Positions 1-64,000 of a DNA stretch of 64,000 nucleotides are shown here, piece by piece. A model generated the notes under the pieces. It had not been told where the DNA came from. It searched no databases and saw only the letters and a program-made list of their open reading frames with translations. Position 1 is the stretch's first letter. Each line of letters opens with the position of its first letter. The translations under genes were made by a program, and so were the position numbers. Source of the DNA: Pseudomonas sp. KU26590 (GTDB lineage: Bacteria; Pseudomonadota; Gammaproteobacteria; Pseudomonadales; Pseudomonadaceae); NCBI RefSeq assembly GCF_026153515.1, contig NZ_CP110644.1, forward strand, positions 2,137,501 through 2,201,500, given 5' to 3'.

Positions 1-1808
<1,808 letters not shown>

Positions 1809-1851
1809 ACTGGCCATCTGCATGACATCATGCATTGCCTGAGGAAACGAG

Positions 1852-2208
1852 ATGAGCGTGCCACTGAGTCCAGGTCCACGTAACGGCATCCTGTCCCTGA
1901 CCATCAAGGACAAGTCCGTCCTGTACGCCGCGTACATGCCGTTCATTAAAAACGGCGGCCTGTTCATTCCCACCAGCAAAAGCTACAAGCTGGGCGATGA
2001 AGTGTTCATGTTGCTCAACCTGATGGACGAGCCCGAAAAGATTCCGGTCGCGGGCAAGGTCACCTGGATCACGCCGAAGGGCGCTCAGGGAAACCGCGCC
2101 GCTGGCGTTGGGGTGCAGTTCAATGATGGCGACAACACCGCGCGCAACATGATTGAAAACTACCTGGCCGGAGCACTTAAGTCCGACCGTCCTACCCATA
2201 CGATGTAA
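1852..2208 (+). CDS. pilZ: type IV pilus assembly protein PilZ
   Basis: A 118-residue single-domain PilZ protein, the family founder, required for type IV pilus biogenesis. The sequence lacks the Arg-x3-Arg and (D/N)xSxxG signatures that bind cyclic-di-GMP: the equivalent region reads NGGLFIPT. This agrees with established knowledge that the pilus PilZ does not bind the nucleotide. It starts at ATG 1852 after AGGAAACGAG and lies 43 bp after holB and 14 bp before the TatD gene, so it is part of the tmk operon. Confidence 0.93.
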   Translation: MSVPLSPGPRNGILSLTIKDKSVLYAAYMPFIKNGGLFIPTSKSYKLGDEVFMLLNLMDEPEKIPVAGKVTWITPKGAQGNRAAGVGVQFNDGDNTARNMIENYLAGALKSDRPTHTM

Positions 2209-2222
2209 GTTGCCCCGCCGCC

Positions 2223-3008
2223 ATGCTTGTAGATTCCCATTGCCACCTTGACAGCCTCGACCTCAGCGCCCACGACGGCTCCCTCGACAACGCCCTGCAA
2301 GCGGCGAGAGAGCGGGGCGTCGGGCACTTTCTGTGCATCGGCGTCAGCGCCGAAAACGCCGGTGCCGTGAAGGCGCTTGCAGACCGTTACAACGACGTTG
2401 ATTGCTCGGTCGGCATTCACCCGCTGGACCTCAAGCCCGGGGAGGCGCCTGCGCTGGAGTGGCTGCTGGGCGAGCTGAATCATCCGCGCGTCGTGGCCAT
2501 CGGCGAAACCGGTCTGGATTATCACTACGAGCCTGAGGCGGCCGAGTTGCAACAGGCCTCGTTCCGGCTACATCTGCAAGCGGCCAACGTGACCGGCAAG
2601 CCGGTGATCGTCCACACCCGCGGCGCGCGCGCCGACACGCTGGAGCTGTTGCGCGAAGCCGCGTTGCCTCAGGCCGGCGTGCTGCATTGCTTCACCGAAG
2701 ACTGGGACATGGCCAGGGCCGCGCTGGATCTGGGTTTCTATATCTCGCTGTCCGGCATCGTCACCTTCCGCAACGCCGATGCACTGCGGGATGTCGCCAG
2801 CAAAGTGCCCGCCGACCGGCTGCTGGTCGAGACCGACTCACCGTACCTGGCGCCGATCCCGTATCGGGGCAAGCCCAACCTGCCGCAGTACGTGCGTGAA
2901 GTGGCCGAGTTTCTGGCGATGTTGCGCGGCGAGACCTACGAGCGTTTTGCCGAGCAGACCAGCGAGAACTTCAAGCGGCTGTTCCCGCTGGCGCGCGTCA
3001 AAGGCTGA
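2223..3008 (+). CDS. TatD-family metal-dependent hydrolase (YcfH type)
   Basis: A 261-residue TIM-barrel amidohydrolase/deoxyribonuclease-like protein. Metal ligands are visible: HxH at residues 6 and 8, Glu95 in GETGLDY, His131 in IVHTRG, His155 in LHCFTED and Asp205 in ETDSPYLAP. The family holds 3'-5' DNases and D-aminoacyl-tRNA-deacylase-like members; the exact substrate of the YcfH branch is unsettled. Last gene of the mltG-tmk-holB-pilZ run. No plus-strand terminator with a T-tract was seen after it. Confidence 0.9.
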   Translation: MLVDSHCHLDSLDLSAHDGSLDNALQAARERGVGHFLCIGVSAENAGAVKALADRYNDVDCSVGIHPLDLKPGEAPALEWLLGELNHPRVVAIGETGLDYHYEPEAAELQQASFRLHLQAANVTGKPVIVHTRGARADTLELLREAALPQAGVLHCFTEDWDMARAALDLGFYISLSGIVTFRNADALRDVASKVPADRLLVETDSPYLAPIPYRGKPNLPQYVREVAEFLAMLRGETYERFAEQTSENFKRLFPLARVKG

Positions 3009-3049
3009 TCCTCCCCTGGCAAGCCTCTGATGCTCACCAAATCGCACGC

Positions 3050-3085
3050 AAAAAAAACCCGGCTTCTGGGGGGTGAATCCGGGTT
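3050..3085 (-). terminator. rho-independent terminator of the RgsA-like sRNA
   Basis: Stem of 7 bp (3079-3085 pairing with 3056-3062) around a loop of about 16 nt, followed on the minus strand by a run of eight T. On the plus strand there is no T-run after the stem, so it is oriented for minus-strand transcripts. Confidence 0.85.
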
Positions 3086-3168
3086 AAGACCATTAGGAGT
3101 AAAACAAAGACACGCTGTCCGTTGGTGTCCTTGCCAACGCTGGCACTTGGGGGAGATGCTGCGTTGAC
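3050..3168 (-). ncRNA. rgsA: RgsA-like (P16) RpoS-dependent small RNA
   Basis: About 119 nt on the minus strand between the tatD-like gene and the TetR gene. It ends in a strong intrinsic terminator (stem AACCCGG/CCGGGTT, then eight T on the minus strand) and is preceded at 3173-3182 by CAATACTTAT, close to the extended RpoS -10 (CTATACTTAA). Established knowledge: the Gac/RpoS-controlled sRNA RgsA is about 120 nt and lies beside the tatD-like gene (PA2959) in P. aeruginosa. Length, promoter type, terminator and position all fit. The name is inferred from synteny and was not checked by alignment. Confidence 0.7.
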
Positions 3169-3172
3169 GAAT

Positions 3173-3182
3173 ATAAGTATTG
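3173..3182 (-). promoter_or_regulatory. putative RpoS-type extended -10 of the RgsA-like sRNA
   Basis: Minus-strand CAATACTTAT matches 8 of 10 positions of the sigma-S element CTATACTTAA. It lies 5-7 nt before the inferred RNA start near 3168. No good -35 was seen, which is normal for RpoS promoters. Confidence 0.55.
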
Positions 3183-3462
3183 GCTATAATCCGCAGGCGT
3201 CCAGCCGCTCGCTGTACGATTTTTAAACAGTTTTGGAATACCTGACGGCTTGCTGATACCGCAATTCCACTGACGCTCCGGATTTTCGACCGTCCATCCC
3301 ATCTTGCCAAAAAACGAGACTGTCTGGGCCTCAAGCGTTTCCTTTTTGCCTGCCGGCCTCGAAATCCGTCAGAAAACGGATGCAGGTCGGATGATCCGTG
3401 CATTCTGCTGCGGGATAGGCATAATGTGCCGCTTCCGATCCCCGAATCCACAGTCTCCTCCT

Positions 3463-4149
3463 ATGCAGAAAGAACCTCGTAAAGTCCGTGAGTTTCGCCG
3501 CCGTGAGCAGGAGATTCTCGACACCGCGCTCAAGCTCTTCCTCGAACAGGGCGAAGACAGCGTCACCGTCGAGATGATCGCGGACGCCGTGGGTATCGGC
3601 AAAGGCACCATCTATAAGCACTTCAAATCCAAGGCGGAGATCTACCTGCGCCTGATGCTTGACTATGAGCGTGATTTGAACGAGCTGCTGCATTCGGCGG
3701 ATGTCGACAAGGACAAGGAAGCGCTGTCCCGCGCTTACTTCGAATTCCGCATGCGCGACCCCCAGCGCTACCGGTTGTTTGACCGGCTGGAAGAGAAGGT
3801 CGTCAAGGGCAATCAGGTGCCGGAGCTGGTCGAGGAGCTGCACAAGATCCGCGCCTCTAACTTCGAGCACTTGACGTTGCTGATCAAAGGCCGGATCTCC
3901 GAAGGCAAGCTCGAAGACGTCCCTCCGTACTTCCATTACTGCGCCGCCTGGGCGCTGGTGCACGGCGCGGTAGCGTTGTACCACTCGCCGTTCTGGAGCA
4001 ATGTGCTTGAAGATCAGGAAGGCTTCTTCCAGTTCCTGATGGACATCGGCGTGCGCATGGGCAACAAGCGCAAGCGTGATGTCGATCATACGCACGAGGC
4101 CAAACCCGAGACCCGACTCGACTCCCAGCCCGACCCCGCTGCGGAATAA
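3463..4149 (+). CDS. TetR-family transcriptional regulator
   Basis: A 228-residue repressor-type regulator. The N-terminal helix-turn-helix spans roughly residues 34-53 (TVEMIADAVGIGKGTIYKHF), followed by an all-helical ligand/dimer domain. I start at ATG 3463 because the preceding reading frame (from 3304) has no homology-like content and overlaps the promoter area. The acidic/proline-rich tail after about residue 205 is low complexity. A homologue sits at the same place in other Pseudomonas (PA2957 type). Target genes are not evident; the following lipoprotein is a possibility. Confidence 0.88.
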   Translation: MQKEPRKVREFRRREQEILDTALKLFLEQGEDSVTVEMIADAVGIGKGTIYKHFKSKAEIYLRLMLDYERDLNELLHSADVDKDKEALSRAYFEFRMRDPQRYRLFDRLEEKVVKGNQVPELVEELHKIRASNFEHLTLLIKGRISEGKLEDVPPYFHYCAAWALVHGAVALYHSPFWSNVLEDQEGFFQFLMDIGVRMGNKRKRDVDHTHEAKPETRLDSQPDPAAE

Positions 4150-4265
4150 AGCGCAGCTCCGTAAGCCGATTCAGCGAGCGAAACCTTCTCCAGGTCCGAC
4201 ATGGCGCAAAAGCTGCATTAACCGGCCATTCGCCGGTTTTCCGTCGCCGGACTTTGGAGATAAAA

Positions 4266-4871
4266 ATGCGTAGCCTGGTTTTACTGCTGGCTCTACTGGC
4301 GTTGAGTGGCTGCATGCACGTCAGCGATCTGGCACAAGGCGCTCACGATGAGCTCAGTGACGCCGGGCTGCTGGATCATAGCTCAACCCGTCGGTTGAAC
4401 AACTTCCGCGTGCAAGCCGACTCGTTCATCTATATCGCCCAGGGCGCCTTCGTTCCGCCGGGCGGTGCCTACCCGCGTTCAAACGTCGTGGCCGAAGAAG
4501 CGTTCAACGGGTTTATCGAATACTTCCCGATGGTCCGCCGCGCTCGCGCTCCTGAAGGTCTGGATGAGGCGATGAACGAGGCCCGGGCCGCCGGTGCGCA
4601 CTATCTGCTGTACACCCGTTTCGCCAAAGCCGATGACCGCATCGGCACGTTTGACGAGTGGTCGGATCAGGAAGCGGTGGACCGCCTGGGCATCGACAAC
4701 GGCGTCATCCAGCTGATGCTGATCGAAACCAACACCCGCTACCTCATCGATTCGGCACGCATTCACCTTCGTGGCGGCCTGCTGACCTTGTACGACACCA
4801 AGCCCGAGGATTTGCTAGGACCCCCGATGGAAGCTTACGCTCGCGGTTTGCTGGGCGTCGAAGCCCGCTGA
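4266..4871 (+). CDS. DUF4823 lipoprotein
   Basis: A 201-residue exported lipoprotein. The signal peptide is hydrophobic and ends in the lipobox L-S-G-C (Cys16), so the mature protein should be lipid-anchored. The start at ATG 4266 is supported by GGAG 8 bp upstream; the ATG at 4254 lies before that site and is rejected. The rest resembles the Pseudomonas DUF4823 family, of unknown function. The DUF1285 gene begins 10 bp after its stop, so the two are probably co-transcribed. Confidence 0.8.
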
Positions 4872-4881
4872 GGAGTGGCGT

Positions 4882-5445
4882 ATGAGTGGGCAGGACAAAG
4901 CCAATGATCTGTTGGCTCAGATTGCCAGGAGCGGCAAGGGCTTGCCGCCCGTGCACCTGTGGAACCCGGATTTCTGCGGTGACATCGACATGCGCATCGC
5001 TCGCGATGGCACCTGGTTCTATCTGGGTACGCCCATTGGTCGCAAGCCGATGGTTCGGCTGTTTTCCACCATCATTCGCCGGGACGGCGACGATTACTTT
5101 CTGATCACGCCGGTGGAGAAGGTCGGCATCAAGGTCGACGACGCCCCTTTTGTGGCAGTCCTGCTGGACGTTGAAGGCAGCGGGGAGTCGCAGTTGCTGC
5201 GGTTCACCACTAACGTTGAAGACGTGGTGGAGGCGGGGGCTGAACACCCGCTGCGTATCGACGTCGATCCGCAGACCCAGGAGCCAGCACCCTATATTCA
5301 TGTGCGCAACAACCTCGAAGCGCTGATCCACCGTAATGTCTTCTATCAGCTGGTGGACCTTGCTGCTGTGCGTGAAATCGATGGCCAGCGCTGGCTGGGG
5401 GTGTGGAGCGGTGGCGAGTTCTTCCCCATCGGCGTTGAGCCCTGA
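4882..5445 (+). CDS. DUF1285 family protein
   Basis: A 187-residue soluble protein matching the DUF1285 family by its opening ([18 protein letters not shown]) and the central [12 protein letters not shown] segment. Structures known for the family are small beta-rich folds and the role is undefined. It lacks a signal peptide or membrane segment. It follows the lipoprotein gene with a 10-bp gap. Confidence 0.8.
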
Positions 5446-5554
5446 TCCGTTCATTTCTGTTCGTCCGTACGTTCGCCTATCCGCTTGCGGCCAATTGCCT
5501 GACTTTCACCGGGCAGTTACAGTGCCGCCCCCCGATTTTTCCTGAGGTTTTTCC

Positions 5555-6565
5555 ATGAGTCAGTCCTTTGATATCGCCGTGATTGGCGCCACCGGTACTG
5601 TCGGCGAAACCATCGTCCAGATTCTCGAAGAGCGCGACTTCCCGGTCGGCGATTTGCACCTGCTCGCCAGCGTCGAATCGGCCGGAAGCTCGGTGCCGTA
5701 CCGTGGCAAGAACGTCCGTGTACGTGAAGTCGACGCCTTTGATTTCAGCAAGGCCAACATTGTCTTCTTCGCAGCAGGCGCTGCCGTGACACGCAGTTAT
5801 GCCGAGCGCGCCACCGCCGCCGGTTGTGTGGTTATCGACCTTTCCGCTGGGTTGTCGGTGGAGCAGGCGCCGAATGTGGTGCCCGAGGTCAATGGCGCCC
5901 GCCTGGCTGATCTGGCCAAACCGCAGCAGGTTGCCTGCCCGAGTTCCAGCGCTGCCGCCCTCGCACTGGTGCTGGCGCCGTTGCGCGCACTGCTGAATAT
6001 CGAGCGGATCACCGTGACGGCGTGCCTGGCGGTGTCGAGCATGGGCCGCGAAGGGGTCACCGAACTGGCCCGGCAAACCGCCGAGCTGCTCAACGTTCGC
6101 CCGCTGGAACCCAAGGTGTTTGACCGGCAGATGGCGTTCAATGTGCTCGCCCAGGTGGGCAAGCCTGACGCTGACGGTCATGTGCCACTGGAAAAACGTT
6201 TGGTCAGCGAGTTGCGCGAGTTGCTCTCGCTGCCTTTAATCAAGGTCGGCGTGAGTTGCATCCAGGTGCCGGTGTTCTTCGGCGACAGTCTGAGCGTGTC
6301 GGTGCAGACAAGCGAGGCGGTCGACATCAGGGCGGTCAATGCCGCGCTTGAAACTGCCGAGGGCATCGAGCTGGTTGAGGCTGGCGATTACCCGACGCCA
6401 GTGGGCGACGCCGTAGGACAGGATGCTGTCTATGTAGGACGTTTACGCGGGGGCGTCGACGACGGTTGTGAGCTGAATTTCTGGGTCACGCTGGACAATG
6501 TGCGCAAGGGCGCGGCCTTGAACGCTGTGCAGGTGGCTGAGTTGTTGATAAAAGATGTTGCGTAA
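5555..6565 (+). CDS. usg: aspartate-semialdehyde dehydrogenase-like protein (Usg type), catalytic residues replaced
   Basis: A 336-residue member of the semialdehyde dehydrogenase fold: N-terminal Rossmann motif GATGTVGE (about residues 11-18) and a C-terminal dimerisation domain. Where true enzymes have the nucleophile in A-N-P-N-C-S-T this protein has A-C-P-S-S-S-A, so the Cys aligns with Ser. The G-H-S histidine motif reads FFGDS (His to Asp), and the Arg in the preceding V-R-V-P motif is Gln. It therefore probably lacks asd activity and corresponds to the PA3116/Usg paralogue. It precedes fimV, as in P. aeruginosa. Its real function is unknown. Confidence 0.85.
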   Translation: MSQSFDIAVIGATGTVGETIVQILEERDFPVGDLHLLASVESAGSSVPYRGKNVRVREVDAFDFSKANIVFFAAGAAVTRSYAERATAAGCVVIDLSAGLSVEQAPNVVPEVNGARLADLAKPQQVACPSSSAAALALVLAPLRALLNIERITVTACLAVSSMGREGVTELARQTAELLNVRPLEPKVFDRQMAFNVLAQVGKPDADGHVPLEKRLVSELRELLSLPLIKVGVSCIQVPVFFGDSLSVSVQTSEAVDIRAVNAALETAEGIELVEAGDYPTPVGDAVGQDAVYVGRLRGGVDDGCELNFWVTLDNVRKGAALNAVQVAELLIKDVA

Positions 6566-6681
6566 AAGATACTTGCCCACAATTCGAAGAATCATTCTAG
6601 CTGCGGCGTGTCGATACGCCCTACACCCGAGCAGGCATTATCTTCGCGATTGCCGGGGAAATTTCAAACAAGGGATGGGCT

Positions 6682-9498
6682 ATGGTTCAGGTTCGTAAAC
6701 TCGTTTTAGCAATCGCTGCGGCTTCGGCGCTGTCATCAGGAATGGCCCAAGCGCTCGGCCTCGGCGCTCTGACCGTGAAGTCGACCCTGAATCAGCCGCT
6801 GTTGGCCGAAATCGAGCTGACGGAAGTTCAGGACCTCAATGCCTCCCAGGTGGTGCCGAGTCTGGCGACCTCTGCGGAGTTCGCCCAGGCCGGCGTTGGC
6901 CGGGTGGCGATCCTCGATGACCTGACCTTTACCCCGGTCGTCAATCCCGGCGGCAAGAGCGTGTTGCGCATCACCTCCACCAAGCCCATCCGCGATCCCT
7001 ACGTGAAGTTCCTCGTTCAAGTGCTCTGGCCCAATGGCCGTGCGCTGCGCGAGTACAGCCTGTTGCTGGACCCACCGAAATTCTCGCCGCAAGCCGCTGC
7101 GGCTGCTGCGCAATTGCCTTCGACGGCGCCGAGCGCCGCACCTGCTCCGGCACCTGCTGCCGAAACGCCGGCCGCTGCGCCTCCGACGCCCGCTCCAGCG
7201 CCGGCCCCGGAACCCAAGTTCACCCAATACACCACCGCCAATAACGACACGCTCTGGGAAATCGCCGCGCGCGTGAAGAATGGCGGGACTGTGCAGCAGA
7301 CCATGCTGGCGATCCAGGCGTTGAACCCTGATGCCTTCATTGCCGGCAACATCAACCGCCTGAAGAAAGGCCAGGTGTTGCGTCTGCCGTCGCCGCAGGA
7401 ATCAACCGCGCTGGCTCAGCCTCGCGCGGTGGCCGAAGTGGCCGAGCAGAATCGCGCCTGGCGCGAAGGCCGACGCATGCCGAGCGGCGCCCGTCAGGTC
7501 GATGCGACCCGTCGCGACCGTGCTGGGGCGGCGCCTTCGCAGATTGACGCCAAAGACAATCTAAGCCTCGTCTCTGCCAACAAGGCGGGTGCCAAAGGCA
7601 AGGCGGGCGACAATGCCGACGTCAGTAACCAGTTGGCGACCACCCAGGAAAGCCTGGACACCACGCGTCGGGACAATGCGGAGCTGAAGAGCCGCATGAC
7701 CGACCTGCAAAGCCAGGTCGATAAACTGCAGCGCCTGATTCAGCTGAAGAATGACCAATTGGCGAAAATGCAGGCGTCCGGCGCAGCGGTTCCGCCGCCC
7801 GTTGATGCCGCCAATCCTGCCAATCCCGCTGTCAGCCCCAACAGCGTGACCAACCCCAACAACGCCGCCAACCCGGCGATGCAGGCCCAAGTGGTGCCGA
7901 ATGCGGCGGCGCCTGACGTTGCCGGCAAGGCACCCAACGAAATCGCGCCCGAAGACGCATTGCCGGTGGATGGCGCGGCGGTCACCAGCGCGACGCCTGA
8001 TCAAGCACTGATCGTTCCGACTGAGCCGGTGGTCGATGAAGACAACCGTAGCGCCCTCGACAAGATCCTTGCCAGCCCGATGCTCATGGGCCTGATCGGT
8101 GGCGGCGCGCTGTTGGTGTTGCTGCTGCTTCTGTTGCTGCTGGCTCGCCGACGCAATGCGCTGATCGAAGCCGAACGGCATCGCCAGATGGCGCGCGCCT
8201 TGTCTGAAGAGTCGGACTTCGCGTCCGACATGGACATGCCTGCCAGCAGCTTCGAAGGCCTGGAGGCGCCGGCGCCCTACGCAAAGACGCCGCCGGCGCC
8301 GACCGTCACCGAGCCGGTCCGCGAACATCCGGCTGACGCGCTCGTTCAGGCTGAAATCCACATCGCATACGGCCGCACCAATCAGGCTGCTGCCGTTCTT
8401 GAAGACGCCATCAAGCATGAGCCACAACGCAGTGATCTGCGCCTCAAGCTCATGGAGGTCTACGCCGAGCAGGACAACAAGTCCGGGTTTGTCGCGCAGG
8501 AGCGGCAACTGGTGGCCACGGGAAAGAACCACGCTGAAGTCGAAGAACTGAAATCCCGCTATCCGTCCATGGCCGCTGCGGCTGCGGCGGCAGCAGGGGT
8601 GGCAGCAGCGGCGGCTTTGGCAGCGGAAATGGACGCAAAGTACGTTGAAGAGTTGCTCCATGACGAGCCTGAAGCCGCCGCACAGCCTGCCACGGTGGCA
8701 GAAACGGTGACCGAAGTGCCAGTGGACGATGAGTTCGACAACGCCTTCGACTTGAGCCTTGATGATCTGGACAGCGAATCGCCTGCGCAAGCGCCGAACC
8801 GTGCTGCGGCACAGGACAACGCTGCCCTCGACGATCTGGACCTGGACGCGCCGTTTGCCGGGTCGGCTTCCGATGACCTGGACTTCGACGCGATCCTGCG
8901 CGAGCAGCAGGCGACTTCCGTTGCCGCTGAGCCAGCTGAGCTGGACGATTTCGACCTCGACCTGGCAGAAGATCAGCCGGCGTTGAAGGCCGAAGACGAT
9001 TATTTGCTGGGGATGGAGGACGATCTGCGTGATCTGCCGCCGTTCGAACAGCCTGCATCGCTGGGCGCCACCAAGCCTGAGCTGGAAGACGACATCGAGT
9101 TGCCTGCCGATTTCGACCTCTCACTGGCTGACGAGATGGAGACCGAGCAGGCCTCCGAGGCGTTCGCGTCCGAGATCGACGACGTCAATGCCGAGCTGGA
9201 CCGTCTTTCCCAGAGCCTGGAGCAGCCGCCGATCGCCAAGCCGTTCGACACGCCGTTGGACAGGCCTGTGGAAGCGTCGCCTCGTTTCACTGAAGACGAC
9301 GCGCTGCTGGCGGACGACGAGCCGGAGTTCGACTTCCTTTCCGGCACCGATGAAGCGGCCACCAAGCTGGACCTCGCCCGGGCCTATATCGAAATGGGCG
9401 ACGCCGATGGCGCGCGCGACATCCTCGATGAAGTGGTAGCCGAAGGTGACGATGGCCAGAAGACCGAAGCGCGGGACATGTTGTCGCGTCTGGTCTGA
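6682..9498 (+). CDS. fimV: FimV, peptidoglycan-binding polar hub protein for type IV pili
   Basis: A 938-residue inner-membrane protein needed for twitching motility, polar PilS/PilR organisation and cAMP signalling in P. aeruginosa. Layout: signal peptide to about residue 25, FimV N-terminal domain, Pro/Ala linker (about 135-178), LysM peptidoglycan-binding domain (about 180-236), a coiled-coil stretch (about 313-360), a transmembrane helix (about 466-488), a TPR-like cytoplasmic segment (from about 555), an alanine run (about 630-650), long acidic repeats and the conserved C-terminal FimV TPR helix pair (about 896-925). Start ATG 6682 lies shortly after CAAGGGATGGG. Terminator follows. Confidence 0.93.
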   Translation: MVQVRKLVLAIAAASALSSGMAQALGLGALTVKSTLNQPLLAEIELTEVQDLNASQVVPSLATSAEFAQAGVGRVAILDDLTFTPVVNPGGKSVLRITSTKPIRDPYVKFLVQVLWPNGRALREYSLLLDPPKFSPQAAAAAAQLPSTAPSAAPAPAPAAETPAAAPPTPAPAPAPEPKFTQYTTANNDTLWEIAARVKNGGTVQQTMLAIQALNPDAFIAGNINRLKKGQVLRLPSPQESTALAQPRAVAEVAEQNRAWREGRRMPSGARQVDATRRDRAGAAPSQIDAKDNLSLVSANKAGAKGKAGDNADVSNQLATTQESLDTTRRDNAELKSRMTDLQSQVDKLQRLIQLKNDQLAKMQASGAAVPPPVDAANPANPAVSPNSVTNPNNAANPAMQAQVVPNAAAPDVAGKAPNEIAPEDALPVDGAAVTSATPDQALIVPTEPVVDEDNRSALDKILASPMLMGLIGGGALLVLLLLLLLLARRRNALIEAERHRQMARALSEESDFASDMDMPASSFEGLEAPAPYAKTPPAPTVTEPVREHPADALVQAEIHIAYGRTNQAAAVLEDAIKHEPQRSDLRLKLMEVYAEQDNKSGFVAQERQLVATGKNHAEVEELKSRYPSMAAAAAAAAGVAAAAALAAEMDAKYVEELLHDEPEAAAQPATVAETVTEVPVDDEFDNAFDLSLDDLDSESPAQAPNRAAAQDNAALDDLDLDAPFAGSASDDLDFDAILREQQATSVAAEPAELDDFDLDLAEDQPALKAEDDYLLGMEDDLRDLPPFEQPASLGATKPELEDDIELPADFDLSLADEMETEQASEAFASEIDDVNAELDRLSQSLEQPPIAKPFDTPLDRPVEASPRFTEDDALLADDEPEFDFLSGTDEAATKLDLARAYIEMGDADGARDILDEVVAEGDDGQKTEARDMLSRLV

Positions 9499-9513
9499 CC
9501 GGTTTATCGCTGC

Positions 9514-9543
9514 AAAAAACGACCGCTTCGGCGGTCGTTTGCA
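9514..9543 (+). terminator. rho-independent terminator after fimV
   Basis: A perfect 10-bp stem at 9517-9526 and 9531-9540 closed by a TTCG tetraloop. The T-run is short (GTTTGCATTT), so it may work in either direction, as the A-run on the left also suits minus-strand reading. Confidence 0.8.
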
Positions 9544-9625
9544 TTTCCGGGCCGGGCCTTTCGGCTTCTCCGCGGCACAAGGTCAACCGTTGGCCACTGG
9601 CGATGGCGTCTTTTTTTTCGATCCG

Positions 9626-9631
9626 TATAAT
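9626..9631 (+). promoter_or_regulatory. -10 hexamer of a probable truA promoter
   Basis: A perfect TATAAT just after the fimV terminator. No convincing -35 lies 16-18 bp upstream (the area is T-rich), so strength is uncertain. Confidence 0.4.
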
Positions 9632-9666
9632 GGCCGCCCTTGCGCACATCGACAGGCTTTAAGCTC

Positions 9667-10533
9667 TTGGCAACTACAGACACCGAGGCAGAAACAGCGG
9701 CAGCCGAACTGGCCGCCGAAGGTTTTTCCAGAATCGCCCTGGGCGTGGAATACAAGGGCTCGCGCTACAGCGGCTGGCAGCGCCAGTTGACCGGCGTGCT
9801 GACCGTCCAGGAAACCCTGGAAAACGCCCTGTCGAAAGTCGCGGATTCGCCGGTGTCGCTGATGTGCGCCGGGCGCACCGATGCGGGTGTTCACGCGTGC
9901 GGTCAGGTGGTGCATTTCGACACCCGCGCCGAGCGCAGCATGAAAGCCTGGACCATGGGCGCCAATATCAATCTGCCCCACGACATCAGCGTGACCTGGG
10001 CCAAGGTCATGCCCGCGCATTTTCACGCGCGTTTCAAAGCCATCGCCCGGCGCTATCGCTATGTGATTTACAACGATCAGATCCGCCCGGCGCACCTGGG
10101 CCAGGAAATTACCTGGAACCACCGCCCGCTGGATGCCGAACGCATGGCGCTGGCCGCCGAGCATCTGGTCGGCACCCACGATTTCAGTGCGTTCCGCGCC
10201 GGGCAATGCCAGGCCAAATCGCCGATCAAGCAGCTCCACCACCTGCGCGTCACCCGCCACGGCAAGATGATCGTCATCGATGTCCGCGCCAATGCCTTCC
10301 TCCATCACATGGTGCGCAATATTGCCGGCGTGCTGATGACCATCGGGGCAGGGGAGCGGCCTGTCGAGTGGGCGAGGGAAGTGCTGGAGAGCCGGGTACG
10401 ACGCACCGGCGGGGTGACGGCTCATCCTTTCGGCCTGTATCTGGTTCAGGTCGAATACCGCGACGAGTTCCCATTACCGGATCGCTACATCGGACCGCAT
10501 TTTCTCACCGGCTTCACGGAACTGGGCGGCTGA
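9667..10533 (+). CDS. truA: tRNA pseudouridine(38-40) synthase TruA
   Basis: Converts U38-40 of tRNA anticodon stems to pseudouridine. The catalytic Asp lies in the motif AGRTDAGVHA (about residue 70), and the conserved GVEYKG, RYRYVIY and FLHHMVRN segments are present. The start is uncertain: TTG 9667 gives 288 residues, TTG 9640 gives 297. I prefer 9667 because a TATAAT at 9626-9631 would place the transcript start near 9640. The first 17 residues or so are variable in the family. It begins after the fimV terminator and precedes trpF. Confidence 0.9.
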   Translation: MATTDTEAETAAAELAAEGFSRIALGVEYKGSRYSGWQRQLTGVLTVQETLENALSKVADSPVSLMCAGRTDAGVHACGQVVHFDTRAERSMKAWTMGANINLPHDISVTWAKVMPAHFHARFKAIARRYRYVIYNDQIRPAHLGQEITWNHRPLDAERMALAAEHLVGTHDFSAFRAGQCQAKSPIKQLHHLRVTRHGKMIVIDVRANAFLHHMVRNIAGVLMTIGAGERPVEWAREVLESRVRRTGGVTAHPFGLYLVQVEYRDEFPLPDRYIGPHFLTGFTELGG

Positions 10534-10592
10534 CGCGGGTGACTGCATTTGCTACCATCCGTGACTTTCGCAAGGCTTGAGGTCTCCACTAC

Positions 10593-11213
10593 ATGTCAGC
10601 CGTTCGCAGCAAGATCTGCGGGATTACCTGCATAGAAGATGCGTTGGCCGCCGTTGACGCGGGAGCCGATGCCATCGGGCTGGTGTTTTACCCCAAGAGC
10701 CCGCGCTTCGTGACGGTTGAGCAGGCCCAGGCGATCGTCGCTGCGCTGCCGCCTTTTGTCAGCACCGTCGGCCTGTTCGTGAATGAAGAGCGCGCCGACT
10801 TGCAAGCGCTGCTCGACGTCGTTCCCCTCGACCTCATTCAGTTTCACGGCGATGAAACCCCTGAGCAGTGTGAAGGCTATAACCGCCCCTACATCAAGGC
10901 GCTGCGCGTCCAGGCCGGCGACGACATCGCGGCTACCTGCGATGCCTACGCCAATGCCTGCGGCATCCTGCTCGACACCTATGTCGCGGGCATTCCGGGC
11001 GGGACCGGTGAAACCTTCGATTGGGCGCTGATTCCAAAACACTTGAGCAAGCCGGTGATTCTCGCCGGCGGCCTGACCTCGGCAAACGTTTCCCAGGCCA
11101 TCGCGCAGGTGCGTCCCTACGCGGTCGACGTGAGCGGCGGTGTGGAAAAATCCAAAGGCCTGAAGGATCACGACAAGATCCGTGCGTTCATGAGTGCCGT
11201 GCACAGCGCCTAG
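10593..11213 (+). CDS. trpF: phosphoribosylanthranilate isomerase
   Basis: Third step of tryptophan synthesis: isomerises N-(5'-phosphoribosyl)anthranilate to CdRP. The 206-residue (beta/alpha)8 barrel shows the catalytic Cys in KICGIT (about residue 9), LIQFHGDE, the Asp of LLDTYV and the phosphate-binding AGGLTS and VDVSGGVE(K)SKG loops. It sits between truA and accD as in other Pseudomonas, away from the other trp genes. Confidence 0.95.
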
Positions 11214-11496
11214 ATAGTTGTCCGGCAACATCGGCTGTGATGTGACGGCGGACAAGCGGTCGCCGTCCACTAGCCTGCCATCCGCTGATGCGCGTGGCCG
11301 AATTGATTGAGCGACGACGTCTTGCGTCTCGTGATGGAAGTTGAGAGTGGTGTTGGTGAGTGTTGTCTCGGCAGGTCAGGCTTCGCGCCGATCGTTGTAC
11401 GACATTTCGCGGCACCGTACATGACATTGGTTTAAGGGCATGCGCATGGCACCGATTGCCATCGCGTTCGAGCCATCGGTACTGGAGAAAGAAAGC
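11214..11496 (+). other. 283-bp trpF-accD gap, possible long accD leader
   Basis: No gene is seen. The stretch holds one hairpin near 11245-11268 (arms GACGGCG/CGCCGTC) without a T-run. No clear sigma-70 promoter was recognised. It is unusually long for a run where other gaps are below 60 bp. Confidence 0.3.
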
Positions 11497-12417
11497 ATGA
11501 GCAACTGGTTGGTAGACAAACTGATCCCTTCGATCATGCGTTCCGAGGTCAAGAAGAGCTCGGTGCCCGAAGGTCTGTGGCACAAGTGCCCGTCTTGCGA
11601 AGCGGTGCTGTATCGCCCGGAGCTGGAAAAGACCCTGGACGTCTGCCCGAAGTGCAACCACCACATGCGCATCGGCGCCCGTGCCCGTCTGAATATTTTC
11701 CTGGACGCCGAAGGCCGTCAGGAGATCGGCGTTGATCTGGAGCCGGTCGACCGGCTGAAATTCCGCGACGGCAAGAAGTACAAGGACCGCCTGGTCGCGG
11801 CACAGAAGCAGACCGGTGAAAAGGACGCGCTGATTTCCATGAGCGGCACCCTGCTGGGCATGCCGGTGGTGTGCAGCGCATTCGAGTTCTCCTTCATGGG
11901 CGGCTCGATGGGTGCGGTCGTGGGTGAGCGCTTCGTGCAGGCCGCCAACTACGCACTGGAAAACCGCTGCCCGATGATCTGCTTCGCCGCATCCGGCGGT
12001 GCGCGCATGCAGGAAGCGCTGATCTCGCTGATGCAGATGGCCAAGACCTCGGCTGTCCTGGCGCGTCTTCGTGAAGAGGGCCTGCCGTTCATCTCCGTGC
12101 TGACCGACCCGGTCTACGGCGGTGTTTCCGCCAGCCTTGCGATGCTGGGCGATATCATTGTCGCCGAGCCAAAGGCCCTGATCGGTTTCGCCGGCCCTCG
12201 GGTGATCGAGCAGACCGTGCGCGAGAAACTGCCGGAAGGCTTCCAGCGCAGCGAGTTCCTGCTCGACCACGGCGCCATCGACATGATCATCCACCGTCAG
12301 GAACTGCGTCAGCGTCTGGGTAACGTGCTGGCGCAGATGATGGGGCTGCCGACGCCGACATTCGTGGCGCCGAAACTTGAGCCGATCGTTGTACCGCCTG
12401 CTCCGGCGAACATATGA
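11497..12417 (+). CDS. accD: acetyl-CoA carboxylase carboxyltransferase subunit beta
   Basis: Beta half of the carboxyltransferase that makes malonyl-CoA for fatty acid synthesis. The zinc ribbon is near residues 28-50 (CPSC ... CPKC), followed by the crotonase-like fold with [12 protein letters not shown] and ASGGARMQE. The 306-residue product starts at ATG 11497 (family opening MSNWLVDKL), preceded by GGAG. An upstream in-frame ATG at 11440 adds 19 residues not typical of the family. The stop overlaps the folC start (ATGA). Confidence 0.95.
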
Positions 12418-13700
12418 CCGCACGCTCTTTGAGCGACTGGCTCAGCTACCTGGAACAACTGCACCCGTCGGCCATCGACATGGGGCTGGAGCGTTCGCAG
12501 CAGGTCGCGACGCAGATGGGCCTGACCCGGCCGGCGCCGAGAGTGATCACGGTCACCGGCACCAACGGCAAGGGCTCGACCTGCGCATTCGTTGCTTCTT
12601 TGTTGCAGGCCCAGGGGCTGAAGGTCGGCGTGTACAGCTCGCCGCACCTGCTGCGCTACAACGAGCGTGTGCAGGTGCAGGGCGTTGAAGCCACCGACGC
12701 CGAGTTGTGCGCGGCGTTCGATGTGGTTGAGCGCGGCCGGGGCGACATTACCCTGACCTATTTCGAAATGGGCACGCTGGCGGCGTTCTGGCTTTTCGGC
12801 CAGGCCGGACTGGATGTGGTGGTGCTGGAAGTGGGGCTCGGCGGCCGGCTCGATACGGTCAATCTGATCGACGCCGACATGGCGCTGGTCACCAGCATTG
12901 GCGTCGATCACGCGGAATTTCTGGGCAATACCCGCGAAACCGTGGCCTTCGAGAAGGCCGGGATATTCCGCGAAGGACGCCCCGCGCTGTGCGGCGATCT
13001 TGATCCACCGCAGCCGCTGCTCGACAAGGCGCAGGCACTGAATTGCCCGCTGTCGTTGCGCGGTCGCGATTTCGATCTGCAGATCGACGCCACGGGTTGG
13101 GACTGGTCGGGCACCGACGCAACCGGCCGGAAGGTCGAACTGCTCGCGCTGCCGTTACTCGACCTGCCCATGCAGAACGCTGCCCTGGCGTTGCAGGCTT
13201 ACCTGCTGCTGGATTTACCGTGGCACGAGGCGACCCTTCGCGCTGCGCTCGTCAATACGCGCGTCACCGGGCGCCTTGATCGTCGCACCATCGAGTGGCA
13301 GGGCAAATCCCTGGGCCTTCTGCTGGATGTCGGCCATAACCCCCATGCGGCAACCTTTCTCGCCCAGCGCCTGAGTCAGCGACCGGTGGCGGGCAAGCGG
13401 CTGGCGGTGTTCGGTCTGCTCAGTGACAAGGATCTGGCAGGCGTTCTGGCGCAGTTAAGCGAAACGTTCAGCAGTTGGGCCGTCGCACCGCTGCCAACGC
13501 CGCGCAGTCGTCCGGCGCAACAGATCGAAGAGGCGTTGCAGAACCTTGGCGCTCGCGTGACGTCTCACCCGAGTATCGCGCTGGCACTTGAAGCCCAGTG
13601 CGCCCACGCGACAGCCGACGACGAGATTGTTCTGTTCGGGTCTTTTTACTGCGTAGCCGAGGCCCTGGAATGGCTTGCTGGCGCGTCACGGAGGAAGTGA
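12414..13700 (+). CDS. folC: bifunctional tetrahydrofolate synthase/dihydrofolate synthase (folylpolyglutamate synthase)
   Basis: Adds glutamate to dihydropteroate and to folates. The Mur-ligase-like ATP loop TGTNGKGST is at about residues 46-54, with the folate-binding [13 protein letters not shown] segment after it and the EVGLGGRLD motif. The 428-residue length is typical. The start overlaps accD by 4 bp and a SPOR-domain gene follows after 3 bp, so these are translationally linked. Confidence 0.95.
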
Positions 13701-13703
13701 CAC

Positions 13704-14408
13704 ATGGCTTTGCTGGATAAAGCGTACAAACAGCGCATGGTTGGGGCGTTGGTGCTGATTGCCATCGCGGTGATTTTTCTGCCGATGCTGTTTTCGCGTC
13801 AAGACGAAGCCCGCCGTGTGCAGGTCGATGCGCCTGCCGCTCCGCAAGCGCCGGCCACCGCGCAGATCAAGGTCGAGCCGGTCAGCGTGCCTGAGCAGCA
13901 GCCATTGCCGCAGGAACCCGTACCGACCGATGACGAACTGGCGCAGCCTGCTCAGCCCGCCCATGCTGCTCAGCCCGTTCAGCAGCGCACCAGTCAGCAG
14001 CCACCTGCCATGCCCATTGCGCCTGCGCCTTCCAGGCCTGTGGCTGCCGCGTCGAAACCCGTTCAGACCGCGCCCGCGAAACCTGCTCCGGCCCCGACAC
14101 CTGCACCCGCTCAAGCGCCAGCGTCAGTCGCATCGGCGGCCGACACCAGCCGGGTCGATGCAAATGGTCTGTCGGTCACGTGGGCGGTGCAACTGGCGAG
14201 CCTGTCCAACCGCGCCAATGCCGACAACCTGCAGAAGACGCTGCGCACTCAGGGCTACAACGCTTACATCCGCACTTCGGATGGTGTGAACCGCGTTTTC
14301 GTCGGGCCGGTGATCGAACGTGTCGAAGCCGATCGCCTGCGTGACACGCTGGAAAAGCAGCAGAAGATCAAAGGCATCGTCGTGCGCTTCCAGCCCGAGC
14401 GTAAGTAA
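13704..14408 (+). CDS. SPOR-domain cell-division protein (DedD-like)
   Basis: A 234-residue bitopic inner-membrane protein. One transmembrane helix at about residues 11-30 follows a short basic N-terminus, then a Pro/Ala/Gln-rich periplasmic linker (about 38-145) and a C-terminal SPOR domain (about 155-230; VTWAVQLASLSNRANAD ... RVFVGPV). SPOR domains bind denuded septal glycan, so the protein should localise to the septum. DedD occupies the folC-cvpA position in gamma-proteobacteria; P. aeruginosa has PA3110 here. Confidence 0.87.
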   Translation: MALLDKAYKQRMVGALVLIAIAVIFLPMLFSRQDEARRVQVDAPAAPQAPATAQIKVEPVSVPEQQPLPQEPVPTDDELAQPAQPAHAAQPVQQRTSQQPPAMPIAPAPSRPVAAASKPVQTAPAKPAPAPTPAPAQAPASVASAADTSRVDANGLSVTWAVQLASLSNRANADNLQKTLRTQGYNAYIRTSDGVNRVFVGPVIERVEADRLRDTLEKQQKIKGIVVRFQPERK

Positions 14409-14440
14409 GTTCTGTTGCGTCTGCCCGGGCGCCTTCCTTT

Positions 14441-14533
14441 GTAGGACCGGCTTTAGCCGGGAAGGGGCCGGATCAGCCACCCTCGATTTCGCGGTGTGGC
14501 CACTGCCGCCTTCCCGGCTAAAGCCGGTCCTAC
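14441..14533. repeat. REP inverted pair (BIME) between the SPOR gene and cvpA
   Basis: Two 25-bp arms, 14441-14465 and 14509-14533, are exact inverted copies around a 43-bp spacer. The core is GGACCGGCTTTAGCCGGGAA. A third fragment (AGGGAAGGGGCCGGAT) follows the right arm. This is the most common REP class in this window. Confidence 0.9.
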
Positions 14534-14698
14534 CAGGGAAGGGGCCGGATCTGACCCCCTCAATTTCGGGTTTAACTCACCCCGACCCTAAACAAAGTCC
14601 AATAGTTCGCCTTAATTGACCTTCATCCGCAATCGCTGCTTACCGGCAGGCGAGTGCTCTGCTAAAATCCGCCGCCTTATCAGTCTGTAGGCTGCGAC

Positions 14699-15286
14699 GT
14701 GTCATTTACTCCGGTTGACTGGGCGATCATTGCAATTGTCGCCATCTCCGCTTTGATCAGTCTCAAGCGCGGCTTCGTCAAAGAAGCATTGTCCTTGCTG
14801 ACGTGGATCATCGCAGGTGCCGTCGCCTGGATGTTTGGCGGATCGCTGGCCCAGTATCTGGTCAACTACATCGAAGCACCTTCGGCGCGCGTGATTGCGG
14901 GCTGCACCATTCTTTTCGTCGCCACACTGCTGGTCGGCGCCATGGTCAACTTTCTGATTGGAGAACTGATTCGCGTCACCGGGCTGTCCGGGACCGATCG
15001 TTTTCTGGGCATGGTCTTCGGCGCGGCGCGCGGAGCCTTGCTGGTTGTCGTCGCGGTCGGGCTGTTGAGCCTGGGCCCGGTGCAACAGGATCAATGGTGG
15101 CAGCAGTCCAGGCTGCTCCCGCAATTTGTCATGGTCGCTGACTGGTCGAAAAACCTGATTCTCGGGATGTCCAGCAAGTGGCTCGCCAGCGGAGTCAGCG
15201 TACCTGTTGACATCCCGTTCAAGGATCACCTCCTGCCGCCTACAACGCCGCCGGAAGTGTTCGGTAAATCCAGTTCCACTAAGTAG
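14699..15286 (+). CDS. cvpA: CvpA family membrane protein
   Basis: A 195-residue inner-membrane protein with four predicted helices (about residues 5-22, 27-50, 62-85, 100-122), originally tied to colicin V production and upstream of purF in many proteobacteria. It begins with GTG 14699 (family opening SFTPVDW). The stop is 12 bp before purF ATG, implying co-transcription. A TAAAAT at 14673-14678 may be the -10. Confidence 0.9.
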   Translation: MSFTPVDWAIIAIVAISALISLKRGFVKEALSLLTWIIAGAVAWMFGGSLAQYLVNYIEAPSARVIAGCTILFVATLLVGAMVNFLIGELIRVTGLSGTDRFLGMVFGAARGALLVVVAVGLLSLGPVQQDQWWQQSRLLPQFVMVADWSKNLILGMSSKWLASGVSVPVDIPFKDHLLPPTTPPEVFGKSSSTK

Positions 15287-15298
15287 GGGTTGTGTCGC

Positions 15299-16807
15299 AT
15301 GTGTGGCATCGTCGGTATCGTCGGCAAGTCGAACGTCAATCAGGCGCTTTATGACGCGCTCACCGTCCTCCAGCACCGCGGCCAGGACGCTGCCGGTATC
15401 GTGACCAGCCATGACGGCCGGTTGTTTCTACGCAAGGACAACGGCCTGGTTCGTGATGTGTTCCACCAGCGCCATATGCAGCGTCTGATCGGGCACATGG
15501 GCATTGGTCACGTACGTTATCCCACGGCGGGCAGCTCCACTTCAGCCGAAGCCCAGCCGTTTTACGTCAACTCGCCTTACGGCATCACCCTGGCGCACAA
15601 CGGCAATTTGACCAACGTCGAGCAGCTGGCCAAGGAGATTTTCGAATCCGACCTGCGCCACGTCAACACCAACTCCGACTCCGAAGTCCTGCTCAACGTG
15701 TTCGCCCACGAGCTGGCCGTGCGCGGCAAGTTGCAGCCGACCGAAGAAGACATCTTCGCGGCCGTTGCCGACGTGCATAAGCGCTGCCGTGGTGGTTACG
15801 CGGTTGTCGCGATGATCACCGGTTACGGCATCGTCGGTTTCCGCGATCCGGACGCCATCCGCCCGATCGTCTTCGGTCAGCGTCACACCGACGAAGGCGT
15901 CGAGTACATGATCGCGTCCGAGAGCGTTTCGCTGGACGTGCTCGGTTTCACCCTGATTCGTGACCTTGCCCCGGGCGAAGCGGTGTACATCACCGAAGAC
16001 GGCAAGCTGCACACCCGTCAGTGCGCCACCAACCCGAAATACGCCCCGTGCATTTTCGAACACGTCTACCTGGCGCGTCCGGACTCGATCATCGACGGTA
16101 TCTCGGTCTACAAGGCGCGTCTGCGCATGGGTGAGAAGCTGGCTGACAAGATCTTGCGCGAGCGTCCTGACCACGACATCGACGTGGTTATCCCGATCCC
16201 GGACACCAGCCGTACGGCGGCGCTGGAACTGGCGAACCACCTGGGCGTGAAATTCCGCGAAGGCTTCGTCAAGAACCGCTACATCGGCCGCACCTTCATC
16301 ATGCCGGGGCAGGCTGCGCGGAAAAAATCCGTGCGCCAGAAGCTCAACGCGATCGAACTGGAATTCCGTGGCAAGAACGTGATGCTGGTGGACGATTCCA
16401 TCGTTCGCGGCACCACGTGCAAGCAGATCATCCAGATGGCCCGTGAAGCCGGCGCCAAGAACGTGTATTTCTGTTCCGCGGCTCCGGCCGTGCGCTTCCC
16501 CAACGTCTACGGCATCGACATGCCGAGTGCCCACGAGCTGATCGCTCACAACCGTTCCACCCAGGACGTGGCTGACCTCATCGGTGCCGACTGGCTGGTC
16601 TATCAGGAGCTGAATGACCTGATCGAGGCGGTGAGTGGCAGCAAAAAGATCAAGATCGACAATTTCGACTGTTCGGTCTTCGACGGCAAGTACGTGACCG
16701 GTGATATCGACGAGCATTACCTGAACAAGATCGAGCAGGCGCGCAACGACGCCTCCAAGGTCAAGACTCAGGCGGTGAGCGCGATCATCGATCTGTACAA
16801 CAACTAA
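15299..16807 (+). CDS. purF: amidophosphoribosyltransferase
   Basis: Commits PRPP to purine synthesis with glutamine as amine donor. The start must be ATG 15299, because Cys2 of MCGIVGIVG becomes the N-terminal nucleophile after Met removal; the in-frame start at 15290 would bury it. The glutaminase domain (to about 230) is followed by the PRTase domain with the PRPP loop [13 protein letters not shown] at about 361-373. The 502-residue length is usual. metZ follows after 21 bp. Confidence 0.97.
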
Positions 16808-16828
16808 TCCAGACAAGGAGCAGGCGGC

Positions 16829-18040
16829 ATGACTCAGGAATGGGATGCCGGTCGACTGGACAGCGATCTCGAGGGTGTCGGTTTCGACACCCTCGCGGTT
16901 CGTGCCGGTCAGCACCGCACGCCGGAACGCGAGCACAGCGATCCACTGTTTTTCACGTCCAGCTACGTGTTCCGCACGGCAGCCGAGGCGGCCGCGACCT
17001 TCGCCGGAGAGATCCCCGGCAATGTCTACTCGCGCTACACCAACCCGACCGTGGCCTCGTTCGAAGAGCGCATGGCCGCGCTGGAAGGCGGCGAGCAGGC
17101 GGTGGCGACGTCCACCGGGATGTCCGCCATTCTCGCCACGGTGATGAGCTTCTGCAGCGCTGGCGACCATGTGCTGGTGTCCAAGAGCGTGTTCGGTTCG
17201 ACCATCAGCCTGTTTGAAAAGTACTTCAAACGCTTCGGAGTGGAGGTTGATTACGTCCCCCTCGCCGAATTGTCCGGCTGGGACGCGGCGATCAAGCCCA
17301 ATACCAAAATGCTGTTTGTCGAATCGCCTTCCAACCCGTTGGCCGAGCTGGTCGACATCAACGGGCTGGCGGAAATCGCCCACGCCAAGGGCGTGCTGCT
17401 GGTGGTCGACAATTGCTTCTGTACACCCGCGCTTCAGCAACCGCTGCGCATGGGTGCCGACGTGGTCGTGCACTCGGCGACCAAGTTCATCGACGGGCAG
17501 GGCCGCGCCATGGGTGGCGTGGTGGTCGGTCGCAGCGAACTCATGAAAGAAGTCGTCGGTTTCCTGCGCACCGCGGGCCCGAGCCTGAGCCCGTTCAACG
17601 CCTGGCTGTTCCTCAAGGGGCTCGAAACCCTGAACATCCGCATGCGTGCCCATTGCCAGAGCGCCCTTGAACTGGCGCAGTGGCTCGAGCAGCAGGAGGG
17701 CATCGAGAAGGTGCATTACTCCGGTCTCGAGAGTCACCCGCAGCATGGGCTGGCCAAACGTCAGCAGAAGGCGTTCGGCGCAGTGGTGAGCTTTGAGGTG
17801 AAAGGCGGCAAGGACGGCGCATGGCGCTTCATTGATGCCACGCGGCTGATCTCGATTACTGCGAACCTGGGCGACACCAAGACCACCATTACGCATCCAG
17901 GCACCACGTCCCACGGCCGGCTGTCGCCGCAGGAGCGTGAGGCCGCCGGTATTCGTGACAACCTGATTCGCGTTGCGGTAGGGCTGGAAGACGTCGCTGA
18001 CCTGCAGGCGGATCTCGCGCGGGGTCTGGCTGCGTTGTAA
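16829..18040 (+). CDS. metZ: O-succinylhomoserine sulfhydrylase
   Basis: PLP enzyme of the Cys/Met metabolism family making homocysteine from O-succinylhomoserine and sulfide, the direct-sulfhydrylation route used by Pseudomonas. The PLP lysine is about Lys219 in VVHSATKFIDGQG; the YSRYTNPT and STGMSAI segments bind cofactor and substrate. 403 residues. It follows purF by 21 bp and is closed by a terminator. Distinction from cystathionine synthases rests on the conserved cvpA-purF-metZ order as well as family resemblance. Confidence 0.93.
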   Translation: MTQEWDAGRLDSDLEGVGFDTLAVRAGQHRTPEREHSDPLFFTSSYVFRTAAEAAATFAGEIPGNVYSRYTNPTVASFEERMAALEGGEQAVATSTGMSAILATVMSFCSAGDHVLVSKSVFGSTISLFEKYFKRFGVEVDYVPLAELSGWDAAIKPNTKMLFVESPSNPLAELVDINGLAEIAHAKGVLLVVDNCFCTPALQQPLRMGADVVVHSATKFIDGQGRAMGGVVVGRSELMKEVVGFLRTAGPSLSPFNAWLFLKGLETLNIRMRAHCQSALELAQWLEQQEGIEKVHYSGLESHPQHGLAKRQQKAFGAVVSFEVKGGKDGAWRFIDATRLISITANLGDTKTTITHPGTTSHGRLSPQEREAAGIRDNLIRVAVGLEDVADLQADLARGLAAL

Positions 18041-18059
18041 GCCCGGTGCCTGAACACGA

Positions 18060-18086
18060 AAGCGAGCCTCGGGGCTCGCTTTTTTG
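18060..18086 (+). terminator. rho-independent terminator after metZ
   Basis: Stem AGCGAGCC/GGCTCGCT with a TCGG loop (18061-18080) followed by TTTTT. It ends the cvpA-purF-metZ transcript before the tRNA promoter. Confidence 0.92.
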
Positions 18087-18153
18087 TTGCTGATGTGCAG
18101 CTTCATGCTTCCTGCAAAAAATGGCTCTTTTGAAAAAAACTTCAAGTGGGCTA

Positions 18154-18182
18154 TTGACTTAGGTTCGTCACCTGCGTAAATT
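18154..18182 (+). promoter_or_regulatory. sigma-70 promoter of the tRNA operon
   Basis: -35 TTGACT (18154-18159), 17-bp spacer, -10 TAAATT (18177-18182), followed by a GC-rich discriminator (CGCGGCC). This discriminator is typical of stable-RNA promoters under stringent control. The first tRNA begins 21 bp after the -10. Confidence 0.75.
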
Positions 18183-18202
18183 TCGCGGCCTCAGCGAAGC
18201 AA

Positions 18203-18278
18203 GGGTGATTAGCTCAGCCGGGAGAGCATCTGCCTTACAAGCAGAGGGTCGGCGGTTCGATCCCGTCATCACCCACCA
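18203..18278 (+). tRNA. tRNA-Val (anticodon TAC)
   Basis: 76 nt including the encoded CCA. The acceptor stem GGGTGAT/ATCACCC pairs fully; the anticodon loop is CTTACAA, giving TAC; the T-loop is GGTTCGATCC. First gene of the tRNA operon. Confidence 0.96.
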
Positions 18279-18361
18279 TCGTTGAGTGTTTCAGAGCTGC
18301 ATTGAAAGCTGTACGTGTTGAATGTTACTGAGATTCAGCAGGACGAAAGTCCACGCAATGC

Positions 18362-18438
18362 GCAGCGGTAGTTCAGTCGGTTAGAATACCGGCCTGTCAC
18401 GCCGGGGGTCGCGGGTTCGAGTCCCGTCCGCTGCGCCA
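18362..18438 (+). tRNA. tRNA-Asp (anticodon GTC), copy 1
   Basis: 77 nt including CCA. Acceptor GCAGCGG/CCGCTGC, anticodon loop CTGTCAC (GTC), T-arm CGGGTTCGAGTCCCG. Identical in sequence to copy 2. Confidence 0.96.
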
Positions 18439-18560
18439 TATTTTCCGAATCGGGTTTTCCCGGTTTGAGATTGAAAGCCAAGGTTTTCGGTCAGTGTTTC
18501 ACGAAGCAGGCCCAAGGGTCGGTTTCAACAGCGTTAAGCAGATGAAAGTCTGTGCGACAA

Positions 18561-18637
18561 GCAGCGGTAGTTCAGTCGGTTAGAATACCGGCCTGTCACG
18601 CCGGGGGTCGCGGGTTCGAGTCCCGTCCGCTGCGCCA
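18561..18637 (+). tRNA. tRNA-Asp (anticodon GTC), copy 2
   Basis: 77 nt, identical to copy 1 over the whole gene, while the 122-bp spacer between them differs from the spacer before copy 1. This suggests a gene-sized duplication or ongoing gene conversion. Confidence 0.96.
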
Positions 18638-18679
18638 TACATAGCTTCGAGGCCCTTGAACTCCTTGAAGCAACAGAGA

Positions 18680-18705
18680 AAGCGATCCCAGGATCGCTTT
18701 TTTTG
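18680..18705 (+). terminator. rho-independent terminator of the tRNA operon
   Basis: Inverted AAGCGATCC/GGATCGCTT (18680-18699) followed by a T-run of seven or more, about 40 bp after the last tRNA. Confidence 0.9.
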
Positions 18706-18833
18706 TGCCTGCGATTTGGCGAAAGCTTCGCCTGTCGCGCTGGATGCTGCAGAGCTCGGCGATAAATGCCATCATCGCCGGCTGTTAACGCGGCGCTGTG
18801 CGGTGCCTGATTTCGAATTTGGAGAGCTGGACC

Positions 18834-20099
18834 ATGGGCATGAACCAAACCATCACTGTCATCCCGCCGGGCGTACCGCTGACGGGCCATGTGTCGCCGC
18901 CCGGCTCGAAGTCCATCACCAACCGCGCGCTGCTCCTGGCTGCCCTCGCCAAGGGCAGCAGCCACTTGCGCGGCGCGCTGAAAAGCGACGACACCCGGCA
19001 CATGTCCAATGCCCTGCGGCAGATGGGCGTGACCATCGACGAGCCGGACGACACCAGTTTCGTGGTCACCAGCAGCGGGCGTCTTGAGGCGCCGCAAGAC
19101 GCGCTGTTTCTCGGCAATGCCGGGACAGCAGTGCGGTTCCTGACCGCGGCGGTGTGCACGGTGAATGGCAGCGTCACGCTGGACGGTGATCACTACATGC
19201 AGAAGCGCCCGATCGGCCCGTTGCTGGAGGCATTGCGCAAAGGCGGCCTGAACGCGGAAAGCGCCACCGGTTGCCCTCCGCTCGTGGTGCACGGGACGGG
19301 TTCCATCACCGCCACACGCTTCGAAATCGACGGTGGCCTGTCAAGTCAGTACGTCTCCGCCCTGTTGATGGTGGCGGCCTGCGGTGATGCGCCGATTGAA
19401 GTGGCGCTGACCGGCAAGGAGATCGGTGCCCGTGGCTACATCGACCTGACCATCGCCTGCATGCGCGCTTTCGGTGCCGAGGTCGAGGTGCTGGATGACG
19501 CGCTGTGGCGGGTTGCGCCGACGGGTTACACCGCCTGCGATTACCAGATCGAGCCCGACGCGTCGGCCGCGACTTATTTGTGGGCGGCCGAGGCATTGAC
19601 GGGCGGCAAGATCGACCTGGGCGTGGCGGGGGAGGCGTTCACGCAGCCAGATGCCAAGGCCATGGAAGTGATCGCGCAGTTTCCGAAGATGCCTGCGGTT
19701 ATCAATGGCTCACAGATGCAGGACGCGATTCCTACGCTGGCGGTGCTGGCGGCCTTCAACGAAACGCCTGTGCGCTTCGTCGATCTGGCCAACCTCCGGG
19801 TCAAGGAATGTGACCGTGTTCAGGCGCTGCACGATGGCCTGAATCAGGTCCGGCCCGGACTGGCCTCGGTAGAAGGCGATGATCTGTTGGTCGCTGCTGA
19901 TCCGAGTCTGGCGGGCACCAGCAGTAACGCCCTGATCAATACGCACTCCGACCACCGCATTGCCATGTGTTTCGCGCTGGCCGGCTTGAAGGTGGCAGGC
20001 GTGAGGATTCAGGATCCGGAGTGCGTCGGCAAAACCTACCCCGGCTACTGGCGGGCGCTGGAGTTTCTGGGCGTGAAACTGGTGCACGGCGAGGTCTGA
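18834..20099 (+). CDS. aroA: 3-phosphoshikimate 1-carboxyvinyltransferase (EPSP synthase), stand-alone
   Basis: Transfers enolpyruvate from PEP to shikimate-3-phosphate. The S3P motif PGSKSITNRAL is near residues 23-33, the PEP/glyphosate loop FLGNAGTAVRF near 91-101, and QKRPIGPL and the late THSDHRIAM loop are present. 421 residues. ATG 18834 is chosen because GGAGAG lies 7 bp upstream; ATG 18840 is the alternative. The residue matching E. coli Pro101 is Phe, unusual for a class I type enzyme. Established knowledge: Pseudomonas often carries a second EPSP domain fused to TyrA; this copy is free-standing. Confidence 0.93.
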   Translation: MGMNQTITVIPPGVPLTGHVSPPGSKSITNRALLLAALAKGSSHLRGALKSDDTRHMSNALRQMGVTIDEPDDTSFVVTSSGRLEAPQDALFLGNAGTAVRFLTAAVCTVNGSVTLDGDHYMQKRPIGPLLEALRKGGLNAESATGCPPLVVHGTGSITATRFEIDGGLSSQYVSALLMVAACGDAPIEVALTGKEIGARGYIDLTIACMRAFGAEVEVLDDALWRVAPTGYTACDYQIEPDASAATYLWAAEALTGGKIDLGVAGEAFTQPDAKAMEVIAQFPKMPAVINGSQMQDAIPTLAVLAAFNETPVRFVDLANLRVKECDRVQALHDGLNQVRPGLASVEGDDLLVAADPSLAGTSSNALINTHSDHRIAMCFALAGLKVAGVRIQDPECVGKTYPGYWRALEFLGVKLVHGEV

Positions 20100-20360
20100 G
20101 GCGTAGGGTATCCCGGGCCGCGAGCCGTCGACTGATCGACGCCAGGCCCGGCGTGCCGACTTTTCCGACCCTGTTGCGGTCTGATCAGCGCCACCTGCGC
20201 TCCCCTGACACGCCCATGGGTGCAGGCCCCGTGTGCAGTTGCCGTATCGATGTATCCACACGGTTGCAAACTCTGCGTTGATCCCATGGCAGGCTTGTTG
20301 CAGACTTACCGGCGTTTTCTCCGGTCCACTTTCAGTCGACCAATTGCCCCAGGATGTTTG

Positions 20361-21248
20361 ATGCCTAAATTACTGAGCTTTCGTACCGCATGCTGGGTCA
20401 TCACCCTGCTGGCTGCCGCAGGCTGCTCGTCGAAGAAACCGACGGTCTATGAGCATGAGAATTTCGACGATGCCGGGACGTTCTCCCGCAACTATCCGGT
20501 CTCGGATGCCGCCACCTGCGAAGCGGCCCGACGGGCACTGCTGAGCCAGGGCTACATCATCACCAGCAGCGACCCCAAAGTGATCAGTGGCCATAAAAGC
20601 TTCCAGCAGACCGGCGAAACCCACATGGAGATCAGCTTCAACGTGGTGTGCGCGCCGGACGGCAGTGCCGATAAACGGACCACGATGTTCGCCAACGCGC
20701 TGCAGGATCGCTATGCGTTGAAGAAGGTCAATAACTCCGCGAGCCTGGGGGTCGGCGTGCTGGGCTCTGTCTCGATGCCGATTGGTTCGACCGACGACTC
20801 GATGGTCAAGGTCGCCAGTGAAACCGTGGCGTCGCCCAAGTTCTATGATCGCTTCTTCGCGCTGGTGGAAAACTTCCTGCCGCCTGAGCTGAAGAAGGCC
20901 GCGCACATTGAAGAGAAGCCTAAAACCGACCTGGGCATGCCTGAGCCGGTGCCGGGCAAACCGGTGGCGTTGAAGGAGCAAACGCCGGCCGCTGCACCTG
21001 CTGCAGTTGCACCTGCCACGCCAGCAGCCGCTACGCCCGTGGCACCAGCGCCATTGGCGACCCCTGCGACTCAGCCTGCGGCCGCTGCCGAGCAAAGCAG
21101 CGAACCGATGCCTGCGCCTGCCGAACCGGAACCGCTGAAGGCCGAAACATCGACGCCTGCCGAGGCCGCGCCAGCCACAACGCCTGCGCCGGCTACGACC
21201 ACCGAGCCGAGCGCTACGCCTGCGGTTGAGTCAACGCCAGCGCAGTAA
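20361..21248 (+). CDS. DUF2242 lipoprotein
   Basis: A 295-residue exported lipoprotein with lipobox A-A-G-C at about residue 23. The DUF2242-like domain covers about 30-190 (ends near FFALVENFLPPEL) and is followed by an Ala/Pro/Thr-rich tail to the end, probably a periplasmic spacer. ATG 20361 has AGGA 7 bp upstream. Function unknown. Separated from aroA by 261 bp in which no gene was seen. Confidence 0.78.
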   Translation: MPKLLSFRTACWVITLLAAAGCSSKKPTVYEHENFDDAGTFSRNYPVSDAATCEAARRALLSQGYIITSSDPKVISGHKSFQQTGETHMEISFNVVCAPDGSADKRTTMFANALQDRYALKKVNNSASLGVGVLGSVSMPIGSTDDSMVKVASETVASPKFYDRFFALVENFLPPELKKAAHIEEKPKTDLGMPEPVPGKPVALKEQTPAAAPAAVAPATPAAATPVAPAPLATPATQPAAAAEQSSEPMPAPAEPEPLKAETSTPAEAAPATTPAPATTTEPSATPAVESTPAQ

Positions 21249-21252
21249 ACCC

Positions 21253-21388
21253 TGTAGGAGCGAGGCTTGTCCCGCGATCTGGCGCGAAGCGGCAGCCCAT
21301 GAGCGACCTTGCTGCTTCAGCCCGGAGACCGCATGCACCGGGTTGCTGCCGGTTCCCGGCAGATCGCGGGACAAGCCTCGCTCCTACA
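21253..21388. repeat. REP inverted pair after the DUF2242 gene
   Basis: Exact 28-bp arms at 21253-21280 and 21361-21388 with core GGAGCGAGGCTTGTCCCGCG, a different class from the 14.4-kb pair. It lies between the convergent lipoprotein and ilvA genes and may also block read-through. Confidence 0.9.
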
Positions 21389-21434
21389 GGTCCGGGCATG
21401 AACCGCTGAAGTCAGCAGTGTCAGTCTTCGGAAC

Positions 21435-22988
21435 TCACCCCAAAAACAGCTTGTACGCCGGGTTCTTGGTCTCATCCCAATACGGATAACCAATCTCCGC
21501 CAGCGCCTGCGGCACAAGATGCCGCTCGTCTTCAGGCACCACCAGCCCGGCCACCACTCGGCCATCCGCTGCGCCATGGTTGCGGTAGTGGAACATCGAA
21601 ATATTCCATTTCCCGCCCAGCTTGTTCAGAAAGTTGAACAGCGCGCCCGGCCGCTCCGGGAATTCGAAACGCAGCACCACTTCGTCGCTCACCCGCTCCG
21701 AATGCCCGCCGACCATGTGCCGCAAATGCAGCTTGGCCAGTTCGTTGTCGGTCAGGTCCAGCACCGGGAAGCCCTGCTCCGTCAGGCTCGCGATCAGGGC
21801 TTTGCGAGGGTCGGTGTCGGGGTGGGTCTGCACACCGACGAAGATGTGCGCCTCGCGGTCGGTGTGGTAGCGGTAGTTGAATTCGGTGATCTGCCGTTTA
21901 CCAATCGCTTCGCAGAACGCTTTGAAGCTGCCCGCCTGTTCCGGAATGGTCACGGCAATGATTGCTTCGCGGCCTTCGCCCAGTTCGGCGCGTTCGGCGA
22001 CGTGGCGCAGTCGGTCGAAGTTGACGTTGGCGCCGGAGTCGATGGCCACAAACGTCTGCCCGGTGACTTCGTACTGTTCGGTGTACTTCTTGATCCCGGC
22101 CACGCCCAAGGCGCCGGAGGGTTCAGTGATCGAGCGGGTGTCGTCGTAGATGTCCTTGATCGCCGCGCAGATTTCATCGGTGCTGACGGTGATCACTTCG
22201 TCGACGTAATCCTTGCAGATCTCGAAGGTGTACTGACCAATCTGCGCCACCGCGACGCCATCGGCAAACAGCCCGACCTGCTGCAGCACCACGCGCTCGC
22301 CGTAGGCCATGGCCTGTTGCAGACAGTTTGAATCGTCCGGCTCGACGCCGATCACCTTGATTTCCGGTCGCAGGTATTTCACGTACGCCGCGATGCCGGC
22401 GATCAGCCCGCCGCCGCCCACCGGCACGAAGATCGCATCCAATGGCCCCTGATGCTGACGCAGGATTTCCATCGCTACCGTGCCTTGCCCGGCAATGGTG
22501 TCGGGGTCGTCGTAAGGGTGAACGTAGACGTAGCCGTGTTCCTCAACCAGCTTCAGCGAATACGCCAGCGCTTCGGGAAACGAGTCGCCATGCAGCACGA
22601 CCTTTCCGCCCCGGGAACGCACGCCTTCGACCTTGATCTCCGGCGTGGTCTTCGGCATGACGATGGTCGCTGCCACGTTCAGCGTCTTCGCCGCCAGCGC
22701 CAGGCCCTGGGCATGATTACCCGCCGACGCCGTCACCACGCCCCGCGCCAGTTCTTCCGGGCTCAACTGCGCCAGCTTGTTGTACGCGCCGCGAATTTTG
22801 AAGGAGTACACCGGCTGCAAGTCTTCGCGCTTGAGCAGCACGTTATTACCCAAACGCGCCGACAGCTGGCGCGCGGCGTGCAGCGGGGTTTCCACGGCGA
22901 CGTCGTAGACGCGGGAGTTGAGGATCTTTTTGACATAGTGATTGAGCAGGTCGCCCTGAACGGGCGGGTGGGCTGGCAGCTGACTCAT
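21435..22988 (-). CDS. ilvA: threonine ammonia-lyase, biosynthetic (threonine deaminase)
   Basis: First committed step to isoleucine: L-threonine to 2-oxobutanoate and ammonia. The PLP lysine is Lys64 in YSFKIRGAYN; the glycine-rich phosphate loop VGGGGLIAG and SAGNHAQG are clear. Two C-terminal ACT-like regulatory domains (after about residue 335) mark the feedback-inhibited anabolic form. 517 residues. The start ATG at 22988 has GAGG 8 bp upstream and overlaps the stop of a 25-residue leader ORF (ATGA). An attenuator-like leader precedes it (separate entries). Confidence 0.96.
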   Translation of the reverse strand: MSQLPAHPPVQGDLLNHYVKKILNSRVYDVAVETPLHAARQLSARLGNNVLLKREDLQPVYSFKIRGAYNKLAQLSPEELARGVVTASAGNHAQGLALAAKTLNVAATIVMPKTTPEIKVEGVRSRGGKVVLHGDSFPEALAYSLKLVEEHGYVYVHPYDDPDTIAGQGTVAMEILRQHQGPLDAIFVPVGGGGLIAGIAAYVKYLRPEIKVIGVEPDDSNCLQQAMAYGERVVLQQVGLFADGVAVAQIGQYTFEICKDYVDEVITVSTDEICAAIKDIYDDTRSITEPSGALGVAGIKKYTEQYEVTGQTFVAIDSGANVNFDRLRHVAERAELGEGREAIIAVTIPEQAGSFKAFCEAIGKRQITEFNYRYHTDREAHIFVGVQTHPDTDPRKALIASLTEQGFPVLDLTDNELAKLHLRHMVGGHSERVSDEVVLRFEFPERPGALFNFLNKLGGKWNISMFHYRNHGAADGRVVAGLVVPEDERHLVPQALAEIGYPYWDETKNPAYKLFLG

Positions 22989-23062
22989 CGTGTGGGCCTC
23001 GTGGGAAGGCTTGCGATGATCAGGCGGGCGGCGAAAACGGCGAGGGAAGGGCGAATGATCAT
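22985..23062 (-). CDS. Ile-rich 25-residue upstream ORF coupled to ilvA
   Basis: ATG at 23062 follows a good AGGAG site (spacer 6). The 25-codon frame opens Met-Ile-Ile and contains a second Ile-Ile pair at residues 15-16 plus several Leu/Val/Ala. Its TGA overlaps the ilvA ATG by the ATGA arrangement, so ribosomes finishing it can restart on ilvA. No homologue was checked. It could be a translational-coupling leader or a second isoleucine sensor. Confidence 0.55.
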   Translation of the reverse strand: MIIRPSLAVFAARLIIASLPTRPTR

Positions 23063-23102
23063 GTCTGGCTCCTGATGTGGTTTTGGCCCGGGAGACAGAG
23101 AG

Positions 23103-23128
23103 AAAAAACCCGCCTCTAGGGCGGGTTG
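23103..23128 (-). terminator. attenuator terminator in the ilvA leader
   Basis: Minus-strand stem AACCCGCC/GGCGGGTT with a CTAGA-type loop, followed by TTTTTT. It lies after the Ile-rich leader peptide and 115 bp before ilvA. The 5' arm can instead pair with GGCGGGTT at 23145-23152, which covers the last codons and stop of the leader peptide, giving mutually exclusive antiterminator and terminator forms. Confidence 0.75.
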
Positions 23129-23142
23129 GGTGCAAACGTCGG

Positions 23143-23208
23143 CTAACCCGCCATGACTGGAATGGCGGTAATAATTATCTGGCCGAAGAAATGCTGGGGT
23201 GCGTTCAT
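23143..23208 (-). CDS. ilvA leader peptide with Ile-Ile-Ile-Thr-Ala-Ile-Pro-Val run (attenuation control)
   Basis: A 21-codon ORF from ATG 23208 to TAG 23143. Codons 11-18 read Ile-Ile-Ile-Thr-Ala-Ile-Pro-Val (first Ile codon is the rare ATA). The stop codon lies at the edge of the sequence that can pair as antiterminator. This matches the textbook layout of amino-acid attenuation: stalling at Ile codons would leave the antiterminator free and permit ilvA transcription. No Shine-Dalgarno is visible and the predicted transcript start is only a few bases upstream. Confidence 0.7.
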   Translation of the reverse strand: MNAPQHFFGQIIITAIPVMAG

Positions 23209-23217
23209 GGAGTCGAG

Positions 23218-23245
23218 ACTATTGCGAACATGGCGCAGTCGTCAA
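23218..23245 (-). promoter_or_regulatory. putative ilvA leader promoter
   Basis: Minus-strand TTGACG (-35, 23240-23245), 16-bp spacer and AATAGT (-10, 23218-23223). The predicted start falls near 23211, 3-5 nt before the leader-peptide ATG. Confidence 0.5.
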
Positions 23246-23368
23246 GTGGGCCGCTGTCATGGACGCTGCTTTGGCGGAGCAAATCGGCCGCACGGGCAAA
23301 AAGCAGGCAAGGCTCAGCAACACCGCCCGAATCATTACCGTCCATAAGGCGAGGCTGAATGGCTTGAA

Positions 23369-23457
23369 TGTAGGAGCGCGCTTGCCCGCGAATGGGGAGG
23401 TTCAGGTGGCGTTGATGTCACTGAAATGACGCTTTCGCGGGCAAGCGCGCTCCTACA
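23369..23457. repeat. REP inverted pair upstream of ilvA
   Basis: Exact 23-bp arms at 23369-23391 and 23435-23457 (core GGAGCGCGCTTGCCCGCG), a class also found at 36.6-36.8 kb. Together with the ilvA leader it fills most of the 23209-23610 gap; nothing else was recognised there. Confidence 0.88.
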
Positions 23458-23610
23458 AGGACCTCAGTGTCGTCGAGTGTTCAACAGGCCTTCATTTTTT
23501 GTTCATGAGGGCACTTTAGGGTTGGGCTCGTAGTCAGTGAATCTGCTGTTGAATGATTTAGCGGCACCACAACCCTATCGATCACAAGAACCCGCCACGA
23601 GGGCGCAAAC

Positions 23611-23697
23611 ATGGACGAGTACCAAGAAGAATTGCTGGAATACCAGGCGTACGAGATGGATCCGCTGGAACCAGCAGAAGACGCCACCGAGTTGTAG
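23611..23697 (+). CDS. 28-residue acidic small protein
   Basis: ATG 23611 follows GAGGG with an 8-bp spacer. The product (opens MDEYQEELLEYQAYEMD) is very acidic with nine Glu and three Asp in 28 residues, has no hydrophobic segment and could form one helix. It ends 20 bp before the convergent AraC gene. The clean ribosome site and strong composition bias support a real small gene, but function is unknown. Confidence 0.5.
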   Translation: MDEYQEELLEYQAYEMDPLEPAEDATEL

Positions 23698-23716
23698 GAA
23701 AACCCGCGCCTGCCAG

Positions 23717-24757
23717 TCAGAGCGACTGGCGTTGGCTGCGACGAAACGCACCGGGCGTCTGTTCGGTCCAGCGTTTGAAGGCCCGCTGAAAAGCCTCGGC
23801 CGAAGCAAATCCCAACAGATAAGCGATTTCGCCAAAGGCCAGTTCGGTGTCCCGGATGTAGGTCATGGCGAGGTCGCGCCGGGTGTCGTTGAGGATCGCA
23901 CGAAACTGCGTGCCCTCGTCCGCCAGCTTGCGGCGCAGGGTCCAGGTCGGCAATTTCAGCCGGGCCGCCACTTCTTCGAGATCCGGCTCCCGCCCCCCAT
24001 TCAACAACGGCCCCAGTAATTGGGTGATGCGCTCACGCAGGCTGCGGGTGCGCGTGAGCTGTTCCAGTTCCCGTTCACACACCTGCAGCAGATGCCGCCA
24101 GGTACTCGGCACGTGATCGGGGTTGCGCAGGCCAAGCTGATGCTGGTTGAGGCGCAGCTGATTGACGCTCGCCGCGAAACTCACGGGCTGCTCACAGAGC
24201 GCGGCGTATTCAGCGGCGTAGGCGGGGGCATCGAACTCGATCTCCAGGCGTTCAGCCTTTAGCGTCGTCCCGCACAGCGTCGACAGCTGATGCAGCCAGC
24301 CGCTGAGAATCGAATCCACCACGAAGCGGTTGTAGTCGTTGTACGGGCTGATGGAATAGAAGCGCAGCCAGGCGCCGTCGCTGTCCTCATGGAGGCTCGA
24401 CTGGCCGCGATAGTTCGAGCCGTATAGCGGTTCAAAACGAATCAGCGTGCGCGCCGCTTCACGCACGGTCGGCGCCTGGGCGGCGGTGATGCCGGCCAGG
24501 CCGGCGTGGCTCAAACGACTGGATTCGCCCATTCGCAAGCCCAGCGCAGGCACGCCGGTCAGCTCGATGGCCGCATGGCCCAGGCGCATGTAGCGCGGGA
24601 TCGACAGCCGGGCGCCGGCCTCACCCAGTCGCGCGGCATCCAGGGCGTATTGCTGCAGCAGCGGTTGCGGGTCCTTGCCTTCGTTGCGAACAGCGTCGGC
24701 CAGGCTGTGGACGAAACCCACGGACAGATCGCCCAGACGCACGCGAGGGGAGGTCAT
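23717..24757 (-). CDS. AraC-family transcriptional regulator with arabinose-binding-type N-terminal domain
   Basis: 346 residues. The N-terminal domain (about 25-210) has the feature AGLAGITAAQAPTVREAARTLIRF common in OruR/GbdR-like regulators. The C-terminal double helix-turn-helix (about 245-340) ends with the AraC signature AYLLGFASAEAFQRAFKRWTEQTPGAFR. It starts 3 bp after the stop of the nitrilase-like gene, so the two form a unit. The inducer is unknown; resemblance to OruR (ornithine) is suggestive only. Confidence 0.88.
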   Translation of the reverse strand: MTSPRVRLGDLSVGFVHSLADAVRNEGKDPQPLLQQYALDAARLGEAGARLSIPRYMRLGHAAIELTGVPALGLRMGESSRLSHAGLAGITAAQAPTVREAARTLIRFEPLYGSNYRGQSSLHEDSDGAWLRFYSISPYNDYNRFVVDSILSGWLHQLSTLCGTTLKAERLEIEFDAPAYAAEYAALCEQPVSFAASVNQLRLNQHQLGLRNPDHVPSTWRHLLQVCERELEQLTRTRSLRERITQLLGPLLNGGREPDLEEVAARLKLPTWTLRRKLADEGTQFRAILNDTRRDLAMTYIRDTELAFGEIAYLLGFASAEAFQRAFKRWTEQTPGAFRRSQRQSL

Positions 24758-24760
24758 CGA

Positions 24761-25912
24761 TCACAACCACAGATTGATCAGGCGCGCGCCATGACCGGGG
24801 CGGACGCCTTTCGGGGCGGCGCTGATGGATTGCTCGGCGATGCTTTGCCCGTCGCGGCTGGCGAAACTGTGACCGGCGCTGCCCTTGTCCCAGAACTGAC
24901 CGCGCATGAACACGCTGATGCCGGCCTTCGCCGTGCTCGGCGGTGTCAGGGTCAGTCGACGCCAGGCTTCGCCCTGGGTGATCGGCTTGGCACCCAGGTT
25001 CAGATGGGCCGCCAGCGCCTTGTGTTTGTCGCTGCGCCAGGGTTGCGACCAGCCGTCCGTGCCGGCGACGTAGGCCGGCACCGCAATCAGCTCGACGCCG
25101 CTGGCGTTGAGGCGCGCGTAGTTGTCGGGGTACCAGCTGTCACTGCCGATCAATGTCGCCAACCGGCCGGCCGGGGTGTCGATCACGTTGAGCGGTGCGT
25201 CCTTGCCGGGACGGATATAACCCCGCTGATTCCAGCCCGGGAACAACTGACGCTGCGGCTGCCCCAAGGGCTGGCCGTCGGGGCCGAACACCAGGCTGCT
25301 GTTATACAGCGCGCCACGACCGATGCGCAGTTCGCCGTTTTCCACCTGCGGGCTGGGCAGCACGATCGAGCCGGCCACCAGGGTCACACCGAATTCCTTC
25401 GCCAGCCCGCCAAACACGTTTTGATAATCCTGCGCCATGCTGTGCGCCTTCATGCGCAGGCGTGCGTCCTCGAAGCGGCTGCTGCCCCGCGCGTGAAAAA
25501 CCGCGTCGATAAACAGCAGCGGGTTGCTGAACGCCAGCCAGTTCATGGCCTCTTCGAAGGTGGTGGCCTCGTAGAACTGGGCTTTTTCGTCCACCGCCAA
25601 CAGCCAGGTGCCGATGTGCTCCGGCAGCACCACGATGGTTTTATCGTTGAGCAGCCCTTGGTCGCGGGCCTGCACCAGATACGACGCAAGCTTGCGATGC
25701 AGGCGTTTGACGCTCGAATAATCGGAAGGGAACAGCTCGGGCTGAATGCCCAGCAGGTTGCCGCGTTCGCCAGGTTGCCCGTCGTTGATCACCAACTGGA
25801 TGCGCAAGTCCGTCAGGTAATGCCCGACATGACGCTTGCCCGTCCACAGCCCGTAGCTGACGAGAAGCGTCACCAGCACTGCAGCGGTAAGTGAGCCGAG
25901 AACTTTGCGCAT
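24761..25912 (-). CDS. nitrilase-superfamily (carbon-nitrogen hydrolase fold) protein lacking cysteine
   Basis: 383 residues. An N-terminal membrane anchor or signal (about 5-24) is followed by a carbon-nitrogen hydrolase fold. The Glu motif is kept (VVLPEHIG), but the Lys motif reads PQRQLF and the nucleophile motif reads IGSDSWYPD where active enzymes have I-C-Y-D. I see no Cys anywhere in the product, so Cys-based amidase chemistry is impossible. The start (ATG 25912) has no clear ribosome site. Paired with the AraC gene downstream. It may be a binding or scaffold protein. Confidence 0.75.
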   Translation of the reverse strand: MRKVLGSLTAAVLVTLLVSYGLWTGKRHVGHYLTDLRIQLVINDGQPGERGNLLGIQPELFPSDYSSVKRLHRKLASYLVQARDQGLLNDKTIVVLPEHIGTWLLAVDEKAQFYEATTFEEAMNWLAFSNPLLFIDAVFHARGSSRFEDARLRMKAHSMAQDYQNVFGGLAKEFGVTLVAGSIVLPSPQVENGELRIGRGALYNSSLVFGPDGQPLGQPQRQLFPGWNQRGYIRPGKDAPLNVIDTPAGRLATLIGSDSWYPDNYARLNASGVELIAVPAYVAGTDGWSQPWRSDKHKALAAHLNLGAKPITQGEAWRRLTLTPPSTAKAGISVFMRGQFWDKGSAGHSFASRDGQSIAEQSISAAPKGVRPGHGARLINLWL

Positions 25913-26121
25913 GAAGAAAGGAGAACTGCCTCTGAAGAAAGCGCGCGGGGCGCCATAACGTTGCCGGAAGGCTACGGCAAAACGGCGATTGGGAGAAGGT
26001 TTGCCAACGGCCAGGGCGGCCATTCGGCAAATGGGTTGAAGCGAGGCGGCATCGGTGGCCGCCTGCGGTGTATGGATCAACCGCGATGCCGGCGATTTGC
26101 AGGCATCACGGGGGCCGCGAT

Positions 26122-27762
26122 TTACAAGCGGAAGCGGCTGACCAGCGTGTTGAACGACACGGCCAGGCGGGAAAGCTCCTGAGTCGACGCGTTGGTCTGG
26201 TGCGCACCGGCCGCGGTCTGGGTCGACAGATCCTGGATGTTCACCAGGTTACGGTCCACCTCGCGCGCGACATTCGCCTGTTCTTCGGAGGCCGTGGCGA
26301 TGACCATATTACGGTCGTTGATCTGGGCGATGCCTTCGGCGATCTGTTCCAGTGCGCGGCCCGTGGCCTGCGCCAACGCTTGGGTATCGGTGACCAGCGA
26401 CTGGCTTTTGCCCATCGCCCCCACCGCCTGATCGGCACTGGCCTGCACGCTGTTGATCATGCCTTCGATTTCACCGGTCGAGGCCTGGGTGCGTGCGGCC
26501 AAGGCCCGGACTTCGTCGGCGACCACGGCAAAGCCCCGGCCTTGCTCGCCCGCCCGTGCGGCTTCGATCGCAGCGTTCAAGGCCAGCAGGTTGGTTTGTT
26601 CAGCGATGCCGCGAATTACGTCCAGCACCTTGCCGATGTCCCGGACTTGCACGGCGAGGTCGCGGACCATGTTGGTCGAAGTGGCAATTTCGGTGGTTGC
26701 GCTGTTGATGGCTTCAACCGCGCCACGTGCCTGGTCGCGGCCCTCGCTGGCCTGTTTGCTGGTGGTCCTGGACGCGTCGGACGTGGACACGGCGTTACGT
26801 GCCACCTCTTCGACCGCCGAGGTCATTTCAGTGACAGCGGTGGCGGCCTGCTGGATCTCGTCGTTCTGGCGGACCAACCCGCGGCTGCCGTTATCGCTGA
26901 CGGCGGTCAGCTCTTCTGCGGCAGAGGCCAGTTGACTGGACGCATCGGCAATCTGCTGAATGGTGCTTTTCAGGCTGCCCCGCATTTCGCCCAGCGCCGT
27001 CAGCAATTGCCCGGCTTCATCGCGGCCGGTGCTGACAATCTGTTGGGTCAGATCACCGCCGGCAATGCTCCGCGCGCTCGCGACTGCATAGGCGAGAGGA
27101 CGGCTGATCAGGCGACTTATGAACATGCCCAGCAGAACCGCAGCCAGAAAGGCAATGGCGATGCCGATGTACAGCGCGGTCTTGGCGGATGACTCCGTCT
27201 TGGATGCATCCTCGGCGCCTTCGCCGATCTGCCGGTCATTGGACTTAACGATGAGGGTCAATTCATCGAGCACAACGCGGTAGGCCGCCTGCAGATCGCC
27301 AAACAATAGGGCGCGGCCGTTATCAAGGTCGCCGGCCTTCACGAGGCCAAGGTATTTCTGAACCATCGCCTGGTAGACCGGCCAGTCCTTTTCCATCTGG
27401 TCGCCCGCGGCGCGTTCATCGTCGGCGAGCGGGGTCTTGCGGTATTTGGCAAACGCTTTCTCGCTGTCTAACTGGTTGGCGTTCATCGAGCTCAGCAATT
27501 CGTCCTTCACACCCTGGGGCATGCCGGCAGCAGCGGCACTGTATAAGCGGTAAAGGTCACGGTTTTGGCCTACGGCATTGGTTCTGGCGCGGCCGGTGTC
27601 CGCAACGGACACCAGGTTATTGCTGAACACCAGCTTCAGGCTGTCCGACAGTTCGGAAACGCCACGGCTTCCGAGCACGCCTACTCCCAGGGTGATGAAT
27701 GCGCACAGCACGAAGGCTGTGATCAACTTGGTCGAAATTTTTGCATCATTGATCCAGCTCAT
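26122..27762 (-). CDS. methyl-accepting chemotaxis protein (4HB_MCP ligand domain)
   Basis: 546 residues. TM1 is at about 10-32, a four-helix-bundle periplasmic sensor at about 33-192, TM2 at about 195-217, HAMP at about 217-270, then the cytoplasmic signalling hairpin with the invariant tip [20 protein letters not shown]. No C-terminal CheR-tethering pentapeptide (it ends VSRFRL). Stand-alone receptor; ligand unknown. Transcribed away from fadH, with a 283-bp shared upstream region. Confidence 0.92.
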
Positions 27763-30085
<2,323 letters not shown>

Positions 30086-30191
30086 GTGGATGGGGGCTGA
30101 CGGTTGGGAATCCCCCTACACAGCCCCCAAAACCTAGAACCCAGAGCGACGAGTGCTAGACTCCTGCACCGTCCATTGCCCGACCGATTTC

Positions 30192-31208
30192 ATGTTCCCT
30201 CTCTCATCACCGCTCCCTCCCGCTCCGTTGCAACTCCTCCATTTCGACTGGCTCCAGGCAGCCGGCGTGGAGGCGGCGATCTTGCGGCTGGACCTCGTCG
30301 ATCCGCTGATCAGCGGCAATAAATGGTTCAAGCTCAAGCACCATCTGGCGGCGGCTGAGCGGGTCGGGGCGCGGGGCGTCATCAGTCTCGGCGGGGCGCA
30401 TTCCAATCACCTTCACGCGCTGGCGGCGGCGGGCAAGCGCTTCGGTTTTGCCACGGTCGGGCTGATGCGCGGGCATATAGTCGAGACGCCGACGGTGCTT
30501 GATCTCCAGGCTTTCGGGATGGAGCTGCACTGGCTGGGTTACGCCGGTTATCGCGCGCGGCATGACGCGGATTTCTGGGTGCCGTGGCGCGAGCGTTATC
30601 CGCATCTATTTCCGGTGCCTGAAGGCGGCGGCGGGCTCGACGGCGCGGAGGGCTGCGCTGAAATCGTTCAGCAGGCGCGCAGTCAGCTCGGTCAACTGGG
30701 ATGGAAGGATTACGACGCCTGGTGGCTGGCGTGCGGCACCGGCACCACACTTGCCGGACTGATGCTGGCGGAGGCGGGGCAGCATGAGGTGATCGGCGCG
30801 ATGGCGGTGCCTGACGGTCATGGGGTTGAGGGCAATGTAGAGGACATTCTTGAAGCTTTCGCGAGCAAGCTCGCTCCCACAGGTCCTGCGTCGTCCCTGG
30901 GCATACTGAATCAACCACTGACAGGCTTGGACGTGGGAGTAAACCGAAAAAAACTTCAGGCTTACCGCTTGCTCGATAGCAGCCGTGGCGGCTTCGCGAA
31001 GACCGATTCCGCGTTGCTCGATTTCATCGCGCGCCATGAGGCTGAATCCGGTATCCCCCTCGAACCGCTGTACACCGGCAAGGCATTGCTTGCGCTGCAC
31101 GAAGAGGTGATCGCGGGCCGGATCGCCGAAGGCACGCGGCTGATTTTTCTGCACACCGGGGGATTGCAGGGCAGACGGACCTTCGAATCCGCGCTGGCAC
31201 ACCGCTGA
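30192..31208 (+). CDS. PLP-dependent ACC deaminase/D-cysteine desulfhydrase family protein with internal REP
   Basis: 338 residues, fold-type II PLP enzyme: Lys in ISGNKWFKLKHHL, then GGAHSNHLHALAAAG and the late LLDSSRGGFAKTD and LYTGKALLAL motifs. Between VEDILEAF and YRLLDSS lies an extra stretch of roughly 25-30 residues, encoded in part by a REP palindrome (30858-30883) kept in frame. ATG 30192 is preferred to GTG 30153, which lies in promoter-like sequence. Substrate (ACC, D-cysteine or another amino acid) cannot be set from sequence. Confidence 0.8.
   Translation: MFPLSSPLPPAPLQLLHFDWLQAAGVEAAILRLDLVDPLISGNKWFKLKHHLAAAERVGARGVISLGGAHSNHLHALAAAGKRFGFATVGLMRGHIVETPTVLDLQAFGMELHWLGYAGYRARHDADFWVPWRERYPHLFPVPEGGGGLDGAEGCAEIVQQARSQLGQLGWKDYDAWWLACGTGTTLAGLMLAEAGQHEVIGAMAVPDGHGVEGNVEDILEAFASKLAPTGPASSLGILNQPLTGLDVGVNRKKLQAYRLLDSSRGGFAKTDSALLDFIARHEAESGIPLEPLYTGKALLALHEEVIAGRIAEGTRLIFLHTGGLQGRRTFESALAHR
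30858..30883. repeat. REP element inside a coding sequence
   Basis: TTCGCGAGCAAGCTCGCTCC followed by CACAGG is a complete Pseudomonas REP of the class whose half-copy lies at 32769. It is read in frame as Phe-Ala-Ser-Lys-Leu-Ala-Pro-Thr-Gly in the PLP enzyme. Confidence 0.8.
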
Positions 31209-31231
31209 CGCCTAAGCGCGCCTCCACGCAC

Positions 31232-31247
31232 TGGCACGAATCCTGCG
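31232..31247 (+). promoter_or_regulatory. sigma-54 (RpoN) -24/-12 promoter
   Basis: TGGCACG-N4-CTGC with GG and GC exactly 12 bp apart, matching the consensus TGGCACG-N4-TTGC except one base. The predicted start near 31258 leaves a leader of about 100 nt before the MHS transporter gene. No enhancer-binding-protein gene is adjacent. Confidence 0.72.
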
Positions 31248-31358
31248 GCCCACAGCCTCCGACAGGTCGGTCCTGAGTACGTCGGCGGCAGTTCTGGAGT
31301 CGGACGGGCAGGGCGCTGTGCCGATAATCGGATCTTTCCCACGCGCGCCGAGGTTTCC

Positions 31359-32699
31359 ATGACCACTCCCGTCCTTGAGCAGGTTGATCCTGCCACCCTG
31401 AGAAAAGTCATTGTGGCGGCCGCCATCGGCAATTTCGTCGAATGGTTCGACTTCGCGGTGTATGGCTTTCTGGCCACGACCATCGCCCAGCAGTTCTTCC
31501 CCAGCGGCGATGCCAGCGCGGCGTTATTGAAAACCTTCGCGGTGTTCGCCGTGGCCTTCGCGTTTCGGCCCCTCGGCGGTGTGTTCTTCGGCATGCTGGG
31601 CGACCGCATCGGCCGCAAGCGCACGCTGGCGTTCACCATTTTGTTGATGGCCGGGGCGACGACGATCATCGGTCTGTTGCCGACCTACGCGGCAATCGGC
31701 GTGATGGCGCCCGTGTTGCTCACCCTTATCCGCTGCGCTCAAGGCTTTTCCGCCGGGGGTGAATACGCGGGGGCATGCGCTTACTTGATGGAACACGCGC
31801 CACGCACGCAGCGGGCGTGGTATGGCAGCTTCGTGCCGGTGTCGACCTTTTCGGCGTTCGCGGCAGCGGCGATTATTGCCTACGCGCTGGAAGCCACTTT
31901 GAGCGTTGAGGCCATGGGCAGTTGGGGCTGGCGGCTGCCGTTTCTGATCGCCGCGCCGTTGGGGCTGGTCGGGTTGTACCTGCGCTGGAAACTGGACGAA
32001 ACCCCGGCGTTTCAGGCGGTCAAGCAGGAACACGCGGTTGCCCATTCGCCACTCAAGGAAACCCTGCGCAACCATGGCGCGGCGATATGCTGCCTAGGCG
32101 CGTTCGTGTCGCTGACGGCGCTGTCGTTCTACATGTTCACCACGTACTTCGCGACGTACTTGCAGGTGGCGGGCGGGCTGAGCCGTGCGACCGCATTGCT
32201 GGTGTCGTTGATTGCCTTGCTGTTCGCCGCGGCGATCTGTCCGGTGGCCGGGGCGTTTTCCGACAAGGTCGGGCGACGCAAGACGGTGCTCAGCACCTGT
32301 GTCCTGCTGATTGTGGTGGTGTATCCGTCGTTTTTGATGGCCAGTTCCGGTTCGTTTGTGGCGTCGATCGTCGGCGTGATGTTGCTGGCGATTGGCGCCG
32401 TCCTCTGCGGTGTGGTCACGGCGGCGCTGTTGTCGGAGACCTTTCCTACGCGTACCCGTTACACCGCTTCGGCGATCACCTACAACATGGCGTACACGAT
32501 CTTCGGCGGAACCGCGCCGCTGATGGCGACCTGGCTGATCGGCGCGACGGGCAGCAACCTGGCGCCGGCGTTTTACCTGATCGTGATTGCGCTGCTGGCG
32601 CTGGCGGGCGGGCTGGCGTTGCCGGAGACGTCGAAAGTGTCGCTGCATGAGGTGGAAGGTTCGTTGACGGCGCGGGGGAGATTGCAGACGGCGGTCTGA
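31359..32699 (+). CDS. MFS transporter, metabolite:H+ symporter (ProP/KgtP-like) family
   Basis: 446 residues with 12 predicted transmembrane helices. It has the family openings IGNFVEWFDFAVYGF and the loop 2-3 signature GDRIGRKR, plus CAQGFSAGGEYAGA. MHS members carry organic acids, betaines or proline; the substrate is not set. It lies behind a sigma-54 promoter, suggesting nitrogen- or carbon-source control. Confidence 0.87.
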   Translation: MTTPVLEQVDPATLRKVIVAAAIGNFVEWFDFAVYGFLATTIAQQFFPSGDASAALLKTFAVFAVAFAFRPLGGVFFGMLGDRIGRKRTLAFTILLMAGATTIIGLLPTYAAIGVMAPVLLTLIRCAQGFSAGGEYAGACAYLMEHAPRTQRAWYGSFVPVSTFSAFAAAAIIAYALEATLSVEAMGSWGWRLPFLIAAPLGLVGLYLRWKLDETPAFQAVKQEHAVAHSPLKETLRNHGAAICCLGAFVSLTALSFYMFTTYFATYLQVAGGLSRATALLVSLIALLFAAAICPVAGAFSDKVGRRKTVLSTCVLLIVVVYPSFLMASSGSFVASIVGVMLLAIGAVLCGVVTAALLSETFPTRTRYTASAITYNMAYTIFGGTAPLMATWLIGATGSNLAPAFYLIVIALLALAGGLALPETSKVSLHEVEGSLTARGRLQTAV

Positions 32700-32768
32700 C
32701 TGGCGGCGGTGCTCTATGCTCGCGTAGATGCCGGAATATCTGCTGGAGTTTCGGCGGATCGCAGGCCG

Positions 32769-32797
32769 TCTTCGTGAGCAAGCTCACTCCCATAAGG
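32769..32797. repeat. single REP half between two transporter genes
   Basis: TCTTCGTGAGCAAGCTCACT with flanking CCCATAAGG resembles the REP inside the PLP enzyme gene. No partner arm lies nearby, so it is an orphan copy. The rest of the 257-bp gap (32700-32956) shows no gene. Confidence 0.6.
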
Positions 32798-32956
32798 TCC
32801 CCGTCCGCAACATTGCACCACGCGACCCCATCACACAAATCCGCAACAAAACATCGCAGCGGCGCCCCAATAAATGGCACATTGGCGACCCCTTGTGCCG
32901 CTGACATGTTCTGTAACGAGTCCCGACGGCGCATCAACGTTCGATGGATGGACCCG

Positions 32957-34195
32957 ATGGCCGTTCCCAGCCCTGCAACCGTGCCCGCGACCGATACCCA
33001 ACCCGTTCCCGCTTCGCAATCAACGCAATCAAGTCCCTTGGTCATGCGCATCATTGGTGCAGTGGCACTGGCGCACCTGCTCAATGACCTGATTCAGTCG
33101 ATCCTGCCCTCGATCTACCCCATGCTTAAGGCCTCGTACGGCCTGACTTTCACCCAGGTCGGGCTGATCACCCTGACGTTTCAGGTCACGGCATCGTTGC
33201 TGCAGCCTTGGGTCGGCTATTACACCGATCGTCATCCCAACCCGTTGGTGCTGCCGGTCGGCTCGCTGTGCATTCTGGGCGGCGTGATGATGCTCGCGAC
33301 CGTGGGCAGCTTCCCGCTGATCCTGCTCGCCGCAGGGTTGATCGGCATCGGCTCGTCGACTTTTCACCCCGAAGCCTCGCGCATTGCCCGGTTGGCCTCA
33401 GGCGGGCGCTTTGGCCTGGCGCAATCGAGCTTTCAGGTGGGCGGCAACAGTGGTTCTGCCATCGGGCCGTTGCTGGCGGCGGCGATCATCATCCCGTTCG
33501 GTCAGGGCCACATCGCCTGGTTCGGGCTGGTGGCGCTGTTTTCCGTGGGCCTGCTGTACGCGATCAGCCGCTGGTACAAGGCGCACCTGTCGCTGTTCAA
33601 GATCAAGGCCGGACAGGCGGCGACCCACGGGCTGTCGAAACGTCGGGTGACCGGCGCGCTGGTGGTGCTGGCGATGCTGGTGTTCTCCAAATACTTCTAC
33701 ATGGCCAGCTTCACCAGCTACTTCACGTTCTATCTCATCGACAAATTCCAGCTGTCCGTGGCCAGCTCCCAGTTGCACTTGTTCATGTTCCTGGCAGCGG
33801 TGGCTGCGGGCACGTTCTTCGGCGGGCCGATTGGCGATCGCATCGGGCGCAAGGCGGTGATCTGGTTCTCGATTCTGGGCGTGGCGCCGTTCACCATCGC
33901 GCTGCCGTACGCGGATCTGTTCTGGACCAGTGTCCTCAGCGTGATCATCGGTTTCATTCTTGCCTCGGCGTTCTCCGCCATCGTCGTTTACGCTCAGGAA
34001 CTGGTGCCGGGCAACGTCGGCATGATCGCCGGGATCTTCTTCGGCCTGATGTTCGGCTTCGGCGGCATCGGCGCCGCATTATTGGGTCACTTGGCGGATC
34101 TTCACGGCATCGTTTATGTCTACACGCTGTGCTCCTACCTGCCGCTGTTGGGCATCCTCGCCATCCTGCTTCCGAGAACTTCAAAAAGATGCTGA
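32957..34195 (+). CDS. MFS transporter, fosmidomycin-resistance (Fsr)-like
   Basis: 412 residues, 12 predicted helices, resembling Fsr by its opening [19 protein letters not shown] and [13 protein letters not shown]. Starts at ATG 32957 or 32948; the first 30 residues are Pro/Ser-rich and cytosolic. The last 7 bp overlap arsB, so the two efflux genes are translationally coupled. The real substrate is unknown; the pairing with ArsB suggests metalloid or organo-arsenical export as one option. Confidence 0.82.
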
Positions 34196-35472
34196 TAGCC
34201 GTCGCGATTTTTCTGGTCACCATCACCCTGGTGATCTGGCAACCCAAGGGCCTTGGTGTTGGCTGGAGTGCAACCTTTGGCGCAGTGCTCGCGCTGCTTT
34301 TCGGGGTGGTGCACCTGAGTGACATTCCCCAGGTCTGGCACATCATCTGGAACGCGACCGGCACCTTCATTGCGCTGATCATCATCAGCCTGCTGCTCGA
34401 CGAGGCCGGGTTTTTCAACTGGGCCGCGCTGCACGTGGCGCGCTGGGGCAACGGCAAGGGCCGGCGGCTGTTCGCGTTTATCGTGCTGCTCGGCGCGCTG
34501 GTGTCGGCGCTTTTCGCCAACGACGGCGCCGCGCTGATCCTCACCCCCATCGTCATGTCGATGCTGCTGGCGCTGCGCTTTTCGCCGGCGACGACCCTGG
34601 CCTTCGTGATGGCGGCAGGGTTCATCGCCGACACCGCCAGCCTGCCGCTGGTGGTCTCCAACCTGGTCAACATCGTGTCCGCCGACTATTTCGGCATCGG
34701 TTTCAACCGCTACGCCTCGGTGATGGTGCCGGTGAATCTGGTCAGCGTGGCGGCGACCCTGGCGGTGCTGATGCTGTTCTTCCGTCGCGATATCCCGGAA
34801 ACCTTCGACGCCTCGCAACTGGCCGAGCCGTCTTCGGCGATCAAGGACCGCGCGACCTTCATGACCGGTTGGTGGGTGCTGGGGATCTTGCTGGTGGGCT
34901 GTTTTGCCCTGGAACCGCTGGGGATTCCCATCAGCGCGATCTCCGCGGTATGCGCGGCGATCCTGCTGGGCATTGCAGCCAAGGGCCATCGCATTTCGAC
35001 GCGCAAGGTGCTGAAAGACGCGCCGTGGCAGATCGTGATTTTCTCTCTGGGCATGTACCTGGTGGTGTACGGCCTGCGCAATCAGGGCCTGACCGATTAC
35101 CTCGCCACCTGGCTCGATCGTTTCGCCGAACACGGTTTGTGGGGCGCGGCGATGGGCACGGGCGTGCTGACGGCGCTGCTGTCGTCGGTGATGAACAACC
35201 TGCCGACGGTGCTGATCGGGCTGTTGTCCATTGATGCAAGCCACGCCCACGGCCTGCTTCAGGAAGCGATGATTTACGCCAACGTCATCGGCAGCGACCT
35301 GGGCCCGAAAATCACCCCGATCGGCAGCCTCGCGACCTTGTTGTGGCTGCATGTGCTGGCGAAGAAGGGCGTGACCATCGGCTGGGGCTATTACTTCCGC
35401 GTCGGCATTGTGCTGACCGTGCCGGTGCTGTTGATTACCCTCGCGGCGCTGGTGCTGCGACTGAGCCTGTAA
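34189..35472 (+). CDS. arsB: arsenite efflux pump ArsB
   Basis: 427 residues with about 12 membrane helices. It is recognised by the opening ([18 protein letters not shown]), [15 protein letters not shown] and [20 protein letters not shown], all highly conserved in Pseudomonas ArsB. It exports As(III)/Sb(III) by proton antiport. No arsR, arsC or arsH is next to it, unlike standard ars operons; here it is coupled to an Fsr-like MFS gene. The 3' end overlaps the convergent DUF1853 gene by 38 bp. Confidence 0.9.
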
Positions 35473-36436
35473 CCCGGCGCGCGTCCGGCAGGTTCGGCCA
35501 CAGGTCCGACACCAGAAACAACCGCTCGGCCTCTTCCCAGTGGCCGTCGGCGTGGCGGATCAGGCGCACCAGCAGTTGCGCGGGCGCCAGCGGGTCGAGG
35601 GCCTCCAGCCAGTCCTGAAACTGGCGCGGTGTCCAGGCCTCGTCGCAGCGCGCGGGTGCCAGCCAGGCCGGACGCGGCAGTAATTGCCAGCGGCCTTCCA
35701 GCGTTTGTTCTGCGTAGCCCGGCCAGTTCTGTTGATGCAGCCACTTTCCGCGCAGATGCTCAGGGTGCGCCCCTTGTGGCGAAGCTGCGGTCTCTGGCCA
35801 GGGATGAGGGGGCCACGGATAAAACAGATAACCCCCTAACCAGAGCGAAGCGCTGAAGGTGTCCACACCCCGCGCGGCGAGCATGGCGGTGCTCTCCGGG
35901 CGCGCTGACATGGGCAGTTGATGCTGATTCAGGTGCGCGAGCTTCACATCCAGCCGGTCGAGGGCGCCGGGGCCGAGCCAGTGGGCTGGATCGTCGCCGT
36001 CCTTATTCTGAAGCCCAAGGTAGAGCTTGATCGCCAGCTCAACGTGGTGAACGCCTTGACTGTCCCGCAGCAGCAGGTCCAGCTCGCCCAGCGTACGGCC
36101 TTCGCCCTGAATAGGCAGGTTCGCCGCGAGCAACTCGACGCCAGGCGCGTGCTGGATTGCGAATTGCCACAGCCGCTCGTAATACAGCCCGAGCCGGCGC
36201 GTCGAGGTTCTCGCCAGCCAGTCGTCGAGGGCGCTGTTGTCGCGGTCCAGTTTCTGCAAAAAAGCTTCCAGCGCTTCGGGGTGCTGCACCCAGTCGCTGC
36301 CGCTGAGCGGGTGACGTTGAGGCCACCGGGTTTCAGCCAGCAGTGGCGGTGACAGGATCACCCACGCCAGGTCACGCACGGTGGGCGTGCGCAGCTGACG
36401 GGGCAGGGCGCTCAGGGTCGGGAACGGGTTTGTCAT
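35435..36436 (-). CDS. DUF1853 family protein
   Basis: 333 residues matching DUF1853 ([17 protein letters not shown] opening; [10 protein letters not shown] and [10 protein letters not shown] resemble a PD-(D/E)xK nuclease-like core, my inference). No signal peptide or membrane helix. Tail to tail with arsB with a 38-bp overlap. The ATG at 36436 has no clear ribosome site. Confidence 0.78.
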
Positions 36437-36574
36437 CGGGGCAGGATAGCGGGTGATGGGCGCTTGCAGCCACCGGATCATTATCCCCGTCGACGCCCGG
36501 CACCCATCGTCCGTTTGACGCGGATCCTGCAGGTTCTGCCTCGCTGACTATCATGAGCGCTGCCGAGATCTACT

Positions 36575-36930
36575 GTATGAGCGCGCTTGCCCGCGAACGC
36601 GGTGTATCAGCTTTCATCAGTGCCGAACCTGCCGACGTCTTCGCGGGCAAGCGCGCTGCTACAGGTTTCGTGCTCGACGCCAATTGTGTGTTTGACATAA
36701 ATCTGCTGTGGGAGCCCCGGGTTGCTGGCGAAAGCGGTGTGTCAGTCGCCGTCGGTGGTGAACCTGCCGACGTCTTCGCGGGCAAGCGCGCTCCTACAGG
36801 TTTTGTGCCCGACGCCAATGGCGTGTTTCAGGTAAATCCACTGAGCCGGCTTGCTGGCGAACGCGATTAACCAGCACTCAATACGCCGACTGACACACTG
36901 CATTCGCCAGCAAGGCGGCGCCTACGGATG
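36575..36930. repeat. REP cluster with a 135-bp duplicated unit (fills 36437-37049)
   Basis: Five or more REP arms of two classes. GAGCGCGCTTGCCCGCGAAC (36579-36598) pairs with GCGGGCAAGCGCGC at 36638-36665 and 36773-36801; GGCTTGCTGGCGAACGCG (36847-36865) pairs with CATTCGCCAGCAAGG (36901-36915). Segment 36626-36693 is repeated almost exactly at 36761-36828. An open frame across the cluster is an artefact of repeats. No real gene was seen between 36437 and 37049. Confidence 0.85.
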
Positions 36931-37049
36931 CTCTGTTTTTGCGCCGGATTTGAGGTGATAGCACGGTGGGCAGAGCGCTTCATTTGCCGCACCCGACCCC
37001 TTCGCCCCATAATCGCGTTCTTTACACGCATCAAGCCTGCGGGAGCCCC

Positions 37050-37940
37050 ATGGAGCAATTTCGAAATATCGGCATTATTGGTCGCCTGGGCAGTACCCAG
37101 GTGGTGGAGACCGTTCGCCGACTCAAGAAATTCCTGATATCGCGGCACCTGCATGTGATCCTCGAAGACACCATCGCCGAGGTCCTGCCGGGGCATGGTC
37201 TGCAGACCTCCACGCGCAAGATGCTCGGCGAAGTCTGCGACATGGTCATCGTCGTCGGCGGCGATGGCAGTCTGCTCGGCGCTGCCCGAGCCCTGGCCAA
37301 GCACAACGTGCCGGTGCTGGGCATCAACCGCGGCAGCCTGGGCTTCCTCACTGACATCCGCCCGGACGAGCTGGAAGTCAAAGTCGCCGAAGTCCTCGAC
37401 GGCCACTATCTGGTGGAAAACCGCTTCCTGTTGCAGGCCGAAGTGCGCCGTCACGGTGAAGCGATCGGGCAGGGCGACGCGCTCAATGACGTCGTGCTGC
37501 ACCCCGGCAAATCCACGCGGATGATCGAGTTCGAAATCTACATCGACGGTCAGTTCGTCTGCAGCCAGAAGGCCGACGGGCTGATCGTCGCCACGCCCAC
37601 CGGTTCGACGGCCTACGCCCTGTCGGCGGGCGGCCCGATCATGCACCCCAAACTCGACGCCATCGTCATCGTGCCGATGTACCCGCACACGCTGTCCGGC
37701 AGGCCGATTGTCGTCGACGGAAACAGTGAGCTGAAAATCGTTGTCTCAAAGGACATGACGATCTACCCACAGGTTTCCTGCGATGGCCAGAACCACTTCA
37801 CCTGCGCGCCGGGTGACACCGTGACCGTGAAAAAGAAGCCGCAGAAGCTGCGACTCATTCACCCCCTCGATCACAACTACTACGAAGTCTGCCGGACCAA
37901 ACTCGGTTGGGGCAGTCGGCTTGGCGGCGGGAGCGACTGA
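37050..37940 (+). CDS. nadK: NAD kinase
   Basis: Makes NADP from NAD with ATP. The GGDGS motif is at residues 70-74, then NRGSLGFLTD, the NE/D segment LNDVVLH and the GSTAYALSAGGPI motif. 296 residues; ATG 37050 has GGGAG 4 bp upstream. The stop overlaps the next start (TGATG), beginning the run nadK-phosphatase-rhomboid. Confidence 0.96.
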   Translation: MEQFRNIGIIGRLGSTQVVETVRRLKKFLISRHLHVILEDTIAEVLPGHGLQTSTRKMLGEVCDMVIVVGGDGSLLGAARALAKHNVPVLGINRGSLGFLTDIRPDELEVKVAEVLDGHYLVENRFLLQAEVRRHGEAIGQGDALNDVVLHPGKSTRMIEFEIYIDGQFVCSQKADGLIVATPTGSTAYALSAGGPIMHPKLDAIVIVPMYPHTLSGRPIVVDGNSELKIVVSKDMTIYPQVSCDGQNHFTCAPGDTVTVKKKPQKLRLIHPLDHNYYEVCRTKLGWGSRLGGGSD

Positions 37941-38911
37941 TGCTCGATCCCGCGCGTGGCTACGATCTGATCGGTGACGTGCATGGTTGTGCCCAGACCC
38001 TTGAGCACTTGCTCGACACCCTTGGTTACCGCTTTCAGGCCGGCGTCTGGCGCCACCCTGAACGCATTGCCGTGTTCCTCGGCGACATCATCGACCGCGG
38101 CCCGCGTATTCGCGAAGCGCTGCACATCGTCCGTGACATGGTCGAGGCCGGCCAGGCGTTCTGCATCATGGGCAACCATGAATTCAACGCGCTGGGCTGG
38201 AGCACGCCGGCGCCGCCCGACAGCGGCCATGAGTGGGTGCGCGAACACACGCCGCGCCATGCCCGCCTGCTGGGCGAAACTCTGGCGCAGTTCGAGCAGC
38301 ATCCCGGTGATTGGAACGACTTCCTCAAATGGTTTTACCAGCTGCCGCTGTTCATCGACGCCGAGCGCTTCCGCGTGGTGCATGCCTGTTGGGATGCCAG
38401 CGTGATCGAGCCGTTGCGCAGCGTTTACGGTGACGGTCGCATCGACCAGGCCTTCGTGCAGGCGTCGGCGGAGCCGGGCAGTTTTGCCTGCGCGGTGTTT
38501 GATCGCCTGCTGCGCGGTACCGACATGCGCCTGCCCCACGGCATGACCCTGACCGGTGGTGACGGCCTGACCCGCGGCTCATTCCGCACCAAGTTCTGGG
38601 AAGACGATCCGCAGACCTACGGCGACGTGGTGTTTCAGCCTGACGCGCTGCCGGAACCGGTGGCGCGGCGGCCGCTGTCCCCCAGCGAGAAAAACGCGCT
38701 GCTGCGTTACGGCGCCGATGAGCCGCTGTTGTTCGTCGGCCACTACTGGCGCAGCGGCATTCCCGCGCCGATCCGCCCCAATCTGGCCTGCCTGGATTAC
38801 AGCGCCGTGCTGTACGGCAAGCTGGTCGCCTATCGGCTGGATCAGGAAACCCAGATCGACCCGGACAAATTCGTCTGGGTCGACGTTACTCGACCGGAGA
38901 TTGGTCAATGA
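37940..38911 (+). CDS. calcineurin-like metallophosphatase (PPP family)
   Basis: 323 residues with the three metal-binding motifs GDVHG (about 12-16), GDIIDRG (about 51-57) and GNHEFN (about 83-88). Related proteins hydrolyse phosphoproteins or Ap4A; the substrate is not known. Overlaps nadK by 1 bp and the rhomboid gene by 4 bp. Confidence 0.87.
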   Translation: MLDPARGYDLIGDVHGCAQTLEHLLDTLGYRFQAGVWRHPERIAVFLGDIIDRGPRIREALHIVRDMVEAGQAFCIMGNHEFNALGWSTPAPPDSGHEWVREHTPRHARLLGETLAQFEQHPGDWNDFLKWFYQLPLFIDAERFRVVHACWDASVIEPLRSVYGDGRIDQAFVQASAEPGSFACAVFDRLLRGTDMRLPHGMTLTGGDGLTRGSFRTKFWEDDPQTYGDVVFQPDALPEPVARRPLSPSEKNALLRYGADEPLLFVGHYWRSGIPAPIRPNLACLDYSAVLYGKLVAYRLDQETQIDPDKFVWVDVTRPEIGQ

Positions 38912-39780
38912 GTCCGGTTGCTGTATTGCGTTTGCCGCTGAACACCGACCTGAGTGGTTTTGTCGAGTTGCTGCGGCGCCTCAACGTGCCCCATCGGGTC
39001 AGCGAGGAGGCCGGCGAGCAAGTGCTGTGGGTGCCTGATGCTCCACAACTGGCCGATGACATTCGCCAGTTGTATCAGCAATACCCCGAAGGCGACCCGA
39101 CCGCGCAGTTGCCGCCGGGCCGGGAAGTGGTGGCCGTCAGCCGGCCGAGTCCGCTGGTGCAAGTGCGCAACAGCCCGGTGACCAGCGTGATTTTGCTGCT
39201 GTGCCTGGTTGTCGCTGGCGTGACCTTGCTCGGCGACAATTTCGAGGCCTTGAGCTGGCTGACCTTCAACGACTTCCGCATCAGCGGCGAGTACATCAGC
39301 TTCCTGCCGGTGGAAACCTCACTGGCGGCGGGGCAGTGGTGGCGGGTCGTCACGCCGATGCTGATTCACTTCGGTCTGCTGCACCTGGTGATGAACGCGC
39401 TGTGGTTCTGGGAGCTGGGCCGGCGCATCGAAATGCGCCAGGGCCGCTGGCAACTGCTCGGGCTGACCCTGGCCTTCAGTGCGTTTTCCAACTACGCCCA
39501 GTATGTCTGGAGCGGCCCGAGCCTGTTCGGCGGGCTGTCCGGCGTACTGTATGGCTTGCTTGGTCATTGCTGGATCTTTCAATTGCTCGCCCCCAACCCC
39601 ATGTATCGTCTACCACGCGGTGTTCTGGGGATGATGCTGATCTGGCTGGTGGTGTGCCTGTCCGGTGTCGTCGGTGTGCTCGGTTTTGGCGAAATCGCCA
39701 ACGGCGCCCACGTCGGCGGACTGATCATCGGTTGTGCTACAGGTCTTGTGGGCGGTGCACTGGCCCGCCGCACACATTAA
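38908..39780 (+). CDS. glpG: rhomboid-family intramembrane serine protease (GlpG-like)
   Basis: 290 residues. A cytosolic N-terminal domain (about 1-85) precedes a six-helix rhomboid core. The catalytic dyad is Ser211 in GGLSGVLYG and His268 in GAHVGG; the oxyanion HLVMNALWFWELG segment is present. The architecture equals E. coli GlpG. Overlaps the phosphatase gene by 4 bp. Confidence 0.88.
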   Translation: MSPVAVLRLPLNTDLSGFVELLRRLNVPHRVSEEAGEQVLWVPDAPQLADDIRQLYQQYPEGDPTAQLPPGREVVAVSRPSPLVQVRNSPVTSVILLLCLVVAGVTLLGDNFEALSWLTFNDFRISGEYISFLPVETSLAAGQWWRVVTPMLIHFGLLHLVMNALWFWELGRRIEMRQGRWQLLGLTLAFSAFSNYAQYVWSGPSLFGGLSGVLYGLLGHCWIFQLLAPNPMYRLPRGVLGMMLIWLVVCLSGVVGVLGFGEIANGAHVGGLIIGCATGLVGGALARRTH

Positions 39781-39809
39781 AATCGCCCGCCTAATTCTGG
39801 GAGAACCCA

Positions 39810-40070
39810 ATGTCCTCTTTTGTCGAAATGATCGAAAACATCACCCCGGACGTCTACGAAAGCCTGAAGCTGGCGGTGGAAATCGGCAAATGGTCCGACG
39901 GCCGCAAGCTGACCCAGGAACAGCGTGAGCTGTCGCTGCAGGCGCTGATTGCCTGGGAAGTGCGCAACGTGCCCGAGGACCAGCGCATCGGCTACATGGG
40001 CCCGCAAGAGTGCGCGTCGAAGTCGGCGCCGGTGCCCAATATCTTGTTTAAATCGGATTCCATTCATTGA
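39810..40070 (+). CDS. DUF1315 family small protein (YeaC-like)
   Basis: 86 residues, opening with MIENITPDVYESLKLAVEIGKW and matching the YeaC/DUF1315 family. Soluble, no known function. The TGA overlaps the TTG start of the DUF2797 gene, so the two are coupled. Confidence 0.85.
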   Translation: MSSFVEMIENITPDVYESLKLAVEIGKWSDGRKLTQEQRELSLQALIAWEVRNVPEDQRIGYMGPQECASKSAPVPNILFKSDSIH

Positions 40071-40897
40071 TTGAAATCGGCAGAGGCTCCGTCAACAAAA
40101 TGTCCGCGCGGCTTGAGGCCTCGCGGGTGGAATATGCGTTTCGGCTGGGTGATTCACAGATCCCGGTCAACCCGCTGATCGGCAAGACCGTGCGCCTGGA
40201 ATTCCTCGGTGCGATTCATTGCAGCCATTGCGGCAAGCGCACCAAAACCAGCTACAGCCAGGGCTATTGCTACCCGTGCATGCTCAAGCTGGCGCAGTGC
40301 GACCTGTGCATTATGAGCCCGGAGCGCTGCCATCACGAGCATGGTACCTGCCGCGATCCGGCGTGGGGCGAGCAGTTCTGCATGACCGATCACGTGGTCT
40401 ATCTGGCCAACTCGTCGGGCGTCAAAGTCGGCATCACCCGCGCCACCCAGCTGCCAACGCGCTGGCTGGACCAGGGTGCCAGCCAGGCACTGCCGATCGT
40501 GCGCTGCGCCACGCGGCAACAGTCCGGTTTCGTCGAAGACCTGTTCCGTAGTCAGGTGGCCGATCGCACCAACTGGCGCGCGCTGCTCAAGGGCGACGCA
40601 CCGGCGGTTGATCTGACGGCGATTCGTCAGCAACTGTTCGAGTCCTGCGCCGAAGGCCTGGTCGCGTTGCAGATGCGCTTTGGCCTGCAGGCCATTCAGG
40701 TGATGAACGATGTCGAGCCCATCGAGATCCGATACCCGGTAGAGGCGTATCCGACCAAGATCGTCAGCTTCAACCTGGACAAGGACCCGATCGCCGAAGG
40801 CACCCTGATGGGCGTCAAAGGGCAGTACCTGATCTTTGACACCGGCGTGATCAATATTCGCAAATACACGGCGTATCAACTCGCCGTGCATCAGTAG
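40067..40897 (+). CDS. DUF2797 family protein with zinc-binding cysteine clusters
   Basis: 276 residues from TTG 40067; ATG 40100 is an alternative start. Two CxxC pairs (CSHCGKRT and CYPC) followed by CDLC and CHHEHGTC suggest a zinc-binding N-terminal half. The middle part (VVYLANSSGVKVGITRATQLPTRWLDQG) resembles a GIY-YIG-like fold, my inference. Function unknown. Confidence 0.83.
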   Translation: MIEIGRGSVNKMSARLEASRVEYAFRLGDSQIPVNPLIGKTVRLEFLGAIHCSHCGKRTKTSYSQGYCYPCMLKLAQCDLCIMSPERCHHEHGTCRDPAWGEQFCMTDHVVYLANSSGVKVGITRATQLPTRWLDQGASQALPIVRCATRQQSGFVEDLFRSQVADRTNWRALLKGDAPAVDLTAIRQQLFESCAEGLVALQMRFGLQAIQVMNDVEPIEIRYPVEAYPTKIVSFNLDKDPIAEGTLMGVKGQYLIFDTGVINIRKYTAYQLAVHQ

Positions 40898-40926
40898 CCC
40901 GTATTAGCAGAAGAAGGGACAACCGC

Positions 40927-43623
40927 ATGCGCACCGACCAGCCGAAAATGATTTACCTGAAGGATTATCAGGCGCCTGAGTACCTCATTGACGAGACCCA
41001 CCTGACGTTCGAATTGTTCGAGGACCATTCGCTGGTCCACGCGCAGTTGGTGATGCGCCGTAACCCGGAGCGCGCCGCGCTTGCTCAGGGCGCGGCCCTG
41101 CCGCCGCTGGAACTCGACGGCCAGCAGCTTGAACTGCTGTCGGTGAAGCTGGCGGATGTCGACCTGTCCGAGGGCGACCTTGCACAGAACGGCTACCAGC
41201 TGACCTCCGACAGCCTGACCGTGCAGCCGGCCTCCGAGACCTTCACCCTCGACACCACCGTGAAGATCCACCCGGAAACCAACACCGCCCTGGAAGGCCT
41301 GTACAAATCCAGCGGCATGTTCTGCACCCAGTGTGAGGCCGAGGGCTTCCGCAAGATCACCTACTACCTCGACCGCCCCGACGTGATGAGCAAATTCACC
41401 ACGACCGTGAGCGCCAACAAGCAGGCCTTCCCGATTTTGCTGTCCAACGGCAACCTGATCGCCGCCGGTCCTTCCGAAGATGGCGACCGTCACTGGGCAA
41501 CGTGGGAAGACCCGTTCAAGAAGCCGGCTTACCTGTTTGCGCTGGTGGCCGGTGACTTGTGGTGCATTGAAGACACCTTCATCACCATGAGTCAGCGCAA
41601 GGTCACGCTGCGCATCTTCGTCGAGCCGGAAAACGTCGACAAATGCCAGCACGCCATGGACAGCCTGAAGAAGTCCATGCGCTGGGACGAAGAGGTCTAC
41701 GGCCGCGAATACGATCTGGACATCTTCATGATCGTCGCCGTCAACGACTTCAACATGGGCGCCATGGAGAACAAGGGCCTCAACATCTTCAACTCCAGCG
41801 CCGTGCTGGCCCGCGCCGAAACCGCCACCGACGCCGCCCACCAGCGCGTTGAAGCGATCGTCGCCCACGAATACTTCCACAACTGGACCGGCAACCGCGT
41901 CACCTGCCGCGACTGGTTCCAGCTGTCGCTGAAAGAAGGCTTCACGGTGTTCCGTGATTCCGGCTTCTCCGCGGACATGAACTCGGCCACGGTCAAGCGC
42001 ATCCAGGACGTCGCCTACCTGCGCACCCACCAGTTCGCCGAAGACGCCGGCCCCATGGCCCACGCCGTGCGCCCTGACAGCTTCATCGAGATTTCCAACT
42101 TCTACACCCTGACCGTGTACGAAAAGGGCTCGGAAGTGGTCGGCATGATCCACACGCTGCTGGGCGCCGAAGGCTTCCGCAAGGGCAGTGATCTGTACTT
42201 CGAGCGCCACGACGGCCAGGCCGTGACCTGCGACGACTTCGTCAAGGCCATGGAGGACGCCAACGGTGTCGACTTCACCCAGTTCAAGCGCTGGTATTCC
42301 CAGGCCGGAACGCCGCGTCTGGCGGTCAGCGAGTCTTACGACGCTGCCGCGAAAACCTACAGCCTGACCTTCCGTCAGAGCGCGCCGACCACGCCAGGCC
42401 AGCCGGGCGATCAGAAGCTGCCGTTCGTGATCCCGGTCGCCATGGGCCTGCTGGACGCCCAAGGTCAGGAACTGCCGCTGCGCCTGCACGGCGAGGCCCC
42501 GGCGGTGAACACCTCACGCGTGCTCTCGGTGATCGAAGCCGAGCAGACCTTCACCTTCGTCGACATCGCCGAGCAGCCGCTGCCTTCGTTGCTGCGCGGG
42601 TTCTCGGCGCCGGTGAAACTGAGCTTTCCGTACAACCGCGATCAGCTGATGTTCCTCATGCAGCACGACAGCGACGGCTTCAACCGTTGGGATGCCGGTC
42701 AGCAATTGTCGGTTCAGGTGCTGCAAGACCTGATCGGCCAGCACCAGAAGGGCGAGCCGCTGGCCATGGATCAGCGTCTGATCACCGCGCTGCACACCGT
42801 GCTGACCGACGACAGCCTGGATCAGGCCATGGTCGCGGAAATGCTTTCGCTGCCGGGCGAGGCCTATCTGATCGAAATCAGCGAAGTGGCTGACGTCGAC
42901 GCCATCCACGCTGCGCGCGAATTTGCCCGTCAGCAATTGGCTGACAGCCTGAGCGACGCGCTGTGGCAGCGTTATCAGACTAACCGCGAGCTGTCGAAGC
43001 AGACGCCGTACGTGGCCGCATCCGAGCACTTCGCTCGCCGTGCGTTGCAGAACATTGCCCTGTCGTACCTGATGCTGACCGGCAAGCCGGACGTGCTGGC
43101 CGCCGCCATCGACCAGTTCGACAGCGCCGACAACATGACCGAGCGCCTCACCGCGCTGGCCGTGCTGGTGAACTCGCCGTTCGACGCCGAGAAGGCCAAG
43201 GCGCTGGAAGTGTTCGCGGAAAACTTCAAGGACAACGCGCTGGTCATGGATCAGTGGTTCAGCGTGCAGGCCGGCAGCGGCTTGCCGGGCGGGCTGGAGC
43301 GTGTGAAAGCGCTGATGCAGCACCCGGCGTTCACCATGAAGAACCCGAACAAGGTGCGTGCCCTGATCGGCGCCTTTGCCGGGCAGAACCTGATCAACTT
43401 CCATGCGGCGGACGGTTCGGGCTATCGCTTCCTGGCCGATCTGGTCATCGAGCTGAACGGCTTCAACCCGCAGATCGCCTCCCGCCAGTTGGCGCCACTG
43501 ACCCGCTGGCGCAAATACGACAGCGCGCGGCAAGCGCTGATGAAGGCGGAACTGGAGCGCATTCTTGCCTCCGGCCCGCTGTCGCCGGACGTGTATGAAG
43601 TGGTGAGCAAAAGCCTGGCGTAA
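40927..43623 (+). CDS. pepN: aminopeptidase N
   Basis: M1 zinc metalloprotease removing N-terminal residues from peptides in the cytoplasm. GAMEN at residues 278-282, zinc ligands His314 and His318 in HEYFH plus Glu337, and the later catalytic Tyr region (SNFYTLTVYEKGSEV). The C-terminal half is the armadillo-like helical domain. 898 residues, close to the usual 885. It has its own strong terminator. Confidence 0.96.
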   Translation: MRTDQPKMIYLKDYQAPEYLIDETHLTFELFEDHSLVHAQLVMRRNPERAALAQGAALPPLELDGQQLELLSVKLADVDLSEGDLAQNGYQLTSDSLTVQPASETFTLDTTVKIHPETNTALEGLYKSSGMFCTQCEAEGFRKITYYLDRPDVMSKFTTTVSANKQAFPILLSNGNLIAAGPSEDGDRHWATWEDPFKKPAYLFALVAGDLWCIEDTFITMSQRKVTLRIFVEPENVDKCQHAMDSLKKSMRWDEEVYGREYDLDIFMIVAVNDFNMGAMENKGLNIFNSSAVLARAETATDAAHQRVEAIVAHEYFHNWTGNRVTCRDWFQLSLKEGFTVFRDSGFSADMNSATVKRIQDVAYLRTHQFAEDAGPMAHAVRPDSFIEISNFYTLTVYEKGSEVVGMIHTLLGAEGFRKGSDLYFERHDGQAVTCDDFVKAMEDANGVDFTQFKRWYSQAGTPRLAVSESYDAAAKTYSLTFRQSAPTTPGQPGDQKLPFVIPVAMGLLDAQGQELPLRLHGEAPAVNTSRVLSVIEAEQTFTFVDIAEQPLPSLLRGFSAPVKLSFPYNRDQLMFLMQHDSDGFNRWDAGQQLSVQVLQDLIGQHQKGEPLAMDQRLITALHTVLTDDSLDQAMVAEMLSLPGEAYLIEISEVADVDAIHAAREFARQQLADSLSDALWQRYQTNRELSKQTPYVAASEHFARRALQNIALSYLMLTGKPDVLAAAIDQFDSADNMTERLTALAVLVNSPFDAEKAKALEVFAENFKDNALVMDQWFSVQAGSGLPGGLERVKALMQHPAFTMKNPNKVRALIGAFAGQNLINFHAADGSGYRFLADLVIELNGFNPQIASRQLAPLTRWRKYDSARQALMKAELERILASGPLSPDVYEVVSKSLA

Positions 43624-43639
43624 GTCGGGCGGATGTTGA

Positions 43640-43675
43640 AAAGGGCTGTCCGTTTGCGCGGACAGCCCTTTTTTA
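43640..43675 (+). terminator. rho-independent terminator after pepN
   Basis: A 13-bp stem (AAGGGCTGTCCG.. with ..CGGACAGCCCTT) around a short loop followed by TTTTTT. Confidence 0.93.
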
Positions 43676-43731
43676 TGGCCGCTGATTTATGGTTTTAGCG
43701 GCTTCGGATGCTGTCTTGCCCGCGATACCTT

Positions 43732-43826
43732 GGTAGGACTGGCTTTAGCCGGGAAGAGGCCGGTTTGTGCGCCATCCATTTTGCGGTGTAACGAATGACG
43801 CCTTCCCGGCTGAAGCCGGTCCCACA
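43732..43826. repeat. REP inverted pair between pepN and the aldehyde dehydrogenase gene
   Basis: Left arm 43732-43756 (GTAGGACTGGCTTTAGCCGG) and right arm 43801-43826 (CCTTCCCGGCTGAAGCCGGT), with two compensated mismatches. Same class as the 14.4-kb pair. Sits between two convergent genes. Confidence 0.85.
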
Positions 43827-43861
43827 AGTCCAGACGTCCGAGGATTCCGGCGAGTGGGGGA

Positions 43862-45325
43862 TCAGCCGTTGAAGCCGATAATTGCCTTGGTCTCCAGATA
43901 CTCTTCAAACCCCTGCACGCCGTATTCACGACCATTGCCCGAGCGCTTGTAGCCGCCGAAGGGCGCCATGGGATCCCATGCCGGATGGTTCAAATGCACT
44001 TGCCCGGCACGGATGCGCGAAGCGACGGCGCGGCCCAGTTCCAGGTCCTGCGCCTGCACGTGGGCGCCCAGGCCGTAGACCGTGTCGTTGGCGATCGCCA
44101 CGGCTTCGTCGATGGTGTCGTAGGCCAGGATGCACAGCACCGGACCGAAGATTTCCTCCTGAGCGATTCGCATTGCCGAGTCGACTTCGGAGAACACCGT
44201 TGGCCGGGTATAGAAGCCCTTTTCAAACCCAGGCACGCGGCCCGGGCCGCCGCACAGCAGCTTTGCTCCTTCACTGATGCCCGCTTGGATCATGGCCTGG
44301 ACGCGGCTGAACTGTGCTTCGTTGGCAATCGGGCCGAGCTGGGTTTCGGGCGATTGCGGGTCACCGACGATCAATGCGTTGGCGGTGGCGGCGGCCAGCG
44401 CTTCGATTTCGGCGAGGCGGGCGCGGGGCACGATCATTCGGGTCGGCGCGCTGCACGACTGACCAACGTTGCGCAGGGCCGACATCACCCCCAAGGGCAC
44501 GACTTTGGCGAAGTCGGCGTCGGGCAGTATGACGTTCGGCGACTTGCCGCCCAGTTCCTGGGTCACACGCTTCACCGTTACCGCCGCCGCTTGTGCGACG
44601 AGGGCGCCGGCACGGTTTGAGCCGGTGATGGAGATCATGTCGATGTCGGGGTGCGCGGCGATGGCGGCGCCGACGTCCGCGCCGCTGCCGTTCACCAGAT
44701 TGAACACGCCAGGCGGCAGGCCCGCATCGTGGACCAGTTGGGCGAACAGCAGGGCACTCAACGGCGACAGCTCGCTGGGTTTCAGCACCACGGTGCAACC
44801 GGCGGCGAGGGCCGGCGCGACTTTGGCGGTGATCTGATACAGCGGCCAGTTCCACGGCGTGATCAGGCCGCAGACGCCGATGGCTTCGCGTTGAATGGCG
44901 GTGGTGCCTTCAACGGTCTGGAAGCGGTAGGTGGACAGCAGATCGCGAGCGACCCGCACGTGTTCGGCGGCCAGTGGCACTTGCATGGCGCGGGAGAAAC
45001 TGATGGCGGCGCCCATTTCCAGCGACAGGGTCTGGGCCAGCGACTCCTTGCGCTCAAGGATCAGCGCGTGGATGTTTCCCAGGATCGCTGCACGTTCATT
45101 GACCGGCGTTGCCGACCAGCCAGGGAAAGCGGCACGCGCTGCTGCGACTGCGCGATCAACGTCCTCGGCCGAGCCCCGCGCCACTTCCGCCACAACCTCT
45201 TCGGTGGCCGGATTGACCACGGGCAGGCGGGCCGGAACAGCGGGGGAGATCCACTCGCCGTTGATGTAGAAATGCCCGGCGTTTTGCAGCTCGATGCCGT
45301 GGGTATCTGAAGAGTGTGAGGTCAT
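43862..45325 (-). CDS. aldehyde dehydrogenase family protein
   Basis: 487 residues, NAD(P)-dependent. The catalytic Cys is near residue 291 in NVGQSCSAPTRM, the general-base Glu in TQELGGKSPN, and the cofactor loop in TGSNRAG. ATG 45325 has GGGAG 9 bp upstream. Longer reading upstream runs through REP sequence and is rejected. Substrate unknown. It is isolated by REP elements on both sides from pepN and from the amine-oxidase operon. Confidence 0.88.
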   Translation of the reverse strand: MTSHSSDTHGIELQNAGHFYINGEWISPAVPARLPVVNPATEEVVAEVARGSAEDVDRAVAAARAAFPGWSATPVNERAAILGNIHALILERKESLAQTLSLEMGAAISFSRAMQVPLAAEHVRVARDLLSTYRFQTVEGTTAIQREAIGVCGLITPWNWPLYQITAKVAPALAAGCTVVLKPSELSPLSALLFAQLVHDAGLPPGVFNLVNGSGADVGAAIAAHPDIDMISITGSNRAGALVAQAAAVTVKRVTQELGGKSPNVILPDADFAKVVPLGVMSALRNVGQSCSAPTRMIVPRARLAEIEALAAATANALIVGDPQSPETQLGPIANEAQFSRVQAMIQAGISEGAKLLCGGPGRVPGFEKGFYTRPTVFSEVDSAMRIAQEEIFGPVLCILAYDTIDEAVAIANDTVYGLGAHVQAQDLELGRAVASRIRAGQVHLNHPAWDPMAPFGGYKRSGNGREYGVQGFEEYLETKAIIGFNG

Positions 45326-45494
45326 CCAGCTAGCTCCCTGGAGCGGTGATAAGGGCTGCGAACAGCGAGTCCTGACGTCTCGATACGCTAACAAACCGGG
45401 CCAGGCAAAAGATGCCGTTGTTGCGGTCTGCAAGGGAGAATCTGCTGAATCCGGCGGCGTGTACGCCATCAATTTTGCGGCGTGGCGCCTGACG

Positions 45495-45665
45495 CTTTCC
45501 CGGCTAAAGCCGGTCCCACTAGGGATTGCGTACGCTGCCTGATTGGCGGGGTGTATGCGGTCTGTTTTTGTAGGACCGGCTTCAGCCGGGAAGAGGCCAG
45601 TGTGAGCGACATCAATTTCGCGGCGTGGCATCTGAAGCCTTCCCGGCTAAAGCCGGTCCTACAAA
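45495..45665. repeat. REP cluster upstream of the aldehyde dehydrogenase gene (gap 45326-45686)
   Basis: Three arms of the GGACCGGCTTTAGCCGGGAA class: TTCCCGGCTAAAGCCGGTCC at 45497-45516, an opposite arm at 45570-45596, and a third at 45639-45664. The last two form an inverted pair. No gene was seen in the gap. Confidence 0.85.
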
Positions 45666-45686
45666 TCGCGGAGCGCTTGCCAACAC

Positions 45687-46532
45687 TCAGCCAATGGCCT
45701 GGGTCACCATCGCAAACTGGGCAATCCCATCTCGTGACCGCGGCGGTTCGCCCAGTACCATGCGGGGCGCGCGATCGACGCACGGTAGCCCCTGACCCTC
45801 CAGCCAGTCCACCAGACCGCAATCGGCCAGAATGTCGAAGCGCACGAACGCGCCGGGGATCAGGCCCAGCAAGTGCGTGATCATCTGCTGCGCCTGCTCC
45901 AGGTTCTGCGCAACCACCGGCCCGATGAGGTGGCCGCGCCCGAAGCGACGAAGCAGGGCGCAGCCTTTCAGTTGCCCGTGCACCTCGACGCCCACCACAC
46001 ACTCCGCCATCGGCAGCAGATCGTTGAGCACCGCCGTGCGGTCCAGCCCGCTGCCGGCATTGGCCAGTTCGATCACCTGCGGGTACTCGGCCTGAGTCAC
46101 TTCACGACACAGCGCGCCTCCCGTTGCAGCCAGAACCGGCAGCGTCTGCGGCACGCCTTGATGTTGCTGAATCCGCGCGTATTCGACGAAGCCCATGCTC
46201 ACATACAGCGGCGCACCCGATTCAGTGGCATTGAGGATCGGCGTGCGCCGCGCGGTGGCGTCCAGGCACAGGTTCATCAATTGGCGGCCAATGCCTTTGC
46301 TCTGGTGCTGATCACTGACGATCACCAACCCGATGGAAGAATAACCACCCTGATGGCAGGCGAACGCCACGCCCACCAACTGCCCGTGATGTTCAGCAAC
46401 GAAGCCTTCGGACGTGCGCTGCACCATCGCCCAGTCTTCCTCGCGATGGGGCCACTTCAAATGCACGGAGAGCGCGTGGGAGGCGGGCATGTCGGCCGCA
46501 GTGGCCATGCGATAAGCGTAGGCGTCACTCAT
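45687..46532 (-). CDS. double-domain GNAT N-acetyltransferase (GNAT + Acetyltransf_18-like), copy A
   Basis: 281 residues. The N-terminal GNAT domain (about 1-130) has the acetyl-CoA loop QSKGIGRQLM near residue 77; the C-terminal half (about 150-280) resembles the Acetyltransf_18 domain. Fourth gene of an overlapping operon: its ATG overlaps the FAD oxidase stop by 4 bp. It is clearly paralogous to the gene at 53399-54250 (shared LKWPHR.DDWAM-type motif, RTPILNAT, GFVE, TQAIG end). Substrate unknown; an amine or amino acid is likely from context. Confidence 0.82.
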   Translation of the reverse strand: MSDAYAYRMATAADMPASHALSVHLKWPHREEDWAMVQRTSEGFVAEHHGQLVGVAFACHQGGYSSIGLVIVSDQHQSKGIGRQLMNLCLDATARRTPILNATESGAPLYVSMGFVEYARIQQHQGVPQTLPVLAATGGALCREVTQAEYPQVIELANAGSGLDRTAVLNDLLPMAECVVGVEVHGQLKGCALLRRFGRGHLIGPVVAQNLEQAQQMITHLLGLIPGAFVRFDILADCGLVDWLEGQGLPCVDRAPRMVLGEPPRSRDGIAQFAMVTQAIG

Positions 46533-47710
46533 ATGAGTTTTCCTGTACTGATAAGGCTGTTTGCCAGTTGCGGCACCAGCGATGGCTGGGTAAACCGGCG
46601 GATGTCGAAGGGGCTGATGGACGTGCTGGTGCTGCCGGTGCTGATCAATTCGGCCATCACGTCGCCGACGCCAGGGCCGAGCTGAAAGCCATGGCCGCAG
46701 AAGCCGAAGGCGTAAAAAAGCCCGTCAACCATGCCGCTGGGGCCCATCACCGGCAACGAGTCCGGCGTGTAGCTTTCGATGCCGCTCCAGGTGCGGATGA
46801 TGTTGAGCTTCTCGGCGCCGGGCACCAGCCGCTTCATCTGGCGCATCTGATTGATCAGGCTTTCAGGCTTGAAAAATGCCCGACGGTTGACCATGTCCGG
46901 CGCACAACGGGCGCCGCCGCCGATGATGATGTTGCCGCGCGGAATCTGCCGAAAGTAGATCACCTCTTCCTTGATTTTGGTGAACACGCCGATCACCGTG
47001 GGCAAGGCATAAGGCACCGGCTCGGTCACCGACATCTGCGGGCCATTGGGCTCCAGCGGCACCGGTTCATCGAACTGTTGAGACAGTTTGGTCGCCCACG
47101 CGCCGGCCGTGATCAACAGCTGTTCGGCGACAAACAATTGCCCGTCGGTGGTGGTGACGTGGAACTGTCCGCCGACCTTTTGCACGTCGGCGACTTCGGT
47201 GCGTTCTTCGATGCGTGCGCCCAGTCGCCGTGCCGCGCGGGCAAAGGCCGGGGCCGCCAGACGCGGATTGGCGTGACCATCGTGTGGCGCGTAGGAGCCG
47301 CCCTTGACCTCCGCGCCGAGGAAGCCGAAACGCGTGTGCAGCTCGGCACCGCGATAGATTTTCAGGTCCAGTTGCTCGGCTTCCGGCGCGGCGGCATAAG
47401 CCTCCAGCTCGGCGATTTCGTCCTCGCGGTAACACACGCGCATGTGCCCGCTGGGGATGAATTCGAGGTCATCGTCGATCAGCTCCGGCAGGCGTTTCCA
47501 CAAGCCCCACGACCGGTTCGCCAGTTCGAGCTGGCCCAGATAACGTCCTTGGCGGCGGACGTTGCCGAAGTTCACGCCGCTGGCGTACTGACCGATCTGG
47601 TCGCGCTCCAGCAGGGTGACCAAGCGGCCGCGCCGCTGCAGGAAAAACGTCGACGAGGCGCCCATGACGCCGCCGCCGATTACCAGCACATCGCTTTTTT
47701 GCGGGTTCAT
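46529..47710 (-). CDS. FAD-dependent amine/D-amino-acid oxidoreductase (DAO family)
   Basis: 393 residues with the N-terminal FAD motif VIGGGVMGASST (about 10-21) and the C-terminal GFCGHGFQLGPGVGDVMAEL typical of sarcosine oxidase beta/D-amino-acid dehydrogenases. Third gene of the operon, overlapping ridA and the GNAT gene by 4 bp each. Substrate unknown. Together with RidA it suggests oxidation of an amino acid to an imine that RidA would hydrolyse. Confidence 0.83.
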   Translation of the reverse strand: MNPQKSDVLVIGGGVMGASSTFFLQRRGRLVTLLERDQIGQYASGVNFGNVRRQGRYLGQLELANRSWGLWKRLPELIDDDLEFIPSGHMRVCYREDEIAELEAYAAAPEAEQLDLKIYRGAELHTRFGFLGAEVKGGSYAPHDGHANPRLAAPAFARAARRLGARIEERTEVADVQKVGGQFHVTTTDGQLFVAEQLLITAGAWATKLSQQFDEPVPLEPNGPQMSVTEPVPYALPTVIGVFTKIKEEVIYFRQIPRGNIIIGGGARCAPDMVNRRAFFKPESLINQMRQMKRLVPGAEKLNIIRTWSGIESYTPDSLPVMGPSGMVDGLFYAFGFCGHGFQLGPGVGDVMAELISTGSTSTSISPFDIRRFTQPSLVPQLANSLISTGKLI

Positions 47711-48126
47711 GAACGGTCCTCTCCCAGGTTATGGGGTTGCAGGCCACGGGCTATGGCTTCTATCTCAATCAGGTAACCGTGATGCAAAACCGGGACCGGC
47801 ACCACGGCGCGGGCGGGCCGATGCTCGCCCAGATAACGCCCATAGAGTCGGTCAAACGCCGGCCAGTGTTCAATGCCCACGACGTAGACCGTGACTTTCA
47901 GCAAGTCGCTTGGGCTCAGGCCCGCTTCACTGAGGATCGCGACCAGGTTGTCGAGGGCAATCGAGGCCTGTACCTCGAACGGTTGATCGGCGCTGTGCTC
48001 GCCGTTGGCGCGCACTGGCAATTGCCCGGACACGTACACCACGCCGCCGTAGGCCACTGCTTGGGAATAGTGCCCGCCCGGCGCCGCCGCGTCGGCCGTG
48101 TGAATGATTTCGAGATCACCAGCCAT
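47707..48126 (-). CDS. RidA-family enamine/imine deaminase
   Basis: 139 residues. RidA members hydrolyse reactive enamines/imines such as 2-aminoacrylate released by PLP dehydratases or flavin oxidases. Visible: YSQAVAYGGVVYVSGQLPV opening, the SPSDLLKVTVYV segment and Arg in EHRPARAVVPV, near the position of the substrate-binding Arg. Second gene of the operon: overlaps the PLP gene by 11 bp and the oxidase gene by 4 bp. Confidence 0.87.
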   Translation of the reverse strand: MAGDLEIIHTADAAAPGGHYSQAVAYGGVVYVSGQLPVRANGEHSADQPFEVQASIALDNLVAILSEAGLSPSDLLKVTVYVVGIEHWPAFDRLYGRYLGEHRPARAVVPVPVLHHGYLIEIEAIARGLQPHNLGEDRS

Positions 48127-49261
48127 GCAGACGACTCCAGGTGTGCACCGCGCCGTCGGCGTCGAGGGCGTGATAGTCCGGAAACTGCGCGCCGGTGGCG
48201 CAGGCGTGGTTGGGCAGAATGCGCAGGCGGCTGCCGATGGGGAAACGTACGGGGAGGTCGGCACTGCCGGTCTCGCCCAGGGTGATGATCCCGTGCTCCT
48301 GATTGGCGCCGGTGACACACGCGCCTTCGATCCATTCGCCCGACTCGCTGCACACCTGCCCGTAACCGAAATCGTGGCGCTGACGCTGGGTGCCGCGATC
48401 ACGACTCATGGCCATCCAGCCGGCGTCGGTGATAATCCAGCCCTTGTCCTGCTGATGGCCGATCACGGTGGTCAGCACGCTCAGCGCCAACTCGTCGGCC
48501 TGGCAGACGCCGATGTTGTGCATGACCAGATCGAAGAACACATACACGCCGGCACGCACCTCGGTCACGCCGTCCAGATTCAGGGCTGAGAGGGCGGTGG
48601 GCGTGGAACCGATGCTGACCTCCGGGCAGGCAACCCCGGCATCACGGATGCGTTGAGCGGCCTGAACGCAGAGGGCGCGCTCCTGTTCGGCGAGGGCTTG
48701 CAGTGCTTCGGGGTTGTCGAGTTCGTAGCTGGAACCGGCGTGGGTCATCACGCCACGCAATTGCACGCCGCCTTCACTCAGGATGCGCGCCACGTCGATC
48801 AGCGCAGGGTCATCAGCGGCGAGGCCCGAGCGATGGCCGTCGCAGTCCACCTCAATCCAGACGGGCCAGACGGGGTTGGATTCGTCGTGCGCACGCGCAA
48901 ACGCGACGATGGCCTGTGCGCCCTGAACGCTGTCGGTGAGCACGCTCAGGTTGCAGCCGGCGCGCCGCAACGCCAGCGCCTGGAACAATTTGCCGGGCGC
49001 GATCGCGACCGCATACAACACATCGCCGATGCCCTGGTTAAAACAGTGTTCGGCTTCTTTCAGGGTGGACACCGTCACACCACTGGCACCGGCCGCGATC
49101 TGCGCCTGAATCACCGGCAGGCATTTGCTGGTCTTGACGTGGGGACGCAAACGCACGCCGAGGCTGTTCATACGTTGCTGCATGCGCTGGATATTGCGCT
49201 GCATGCGCGGGACGTCCACCAGCGCGGCGGGCGTGTCGAGTGAGGCAATCGGCATAGACAT
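48116..49261 (-). CDS. D-threonine aldolase/D-serine dehydratase-like PLP enzyme
   Basis: 381 residues, fold-type III (alanine-racemase barrel). PLP lysine is Lys43 in RPHVKTSK; the C-terminal metal site of D-threonine aldolase and DSD1-type D-serine dehydratase is visible as His-x-Cys in LPNHACAT. It acts on D-beta-hydroxy amino acids. First gene of the four-gene operon, transcribed away from the LysR gene. The adjacent RidA favours a dehydratase-like reaction that releases an enamine, which is inference. GTG 49294 is a possible longer start. Confidence 0.85.
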   Translation of the reverse strand: MSMPIASLDTPAALVDVPRMQRNIQRMQQRMNSLGVRLRPHVKTSKCLPVIQAQIAAGASGVTVSTLKEAEHCFNQGIGDVLYAVAIAPGKLFQALALRRAGCNLSVLTDSVQGAQAIVAFARAHDESNPVWPVWIEVDCDGHRSGLAADDPALIDVARILSEGGVQLRGVMTHAGSSYELDNPEALQALAEQERALCVQAAQRIRDAGVACPEVSIGSTPTALSALNLDGVTEVRAGVYVFFDLVMHNIGVCQADELALSVLTTVIGHQQDKGWIITDAGWMAMSRDRGTQRQRHDFGYGQVCSESGEWIEGACVTGANQEHGIITLGETGSADLPVRFPIGSRLRILPNHACATGAQFPDYHALDADGAVHTWSRLHGW

Positions 49262-49338
49262 GACGGAACTCGGGTGGCGAGGGACAGGCTGCACTCTACT
49301 CAGCTGTCGTTAAGGTGTGGTTCAATCCAGCCTCATCA

Positions 49339-49361
49339 ATCATTAAGTAAAAGTGAATGAT
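49339..49361 (+). promoter_or_regulatory. candidate LysR operator overlapping the lysR start
   Basis: Inverted ATCATT-N11-AATGAT in the 95-bp divergent region. The right half contains the LysR ATG itself, as in autoregulated LysR genes. It is a short match and could be chance. Confidence 0.35.
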
Positions 49362-50241
49362 CTCCATCGAAGACCTGCGCCTGGCGGTCGCCCTGAGCCG
49401 TGCCGAATCCCTGAGCGCGGCGGCCAGAGCCCTGAATGTCTCGCCGCCGGCATTGTCCATGCGTCTGCGAAAACTGGAGACGCTGCTGGGTCTGACCCTG
49501 GCGAACCGCGACGCCCGCCGCCTGAGCCTGACGGCCGATGGCGAACGCTTCTCCCGGGAAAGCGCGCTGTTGCTCGAACAGCTGGAAGCGCTCCCGGAAT
49601 CCTTCCGGCAAAAGGACGAAAGACTGGTCGGCACGTTGCGGCTGGCGGCGCCGTTCGGCTTTGGACGACAGCGACTGGCGCCGCTGTTGGCGCGTTTCAT
49701 CCGCCTGCATCCGCAGCTGTGCCTGCACCTGGATTTGCGTGAGACGCCTTGGCCGGATCGGCACGACAGCGACGCCGTTATCCACATCGGCCACCTCAAC
49801 GACAGCCTCTGGACCGCGCGGCAGCTCTCACCCAACGAACGCTGGCTGTGCGCAAGCCCGGCCTACCTTCAGGAACACGGCGAGCCGACGTCGCCGGACC
49901 AACTCAGCGCCCATCGCTGCATCTGCATCCGTGAAAACGACGAAGACGTCACGCTCTGGCACCTGCGCAAAGGCCCCGCCCGCAAAACCCTGCGCGTCGA
50001 ACCGGCCCTGCTGACCAACGACGGCAGCGTCGCCCGCCGCTGGGCCGAACAAGGCCTGGGTTTGGTCCTGCGCTCGCAATGGGACGTCAGCGAAGCCATC
50101 GCCAGCGGCAACCTCGTGCGCGTCCTCGCCGACTGGAACTTCGACAGCGCCCCCGTCAACCTCCTCGTGCCTTCACGAAAACTCCGTAGTCCGCGGGTGC
50201 AGGCGCTGGTGGCGTTTCTGGAGGATGCGTTGAGGGTGTGA
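49357..50241 (+). CDS. LysR-family transcriptional regulator
   Basis: 294 residues. Winged helix-turn-helix at about residues 1-60 (AARALNVSPPALSMRLRKLE), then a periplasmic-binding-like effector domain. It lies 95 bp from and divergent to the D-threonine-aldolase-like operon, the usual place for its activator. The effector may be a D-hydroxy amino acid. Confidence 0.9.
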   Translation: MISIEDLRLAVALSRAESLSAAARALNVSPPALSMRLRKLETLLGLTLANRDARRLSLTADGERFSRESALLLEQLEALPESFRQKDERLVGTLRLAAPFGFGRQRLAPLLARFIRLHPQLCLHLDLRETPWPDRHDSDAVIHIGHLNDSLWTARQLSPNERWLCASPAYLQEHGEPTSPDQLSAHRCICIRENDEDVTLWHLRKGPARKTLRVEPALLTNDGSVARRWAEQGLGLVLRSQWDVSEAIASGNLVRVLADWNFDSAPVNLLVPSRKLRSPRVQALVAFLEDALRV

Positions 50242-50262
50242 GCAGGCGAACCTGCAGCACGC

Positions 50263-50325
50263 TGATGATCGTTCCCACGCTCCGCGTGGTAATGCAGCCT
50301 CGGACGCTCCGCGTCCTTGACTGCA
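50263..50325. repeat. second-class repeat (GATCGTTCCCACGCTCCGCG) after the LysR gene
   Basis: GATCGTTCCCACGCTCCGCG at 50268-50287 is the same element found at 54466; its inverted partner with AGCGTGGGAACGATC ends near 50890. The pair brackets the REP array. Confidence 0.7.
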
Positions 50326-50328
50326 CTT

Positions 50329-50819
50329 CCCGGCTAAAGCCAGTCCCACAGAAAACACACCGCGCCCGCCCGGTAGGACCGGCTTTAGCCGGGAAGGCGT
50401 CCGGCGTCACACCGCAGATTCGTCGGCGCTGCGACTGGCCTCTTCCCGGCTAAAGCCGGTCCCACAGAAAACACACCGCGCGCCCGGTAGGACCGGCTTT
50501 AGCCGGGAAGGCGTCAGGCGTTACACCGCAGAATCGTCGGCGTCCAAAATGACCTATTCCCGGCTAAAGCCAGTCCTACAGAAAACACACCGCGCCCGCC
50601 CGGTAGGACCGGCTTTAGCCGGGAAGGCGTCCGGCGTCACACCGCAGAATCGTCGGCGCTGCGACTGGCCTCTTCCCGGCTAAAGCCAGTCCCACAGAAA
50701 ACACACCGCGCGCGCCCGGTAGGACCGGCTTTAGCCGGGAAGGCGTCCGGCGTTACACCGCAGAATCGCCGGCGTCCAAAATGACCTATTCCCGGCTAAA
50801 GCCAGTCCCACTAAAAGCG
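50329..50819. repeat. tandem REP array with ~115-bp units and a 230-bp higher-order repeat
   Basis: Forward REPs (TAGGACCGGCTTTAGCCGGG) start at 50374, 50488, 50604 and 50720, each followed by an inverted arm. Units alternate between two spacer types (with GCGACTGGCCTC or with GTCCAAAATGACC), so the true repeat is a 230-bp dimer present twice (50374-50603 and from 50604) with only about ten differences. No gene lies in 50242-51201. Confidence 0.9.
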
Positions 50820-50842
50820 CGCGTAGACCAGTGAGACTGTCG

Positions 50843-50972
50843 ACGCGGAGCGTCAGGGGATGCATTCCCACGCAGAGCGTGGGAACGATCAAGATCAAAG
50901 GATTCCCGGCTAAAGCCAGTCCTACAGGTACGCGTGGTGTTTCAGTGGGACCGGCTTTAGCCGGGAAGAGCT
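50843..50972. repeat. second-class repeat plus REP pair
   Basis: GCATTCCCACGCAGAGCGTG with GGAACGATC (50861-50889), then a REP pair TTCCCGGCTAAAGCCAGTCC (50903-50922) and GGACCGGCTTTAGCCGGGAA (50948-50967). These close the array on the right. Confidence 0.8.
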
Positions 50973-50982
50973 TCTGCTTTTG

Positions 50983-51201
50983 ATCTTCTACGCGGTAGTC
51001 CAGACACCGCAGAACGCGACTTGGATGCAGGCCGAACGTAGACGACGCGCAGTGGGCCGAGCCGCATGGATGCGGCGAGAGCGCCGTCAGGACATGGATG
51101 TCCGTTCGGCGCGGGCCCACGGAGCGTCGTCGGAGTGAGGGTATTCCGACGAAGGAGGAACCCAACCAGGAGCAAGCACCCTTGGTTACTTGGGGATGGT
51201 G
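50983..51201. repeat. left part of a structured repeat element split by the insertion sequence
   Basis: Non-coding, palindrome-rich: GCCGCATGGATGCGGC (51061-51076) and GGACATGGATGTCC (51090-51103). Ends with GTTACTTGG (51185-51193), whose inverted partner CCAAGTAAC now lies beyond the insertion at 52590-52598. The element resembles repeated intergenic sequences of Pseudomonas genomes. Confidence 0.6.
51194..51201. repeat. left 8-bp target-site duplication of the insertion sequence
   Basis: GGATGGTG, repeated exactly at 52567-52574. Eight base pairs is the normal duplication size for IS256. Confidence 0.9.
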
Positions 51202-52566
51202 GGGACTGTCAGATTTTTTGTGTGCAGGCCGTTACGGCCTGCCGTTAGGCAGGCCGCTGTTTTTTACCAGGTCGGCCTGATAAATCGATCTCCGTACAGA
51301 ATCGCAAATTGATTCATCGCACTTTTCCAGTCATGGGCTGCAGAGCCCCAGTTTGCAGTGATATTGCGCAGCCCAAGCCAGATCAGTTTGGTTGCCGCAT
51401 CGTCGGTCGGGAAGTGGCCGCGAGTCTTAATGATCTTTCGTAGCTGAGCGTTGATGCTCTCGATGGCGTTGGTGGTATAGATCACCTTTCGGATCGCTGG
51501 CGGGAAAACGAAAAATGGAATGACGCGATCCCACGCACGCCGCCATGAAGCTACTACCGTTGGATATTGCTTGCCCCATGGCCCGGCTTCGAACGCATCC
51601 AGCGCCTGTTCGGCCGCTTCGGCGGTGACCGCCTGGTAGATCGGCTTGAGCGCCTTGGCCAGTTCGCGACGCTTATCCCACGCCACGTAATCAAGGCTGT
51701 TACGGATCAGATGAACAATACAGGTTTGCAGTGTCGTGGCTGGAAAGACCGCGCCAAGAGCTTCCGGCATGCCCTTGAGTCCATCAGTAACGGCGATCAG
51801 TACATCTTCAACGCCACGTGTTTTGAGGTCGTTGAAAACCTTCATCCAGAACTTCGCGCCTTCGGTATTTTCGATCCAGATGCCGAGAATATCCCGTGTG
51901 CCGTCAGGTAGAACACCCAGCGCCAAGTAGATCGCTTTGTTGCGAACCAGTCCTTCTTCGCGGATTTTGACCCGCAGGGCGTCGAAGAAAATAACCGGAT
52001 ACATCGGCTCCAGAGGCCGCTGTTGCCACGCACCGATCTCTGCCATGACCTCGTCGGTGACAGAGCTGATGAAGTCAGGCGAAACGTCCGTACCGTACTG
52101 CTCGGAGAGGAATGCACGGATTTCCCTGACCGTCATTCCTCGGGCGTACATCGCGATGATCTTGTCGTCGAAACCGGTGTAACGGCGCTCGTGCTTGGGG
52201 ATCAGAATGGGCGAAAAACTGCCGTCCCGGTCACGGGGGATGTCCAGCCGGATCGGGCCATCCCCCGTTAAAACCGTCTTGCCGCTTTTGCCATTACGCT
52301 GGTTTGTTTCATCCTCTGGGCGCTGCGCGCCCGGCGGATAGCCCAGGTGATGACCGAGCTCAGCATTGAGGGCTCGCTCGATTAGCGCCTTCTTGAACGC
52401 CGCGGAGGCGTCTTCGATGGCTTCAGCGGTCATCAATCCGCCGCCGAACTGCTCAAGCAGCTCTTTTGGGATTTTCGGTAGCTCGCGTAGCGCAGGTTTC
52501 TTTTTGGTTGGCATACATGCACCTCTTACTCATGTTATGCCCGAACACAAAATTTCTGACACCCCC
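51202..52566 (-). mobile_element. IS256-family insertion sequence, complete (1365 bp)
   Basis: Bounded by an 8-bp direct repeat and imperfect terminal inverted repeats: left GGGACTGTCAGATTTTTTGT, right end read inward GGGGGTGTCAGAAATTTTGT (16 of 20 match). One intact transposase gene fills it. The exact duplication and intact gene suggest a recent insertion. It split a palindromic intergenic repeat. Confidence 0.93.
51264..52514 (-). CDS. IS256-family transposase
   Basis: 416 residues, Mutator/IS256 transposase. Typical segments: FFDALRVKIREEG (first catalytic Asp), AVTDGLKGMPEAL (second Asp), and the C-terminal YTTNAIESINAQLRK carrying the catalytic Glu. No frameshift or stop, so it is probably active. 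Confidence 0.95.
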   Translation of the reverse strand: MPTKKKPALRELPKIPKELLEQFGGGLMTAEAIEDASAAFKKALIERALNAELGHHLGYPPGAQRPEDETNQRNGKSGKTVLTGDGPIRLDIPRDRDGSFSPILIPKHERRYTGFDDKIIAMYARGMTVREIRAFLSEQYGTDVSPDFISSVTDEVMAEIGAWQQRPLEPMYPVIFFDALRVKIREEGLVRNKAIYLALGVLPDGTRDILGIWIENTEGAKFWMKVFNDLKTRGVEDVLIAVTDGLKGMPEALGAVFPATTLQTCIVHLIRNSLDYVAWDKRRELAKALKPIYQAVTAEAAEQALDAFEAGPWGKQYPTVVASWRRAWDRVIPFFVFPPAIRKVIYTTNAIESINAQLRKIIKTRGHFPTDDAATKLIWLGLRNITANWGSAAHDWKSAMNQFAILYGDRFIRPTW

Positions 52567-52660
52567 GGATGGTGCGACTTTCGACTTTTCCAAGTAACTC
52601 GCCGAAGGCGAAACAGTCTGCCCCCAGGCAGACGCCCTTGATCTTGATCTTGATCTTAAA
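52567..52660. repeat. right target-site duplication and right part of the split repeat element
   Basis: GGATGGTG (52567-52574), then CCAAGTAAC (52590-52598), a hairpin GTCTGCC/GGCAGAC (52616-52633) and a GATCTT triple repeat (52638-52657). Without the insertion this joins the 50983-51193 element into one palindromic unit. Confidence 0.65.
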
Positions 52661-52663
52661 AAA

Positions 52664-53377
52664 TCACTTCACCGCATAGACCTTGCGCACATACACCGTA
52701 CTGGCCCACGCACAAAACGCCCCCTTCACCACAAACACCGTATCCCCCGGATTAAGCGTCACCTCACCCCCCTGATCATCGGCCAGCGTCACGCTCCCCT
52801 CCAACAGATGCATCAACTCATGCAACCGATGCGCACGACCATGGCGCTGATAAGGCGTCGAATCCCAAATCCCCACCTTCAGCTCCGTCACCTCATCCTC
52901 GAACAGACTCAACGCCCGACACTGCGGCGCAGGCCCGATCAAAATCGGCGGCTCCAGCGTCGCCGACGGATTCAGCCACAGATGCGCCGGCAACAGCGTC
53001 AACCCGGGCCGCGCCGGCGCGTTCTCCACATCCACCGCACAAAACGCCCATTCACTGCCACTGCTGGCATGCACCGCCACCCGACTGCCACGGCCAATCA
53101 CCGCACTGCCGCCGACGCCCAACTCCAGCGTCTGCTCCGCACTGCTCAACACCACATGGCCGGCATGCACCACCAGCGTCTCGCTGTAGGGGAAGTCCTC
53201 AATCAACACGTCGCCGGTGAACCGCACAAGCCCGGCCGACACCCCGTCATCGCCGCGCCACGCCACATTCCGCGCCTCGGCAAAGGGATCGAGCGCGCCC
53301 AATGGCGCCGAGTTGAAAGACGTAGAAACGCCGCTGCCATCAGCGCGCGCCAACAGCAAAATACCGGGAGATGACAT
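52664..53377 (-). CDS. double-cupin protein (DUF861/ureidoglycine-aminohydrolase-like)
   Basis: 237 residues with two cupin folds: the N-terminal one around 50-105 (DFPYSETLVVHAGHVVL) and the C-terminal one around 165-225 (HELMHLLEGSVTLAD, LNPGDTVFVVKGAFCAW), similar to EutQ/DUF861 cupins. Metal ligands in the first domain look degenerate. It begins 21 bp after the GNAT stop, so both are co-transcribed. Substrate unknown. Confidence 0.78.
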   Translation of the reverse strand: MSSPGILLLARADGSGVSTSFNSAPLGALDPFAEARNVAWRGDDGVSAGLVRFTGDVLIEDFPYSETLVVHAGHVVLSSAEQTLELGVGGSAVIGRGSRVAVHASSGSEWAFCAVDVENAPARPGLTLLPAHLWLNPSATLEPPILIGPAPQCRALSLFEDEVTELKVGIWDSTPYQRHGRAHRLHELMHLLEGSVTLADDQGGEVTLNPGDTVFVVKGAFCAWASTVYVRKVYAVK

Positions 53378-53398
53378 GGTTAACGCTCCGTTAAAAAG

Positions 53399-54250
53399 TC
53401 AGCCGATCGCCTGGGTGATCAGCGCAAAAGGTTGGACGCCCTGGCTGGCCTCGGGTGGCGTGCCCCGTGCCATCTGCACCACGGTGTCGACGTTCTTCAA
53501 GCCTGCTTGTTCCAGCCAGTCGCTCAAGCCGCAGGTCACAGGGATGTCGATGCGCACAAAAGTGTCCGGCACCTGTGCCAGCAAGACGGCGATCAGGTGT
53601 TTGGCCTGATGGATGTCTTCTGCCACCACCGGCCCGATGCATCGCCCGCGGCCAAAAGGCCGCAGCAGGGCAAAACCGCGCAGTTGACCGTCACGCTCAA
53701 TGCCCACGGCGTGCTCCACTTGCAGGTCGCGCAGCACGTCGCTGCGGTCCAGGCCGCTGGCGGCTTTGGCGAGGGCGAGCAGTGCGGCGTGATCGTCAGC
53801 AGTGAGCGCACGGCAGGTTTCGCCTTCAGCCAACTCCACCAGCGCCGGCACGATGGCCTGGCCCTGATGCTGCTGCACCCGACCAAACTCAACAAAACCC
53901 TGGCTTTCATACAACGGCTTGCCAGCGACGGTGGCGTTGAGAATCGGCGTGCGCGGCTCGCAGGCGGCGAGTGCCGTCTCCATCAAGCGGCGGCCGATGC
54001 CCTGGCCCTGATAGTCGTTGCTGACGATCACCAGACCGATGGTCGCGAAATCACCCTGGGGGCAAACAAAGGCGCTGCCGATCAGGCGGCCGCCGTCCAT
54101 CACCACAAAGCCGTCGCTGACCCGGTGCAGCATCGCCCAGTCGTCCAGGCGATGGGGCCATTTCAGTTGCACCGACAGGTCATGGGCGGCGGTCAGGTCG
54201 GCGACGGTCATTCGGCGGTAGGTATAAGAAGGGTGCGGCAGGGCGGACAT
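53399..54250 (-). CDS. double-domain GNAT N-acetyltransferase, copy B
   Basis: 283 residues, same layout as the 45.7-kb protein: acetyl-CoA loop GQGIGRRLM in the first domain, Acetyltransf_18-like second half, and C-terminal LITQAIG. The two proteins align end to end by eye with many identical blocks (LKWPHR, IGLVIVS, RTPILNAT, QQHQG). First gene of the GNAT-cupin pair. Substrate unknown. Confidence 0.82.
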   Translation of the reverse strand: MSALPHPSYTYRRMTVADLTAAHDLSVQLKWPHRLDDWAMLHRVSDGFVVMDGGRLIGSAFVCPQGDFATIGLVIVSNDYQGQGIGRRLMETALAACEPRTPILNATVAGKPLYESQGFVEFGRVQQHQGQAIVPALVELAEGETCRALTADDHAALLALAKAASGLDRSDVLRDLQVEHAVGIERDGQLRGFALLRPFGRGRCIGPVVAEDIHQAKHLIAVLLAQVPDTFVRIDIPVTCGLSDWLEQAGLKNVDTVVQMARGTPPEASQGVQPFALITQAIG

Positions 54251-54465
54251 GGCGAGGCTCCGTTATGCGTTATTCAAGTAGCACTGAGCGCCTGTATCCC
54301 ACCTGATTAAAGGGCTGACAAGAGGGCGCGGGATATTCGGCAGATTCGTCGCACGGCGGGGGACGCGACCCTACTTCGTACTTAAATCCGGGGCGAGGGC
54401 GGCAGCAAATGCCAGGGACGGGTTTGAGCGCTTTAGCGCTGATGATTCTCCCCACGCCGCACCAT

Positions 54466-54578
54466 GATCGTTCCCACGCTCCGCGTGGGAATGCCGCCCG
54501 GGCGCTCCGCGTCCCATGCCTGAGTAGGTGACGCAGAGCGTCACGGGATGCATTCCCACGCAGAGCGTGGGAACGATC
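54466..54578. repeat. second-class inverted repeat pair in the 54251-54884 gap
   Basis: GATCGTTCCCACGCTCCGCG at 54466-54485 and its inverted partner ending at 54578 (AGAGCGTGGGAACGATC), with a further GCTCCGCGTC/GACGCAGAGCGTC inner pair. No gene was seen in the 634-bp gap; the divergent promoters of the GNAT-cupin pair and the HAD gene must lie here. Confidence 0.82.
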
Positions 54579-54884
54579 ACCGCGATAAAGATCCCCGCGC
54601 CACATTATCTGCCGCCGCAAGCCCCATTCTTAAGCCTTCCCACCCGTCAAACCTCGCAAAAGCCCCCTAAAAGCGCACAAACACAGGCCCTGCCCAAGGC
54701 TGGCGCGCACCGCAAACTCTGCTGAGGCCAGCCACCAAAACGGTGGTTTGTATTGAGCACGGGGCGTTTTAGACGGCATATGCTGATTTCACAGTGCTGT
54801 AATGAACCTGTGCTGCAACGAGGCCGACGCGCCGCCAGGGCAGCGAACGCTTGCCACACTTAACTGACTTCAGGACCGCACTCA

Positions 54885-55553
54885 ATGAGCTTTCTTCGTC
54901 CCAAATTCATTACGTTCGACTGCTACGGCACGCTCACCAACTTCCACATGGGCACCATGACCCGCGAGCTCTTCGCCGACCGCGTCAAACCTGAACAGAT
55001 GGACCAGTTCGTCAAAGACTTCTCGGCCTATCGCCTCGATCAGGTCATGGGCGACTGGCAGCCGTACGACGTCATCCTCAAGACTGCCCTGGCCCGCACC
55101 TGCAAACGGTGGGGCGTCGAGTACCGCGATGAAGGCCGGCTGTATTACGACGCCGTGCCAACCTGGGGCCCCCATGCCGACGTGCCGGCGGGTCTGTCGA
55201 AGATCGCCGACAAGATTCCCCTGGTGATCTTCTCCAACGCCAGCGACAGCCAGATCATGTCCAACGTCGACAAGCTCGGCGCGCCTTTCCACAAAGTCTT
55301 CACCGCCGAACAGGCCCAGGCCTACAAGCCGCGTCTGGCCGCTTTTGAATTCATGCTCGACAACCTCGGCTGCGGCCCGGAAGACATCTTGCATGTGTCT
55401 TCGAGCTTTCGTTACGACCTGATGCCGGCCCACGACATGAAGATCAAGAACAAGGCCTTCGTGGCCCGCGGTCATGAAGTGCCGGCGAATGCGTATTTCG
55501 AGTACCAGCAAATCACCGACATCGGCGGACTGCCGGCGCTGGTGGGCCTGTAA
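54885..55553 (+). CDS. haloacid-dehalogenase type II-like HAD hydrolase
   Basis: 222 residues. HAD motif I is FDCYGTLTNF (the DxYGT form seen in L-2-haloacid dehalogenases), motif II FSNASDSQ, motif III Lys in YKPRLAAFEF, motif IV SSSFRYDLMPA. The substrate is not set: genome context with amine oxidase and peptide/opine transporter argues against a dedicated dehalogenase. First gene of the plus-strand run; FAD oxidase follows after 54 bp. Confidence 0.82.
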   Translation: MSFLRPKFITFDCYGTLTNFHMGTMTRELFADRVKPEQMDQFVKDFSAYRLDQVMGDWQPYDVILKTALARTCKRWGVEYRDEGRLYYDAVPTWGPHADVPAGLSKIADKIPLVIFSNASDSQIMSNVDKLGAPFHKVFTAEQAQAYKPRLAAFEFMLDNLGCGPEDILHVSSSFRYDLMPAHDMKIKNKAFVARGHEVPANAYFEYQQITDIGGLPALVGL

Positions 55554-55607
55554 CTCAAGCGCCGTCTAGCGGTTCCGCCACGCAGGTTTGGACACAGGGG
55601 GTTAAAG

Positions 55608-56882
55608 ATGGGCAGTGAATCCTATTGGCTCGACACCGCACCGGCCTTCACCGGTGCCCAACTCGGCGGCTTGCCCGGGCAGGTCGACGTGGCCGTGATC
55701 GGCGGTGGATTCACCGGCCTGTCGGCTGCGCGGGCCTTGGCGCTCAAGGGCGCCAGCGTGGTGGTGCTGGACGCCGGTCGGGTCATCGGCGAAGCCTCGG
55801 GGCGCAACGGCGGGCAGTGCAACACCGGCGTGGCGCAGGATTACGCCGGGCTGCATGCCAGCCTCGGTGCAGCCAGGGCGCGTGCCTATTACCAGGCCTA
55901 TGAAAGCGCGGTGCAGACCGTGGTGTCGCTGGTCGAGCAGGAAAGGATCGCCTGCGACCTGGTGCGCAACGGCAAGCTCAAGCTGGCCGCCAAACCCCTG
56001 CATTACGAAGGCCTGGCCCGAACCTGCGAGCTGATCCGCCAGGAGGTGGACGCCGACGTCGAGCTGCTGAATGCCGAGCAGACCCGAGCCGAAGTCAACT
56101 CGGCCCAGTTCCATGGTGCGTTGTTGCAGCGCAACGGCGTGCAGATGCACGTTGGCCGCTTCGGTGTCGGTCTGGCGGAAGCGGCTGCCCGACGCGGCGC
56201 CATGATTTACGAACACACCCCGGTCAAGGACTGGAAGCCCGAGGCCGGCGGTTATCAGGTCAACACCGCCAAGGGTTCGCTGCACGCAGGCCAAGTGCTG
56301 CTGGCGACCGGCGCTTGCCAGCACGGCGACCTCGGCTGGTACCGCCGACGGATCGTGCCGGTGGGCAGTTTTGTCATCGCCACCGAAGTCTTGCCCCAGG
56401 CGCTGATCGACGAGTTATTGCCGCAGCATCGGGCATACGTGACCAGCCGCATGATCGGCAACTACTTCCGCCTTACCCCGGACAACCGCCTGCTGTTTGG
56501 TGGCCGTGCGCGGTTTGCCATGTCCGACGGCGTCTCCGACGCCAAGAGCGGCAAGGTGCTCCAGGCGGCGATGCTGAACATGTTCCCGCAGTTGTCCCAC
56601 GTGAAAATCGATTACTGCTGGGGCGGTCTGGTGGACATGACGTCCGACCGTCTGCCCCGTGCCGGCCAGCACGGCGGCGTGTTCCATTCCATGGGCTACA
56701 GCGGCCATGGCGTGCAGATGTCCGTGCACATGGGCCAGGTCATGGCCGAGGTCATGGCCGGCAACGCGGCGGCCAACCCCTGGCGTGAACTGGAATGGCC
56801 GGCGATCCCCGGGCACTTCGGCAAGCCGTGGTTTCTGCCGTTCGTGGGCGCGTATTACCGCTTGCAGGACTATTTGCACTGA
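55608..56882 (+). CDS. FAD-dependent amine oxidase (gamma-glutamylputrescine-oxidase-like)
   Basis: 424 residues with the FAD motif VIGGGFTGLSAARAL (about 31-45), EASGRNGGQCNTG typical of PuuB-like oxidases, and the C-terminal SMGYSGHGVQMSVHMGQVMAE. Opens with SYWLDTAPAF, as PuuB does. It probably oxidises a primary or secondary amine. No ALDH or ligase of the puu pathway is adjacent, so polyamine catabolism is only one option. Confidence 0.82.
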   Translation: MGSESYWLDTAPAFTGAQLGGLPGQVDVAVIGGGFTGLSAARALALKGASVVVLDAGRVIGEASGRNGGQCNTGVAQDYAGLHASLGAARARAYYQAYESAVQTVVSLVEQERIACDLVRNGKLKLAAKPLHYEGLARTCELIRQEVDADVELLNAEQTRAEVNSAQFHGALLQRNGVQMHVGRFGVGLAEAAARRGAMIYEHTPVKDWKPEAGGYQVNTAKGSLHAGQVLLATGACQHGDLGWYRRRIVPVGSFVIATEVLPQALIDELLPQHRAYVTSRMIGNYFRLTPDNRLLFGGRARFAMSDGVSDAKSGKVLQAAMLNMFPQLSHVKIDYCWGGLVDMTSDRLPRAGQHGGVFHSMGYSGHGVQMSVHMGQVMAEVMAGNAAANPWRELEWPAIPGHFGKPWFLPFVGAYYRLQDYLH

Positions 56883-56989
56883 GTCATGCACTGAGTCGCC
56901 GCTGTAGCGTCACCGTCGTCTGCGTTTCCAGGACGCTCCGGACATCCGTGAGCACTCGAATATCCCGATCATCGACAGGTAGCCTTGAT

Positions 56990-58627
56990 ATGACTGACCA
57001 CAAAGACACCCCTGAGCTTATCTCCGGCCAAGACAGCCTGCGGGTATTCGAAGGCCTCAATCGCGGCATGTCGCGGCGCAACGCCTTGCAGATGCTCGGC
57101 CTGGCCGGCGTCGCCGCAGCGGGGGCGGGCAGCCTGTTCGGCAGCGCCGGCAAACTCTTCGCCGAAGAAGCCACCGCGGGCGGCAAGGGCAAACCTGGCG
57201 GCAAGATCCGTGTGGCCGGCATGTCCAGCTCCACCGCCGACACCCTCGACCCGGCCAAGGGCGCGCTGTCCACCGACTATGCCCGTCACTACATGTTCTA
57301 CAACGGCCTGACCCGTTTCGATAAGCACCTGGTGCCGCAGCTGGAATTGGCCGAGCGCATCGACAACGTTGACGCCACCCTGTGGACCATCACCCTGCGC
57401 AAGGACGTGACCTTTCACAACGGCAAGAGCCTCAGCGCCGCCGACGTGGTGTTCTCCCTCAGCCGCCACAAGGACCCGCTGACCGGGTCCAAAGTCATGC
57501 CGCTGATGGAACAGTTTGCCGAGATCAAGGCCACCGGCCCGAACGAAGTGCAGATCCGCCTCAGCGCGCCGAACGCCGAACTGCCGTCGATTCTCGCCGT
57601 GTCGCACCTGCTGATCGTTCCCGAGGGCACCACCGATTTCAACAAAGGCATCGGCACCGGGCCGTTCACCGTCGGCGAGTTCAAGCCGGGTGTGCGTTCG
57701 GTCGCGGTGCGTAACAAGAGCTACTGGAAACCGGGCCTGCCGTACCTCGACGAGATCGAATTCATCGCCATTGCCGACGAGCCATCGCGGGTCAACGCGC
57801 TACTGTCCGGCGACGTGCACATGATCAACGAGGTCAACCCGCGCTCCACCACGCGCATCGCCGCCAGCCCCAAACACCGCGTCGTCGATGCACCGTCGGG
57901 CAACTACACTGACTTGATCATTCGCCAGGACCAGCTGCCCGGCAAAAGCCCGGAATTCACCCAGGCCATGAAGCTGCTGCTGGACCGTGAACAGGTCAAA
58001 TCCGCCGTGTTTCGTGGCTTTGCCGTGGTCGGCAACGATCACCCGATTGCGCCGGGTTCGCGCTACTTCAACGCCGACCTGCCGCAGACGGTCTACGACC
58101 CGGAAAAAGCCAGGTTCCTGCTGAAGAAAGCCGGCATGGAAAGCATCACCATGCCCGTCATGGCGTCGCCTGCCGCGACAGGTTCCGTGGACATCGCCGT
58201 GCTGCTGCAGCAATCGGCGAAACAGGCCGGGCTCAAGCTGGACGTGAACCGCCTGCCCGCCGACGGCTACTGGTCCAACCACTGGATGAAGCACCCGTTG
58301 AGCTTCGGCAACATCAACCCTCGGCCGAATGCTGACGTGATGTTCTCGCAGTTCTTCCAGTCCAAGGCGCCATGGAACGAGTCCGGCTGGCAGAACGACC
58401 AATTCGATCAGTTGCTGATGCTGGCCCGGGGCGAAACCGACGACGCCAAGCGCGCCAAGATGTACGGCGACATGCAGACCCTGGTCCACGACCACTGTGG
58501 CATCGGCGTGCCGGTGTTCATCAGCAACATCGACGGCGTCGACCAGCGCATCAAGGGCTACGACTCCAACCCGTTGGGCGGCTTCATGGGCTACATGTTC
58601 GCCGAGCAGGTGTGGCTGGACGCTTAA
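56990..58627 (+). CDS. peptide/opine ABC transporter substrate-binding protein (SBP family 5), Tat-type signal
   Basis: 545 residues. A twin-arginine signal (MSRRNALQMLGLAGVAAAGA) sits at about residues 26-45, unusually far from the N-terminus. The mature family-5 binding protein follows (LDPAKGALSTDYARHYMFYNGL; LRKDVTFHNGK). It captures peptides, opines or related solutes in the periplasm. Starts at ATG 56990. First gene of a five-domain transporter. Confidence 0.88.
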   Translation: MTDHKDTPELISGQDSLRVFEGLNRGMSRRNALQMLGLAGVAAAGAGSLFGSAGKLFAEEATAGGKGKPGGKIRVAGMSSSTADTLDPAKGALSTDYARHYMFYNGLTRFDKHLVPQLELAERIDNVDATLWTITLRKDVTFHNGKSLSAADVVFSLSRHKDPLTGSKVMPLMEQFAEIKATGPNEVQIRLSAPNAELPSILAVSHLLIVPEGTTDFNKGIGTGPFTVGEFKPGVRSVAVRNKSYWKPGLPYLDEIEFIAIADEPSRVNALLSGDVHMINEVNPRSTTRIAASPKHRVVDAPSGNYTDLIIRQDQLPGKSPEFTQAMKLLLDREQVKSAVFRGFAVVGNDHPIAPGSRYFNADLPQTVYDPEKARFLLKKAGMESITMPVMASPAATGSVDIAVLLQQSAKQAGLKLDVNRLPADGYWSNHWMKHPLSFGNINPRPNADVMFSQFFQSKAPWNESGWQNDQFDQLLMLARGETDDAKRAKMYGDMQTLVHDHCGIGVPVFISNIDGVDQRIKGYDSNPLGGFMGYMFAEQVWLDA

Positions 58628-58639
58628 GGAGGTAGTGCG

Positions 58640-59596
58640 ATGAATAGCCATACGCTGTGGTTGATCTGCCGGCGCCTCGGTGCCGGGGTCGTGACCCTGT
58701 TGATCGTGTCCATGGTCGTGTTCGCGATCACGGCCGTGCTGCCGGGCGACGCGGCGCAGCAATCCCTCGGCCAGTTCGCCACCCCTGAACAGGTGGCGGC
58801 GCTGCGCCTGAAACTGGGGCTGGATCAACCCGGCGTGTTGCGCTATCTGCACTGGTTGATGAATTTGCTCACCGGCGACATGGGCCAGTCGGTGTCCAAC
58901 GCCATGCCGGTGGGTGAATTGATGGCGGGGCGGGTGCCCAACACGCTGATGCTGGCGGCCGCCACGGCGCTGGTGTCGGTGCCGCTGGCGCTGATCCTCG
59001 GCATCGGTTCGGCCATGGGCCGGGGCGGACGCATCGACAGCTGCCTGAGCTTCATCACCCTGGCCATGGTCGCGGTGCCGGAGTTTCTGGTGGCGACCCT
59101 GGCGGTGCTGATTTTCGCGGTCAACCTCGGTTGGCTGTCGGCGCTGTCCTACGCCACTGACATCACTTCACCGCTGCAATTTCTGCGCACCTACGCGTTA
59201 CCGGTGATGACCTTGTGCTGCGTGATCGTGGCGCAGATGGCGCGGATGACCCGTGCCGCCGTCATCGACCAGCTCGACAGCCCGTACGTGGAAATGGCCC
59301 TCCTCAAAGGCGTCAGCCCGATCCGCATCGTGCTGCGCCACGCCTTGCCCAACGCCATCGGGCCGATTGCCAACGCCATTGCGCTGAGCCTGTCTTACCT
59401 GCTCGGCGGGGTGGTGATCGTCGAGACCATCTTCAACTACCCCGGCATTGCCAGCCTGATGGTCGATGCCGTGACCAACCGCGACATGGCCCTGGTGCAA
59501 GCCTGCACCATGCTGTTCTGCGCGGCCTACCTGGCGTTGGTGTTGCTCGCCGACCTCTGCGCCATCCTCTCCAACCCGAGGCTGAGAAACCAATGA
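58640..59596 (+). CDS. ABC transporter permease (DppB/OppB type)
   Basis: 318 residues, six predicted helices, BPD_transp_1 domain with the EAA-like loop near 220-240 (LDSPYVEMALLKGVSPIRIVL). Lies 12 bp after the binding-protein gene and overlaps the next permease by 4 bp. Confidence 0.9.
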   Translation: MNSHTLWLICRRLGAGVVTLLIVSMVVFAITAVLPGDAAQQSLGQFATPEQVAALRLKLGLDQPGVLRYLHWLMNLLTGDMGQSVSNAMPVGELMAGRVPNTLMLAAATALVSVPLALILGIGSAMGRGGRIDSCLSFITLAMVAVPEFLVATLAVLIFAVNLGWLSALSYATDITSPLQFLRTYALPVMTLCCVIVAQMARMTRAAVIDQLDSPYVEMALLKGVSPIRIVLRHALPNAIGPIANAIALSLSYLLGGVVIVETIFNYPGIASLMVDAVTNRDMALVQACTMLFCAAYLALVLLADLCAILSNPRLRNQ

Positions 59597-60468
59597 ACCC
59601 GCTCATTGCGAAATCCAGGCCTGCGTCTTCTGCCCTGGCGCTGGCCAAGGTCTCCGGCAACCCGTCTTGGCTGGGATTGGTCGGTGCTGCCGTCTGCGTC
59701 ATCTGGCTGCTGGTGGCGCTGTTCGGCCCGTGGCTGGCGCCGCACCCGGTCGGCGAAGTGATCTCCGACAACATCTTCGAAGGTTTCAGCCTGGCGCATC
59801 CGTTCGGCACCGATTACCTGGGCCGCGACATGCTCAGCCGGGTGCTGGTAGGCGCGCGCTTCACGGTCGGCCTTTCGCTGGTGGCGGCGCTGTTGGCCAG
59901 CACCTTTGGCACCGGCTGCGCGCTGCTGTCGGTGGTTTCGCCCAAGTGGCTGGACGAAATCATCAGCCGGATCATGGATGCGTTCATCTCGATCCCCAGC
60001 AAAATGCTCGCACTGATCATGGTTTCGGCGTTCGGCTCGTCGGTCACGCTGCTGATCTGCACGGCGGTCATCAGTTACATCCCCGGTTCGTTCCGCGTGG
60101 CCCGCAGCATGGCGGTCAATATCGAAGCGCTGGAATACGTGCAAGTGGCGCGGACCCGGGGCGAAGGCAAGTTGTACGTGGCGTGCCGGGAAATCCTGCC
60201 GAACATGCTCAACCCGGTGCTGACCGACCTCGGCCTGCGTTTCGGCTACATCGTGCTGTTGCTCAGCGGCATGAGTTTTCTCGGCCTTGGCGTGCAGCCG
60301 CCGGACGCCGACCTGGGCTCGCTGGTGCGGGAAAACATCGGCGGGCTCAATCAGGGCGCGATGGCGATCATCATTCCGGCGCTGGCCATCGGCACGCTGA
60401 CCATCGGCGTCAATCTGCTGATCGACTACCTGTCATCGCGACGCGGTCGACGCTCGGGAGGCCATTGA
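59593..60468 (+). CDS. ABC transporter permease (DppC/OppC type)
   Basis: 291 residues. N-terminal OppC segment and HPFGTDYLGRDMLSRVLVGARF are diagnostic; EAA-like loop at about 177-200. Start ATG 59593 overlaps the previous stop (ATGA). Confidence 0.9.
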   Translation: MNPLIAKSRPASSALALAKVSGNPSWLGLVGAAVCVIWLLVALFGPWLAPHPVGEVISDNIFEGFSLAHPFGTDYLGRDMLSRVLVGARFTVGLSLVAALLASTFGTGCALLSVVSPKWLDEIISRIMDAFISIPSKMLALIMVSAFGSSVTLLICTAVISYIPGSFRVARSMAVNIEALEYVQVARTRGEGKLYVACREILPNMLNPVLTDLGLRFGYIVLLLSGMSFLGLGVQPPDADLGSLVRENIGGLNQGAMAIIIPALAIGTLTIGVNLLIDYLSSRRGRRSGGH

Positions 60469-60469
60469 T

Positions 60470-62311
60470 ATGACCCAGTTGATTCGCGTCGAAGACTTGC
60501 GCGTGGTGGCCGGTGATCCGGGCAGCGAAGTGGAGATCGTCAAGGGCGTGAGCTTTTCGCTGGAGAAAGGCGAAGTGCTCGCGCTGATTGGCGAGTCCGG
60601 CTCCGGCAAAACCACCATTGCTCTGGCCTTGCTCGGTTACGCGCGGCGGGGCTGCCGGTTGTCCGGCGGCGTGGTGCAGGTCGGCGAACACGACATGCTC
60701 GCCCTGAACGAAAAACAGTTGCAGGGCCTGCGCGGCAATCGTGTTTCGTACATTGCCCAGAGCGCCGCTGCCGCATTCAACCCGGCGAAAAAACTCCTCG
60801 ATCAAGTGGTCGAAGGGCCGTTGATCCACGGCCTGGGCACCCGCGCAGAGCTGGAAGCCAAGGCCATCGGCCTGTTCCGCGATCTGGCCCTGCCGAACCC
60901 TGAACGCATTGGCCGACGCTACCCGCACCAGGTCTCCGGTGGGCAACTGCAACGGGTGATGGCGGCCATGGCGCTGATCAGCGACCCGCTGCTGGTGGTG
61001 CTCGATGAGCCGACCACCGCGCTGGACGTCACCACCCAGATCGACGTGCTGCGGGCGTTCAAGCGTGTGGTGCGTGAACGCGGGGCGACGGCGGTCTACG
61101 TGTCCCACGACCTGGCCGTGGTCGCGCAAATGGCCGATCAGATTGTCGTGCTCAACGGCGGGCAGATCCTTGAACAAAGCGCCACCGCGCCGCTGCTCAA
61201 GGCGCCGGCCCACGAATACACCCGCAGCCTGCTCGCCGCCGCGCGTCCTGATACGCGCATTCGCCCACCCTGTGGCATCGCGGAAGAGGGGCCGCTGCTG
61301 ACCATCACCGGCCTGACCGCCGGCTACGGCAACAAGAACATGCAAGGCATGCCGGCGATTCGGGTGCTGGAAGACATCGACCTGACCGTGCGGCGCGGCC
61401 AGGCCATCGGCGTAATCGGTGAATCGGGCTCGGGCAAGTCCACTTTGGCGCGGGTGGTGGCGGGGCTGTTGACCCCGGCCCTCGGCGGCCTGACCTTTGA
61501 CGGCCAGCCGTTGGGCGGCAGCCTGTCGGAGCGCACGCCGGAGCAGTTTCGGCGCATTCAGATGGTCTTCCAGAACGCCGACACCGCGCTCAACCCGATG
61601 CACAGCGTGGCGAACATCCTCAGCCGTCCGCTGAAAATGTATTTCGGGCTCAAAGGCGCGGCGTTGCAGGCGCGCATCGGTGAGCTGCTCGACCTGGTGC
61701 GTCTGCCGCGGGAAATGGCTGATCGCCGTCCCGGTGAGCTGTCAGGTGGGCAGAAACAGCGGGTCAATCTGGCCCGGGCATTGGCAGCCAAGCCCGATTT
61801 GATCCTCTGCGATGAAGTGACCTCGGCCCTCGACACCGTGGTCGGCGCGGCGATCCTCGAACTGCTGCGCGACCTGCGCCAGCAACTGGGTGTGTCCTAC
61901 CTGTTCATCAGCCACGACATCTCCACCGTGCGCGCGCTGTGCGATGACATCGTGGTGATGTACAGCGGCCACAAAGTCCACGCCGGCCGCCGCGAGTCCT
62001 TTGCCGAAGCGCCGTATCACCCGTACACCGACCTGTTGATTCATTCGGTGCCCGAATTGCGCCAGGGCTGGCTGGAAACCTGCGGCGCCACCAGTGGCGA
62101 GCTGCCGCCGATCGGCGAGCGGTCCAACCTGCCGGAACTGTGCACCTTCCTTAACCGTTGCCCGATGCGCATCGACGGACTGTGCAATCGCACCGCGCCG
62201 AACCGCCGCACGCTGGACAACGGCAGCGAAATTCTTTGCCACCGCGACGGCGCCGACTTGCTGGCGACCCAGCGCGGCGTTACCACCACAAGCTTTGGAG
62301 CGTATGCATGA
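60470..62311 (+). CDS. fused two-domain ABC transporter ATPase (DppD-DppF type)
   Basis: 613 residues carrying two complete nucleotide-binding domains: Walker [10 protein letters not shown] (about 43-51) with signature VSGGQLQR, and Walker [10 protein letters not shown] (about 319-327) with signature LSGGQKQR. The C-terminal oligopeptide-type tail has a Cys pair (CTFLNRCP). It replaces the usual two ATPase genes and begins 1 bp after the permease stop. Confidence 0.92.
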
Positions 62312-62616
62312 AAGGGCGTTTTGTGAGGTTGGCCGAACAAGGCCGGCCGACGGTCAACCTGACCGTGGATGGCGCGCCGGTCGAAGCGTTGCAGGGCGAC
62401 ACGCTAATGGTGGCGTTGCTGACCCAGGGCAGCTCGCTGCGCCAGTCGGAATTCGACAGCGGCCGCCGCGCCGGTTTCTGCCTGATGGGCGCGTGCCAGG
62501 ATTGCTGGGTCTGGACCCGCGGTGGTGAACGCCTGCGCGCCTGCTCCAACGAAGTCCGCGACGGGCTCGACATCGTCACCACACAACCGGAGGCGACATG
62601 GCCACTGCACAGCTGA
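62308..62616 (+). CDS. (2Fe-2S)-binding subunit, opine oxidase/HcnA/D-hydroxyproline dehydrogenase gamma type
   Basis: 102 residues with a plant-type ferredoxin motif C-x4-C-x2-C-x12-C starting at CLMGACQDC. Such small subunits occur in membrane-linked opine oxidases, D-hydroxyproline dehydrogenase and HcnA. Overlaps the ATPase gene by 4 bp and the FAD subunit gene by 19 bp. Confidence 0.86.
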   Translation: MKGRFVRLAEQGRPTVNLTVDGAPVEALQGDTLMVALLTQGSSLRQSEFDSGRRAGFCLMGACQDCWVWTRGGERLRACSNEVRDGLDIVTTQPEATWPLHS

Positions 62617-63989
62617 GCACTCATCGCGTCGTCATCGTGGGTGCAGGCCCGGCCGGTGTGCGCTGCGCCGAAACCTTGCTGGCGGCCGGCATCAAACCGA
62701 TCGTGGTCGACGAAAACCGCCGCGACGGCGGGCAGATCTACCGCCGCCAGCCTGACGGCTTCACCCGCGATTACAGCACCTTGTATGGCAGCGAAGCCGA
62801 CAAGGCCAGGCACCTGCACCAGACCTTCGACCGCATCCATGGCGCCATCGACTACCGCCCCGACACCCTGGTGTGGAACCTCACGCCGGGGCAGTTGTGC
62901 TGCGCCAATCAGGGTCGCCACAGCACGCTGGACTACGACGCGCTGATCCTCTGCACCGGGGCCACCGACCGCTTGATGGCCATCGAAGGCTGGCAACTGG
63001 CAGGCACCTACAGCCTGGGCGGGGCCCAGATCGCGTTGAAGAATCAGGCCGTGTCCATTGGCCATCGTGTGGTGTTCATGGGCAGCGGGCCGTTGCTGTA
63101 CCTGGTCGCCAGCCAGTACGTCAAAGCCGGCGCCACGGTGGCTGCGGTCCTCGATACCTCGCCCTTCAGCCTGCGCCTCAAAGCCCTGCCCAAACTGTTG
63201 GCGCGGCCGGGTCTGCTGTGGACCGGGATGAAATTTCTGGCGCAGTTGTACCAGGCCAAAGTGCCCGTGCATTTCGGCGTCAAGCCGTTAGAGGTGTTGG
63301 GTGATGGCGCCAATGGCGTGGCAGGCGTGCGCTTCACCACCGGCAGCGGCAAGGCCGTGACTGTGCAGGCGGATGCTGTGGCGCTGGGTTATCACTTGCG
63401 CCCGGAAACCCAGCTGGGTGATCTGGCCGGTTGCGCCATGGCCTTCGATGACGCCTCCAGCCAATGGTGGCTGGCGACGGACGAGGCCGGTCGTACCTCG
63501 GTGAACGGCGTGTATGCCGCCGGTGACGGGGCGAAGATTCGCGGCGCCGATGCCGCCGAGTACGCCGGGCGCCGAGTGGCCCTGGCACTGCTGGAAGACC
63601 TCAAACAGCCGTTCAATGCCGGGCTGCGCGATGAACAACAACAGACGCTGGCGGTGATGGACCAGTTTCGTCTGGGCCTGGCCGAAGCGTTTCCCTGGCC
63701 TGCCGAACAGGCCAAGGCCTTGCCCGACAGCGCCATCGTGTGCCGCTGCGAGATGATCACGGCCGGCGAATTGCGCCGCACGGTCAACGAGAAGGGCGCC
63801 TGTGAGGTCAACCGCGCCAAGGCCTTCAGCCGTGTCGGCATGGGGCGCTGTCAGGGGCGTTATTGCTCCCAGGCGGGTGCCGAAGTGATCGCGGCCGAGG
63901 CCGGCGTGCAGGTGCAGGAAGTCGGTCGCCAGCGCGGGCAAGCGCCGGTCAAACCGTTGTCGATGCTCATCGAGGAGGTGTCGCCATGA
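62598..63989 (+). CDS. NAD(P)/FAD oxidoreductase subunit with BFD-like Fe-S end (opine oxidase A/HcnB/LhpE type)
   Basis: 463 residues. FAD motif IVGAGPAGVRCAETL (about 13-27), second dinucleotide motif near 155, and a C-terminal BFD-like cluster CRCE ... GRCQGRYC. This is the alpha subunit of opine-oxidase/D-hydroxyproline-dehydrogenase complexes. It works with the small (2Fe-2S) protein and with the next gene, whose start overlaps its stop. A cyanide synthase is unlikely because an ABC importer precedes it. Confidence 0.86.
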   Translation: MATAQLSTHRVVIVGAGPAGVRCAETLLAAGIKPIVVDENRRDGGQIYRRQPDGFTRDYSTLYGSEADKARHLHQTFDRIHGAIDYRPDTLVWNLTPGQLCCANQGRHSTLDYDALILCTGATDRLMAIEGWQLAGTYSLGGAQIALKNQAVSIGHRVVFMGSGPLLYLVASQYVKAGATVAAVLDTSPFSLRLKALPKLLARPGLLWTGMKFLAQLYQAKVPVHFGVKPLEVLGDGANGVAGVRFTTGSGKAVTVQADAVALGYHLRPETQLGDLAGCAMAFDDASSQWWLATDEAGRTSVNGVYAAGDGAKIRGADAAEYAGRRVALALLEDLKQPFNAGLRDEQQQTLAVMDQFRLGLAEAFPWPAEQAKALPDSAIVCRCEMITAGELRRTVNEKGACEVNRAKAFSRVGMGRCQGRYCSQAGAEVIAAEAGVQVQEVGRQRGQAPVKPLSMLIEEVSP

Positions 63990-64000
63990 GCGTGCAAAAA
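63986..64000 (+). CDS. start of the next gene (probable FAD beta subunit, HcnC/OoxB type), truncated by the window
   Basis: ATG 63986 overlaps the previous stop (ATGA) and follows GAGGAGG with an 8-bp spacer. Only five codons (MSVQK) are visible. The third-subunit identity is expected from the usual operon order. Confidence 0.5.

Follow-up and report, generated by a model that had tools for sequence, protein, structure and literature searches.

IlvA is the committed enzyme of isoleucine synthesis, and the locus studied here raises the question of whether the RNA made ahead of its gene controls it. The locus lies in a stretch of 64,000 nucleotides from Pseudomonas sp. KU26590 (hereafter, the window). 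A sequence-only reading had proposed that a complete isoleucine attenuation leader precedes ilvA, with a textbook layout and with no described version known to that reader for Pseudomonas ilvA. On the basis of the anatomy of the region and its comparison with relatives, which support this mechanism, we consider that a ribosome-mediated transcription attenuator very probably makes ilvA respond to isoleucine supply. The features are listed in Table 1. Two of the earlier statements need to be modified: the attenuator parts are present, but the leader ORF is apparently leaderless and a coupled second ORF stands ahead of ilvA; and the RNA is already in Rfam, though as an sRNA gene.

Table 1 Features of the ilvA leader region, with positions in the window
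Feature	Position	Strand	Basis and remarks
-35 element TTGACG	23245-23240	minus	sequence; promoter scan; conserved in relatives
-10 element TAGTCT	23221-23216	minus	18-nt spacer to -35; fits relatives
Leader ORF, 21 codons plus TAG, MNAPQHFFGQIIITAIPVMAG	23208-23143	minus	ORF list; conserved in relatives
Control codons ATA ATT ATT ACC GCC ATT (Ile-Ile-Ile-Thr-Ala-Ile)	23178-23161	minus	sequence; Ile codons ATA ATT ATT at 23178-23170 and ATT at 23163-23161
Rfam RF00624 (P9, 'Pseudomonas sRNA P9')	23178-23105	minus	cmscan; full model 1-74
Segment 1, CCGCCAT	23168-23162	minus	pairs with segment 2; covariation
Segment 2, ATGGCGGGTT	23154-23145	minus	overlaps leader ORF end; pairs with segment 1 or 3
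Segment 3, AACCCGCC	23127-23120	minus	antiterminator 3' arm or terminator 5' arm
Segment 4, GGCGGGTT	23114-23107	minus	terminator 3' arm
Terminator T-run T6	23108-23103	minus	expected 3' end of attenuated RNA
Second ORF, MIIRPSLAVFAARLIIASLPTRPTR, 25 codons	23062-22985	minus	between terminator and ilvA; AGGAG Shine-Dalgarno
ilvA, biosynthetic threonine ammonia-lyase, 517 aa	22988-21435	minus	ORF; Pfam domain Thr_dehydrat_C

The leader ORF and its control codons

The 21-codon ORF with its Ile tract was found ahead of ilvA as described earlier, and its in-frame Ile codons are conserved in relatives. Loss of these codons in related strains had been named as a refuting observation; in all 85 loci at which a P9 match precedes ilvA, an in-frame ATG opens an ORF containing Ile-Ile-Thr. 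The ORF ends in Ala-Gly before the stop codon in 81 of these loci, and the other four (L050, L071, L072 and L076) exit the frame near the end. Together with 80 loci from named genomes and one P. aeruginosa record, these 85 made up 166 loci; four were dropped because their upstream sequence was too short, and 149 unique loci (over 135 bases) were analyzed. When the promoter was located first and then the first ATG, with the reading frame ignored, 148 of the 149 loci had this ATG in the frame of the Ile codons. In-frame pN/pS over the variable stretch ahead of the Ile codons was 0.44, 0.57 and 0.53 in the 20-, 21- and 22-codon classes, respectively, and 0.63-1.29 in other frames, the coding signal being weak in the commonest length class (0.57 in frame versus 0.63 in the +1 frame). 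Both the position of the ATG and the in-frame values below 1 show a short ORF conserved as coding, weakly so in that largest class.

Leader Ile codons comprised 483 ATT, 52 ATC and 9 ATA, compared with 8, 21 and 0 in ilvA, an excess of ATT that arises partly by construction because the search pattern itself fixed some Ile codons as ATT. Two consecutive Ile codons lie outside all three helices described below in 28 of 30 diverse loci, and these codons for the end product sit where a stall is predicted to free segment 2. It should be noted that the Thr codon ACC follows the Ile codons and that a stall there, judging from the positions, would free segment 2 as well; therefore, threonine shortage could also trigger the leader. 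Many leaders have only two Ile codons before segment 1, and related leaders head SnoaL-like genes, AAA_33 genes and one GNAT-like gene. These features would suit an attenuator for which isoleucine is not the main signal and which responds instead to a lack of threonine, to a ribosome inhibitor or to translation stress in general. Such a signal nevertheless appears unlikely, given that the common downstream gene is ilvA and that consecutive Ile codons stand clear of the helices in nearly all of the diverse leaders; we infer that isoleucine is the amino acid sensed.

Promoter and predicted start of the leader RNA

A promoter was present at the place proposed, but the scanned -10 hexamer (AATAGT) lies 2 bases upstream of TAGTCT, the one that fits the relatives. 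A -35 element made up of TTGAC and any sixth base (T, G, C or A) could be identified in 147 of the 149 unique homologous loci, and a hexamer starting with TA ended 6-8 nt ahead of the leader ATG in 147 as well. When promoter and first ATG were located, L020 proved to have an additional, out-of-frame ATG, and L080 had no clear promoter. In the window, seven bases separate TAGTCT from the ATG at 23208. The spacing between -10 and ATG, with a score of at least 8, occurred in 18 of 2980 trials with base-shuffled upstream sequence versus 147 of 149 real loci reaching 8. Moreover, only 8 of the 149 leader ATGs had a Shine-Dalgarno-like 4-mer, compared with 123 of 144 first ATGs past the terminator.

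The -10 hexamer occupies -12 to -7 relative to the start site; therefore, the transcript is predicted to start at the leader ATG or 1-2 bases before it, which in the window would be 23209 or 23208. The leader RNA is thus apparently leaderless, with its ORF at the very 5' end. Within 22500-23800, one promoter-like site was found versus 0.3 in shuffles and one terminator-like site versus 1.5; since such single-region scans are near expectation, the case rests on comparison.

Alternative hairpins and terminator

The antiterminator arm over the last leader codons and the terminator with its T-run were located where the sequence-only reading had put them. The repeat behind its two mutually exclusive hairpins was confirmed: GGCGGGTT occurs at 23152-23145, within segment 2, and again as segment 4, on either side of segment 3. 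Computed energies were -11.3, -13.0 and -13.6 kcal/mol for helices 1:2, 2:3 and 3:4, respectively.

Covarying stems across relatives had been suggested as a check. In a structure alignment (A1) of 30 diverse leaders, of which 15 belong to ilvA loci and 15 to others, 96.7% of the cells of helices 1:2 and 3:4 were paired and 5 pairs (21 cells) were changed on both sides; none of 500 shuffles was as high and slid controls were 32-55% paired, the tested structure being the consensus of A1 itself, which favours that structure. The protector hairpin 1:2 had 93.9% of cells paired and both-side changes in three of its six pairs. For helix 2:3, 88.3% of cells were paired versus 34-61% in slid versions. 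Its six-pair core was paired in 179 of 180 cells (13 via U-G), each pair being kept in 29 or 30 of the 30 loci, and its two outer pairs were poorly kept. Covariation of helix 2:3 among the 30 aligned leaders was not above shuffles, because the antiterminator core is too invariant. Hence, covarying stems were found for 1:2 and 3:4, whereas 2:3 is conserved without covariation. Only one position of the core is variable: there, 13 of the 30 leaders carry U in segment 2; opposite this U, segment 1 has A in eight, a G wobble in three and no standard pair in two, and segment 3 stays G and pairs by wobble. This pattern is what two competing helices would require.

When the RNA was folded up to the end of segment 3 with a ribosome masked at the first, second or third Ile codon, 2:3 was predicted to form; when the ribosome was placed on the fourth Ile codon or on the stop codon, 2:3 was absent and 3:4 formed. 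Once segment 4 was present, the equilibrium fold was the terminator for every ribosome position; as the terminator wins at equilibrium even with a stalled ribosome, antitermination would have to be kinetic.

Proposed mechanism

In the mechanism that we propose, the first transcribed base would be the A of the leader ATG or a neighbour of it, and ribosomes would thus load directly on the 5' end. When isoleucine is plentiful, the ribosome would reach the stop codon inside segment 2, the 3:4 terminator would form and a terminated RNA of ∼105 nt, the P9 'sRNA', would be released. When charged Ile-tRNA is short, the ribosome would stall on ATA-ATT-ATT and cover segment 1, and segment 2 would be free to pair with segment 3 while segment 4 is still to be transcribed; with the 2:3 antiterminator formed, the polymerase would continue into ilvA, whose translation would then probably proceed from the coupled ORF at 23062-22985. 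If the leader is not translated, 1:2 and 3:4 would form and transcription would stop. Several findings count against an attenuator: helix 2:3 without covariation, the weak coding signal in the commonest class, the terminator as equilibrium fold, a leader-free second ilvA, P9-like leaders before genes for other than isoleucine enzymes, and the Thr codon after the Ile codons.

Identity and distribution of P9

The P9 match in the window scored 92.6 bits against a gathering cut-off of 43 (E 5.2e-20 in a 4-kb scan) and spans the whole model; the P. aeruginosa record matches too, at 89.8 bits. In cmscan of the whole window, P9 was found once, along with RgsA and three tRNAs, RgsA (Rfam RF00628) lying at 3059-3255 on the minus strand with 155.9 bits. 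Rfam types RF00624 as 'Gene' and labels the RNA an sRNA; unlike the present reading, the label given there mentions neither a leader peptide nor an antiterminator nor control of ilvA. In P. aeruginosa, a short P9 RNA was reportedly detected (by Livny in 2006).

P9 matched in 224 of 298 genus genomes (217 above the cut-off) versus none of 14 control genomes, and our own model R1 matched in 90 of 119 genus genomes. At the class level, P9 at E 0.001 was found in 20 of 369 genomes, the window's own included, and 4 of these, again including the window's own, passed the cut-off; R1 was found in 17 of 369, the window's own included. We then considered 100 genus P9 loci, comprising the 30 best (the window's among them), 40 more, and a further 30 taken from 23 genomes in which P9 matched more weakly or several times. 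An ilvA gene was downstream on the same strand in 85 of them (L001-L085), IlvA residue 15 lying 125-288 nt beyond the Ile tract. At the other 15 (L086-L100), which are second or weak matches, ilvA was absent from the surrounding sequence examined; therefore, the 224 genomes include some whose only P9 match is one without ilvA. Similarly, a pattern scan of named genomes had ilvA downstream in 75 among the 80 matches listed, the remaining five having too little sequence after the leader to judge.

The Rfam typing would suit an independent sRNA that acts in trans and has a promoter and terminator of its own, with ilvA transcribed separately and the ORF incidental, and terminated attenuator RNAs can act in trans, according to the portion of PMC7298713 available on S. 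meliloti rnTrpL. We regard this explanation as improbable, as P9 lies on the ilvA strand, before ilvA or before a SnoaL-type gene followed by ilvA, and has a conserved in-frame Ile ORF and a segment 2 that can form two exclusive helices. Moreover, the two roles are not exclusive, since the attenuated RNA would itself be the sRNA.

With regard to previous descriptions, no P9 or ilvA attenuator in Pseudomonas was found in the open-licence literature as judged by titles and the beginnings of abstracts, and 'ilvA' does not occur in the main texts of PMC2965389, PMC8297930, PMC3247240 and PMC3460626.

The second ORF and ilvA

As proposed earlier, ilvA follows the terminator on the minus strand. In the window, the stop codon of the second ORF overlaps the ilvA start as ATGA. 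Among 150 unique loci, 99 have ilvA as the first frame, starting 100-127 nt from the beginning of the Ile tract. The other 51 include 4 with no ATG there and 47 with another frame before ilvA: 30 are ORFs of 25-39 codons with GGAG ahead of the ATG and ATGA coupling to ilvA (the window's included; 28 of the 30 begin Met-Ile), 15 are small uncoupled frames without GGAG, and two (L319 and L225) are longer ATGA-coupled cistrons of 135 and 144 codons, respectively, that match a SnoaL query. In L319, a P. aeruginosa plasmid record, the leader MTFATLLTRRSIITAIPAMAG is followed by a gene of the SgcJ/EcaC family and then by ilvA. These three elements (3998-6067) form one apparent operon near chromosome-like genes, such as cyoE. 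The second ORF of the window is probably a remnant of the SnoaL-type cistron that is still present in the P. aeruginosa record.

That the second ORF is instead the main regulator through translational coupling, with the upstream element only a constitutive partial terminator, is very improbable: coupling and GGAG do coincide exactly in 30 of the 45 loci with a short frame, mostly beginning Met-Ile, but 99 of the 150 loci start ilvA directly at the equivalent ATG, the upstream leader is present in all 150 (loci selected by the leader), and a stall in the second ORF would lower rather than raise ilvA translation.

ilvA copies, short forms and lineages

The genome of the window has a second full-length IlvA (C1:49358-50872), whose protein is 99% identical; the DNA identity of the two copies is 94.4% over 1514 bp, starting at about codon 14. 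The near-identity of the two genes suggests a recent duplication or gene conversion. No P9-type leader was found in the 400 nt upstream of the second copy, and control of the attenuated copy would therefore not control all threonine deaminase. The upstream regions of the two copies are unrelated. A long inverted repeat, GTAGGAGCGCGCTTGCCCGCGAA and its complement (REP-like by eye), lies upstream of the leader at 23370-23456, and a similar one also precedes the other ilvA copy. At E 1e-200, which is too strict for the short forms to pass, 15 of 74 genus genomes had two IlvA matches.

In 26 genomes (20 without P9 and 6 with weak P9), there was one IlvA match above 900 bits each, and the leader pattern was absent within 700 nt upstream of IlvA in all 26. 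In an IlvA tree of 63 rows (34 with the leader and 29 without), the leader label needs four changes. The window's IlvA groups with the leader-free sister copy as a pair, within a branch that has 100/100 support and contains all leader-free rows; thus, the leader has been combined with two IlvA lineages.

For ilvA length, 126 loci were used with duplicates kept, and 72 of them gave a complete ORF that could be aligned from the start; 52 of these had 330-359 aa, 1 had 248 and 19 had 500-529. Another 46 run past the sequence end (23 of these beyond residue 360) and 8 have no usable start. A 335-aa example (L012, 1617-2621; its relatives are similar) is without the Thr_dehydrat_C domain of the window's protein. 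In many relatives, the attenuated ilvA is such a short form, with no room for the isoleucine feedback domain, and in these species attenuation may provide the isoleucine control that is absent from the enzyme. The P. aeruginosa IlvA paralogues PA0331 and PA1326 are named serine/threonine dehydratases in the part of PMC9239102 available; 'PA1326' in the corresponding part of PMC7316268 was set aside as an isolate number.

Leaders ahead of other genes

Leader ORFs containing Ile codons were also identified before genes other than ilvA at 18 loci (L086-L090, L094-L100, L131-L134, L149 and L157), none of which showed an ilvA in its vicinity. The best promoter-like pair ended 4-9 nt ahead of the ATG in 15 of the 18, and 6 of the 13 given to cmscan passed the P9 cut-off. 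Pfam searches of three downstream proteins gave SnoaL_3 (L087), AAA_33 (L096) and a P-loop match below cut-offs (L134); the other downstream genes were named by likeness to these three, apart from L157, which was assigned to GNAT by reading. No such leader was present in the 350 nt read at the AAA_33 homologue of the window's genome. The leader reading was dropped for L091-L093, which resemble chance terminators. The class search gave 21 loci outside the window's own genome (L131-L151), five of which were judged to be leaders by reading (L131-L134 and L149); the other 16 appear to be unrelated terminators, three of them (L139, L141 and L142) having been checked for a leader ORF.

Comparison with known systems and implications

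The E. coli ilv, thr, leu and trp operons have ribosome-mediated attenuators of the kind known in Enterobacteria. In architecture, the Pseudomonas leader shares with them a leader peptide with control codons, the helices 1:2, 2:3 and 3:4, an intrinsic terminator and a biosynthetic gene downstream. It differs in that its ORF lies at the predicted transcript start, usually without a Shine-Dalgarno sequence, that most leaders have 3-5 Ile codons, and that ilvA follows alone or after a SnoaL-type gene. The trp genes trpE and trpGDC of P. putida are controlled by attenuation, in the same genus as the P9 leader and for another pathway. The ilv and leu leader peptides of Enterobacteria are treated in the available part of PMC6123439. 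According to the part of PMC7298713 available, the S. meliloti trpL attenuator RNA begins with the leader ATG and its terminated RNA, rnTrpL, is known as an sRNA. The sRNA label is shared with the P9 leader, for which an ORF at the RNA start is predicted as well; by contrast, rnTrpL/peTrpL is alphaproteobacterial, senses tryptophan and has reported trans functions (PMC7298713, same part).

The description that fits P9 best is that of an isoleucine attenuator, apparently leaderless, that has been catalogued as an sRNA. More tentatively, and as a possibility that we would not yet favour, P9 could be the released form of gammaproteobacterial attenuators with leaderless leader peptides that act as a mobile regulatory cassette. 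Such a cassette would precede a second ilvA, often without the isoleucine feedback domain, with attenuation replacing enzyme feedback; in the window's clade, it would have become joined again to the other ilvA lineage. SnoaL-like, AAA_33 and further genes would also be under its control, together making up a regulon for isoleucine starvation.

Our data propose a concrete function for an Rfam family listed as an sRNA; for amino acid attenuation in Pseudomonas, they would add a leader RNA that apparently begins with its own ORF. In many relatives, the attenuator stands before a short threonine deaminase that lacks the regulatory domain, so that control of the transcript and feedback on the enzyme can be compared in nature. 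Finally, the extra leader copies raise the question of how SnoaL-like and AAA_33 genes may be linked to isoleucine or translation stress.
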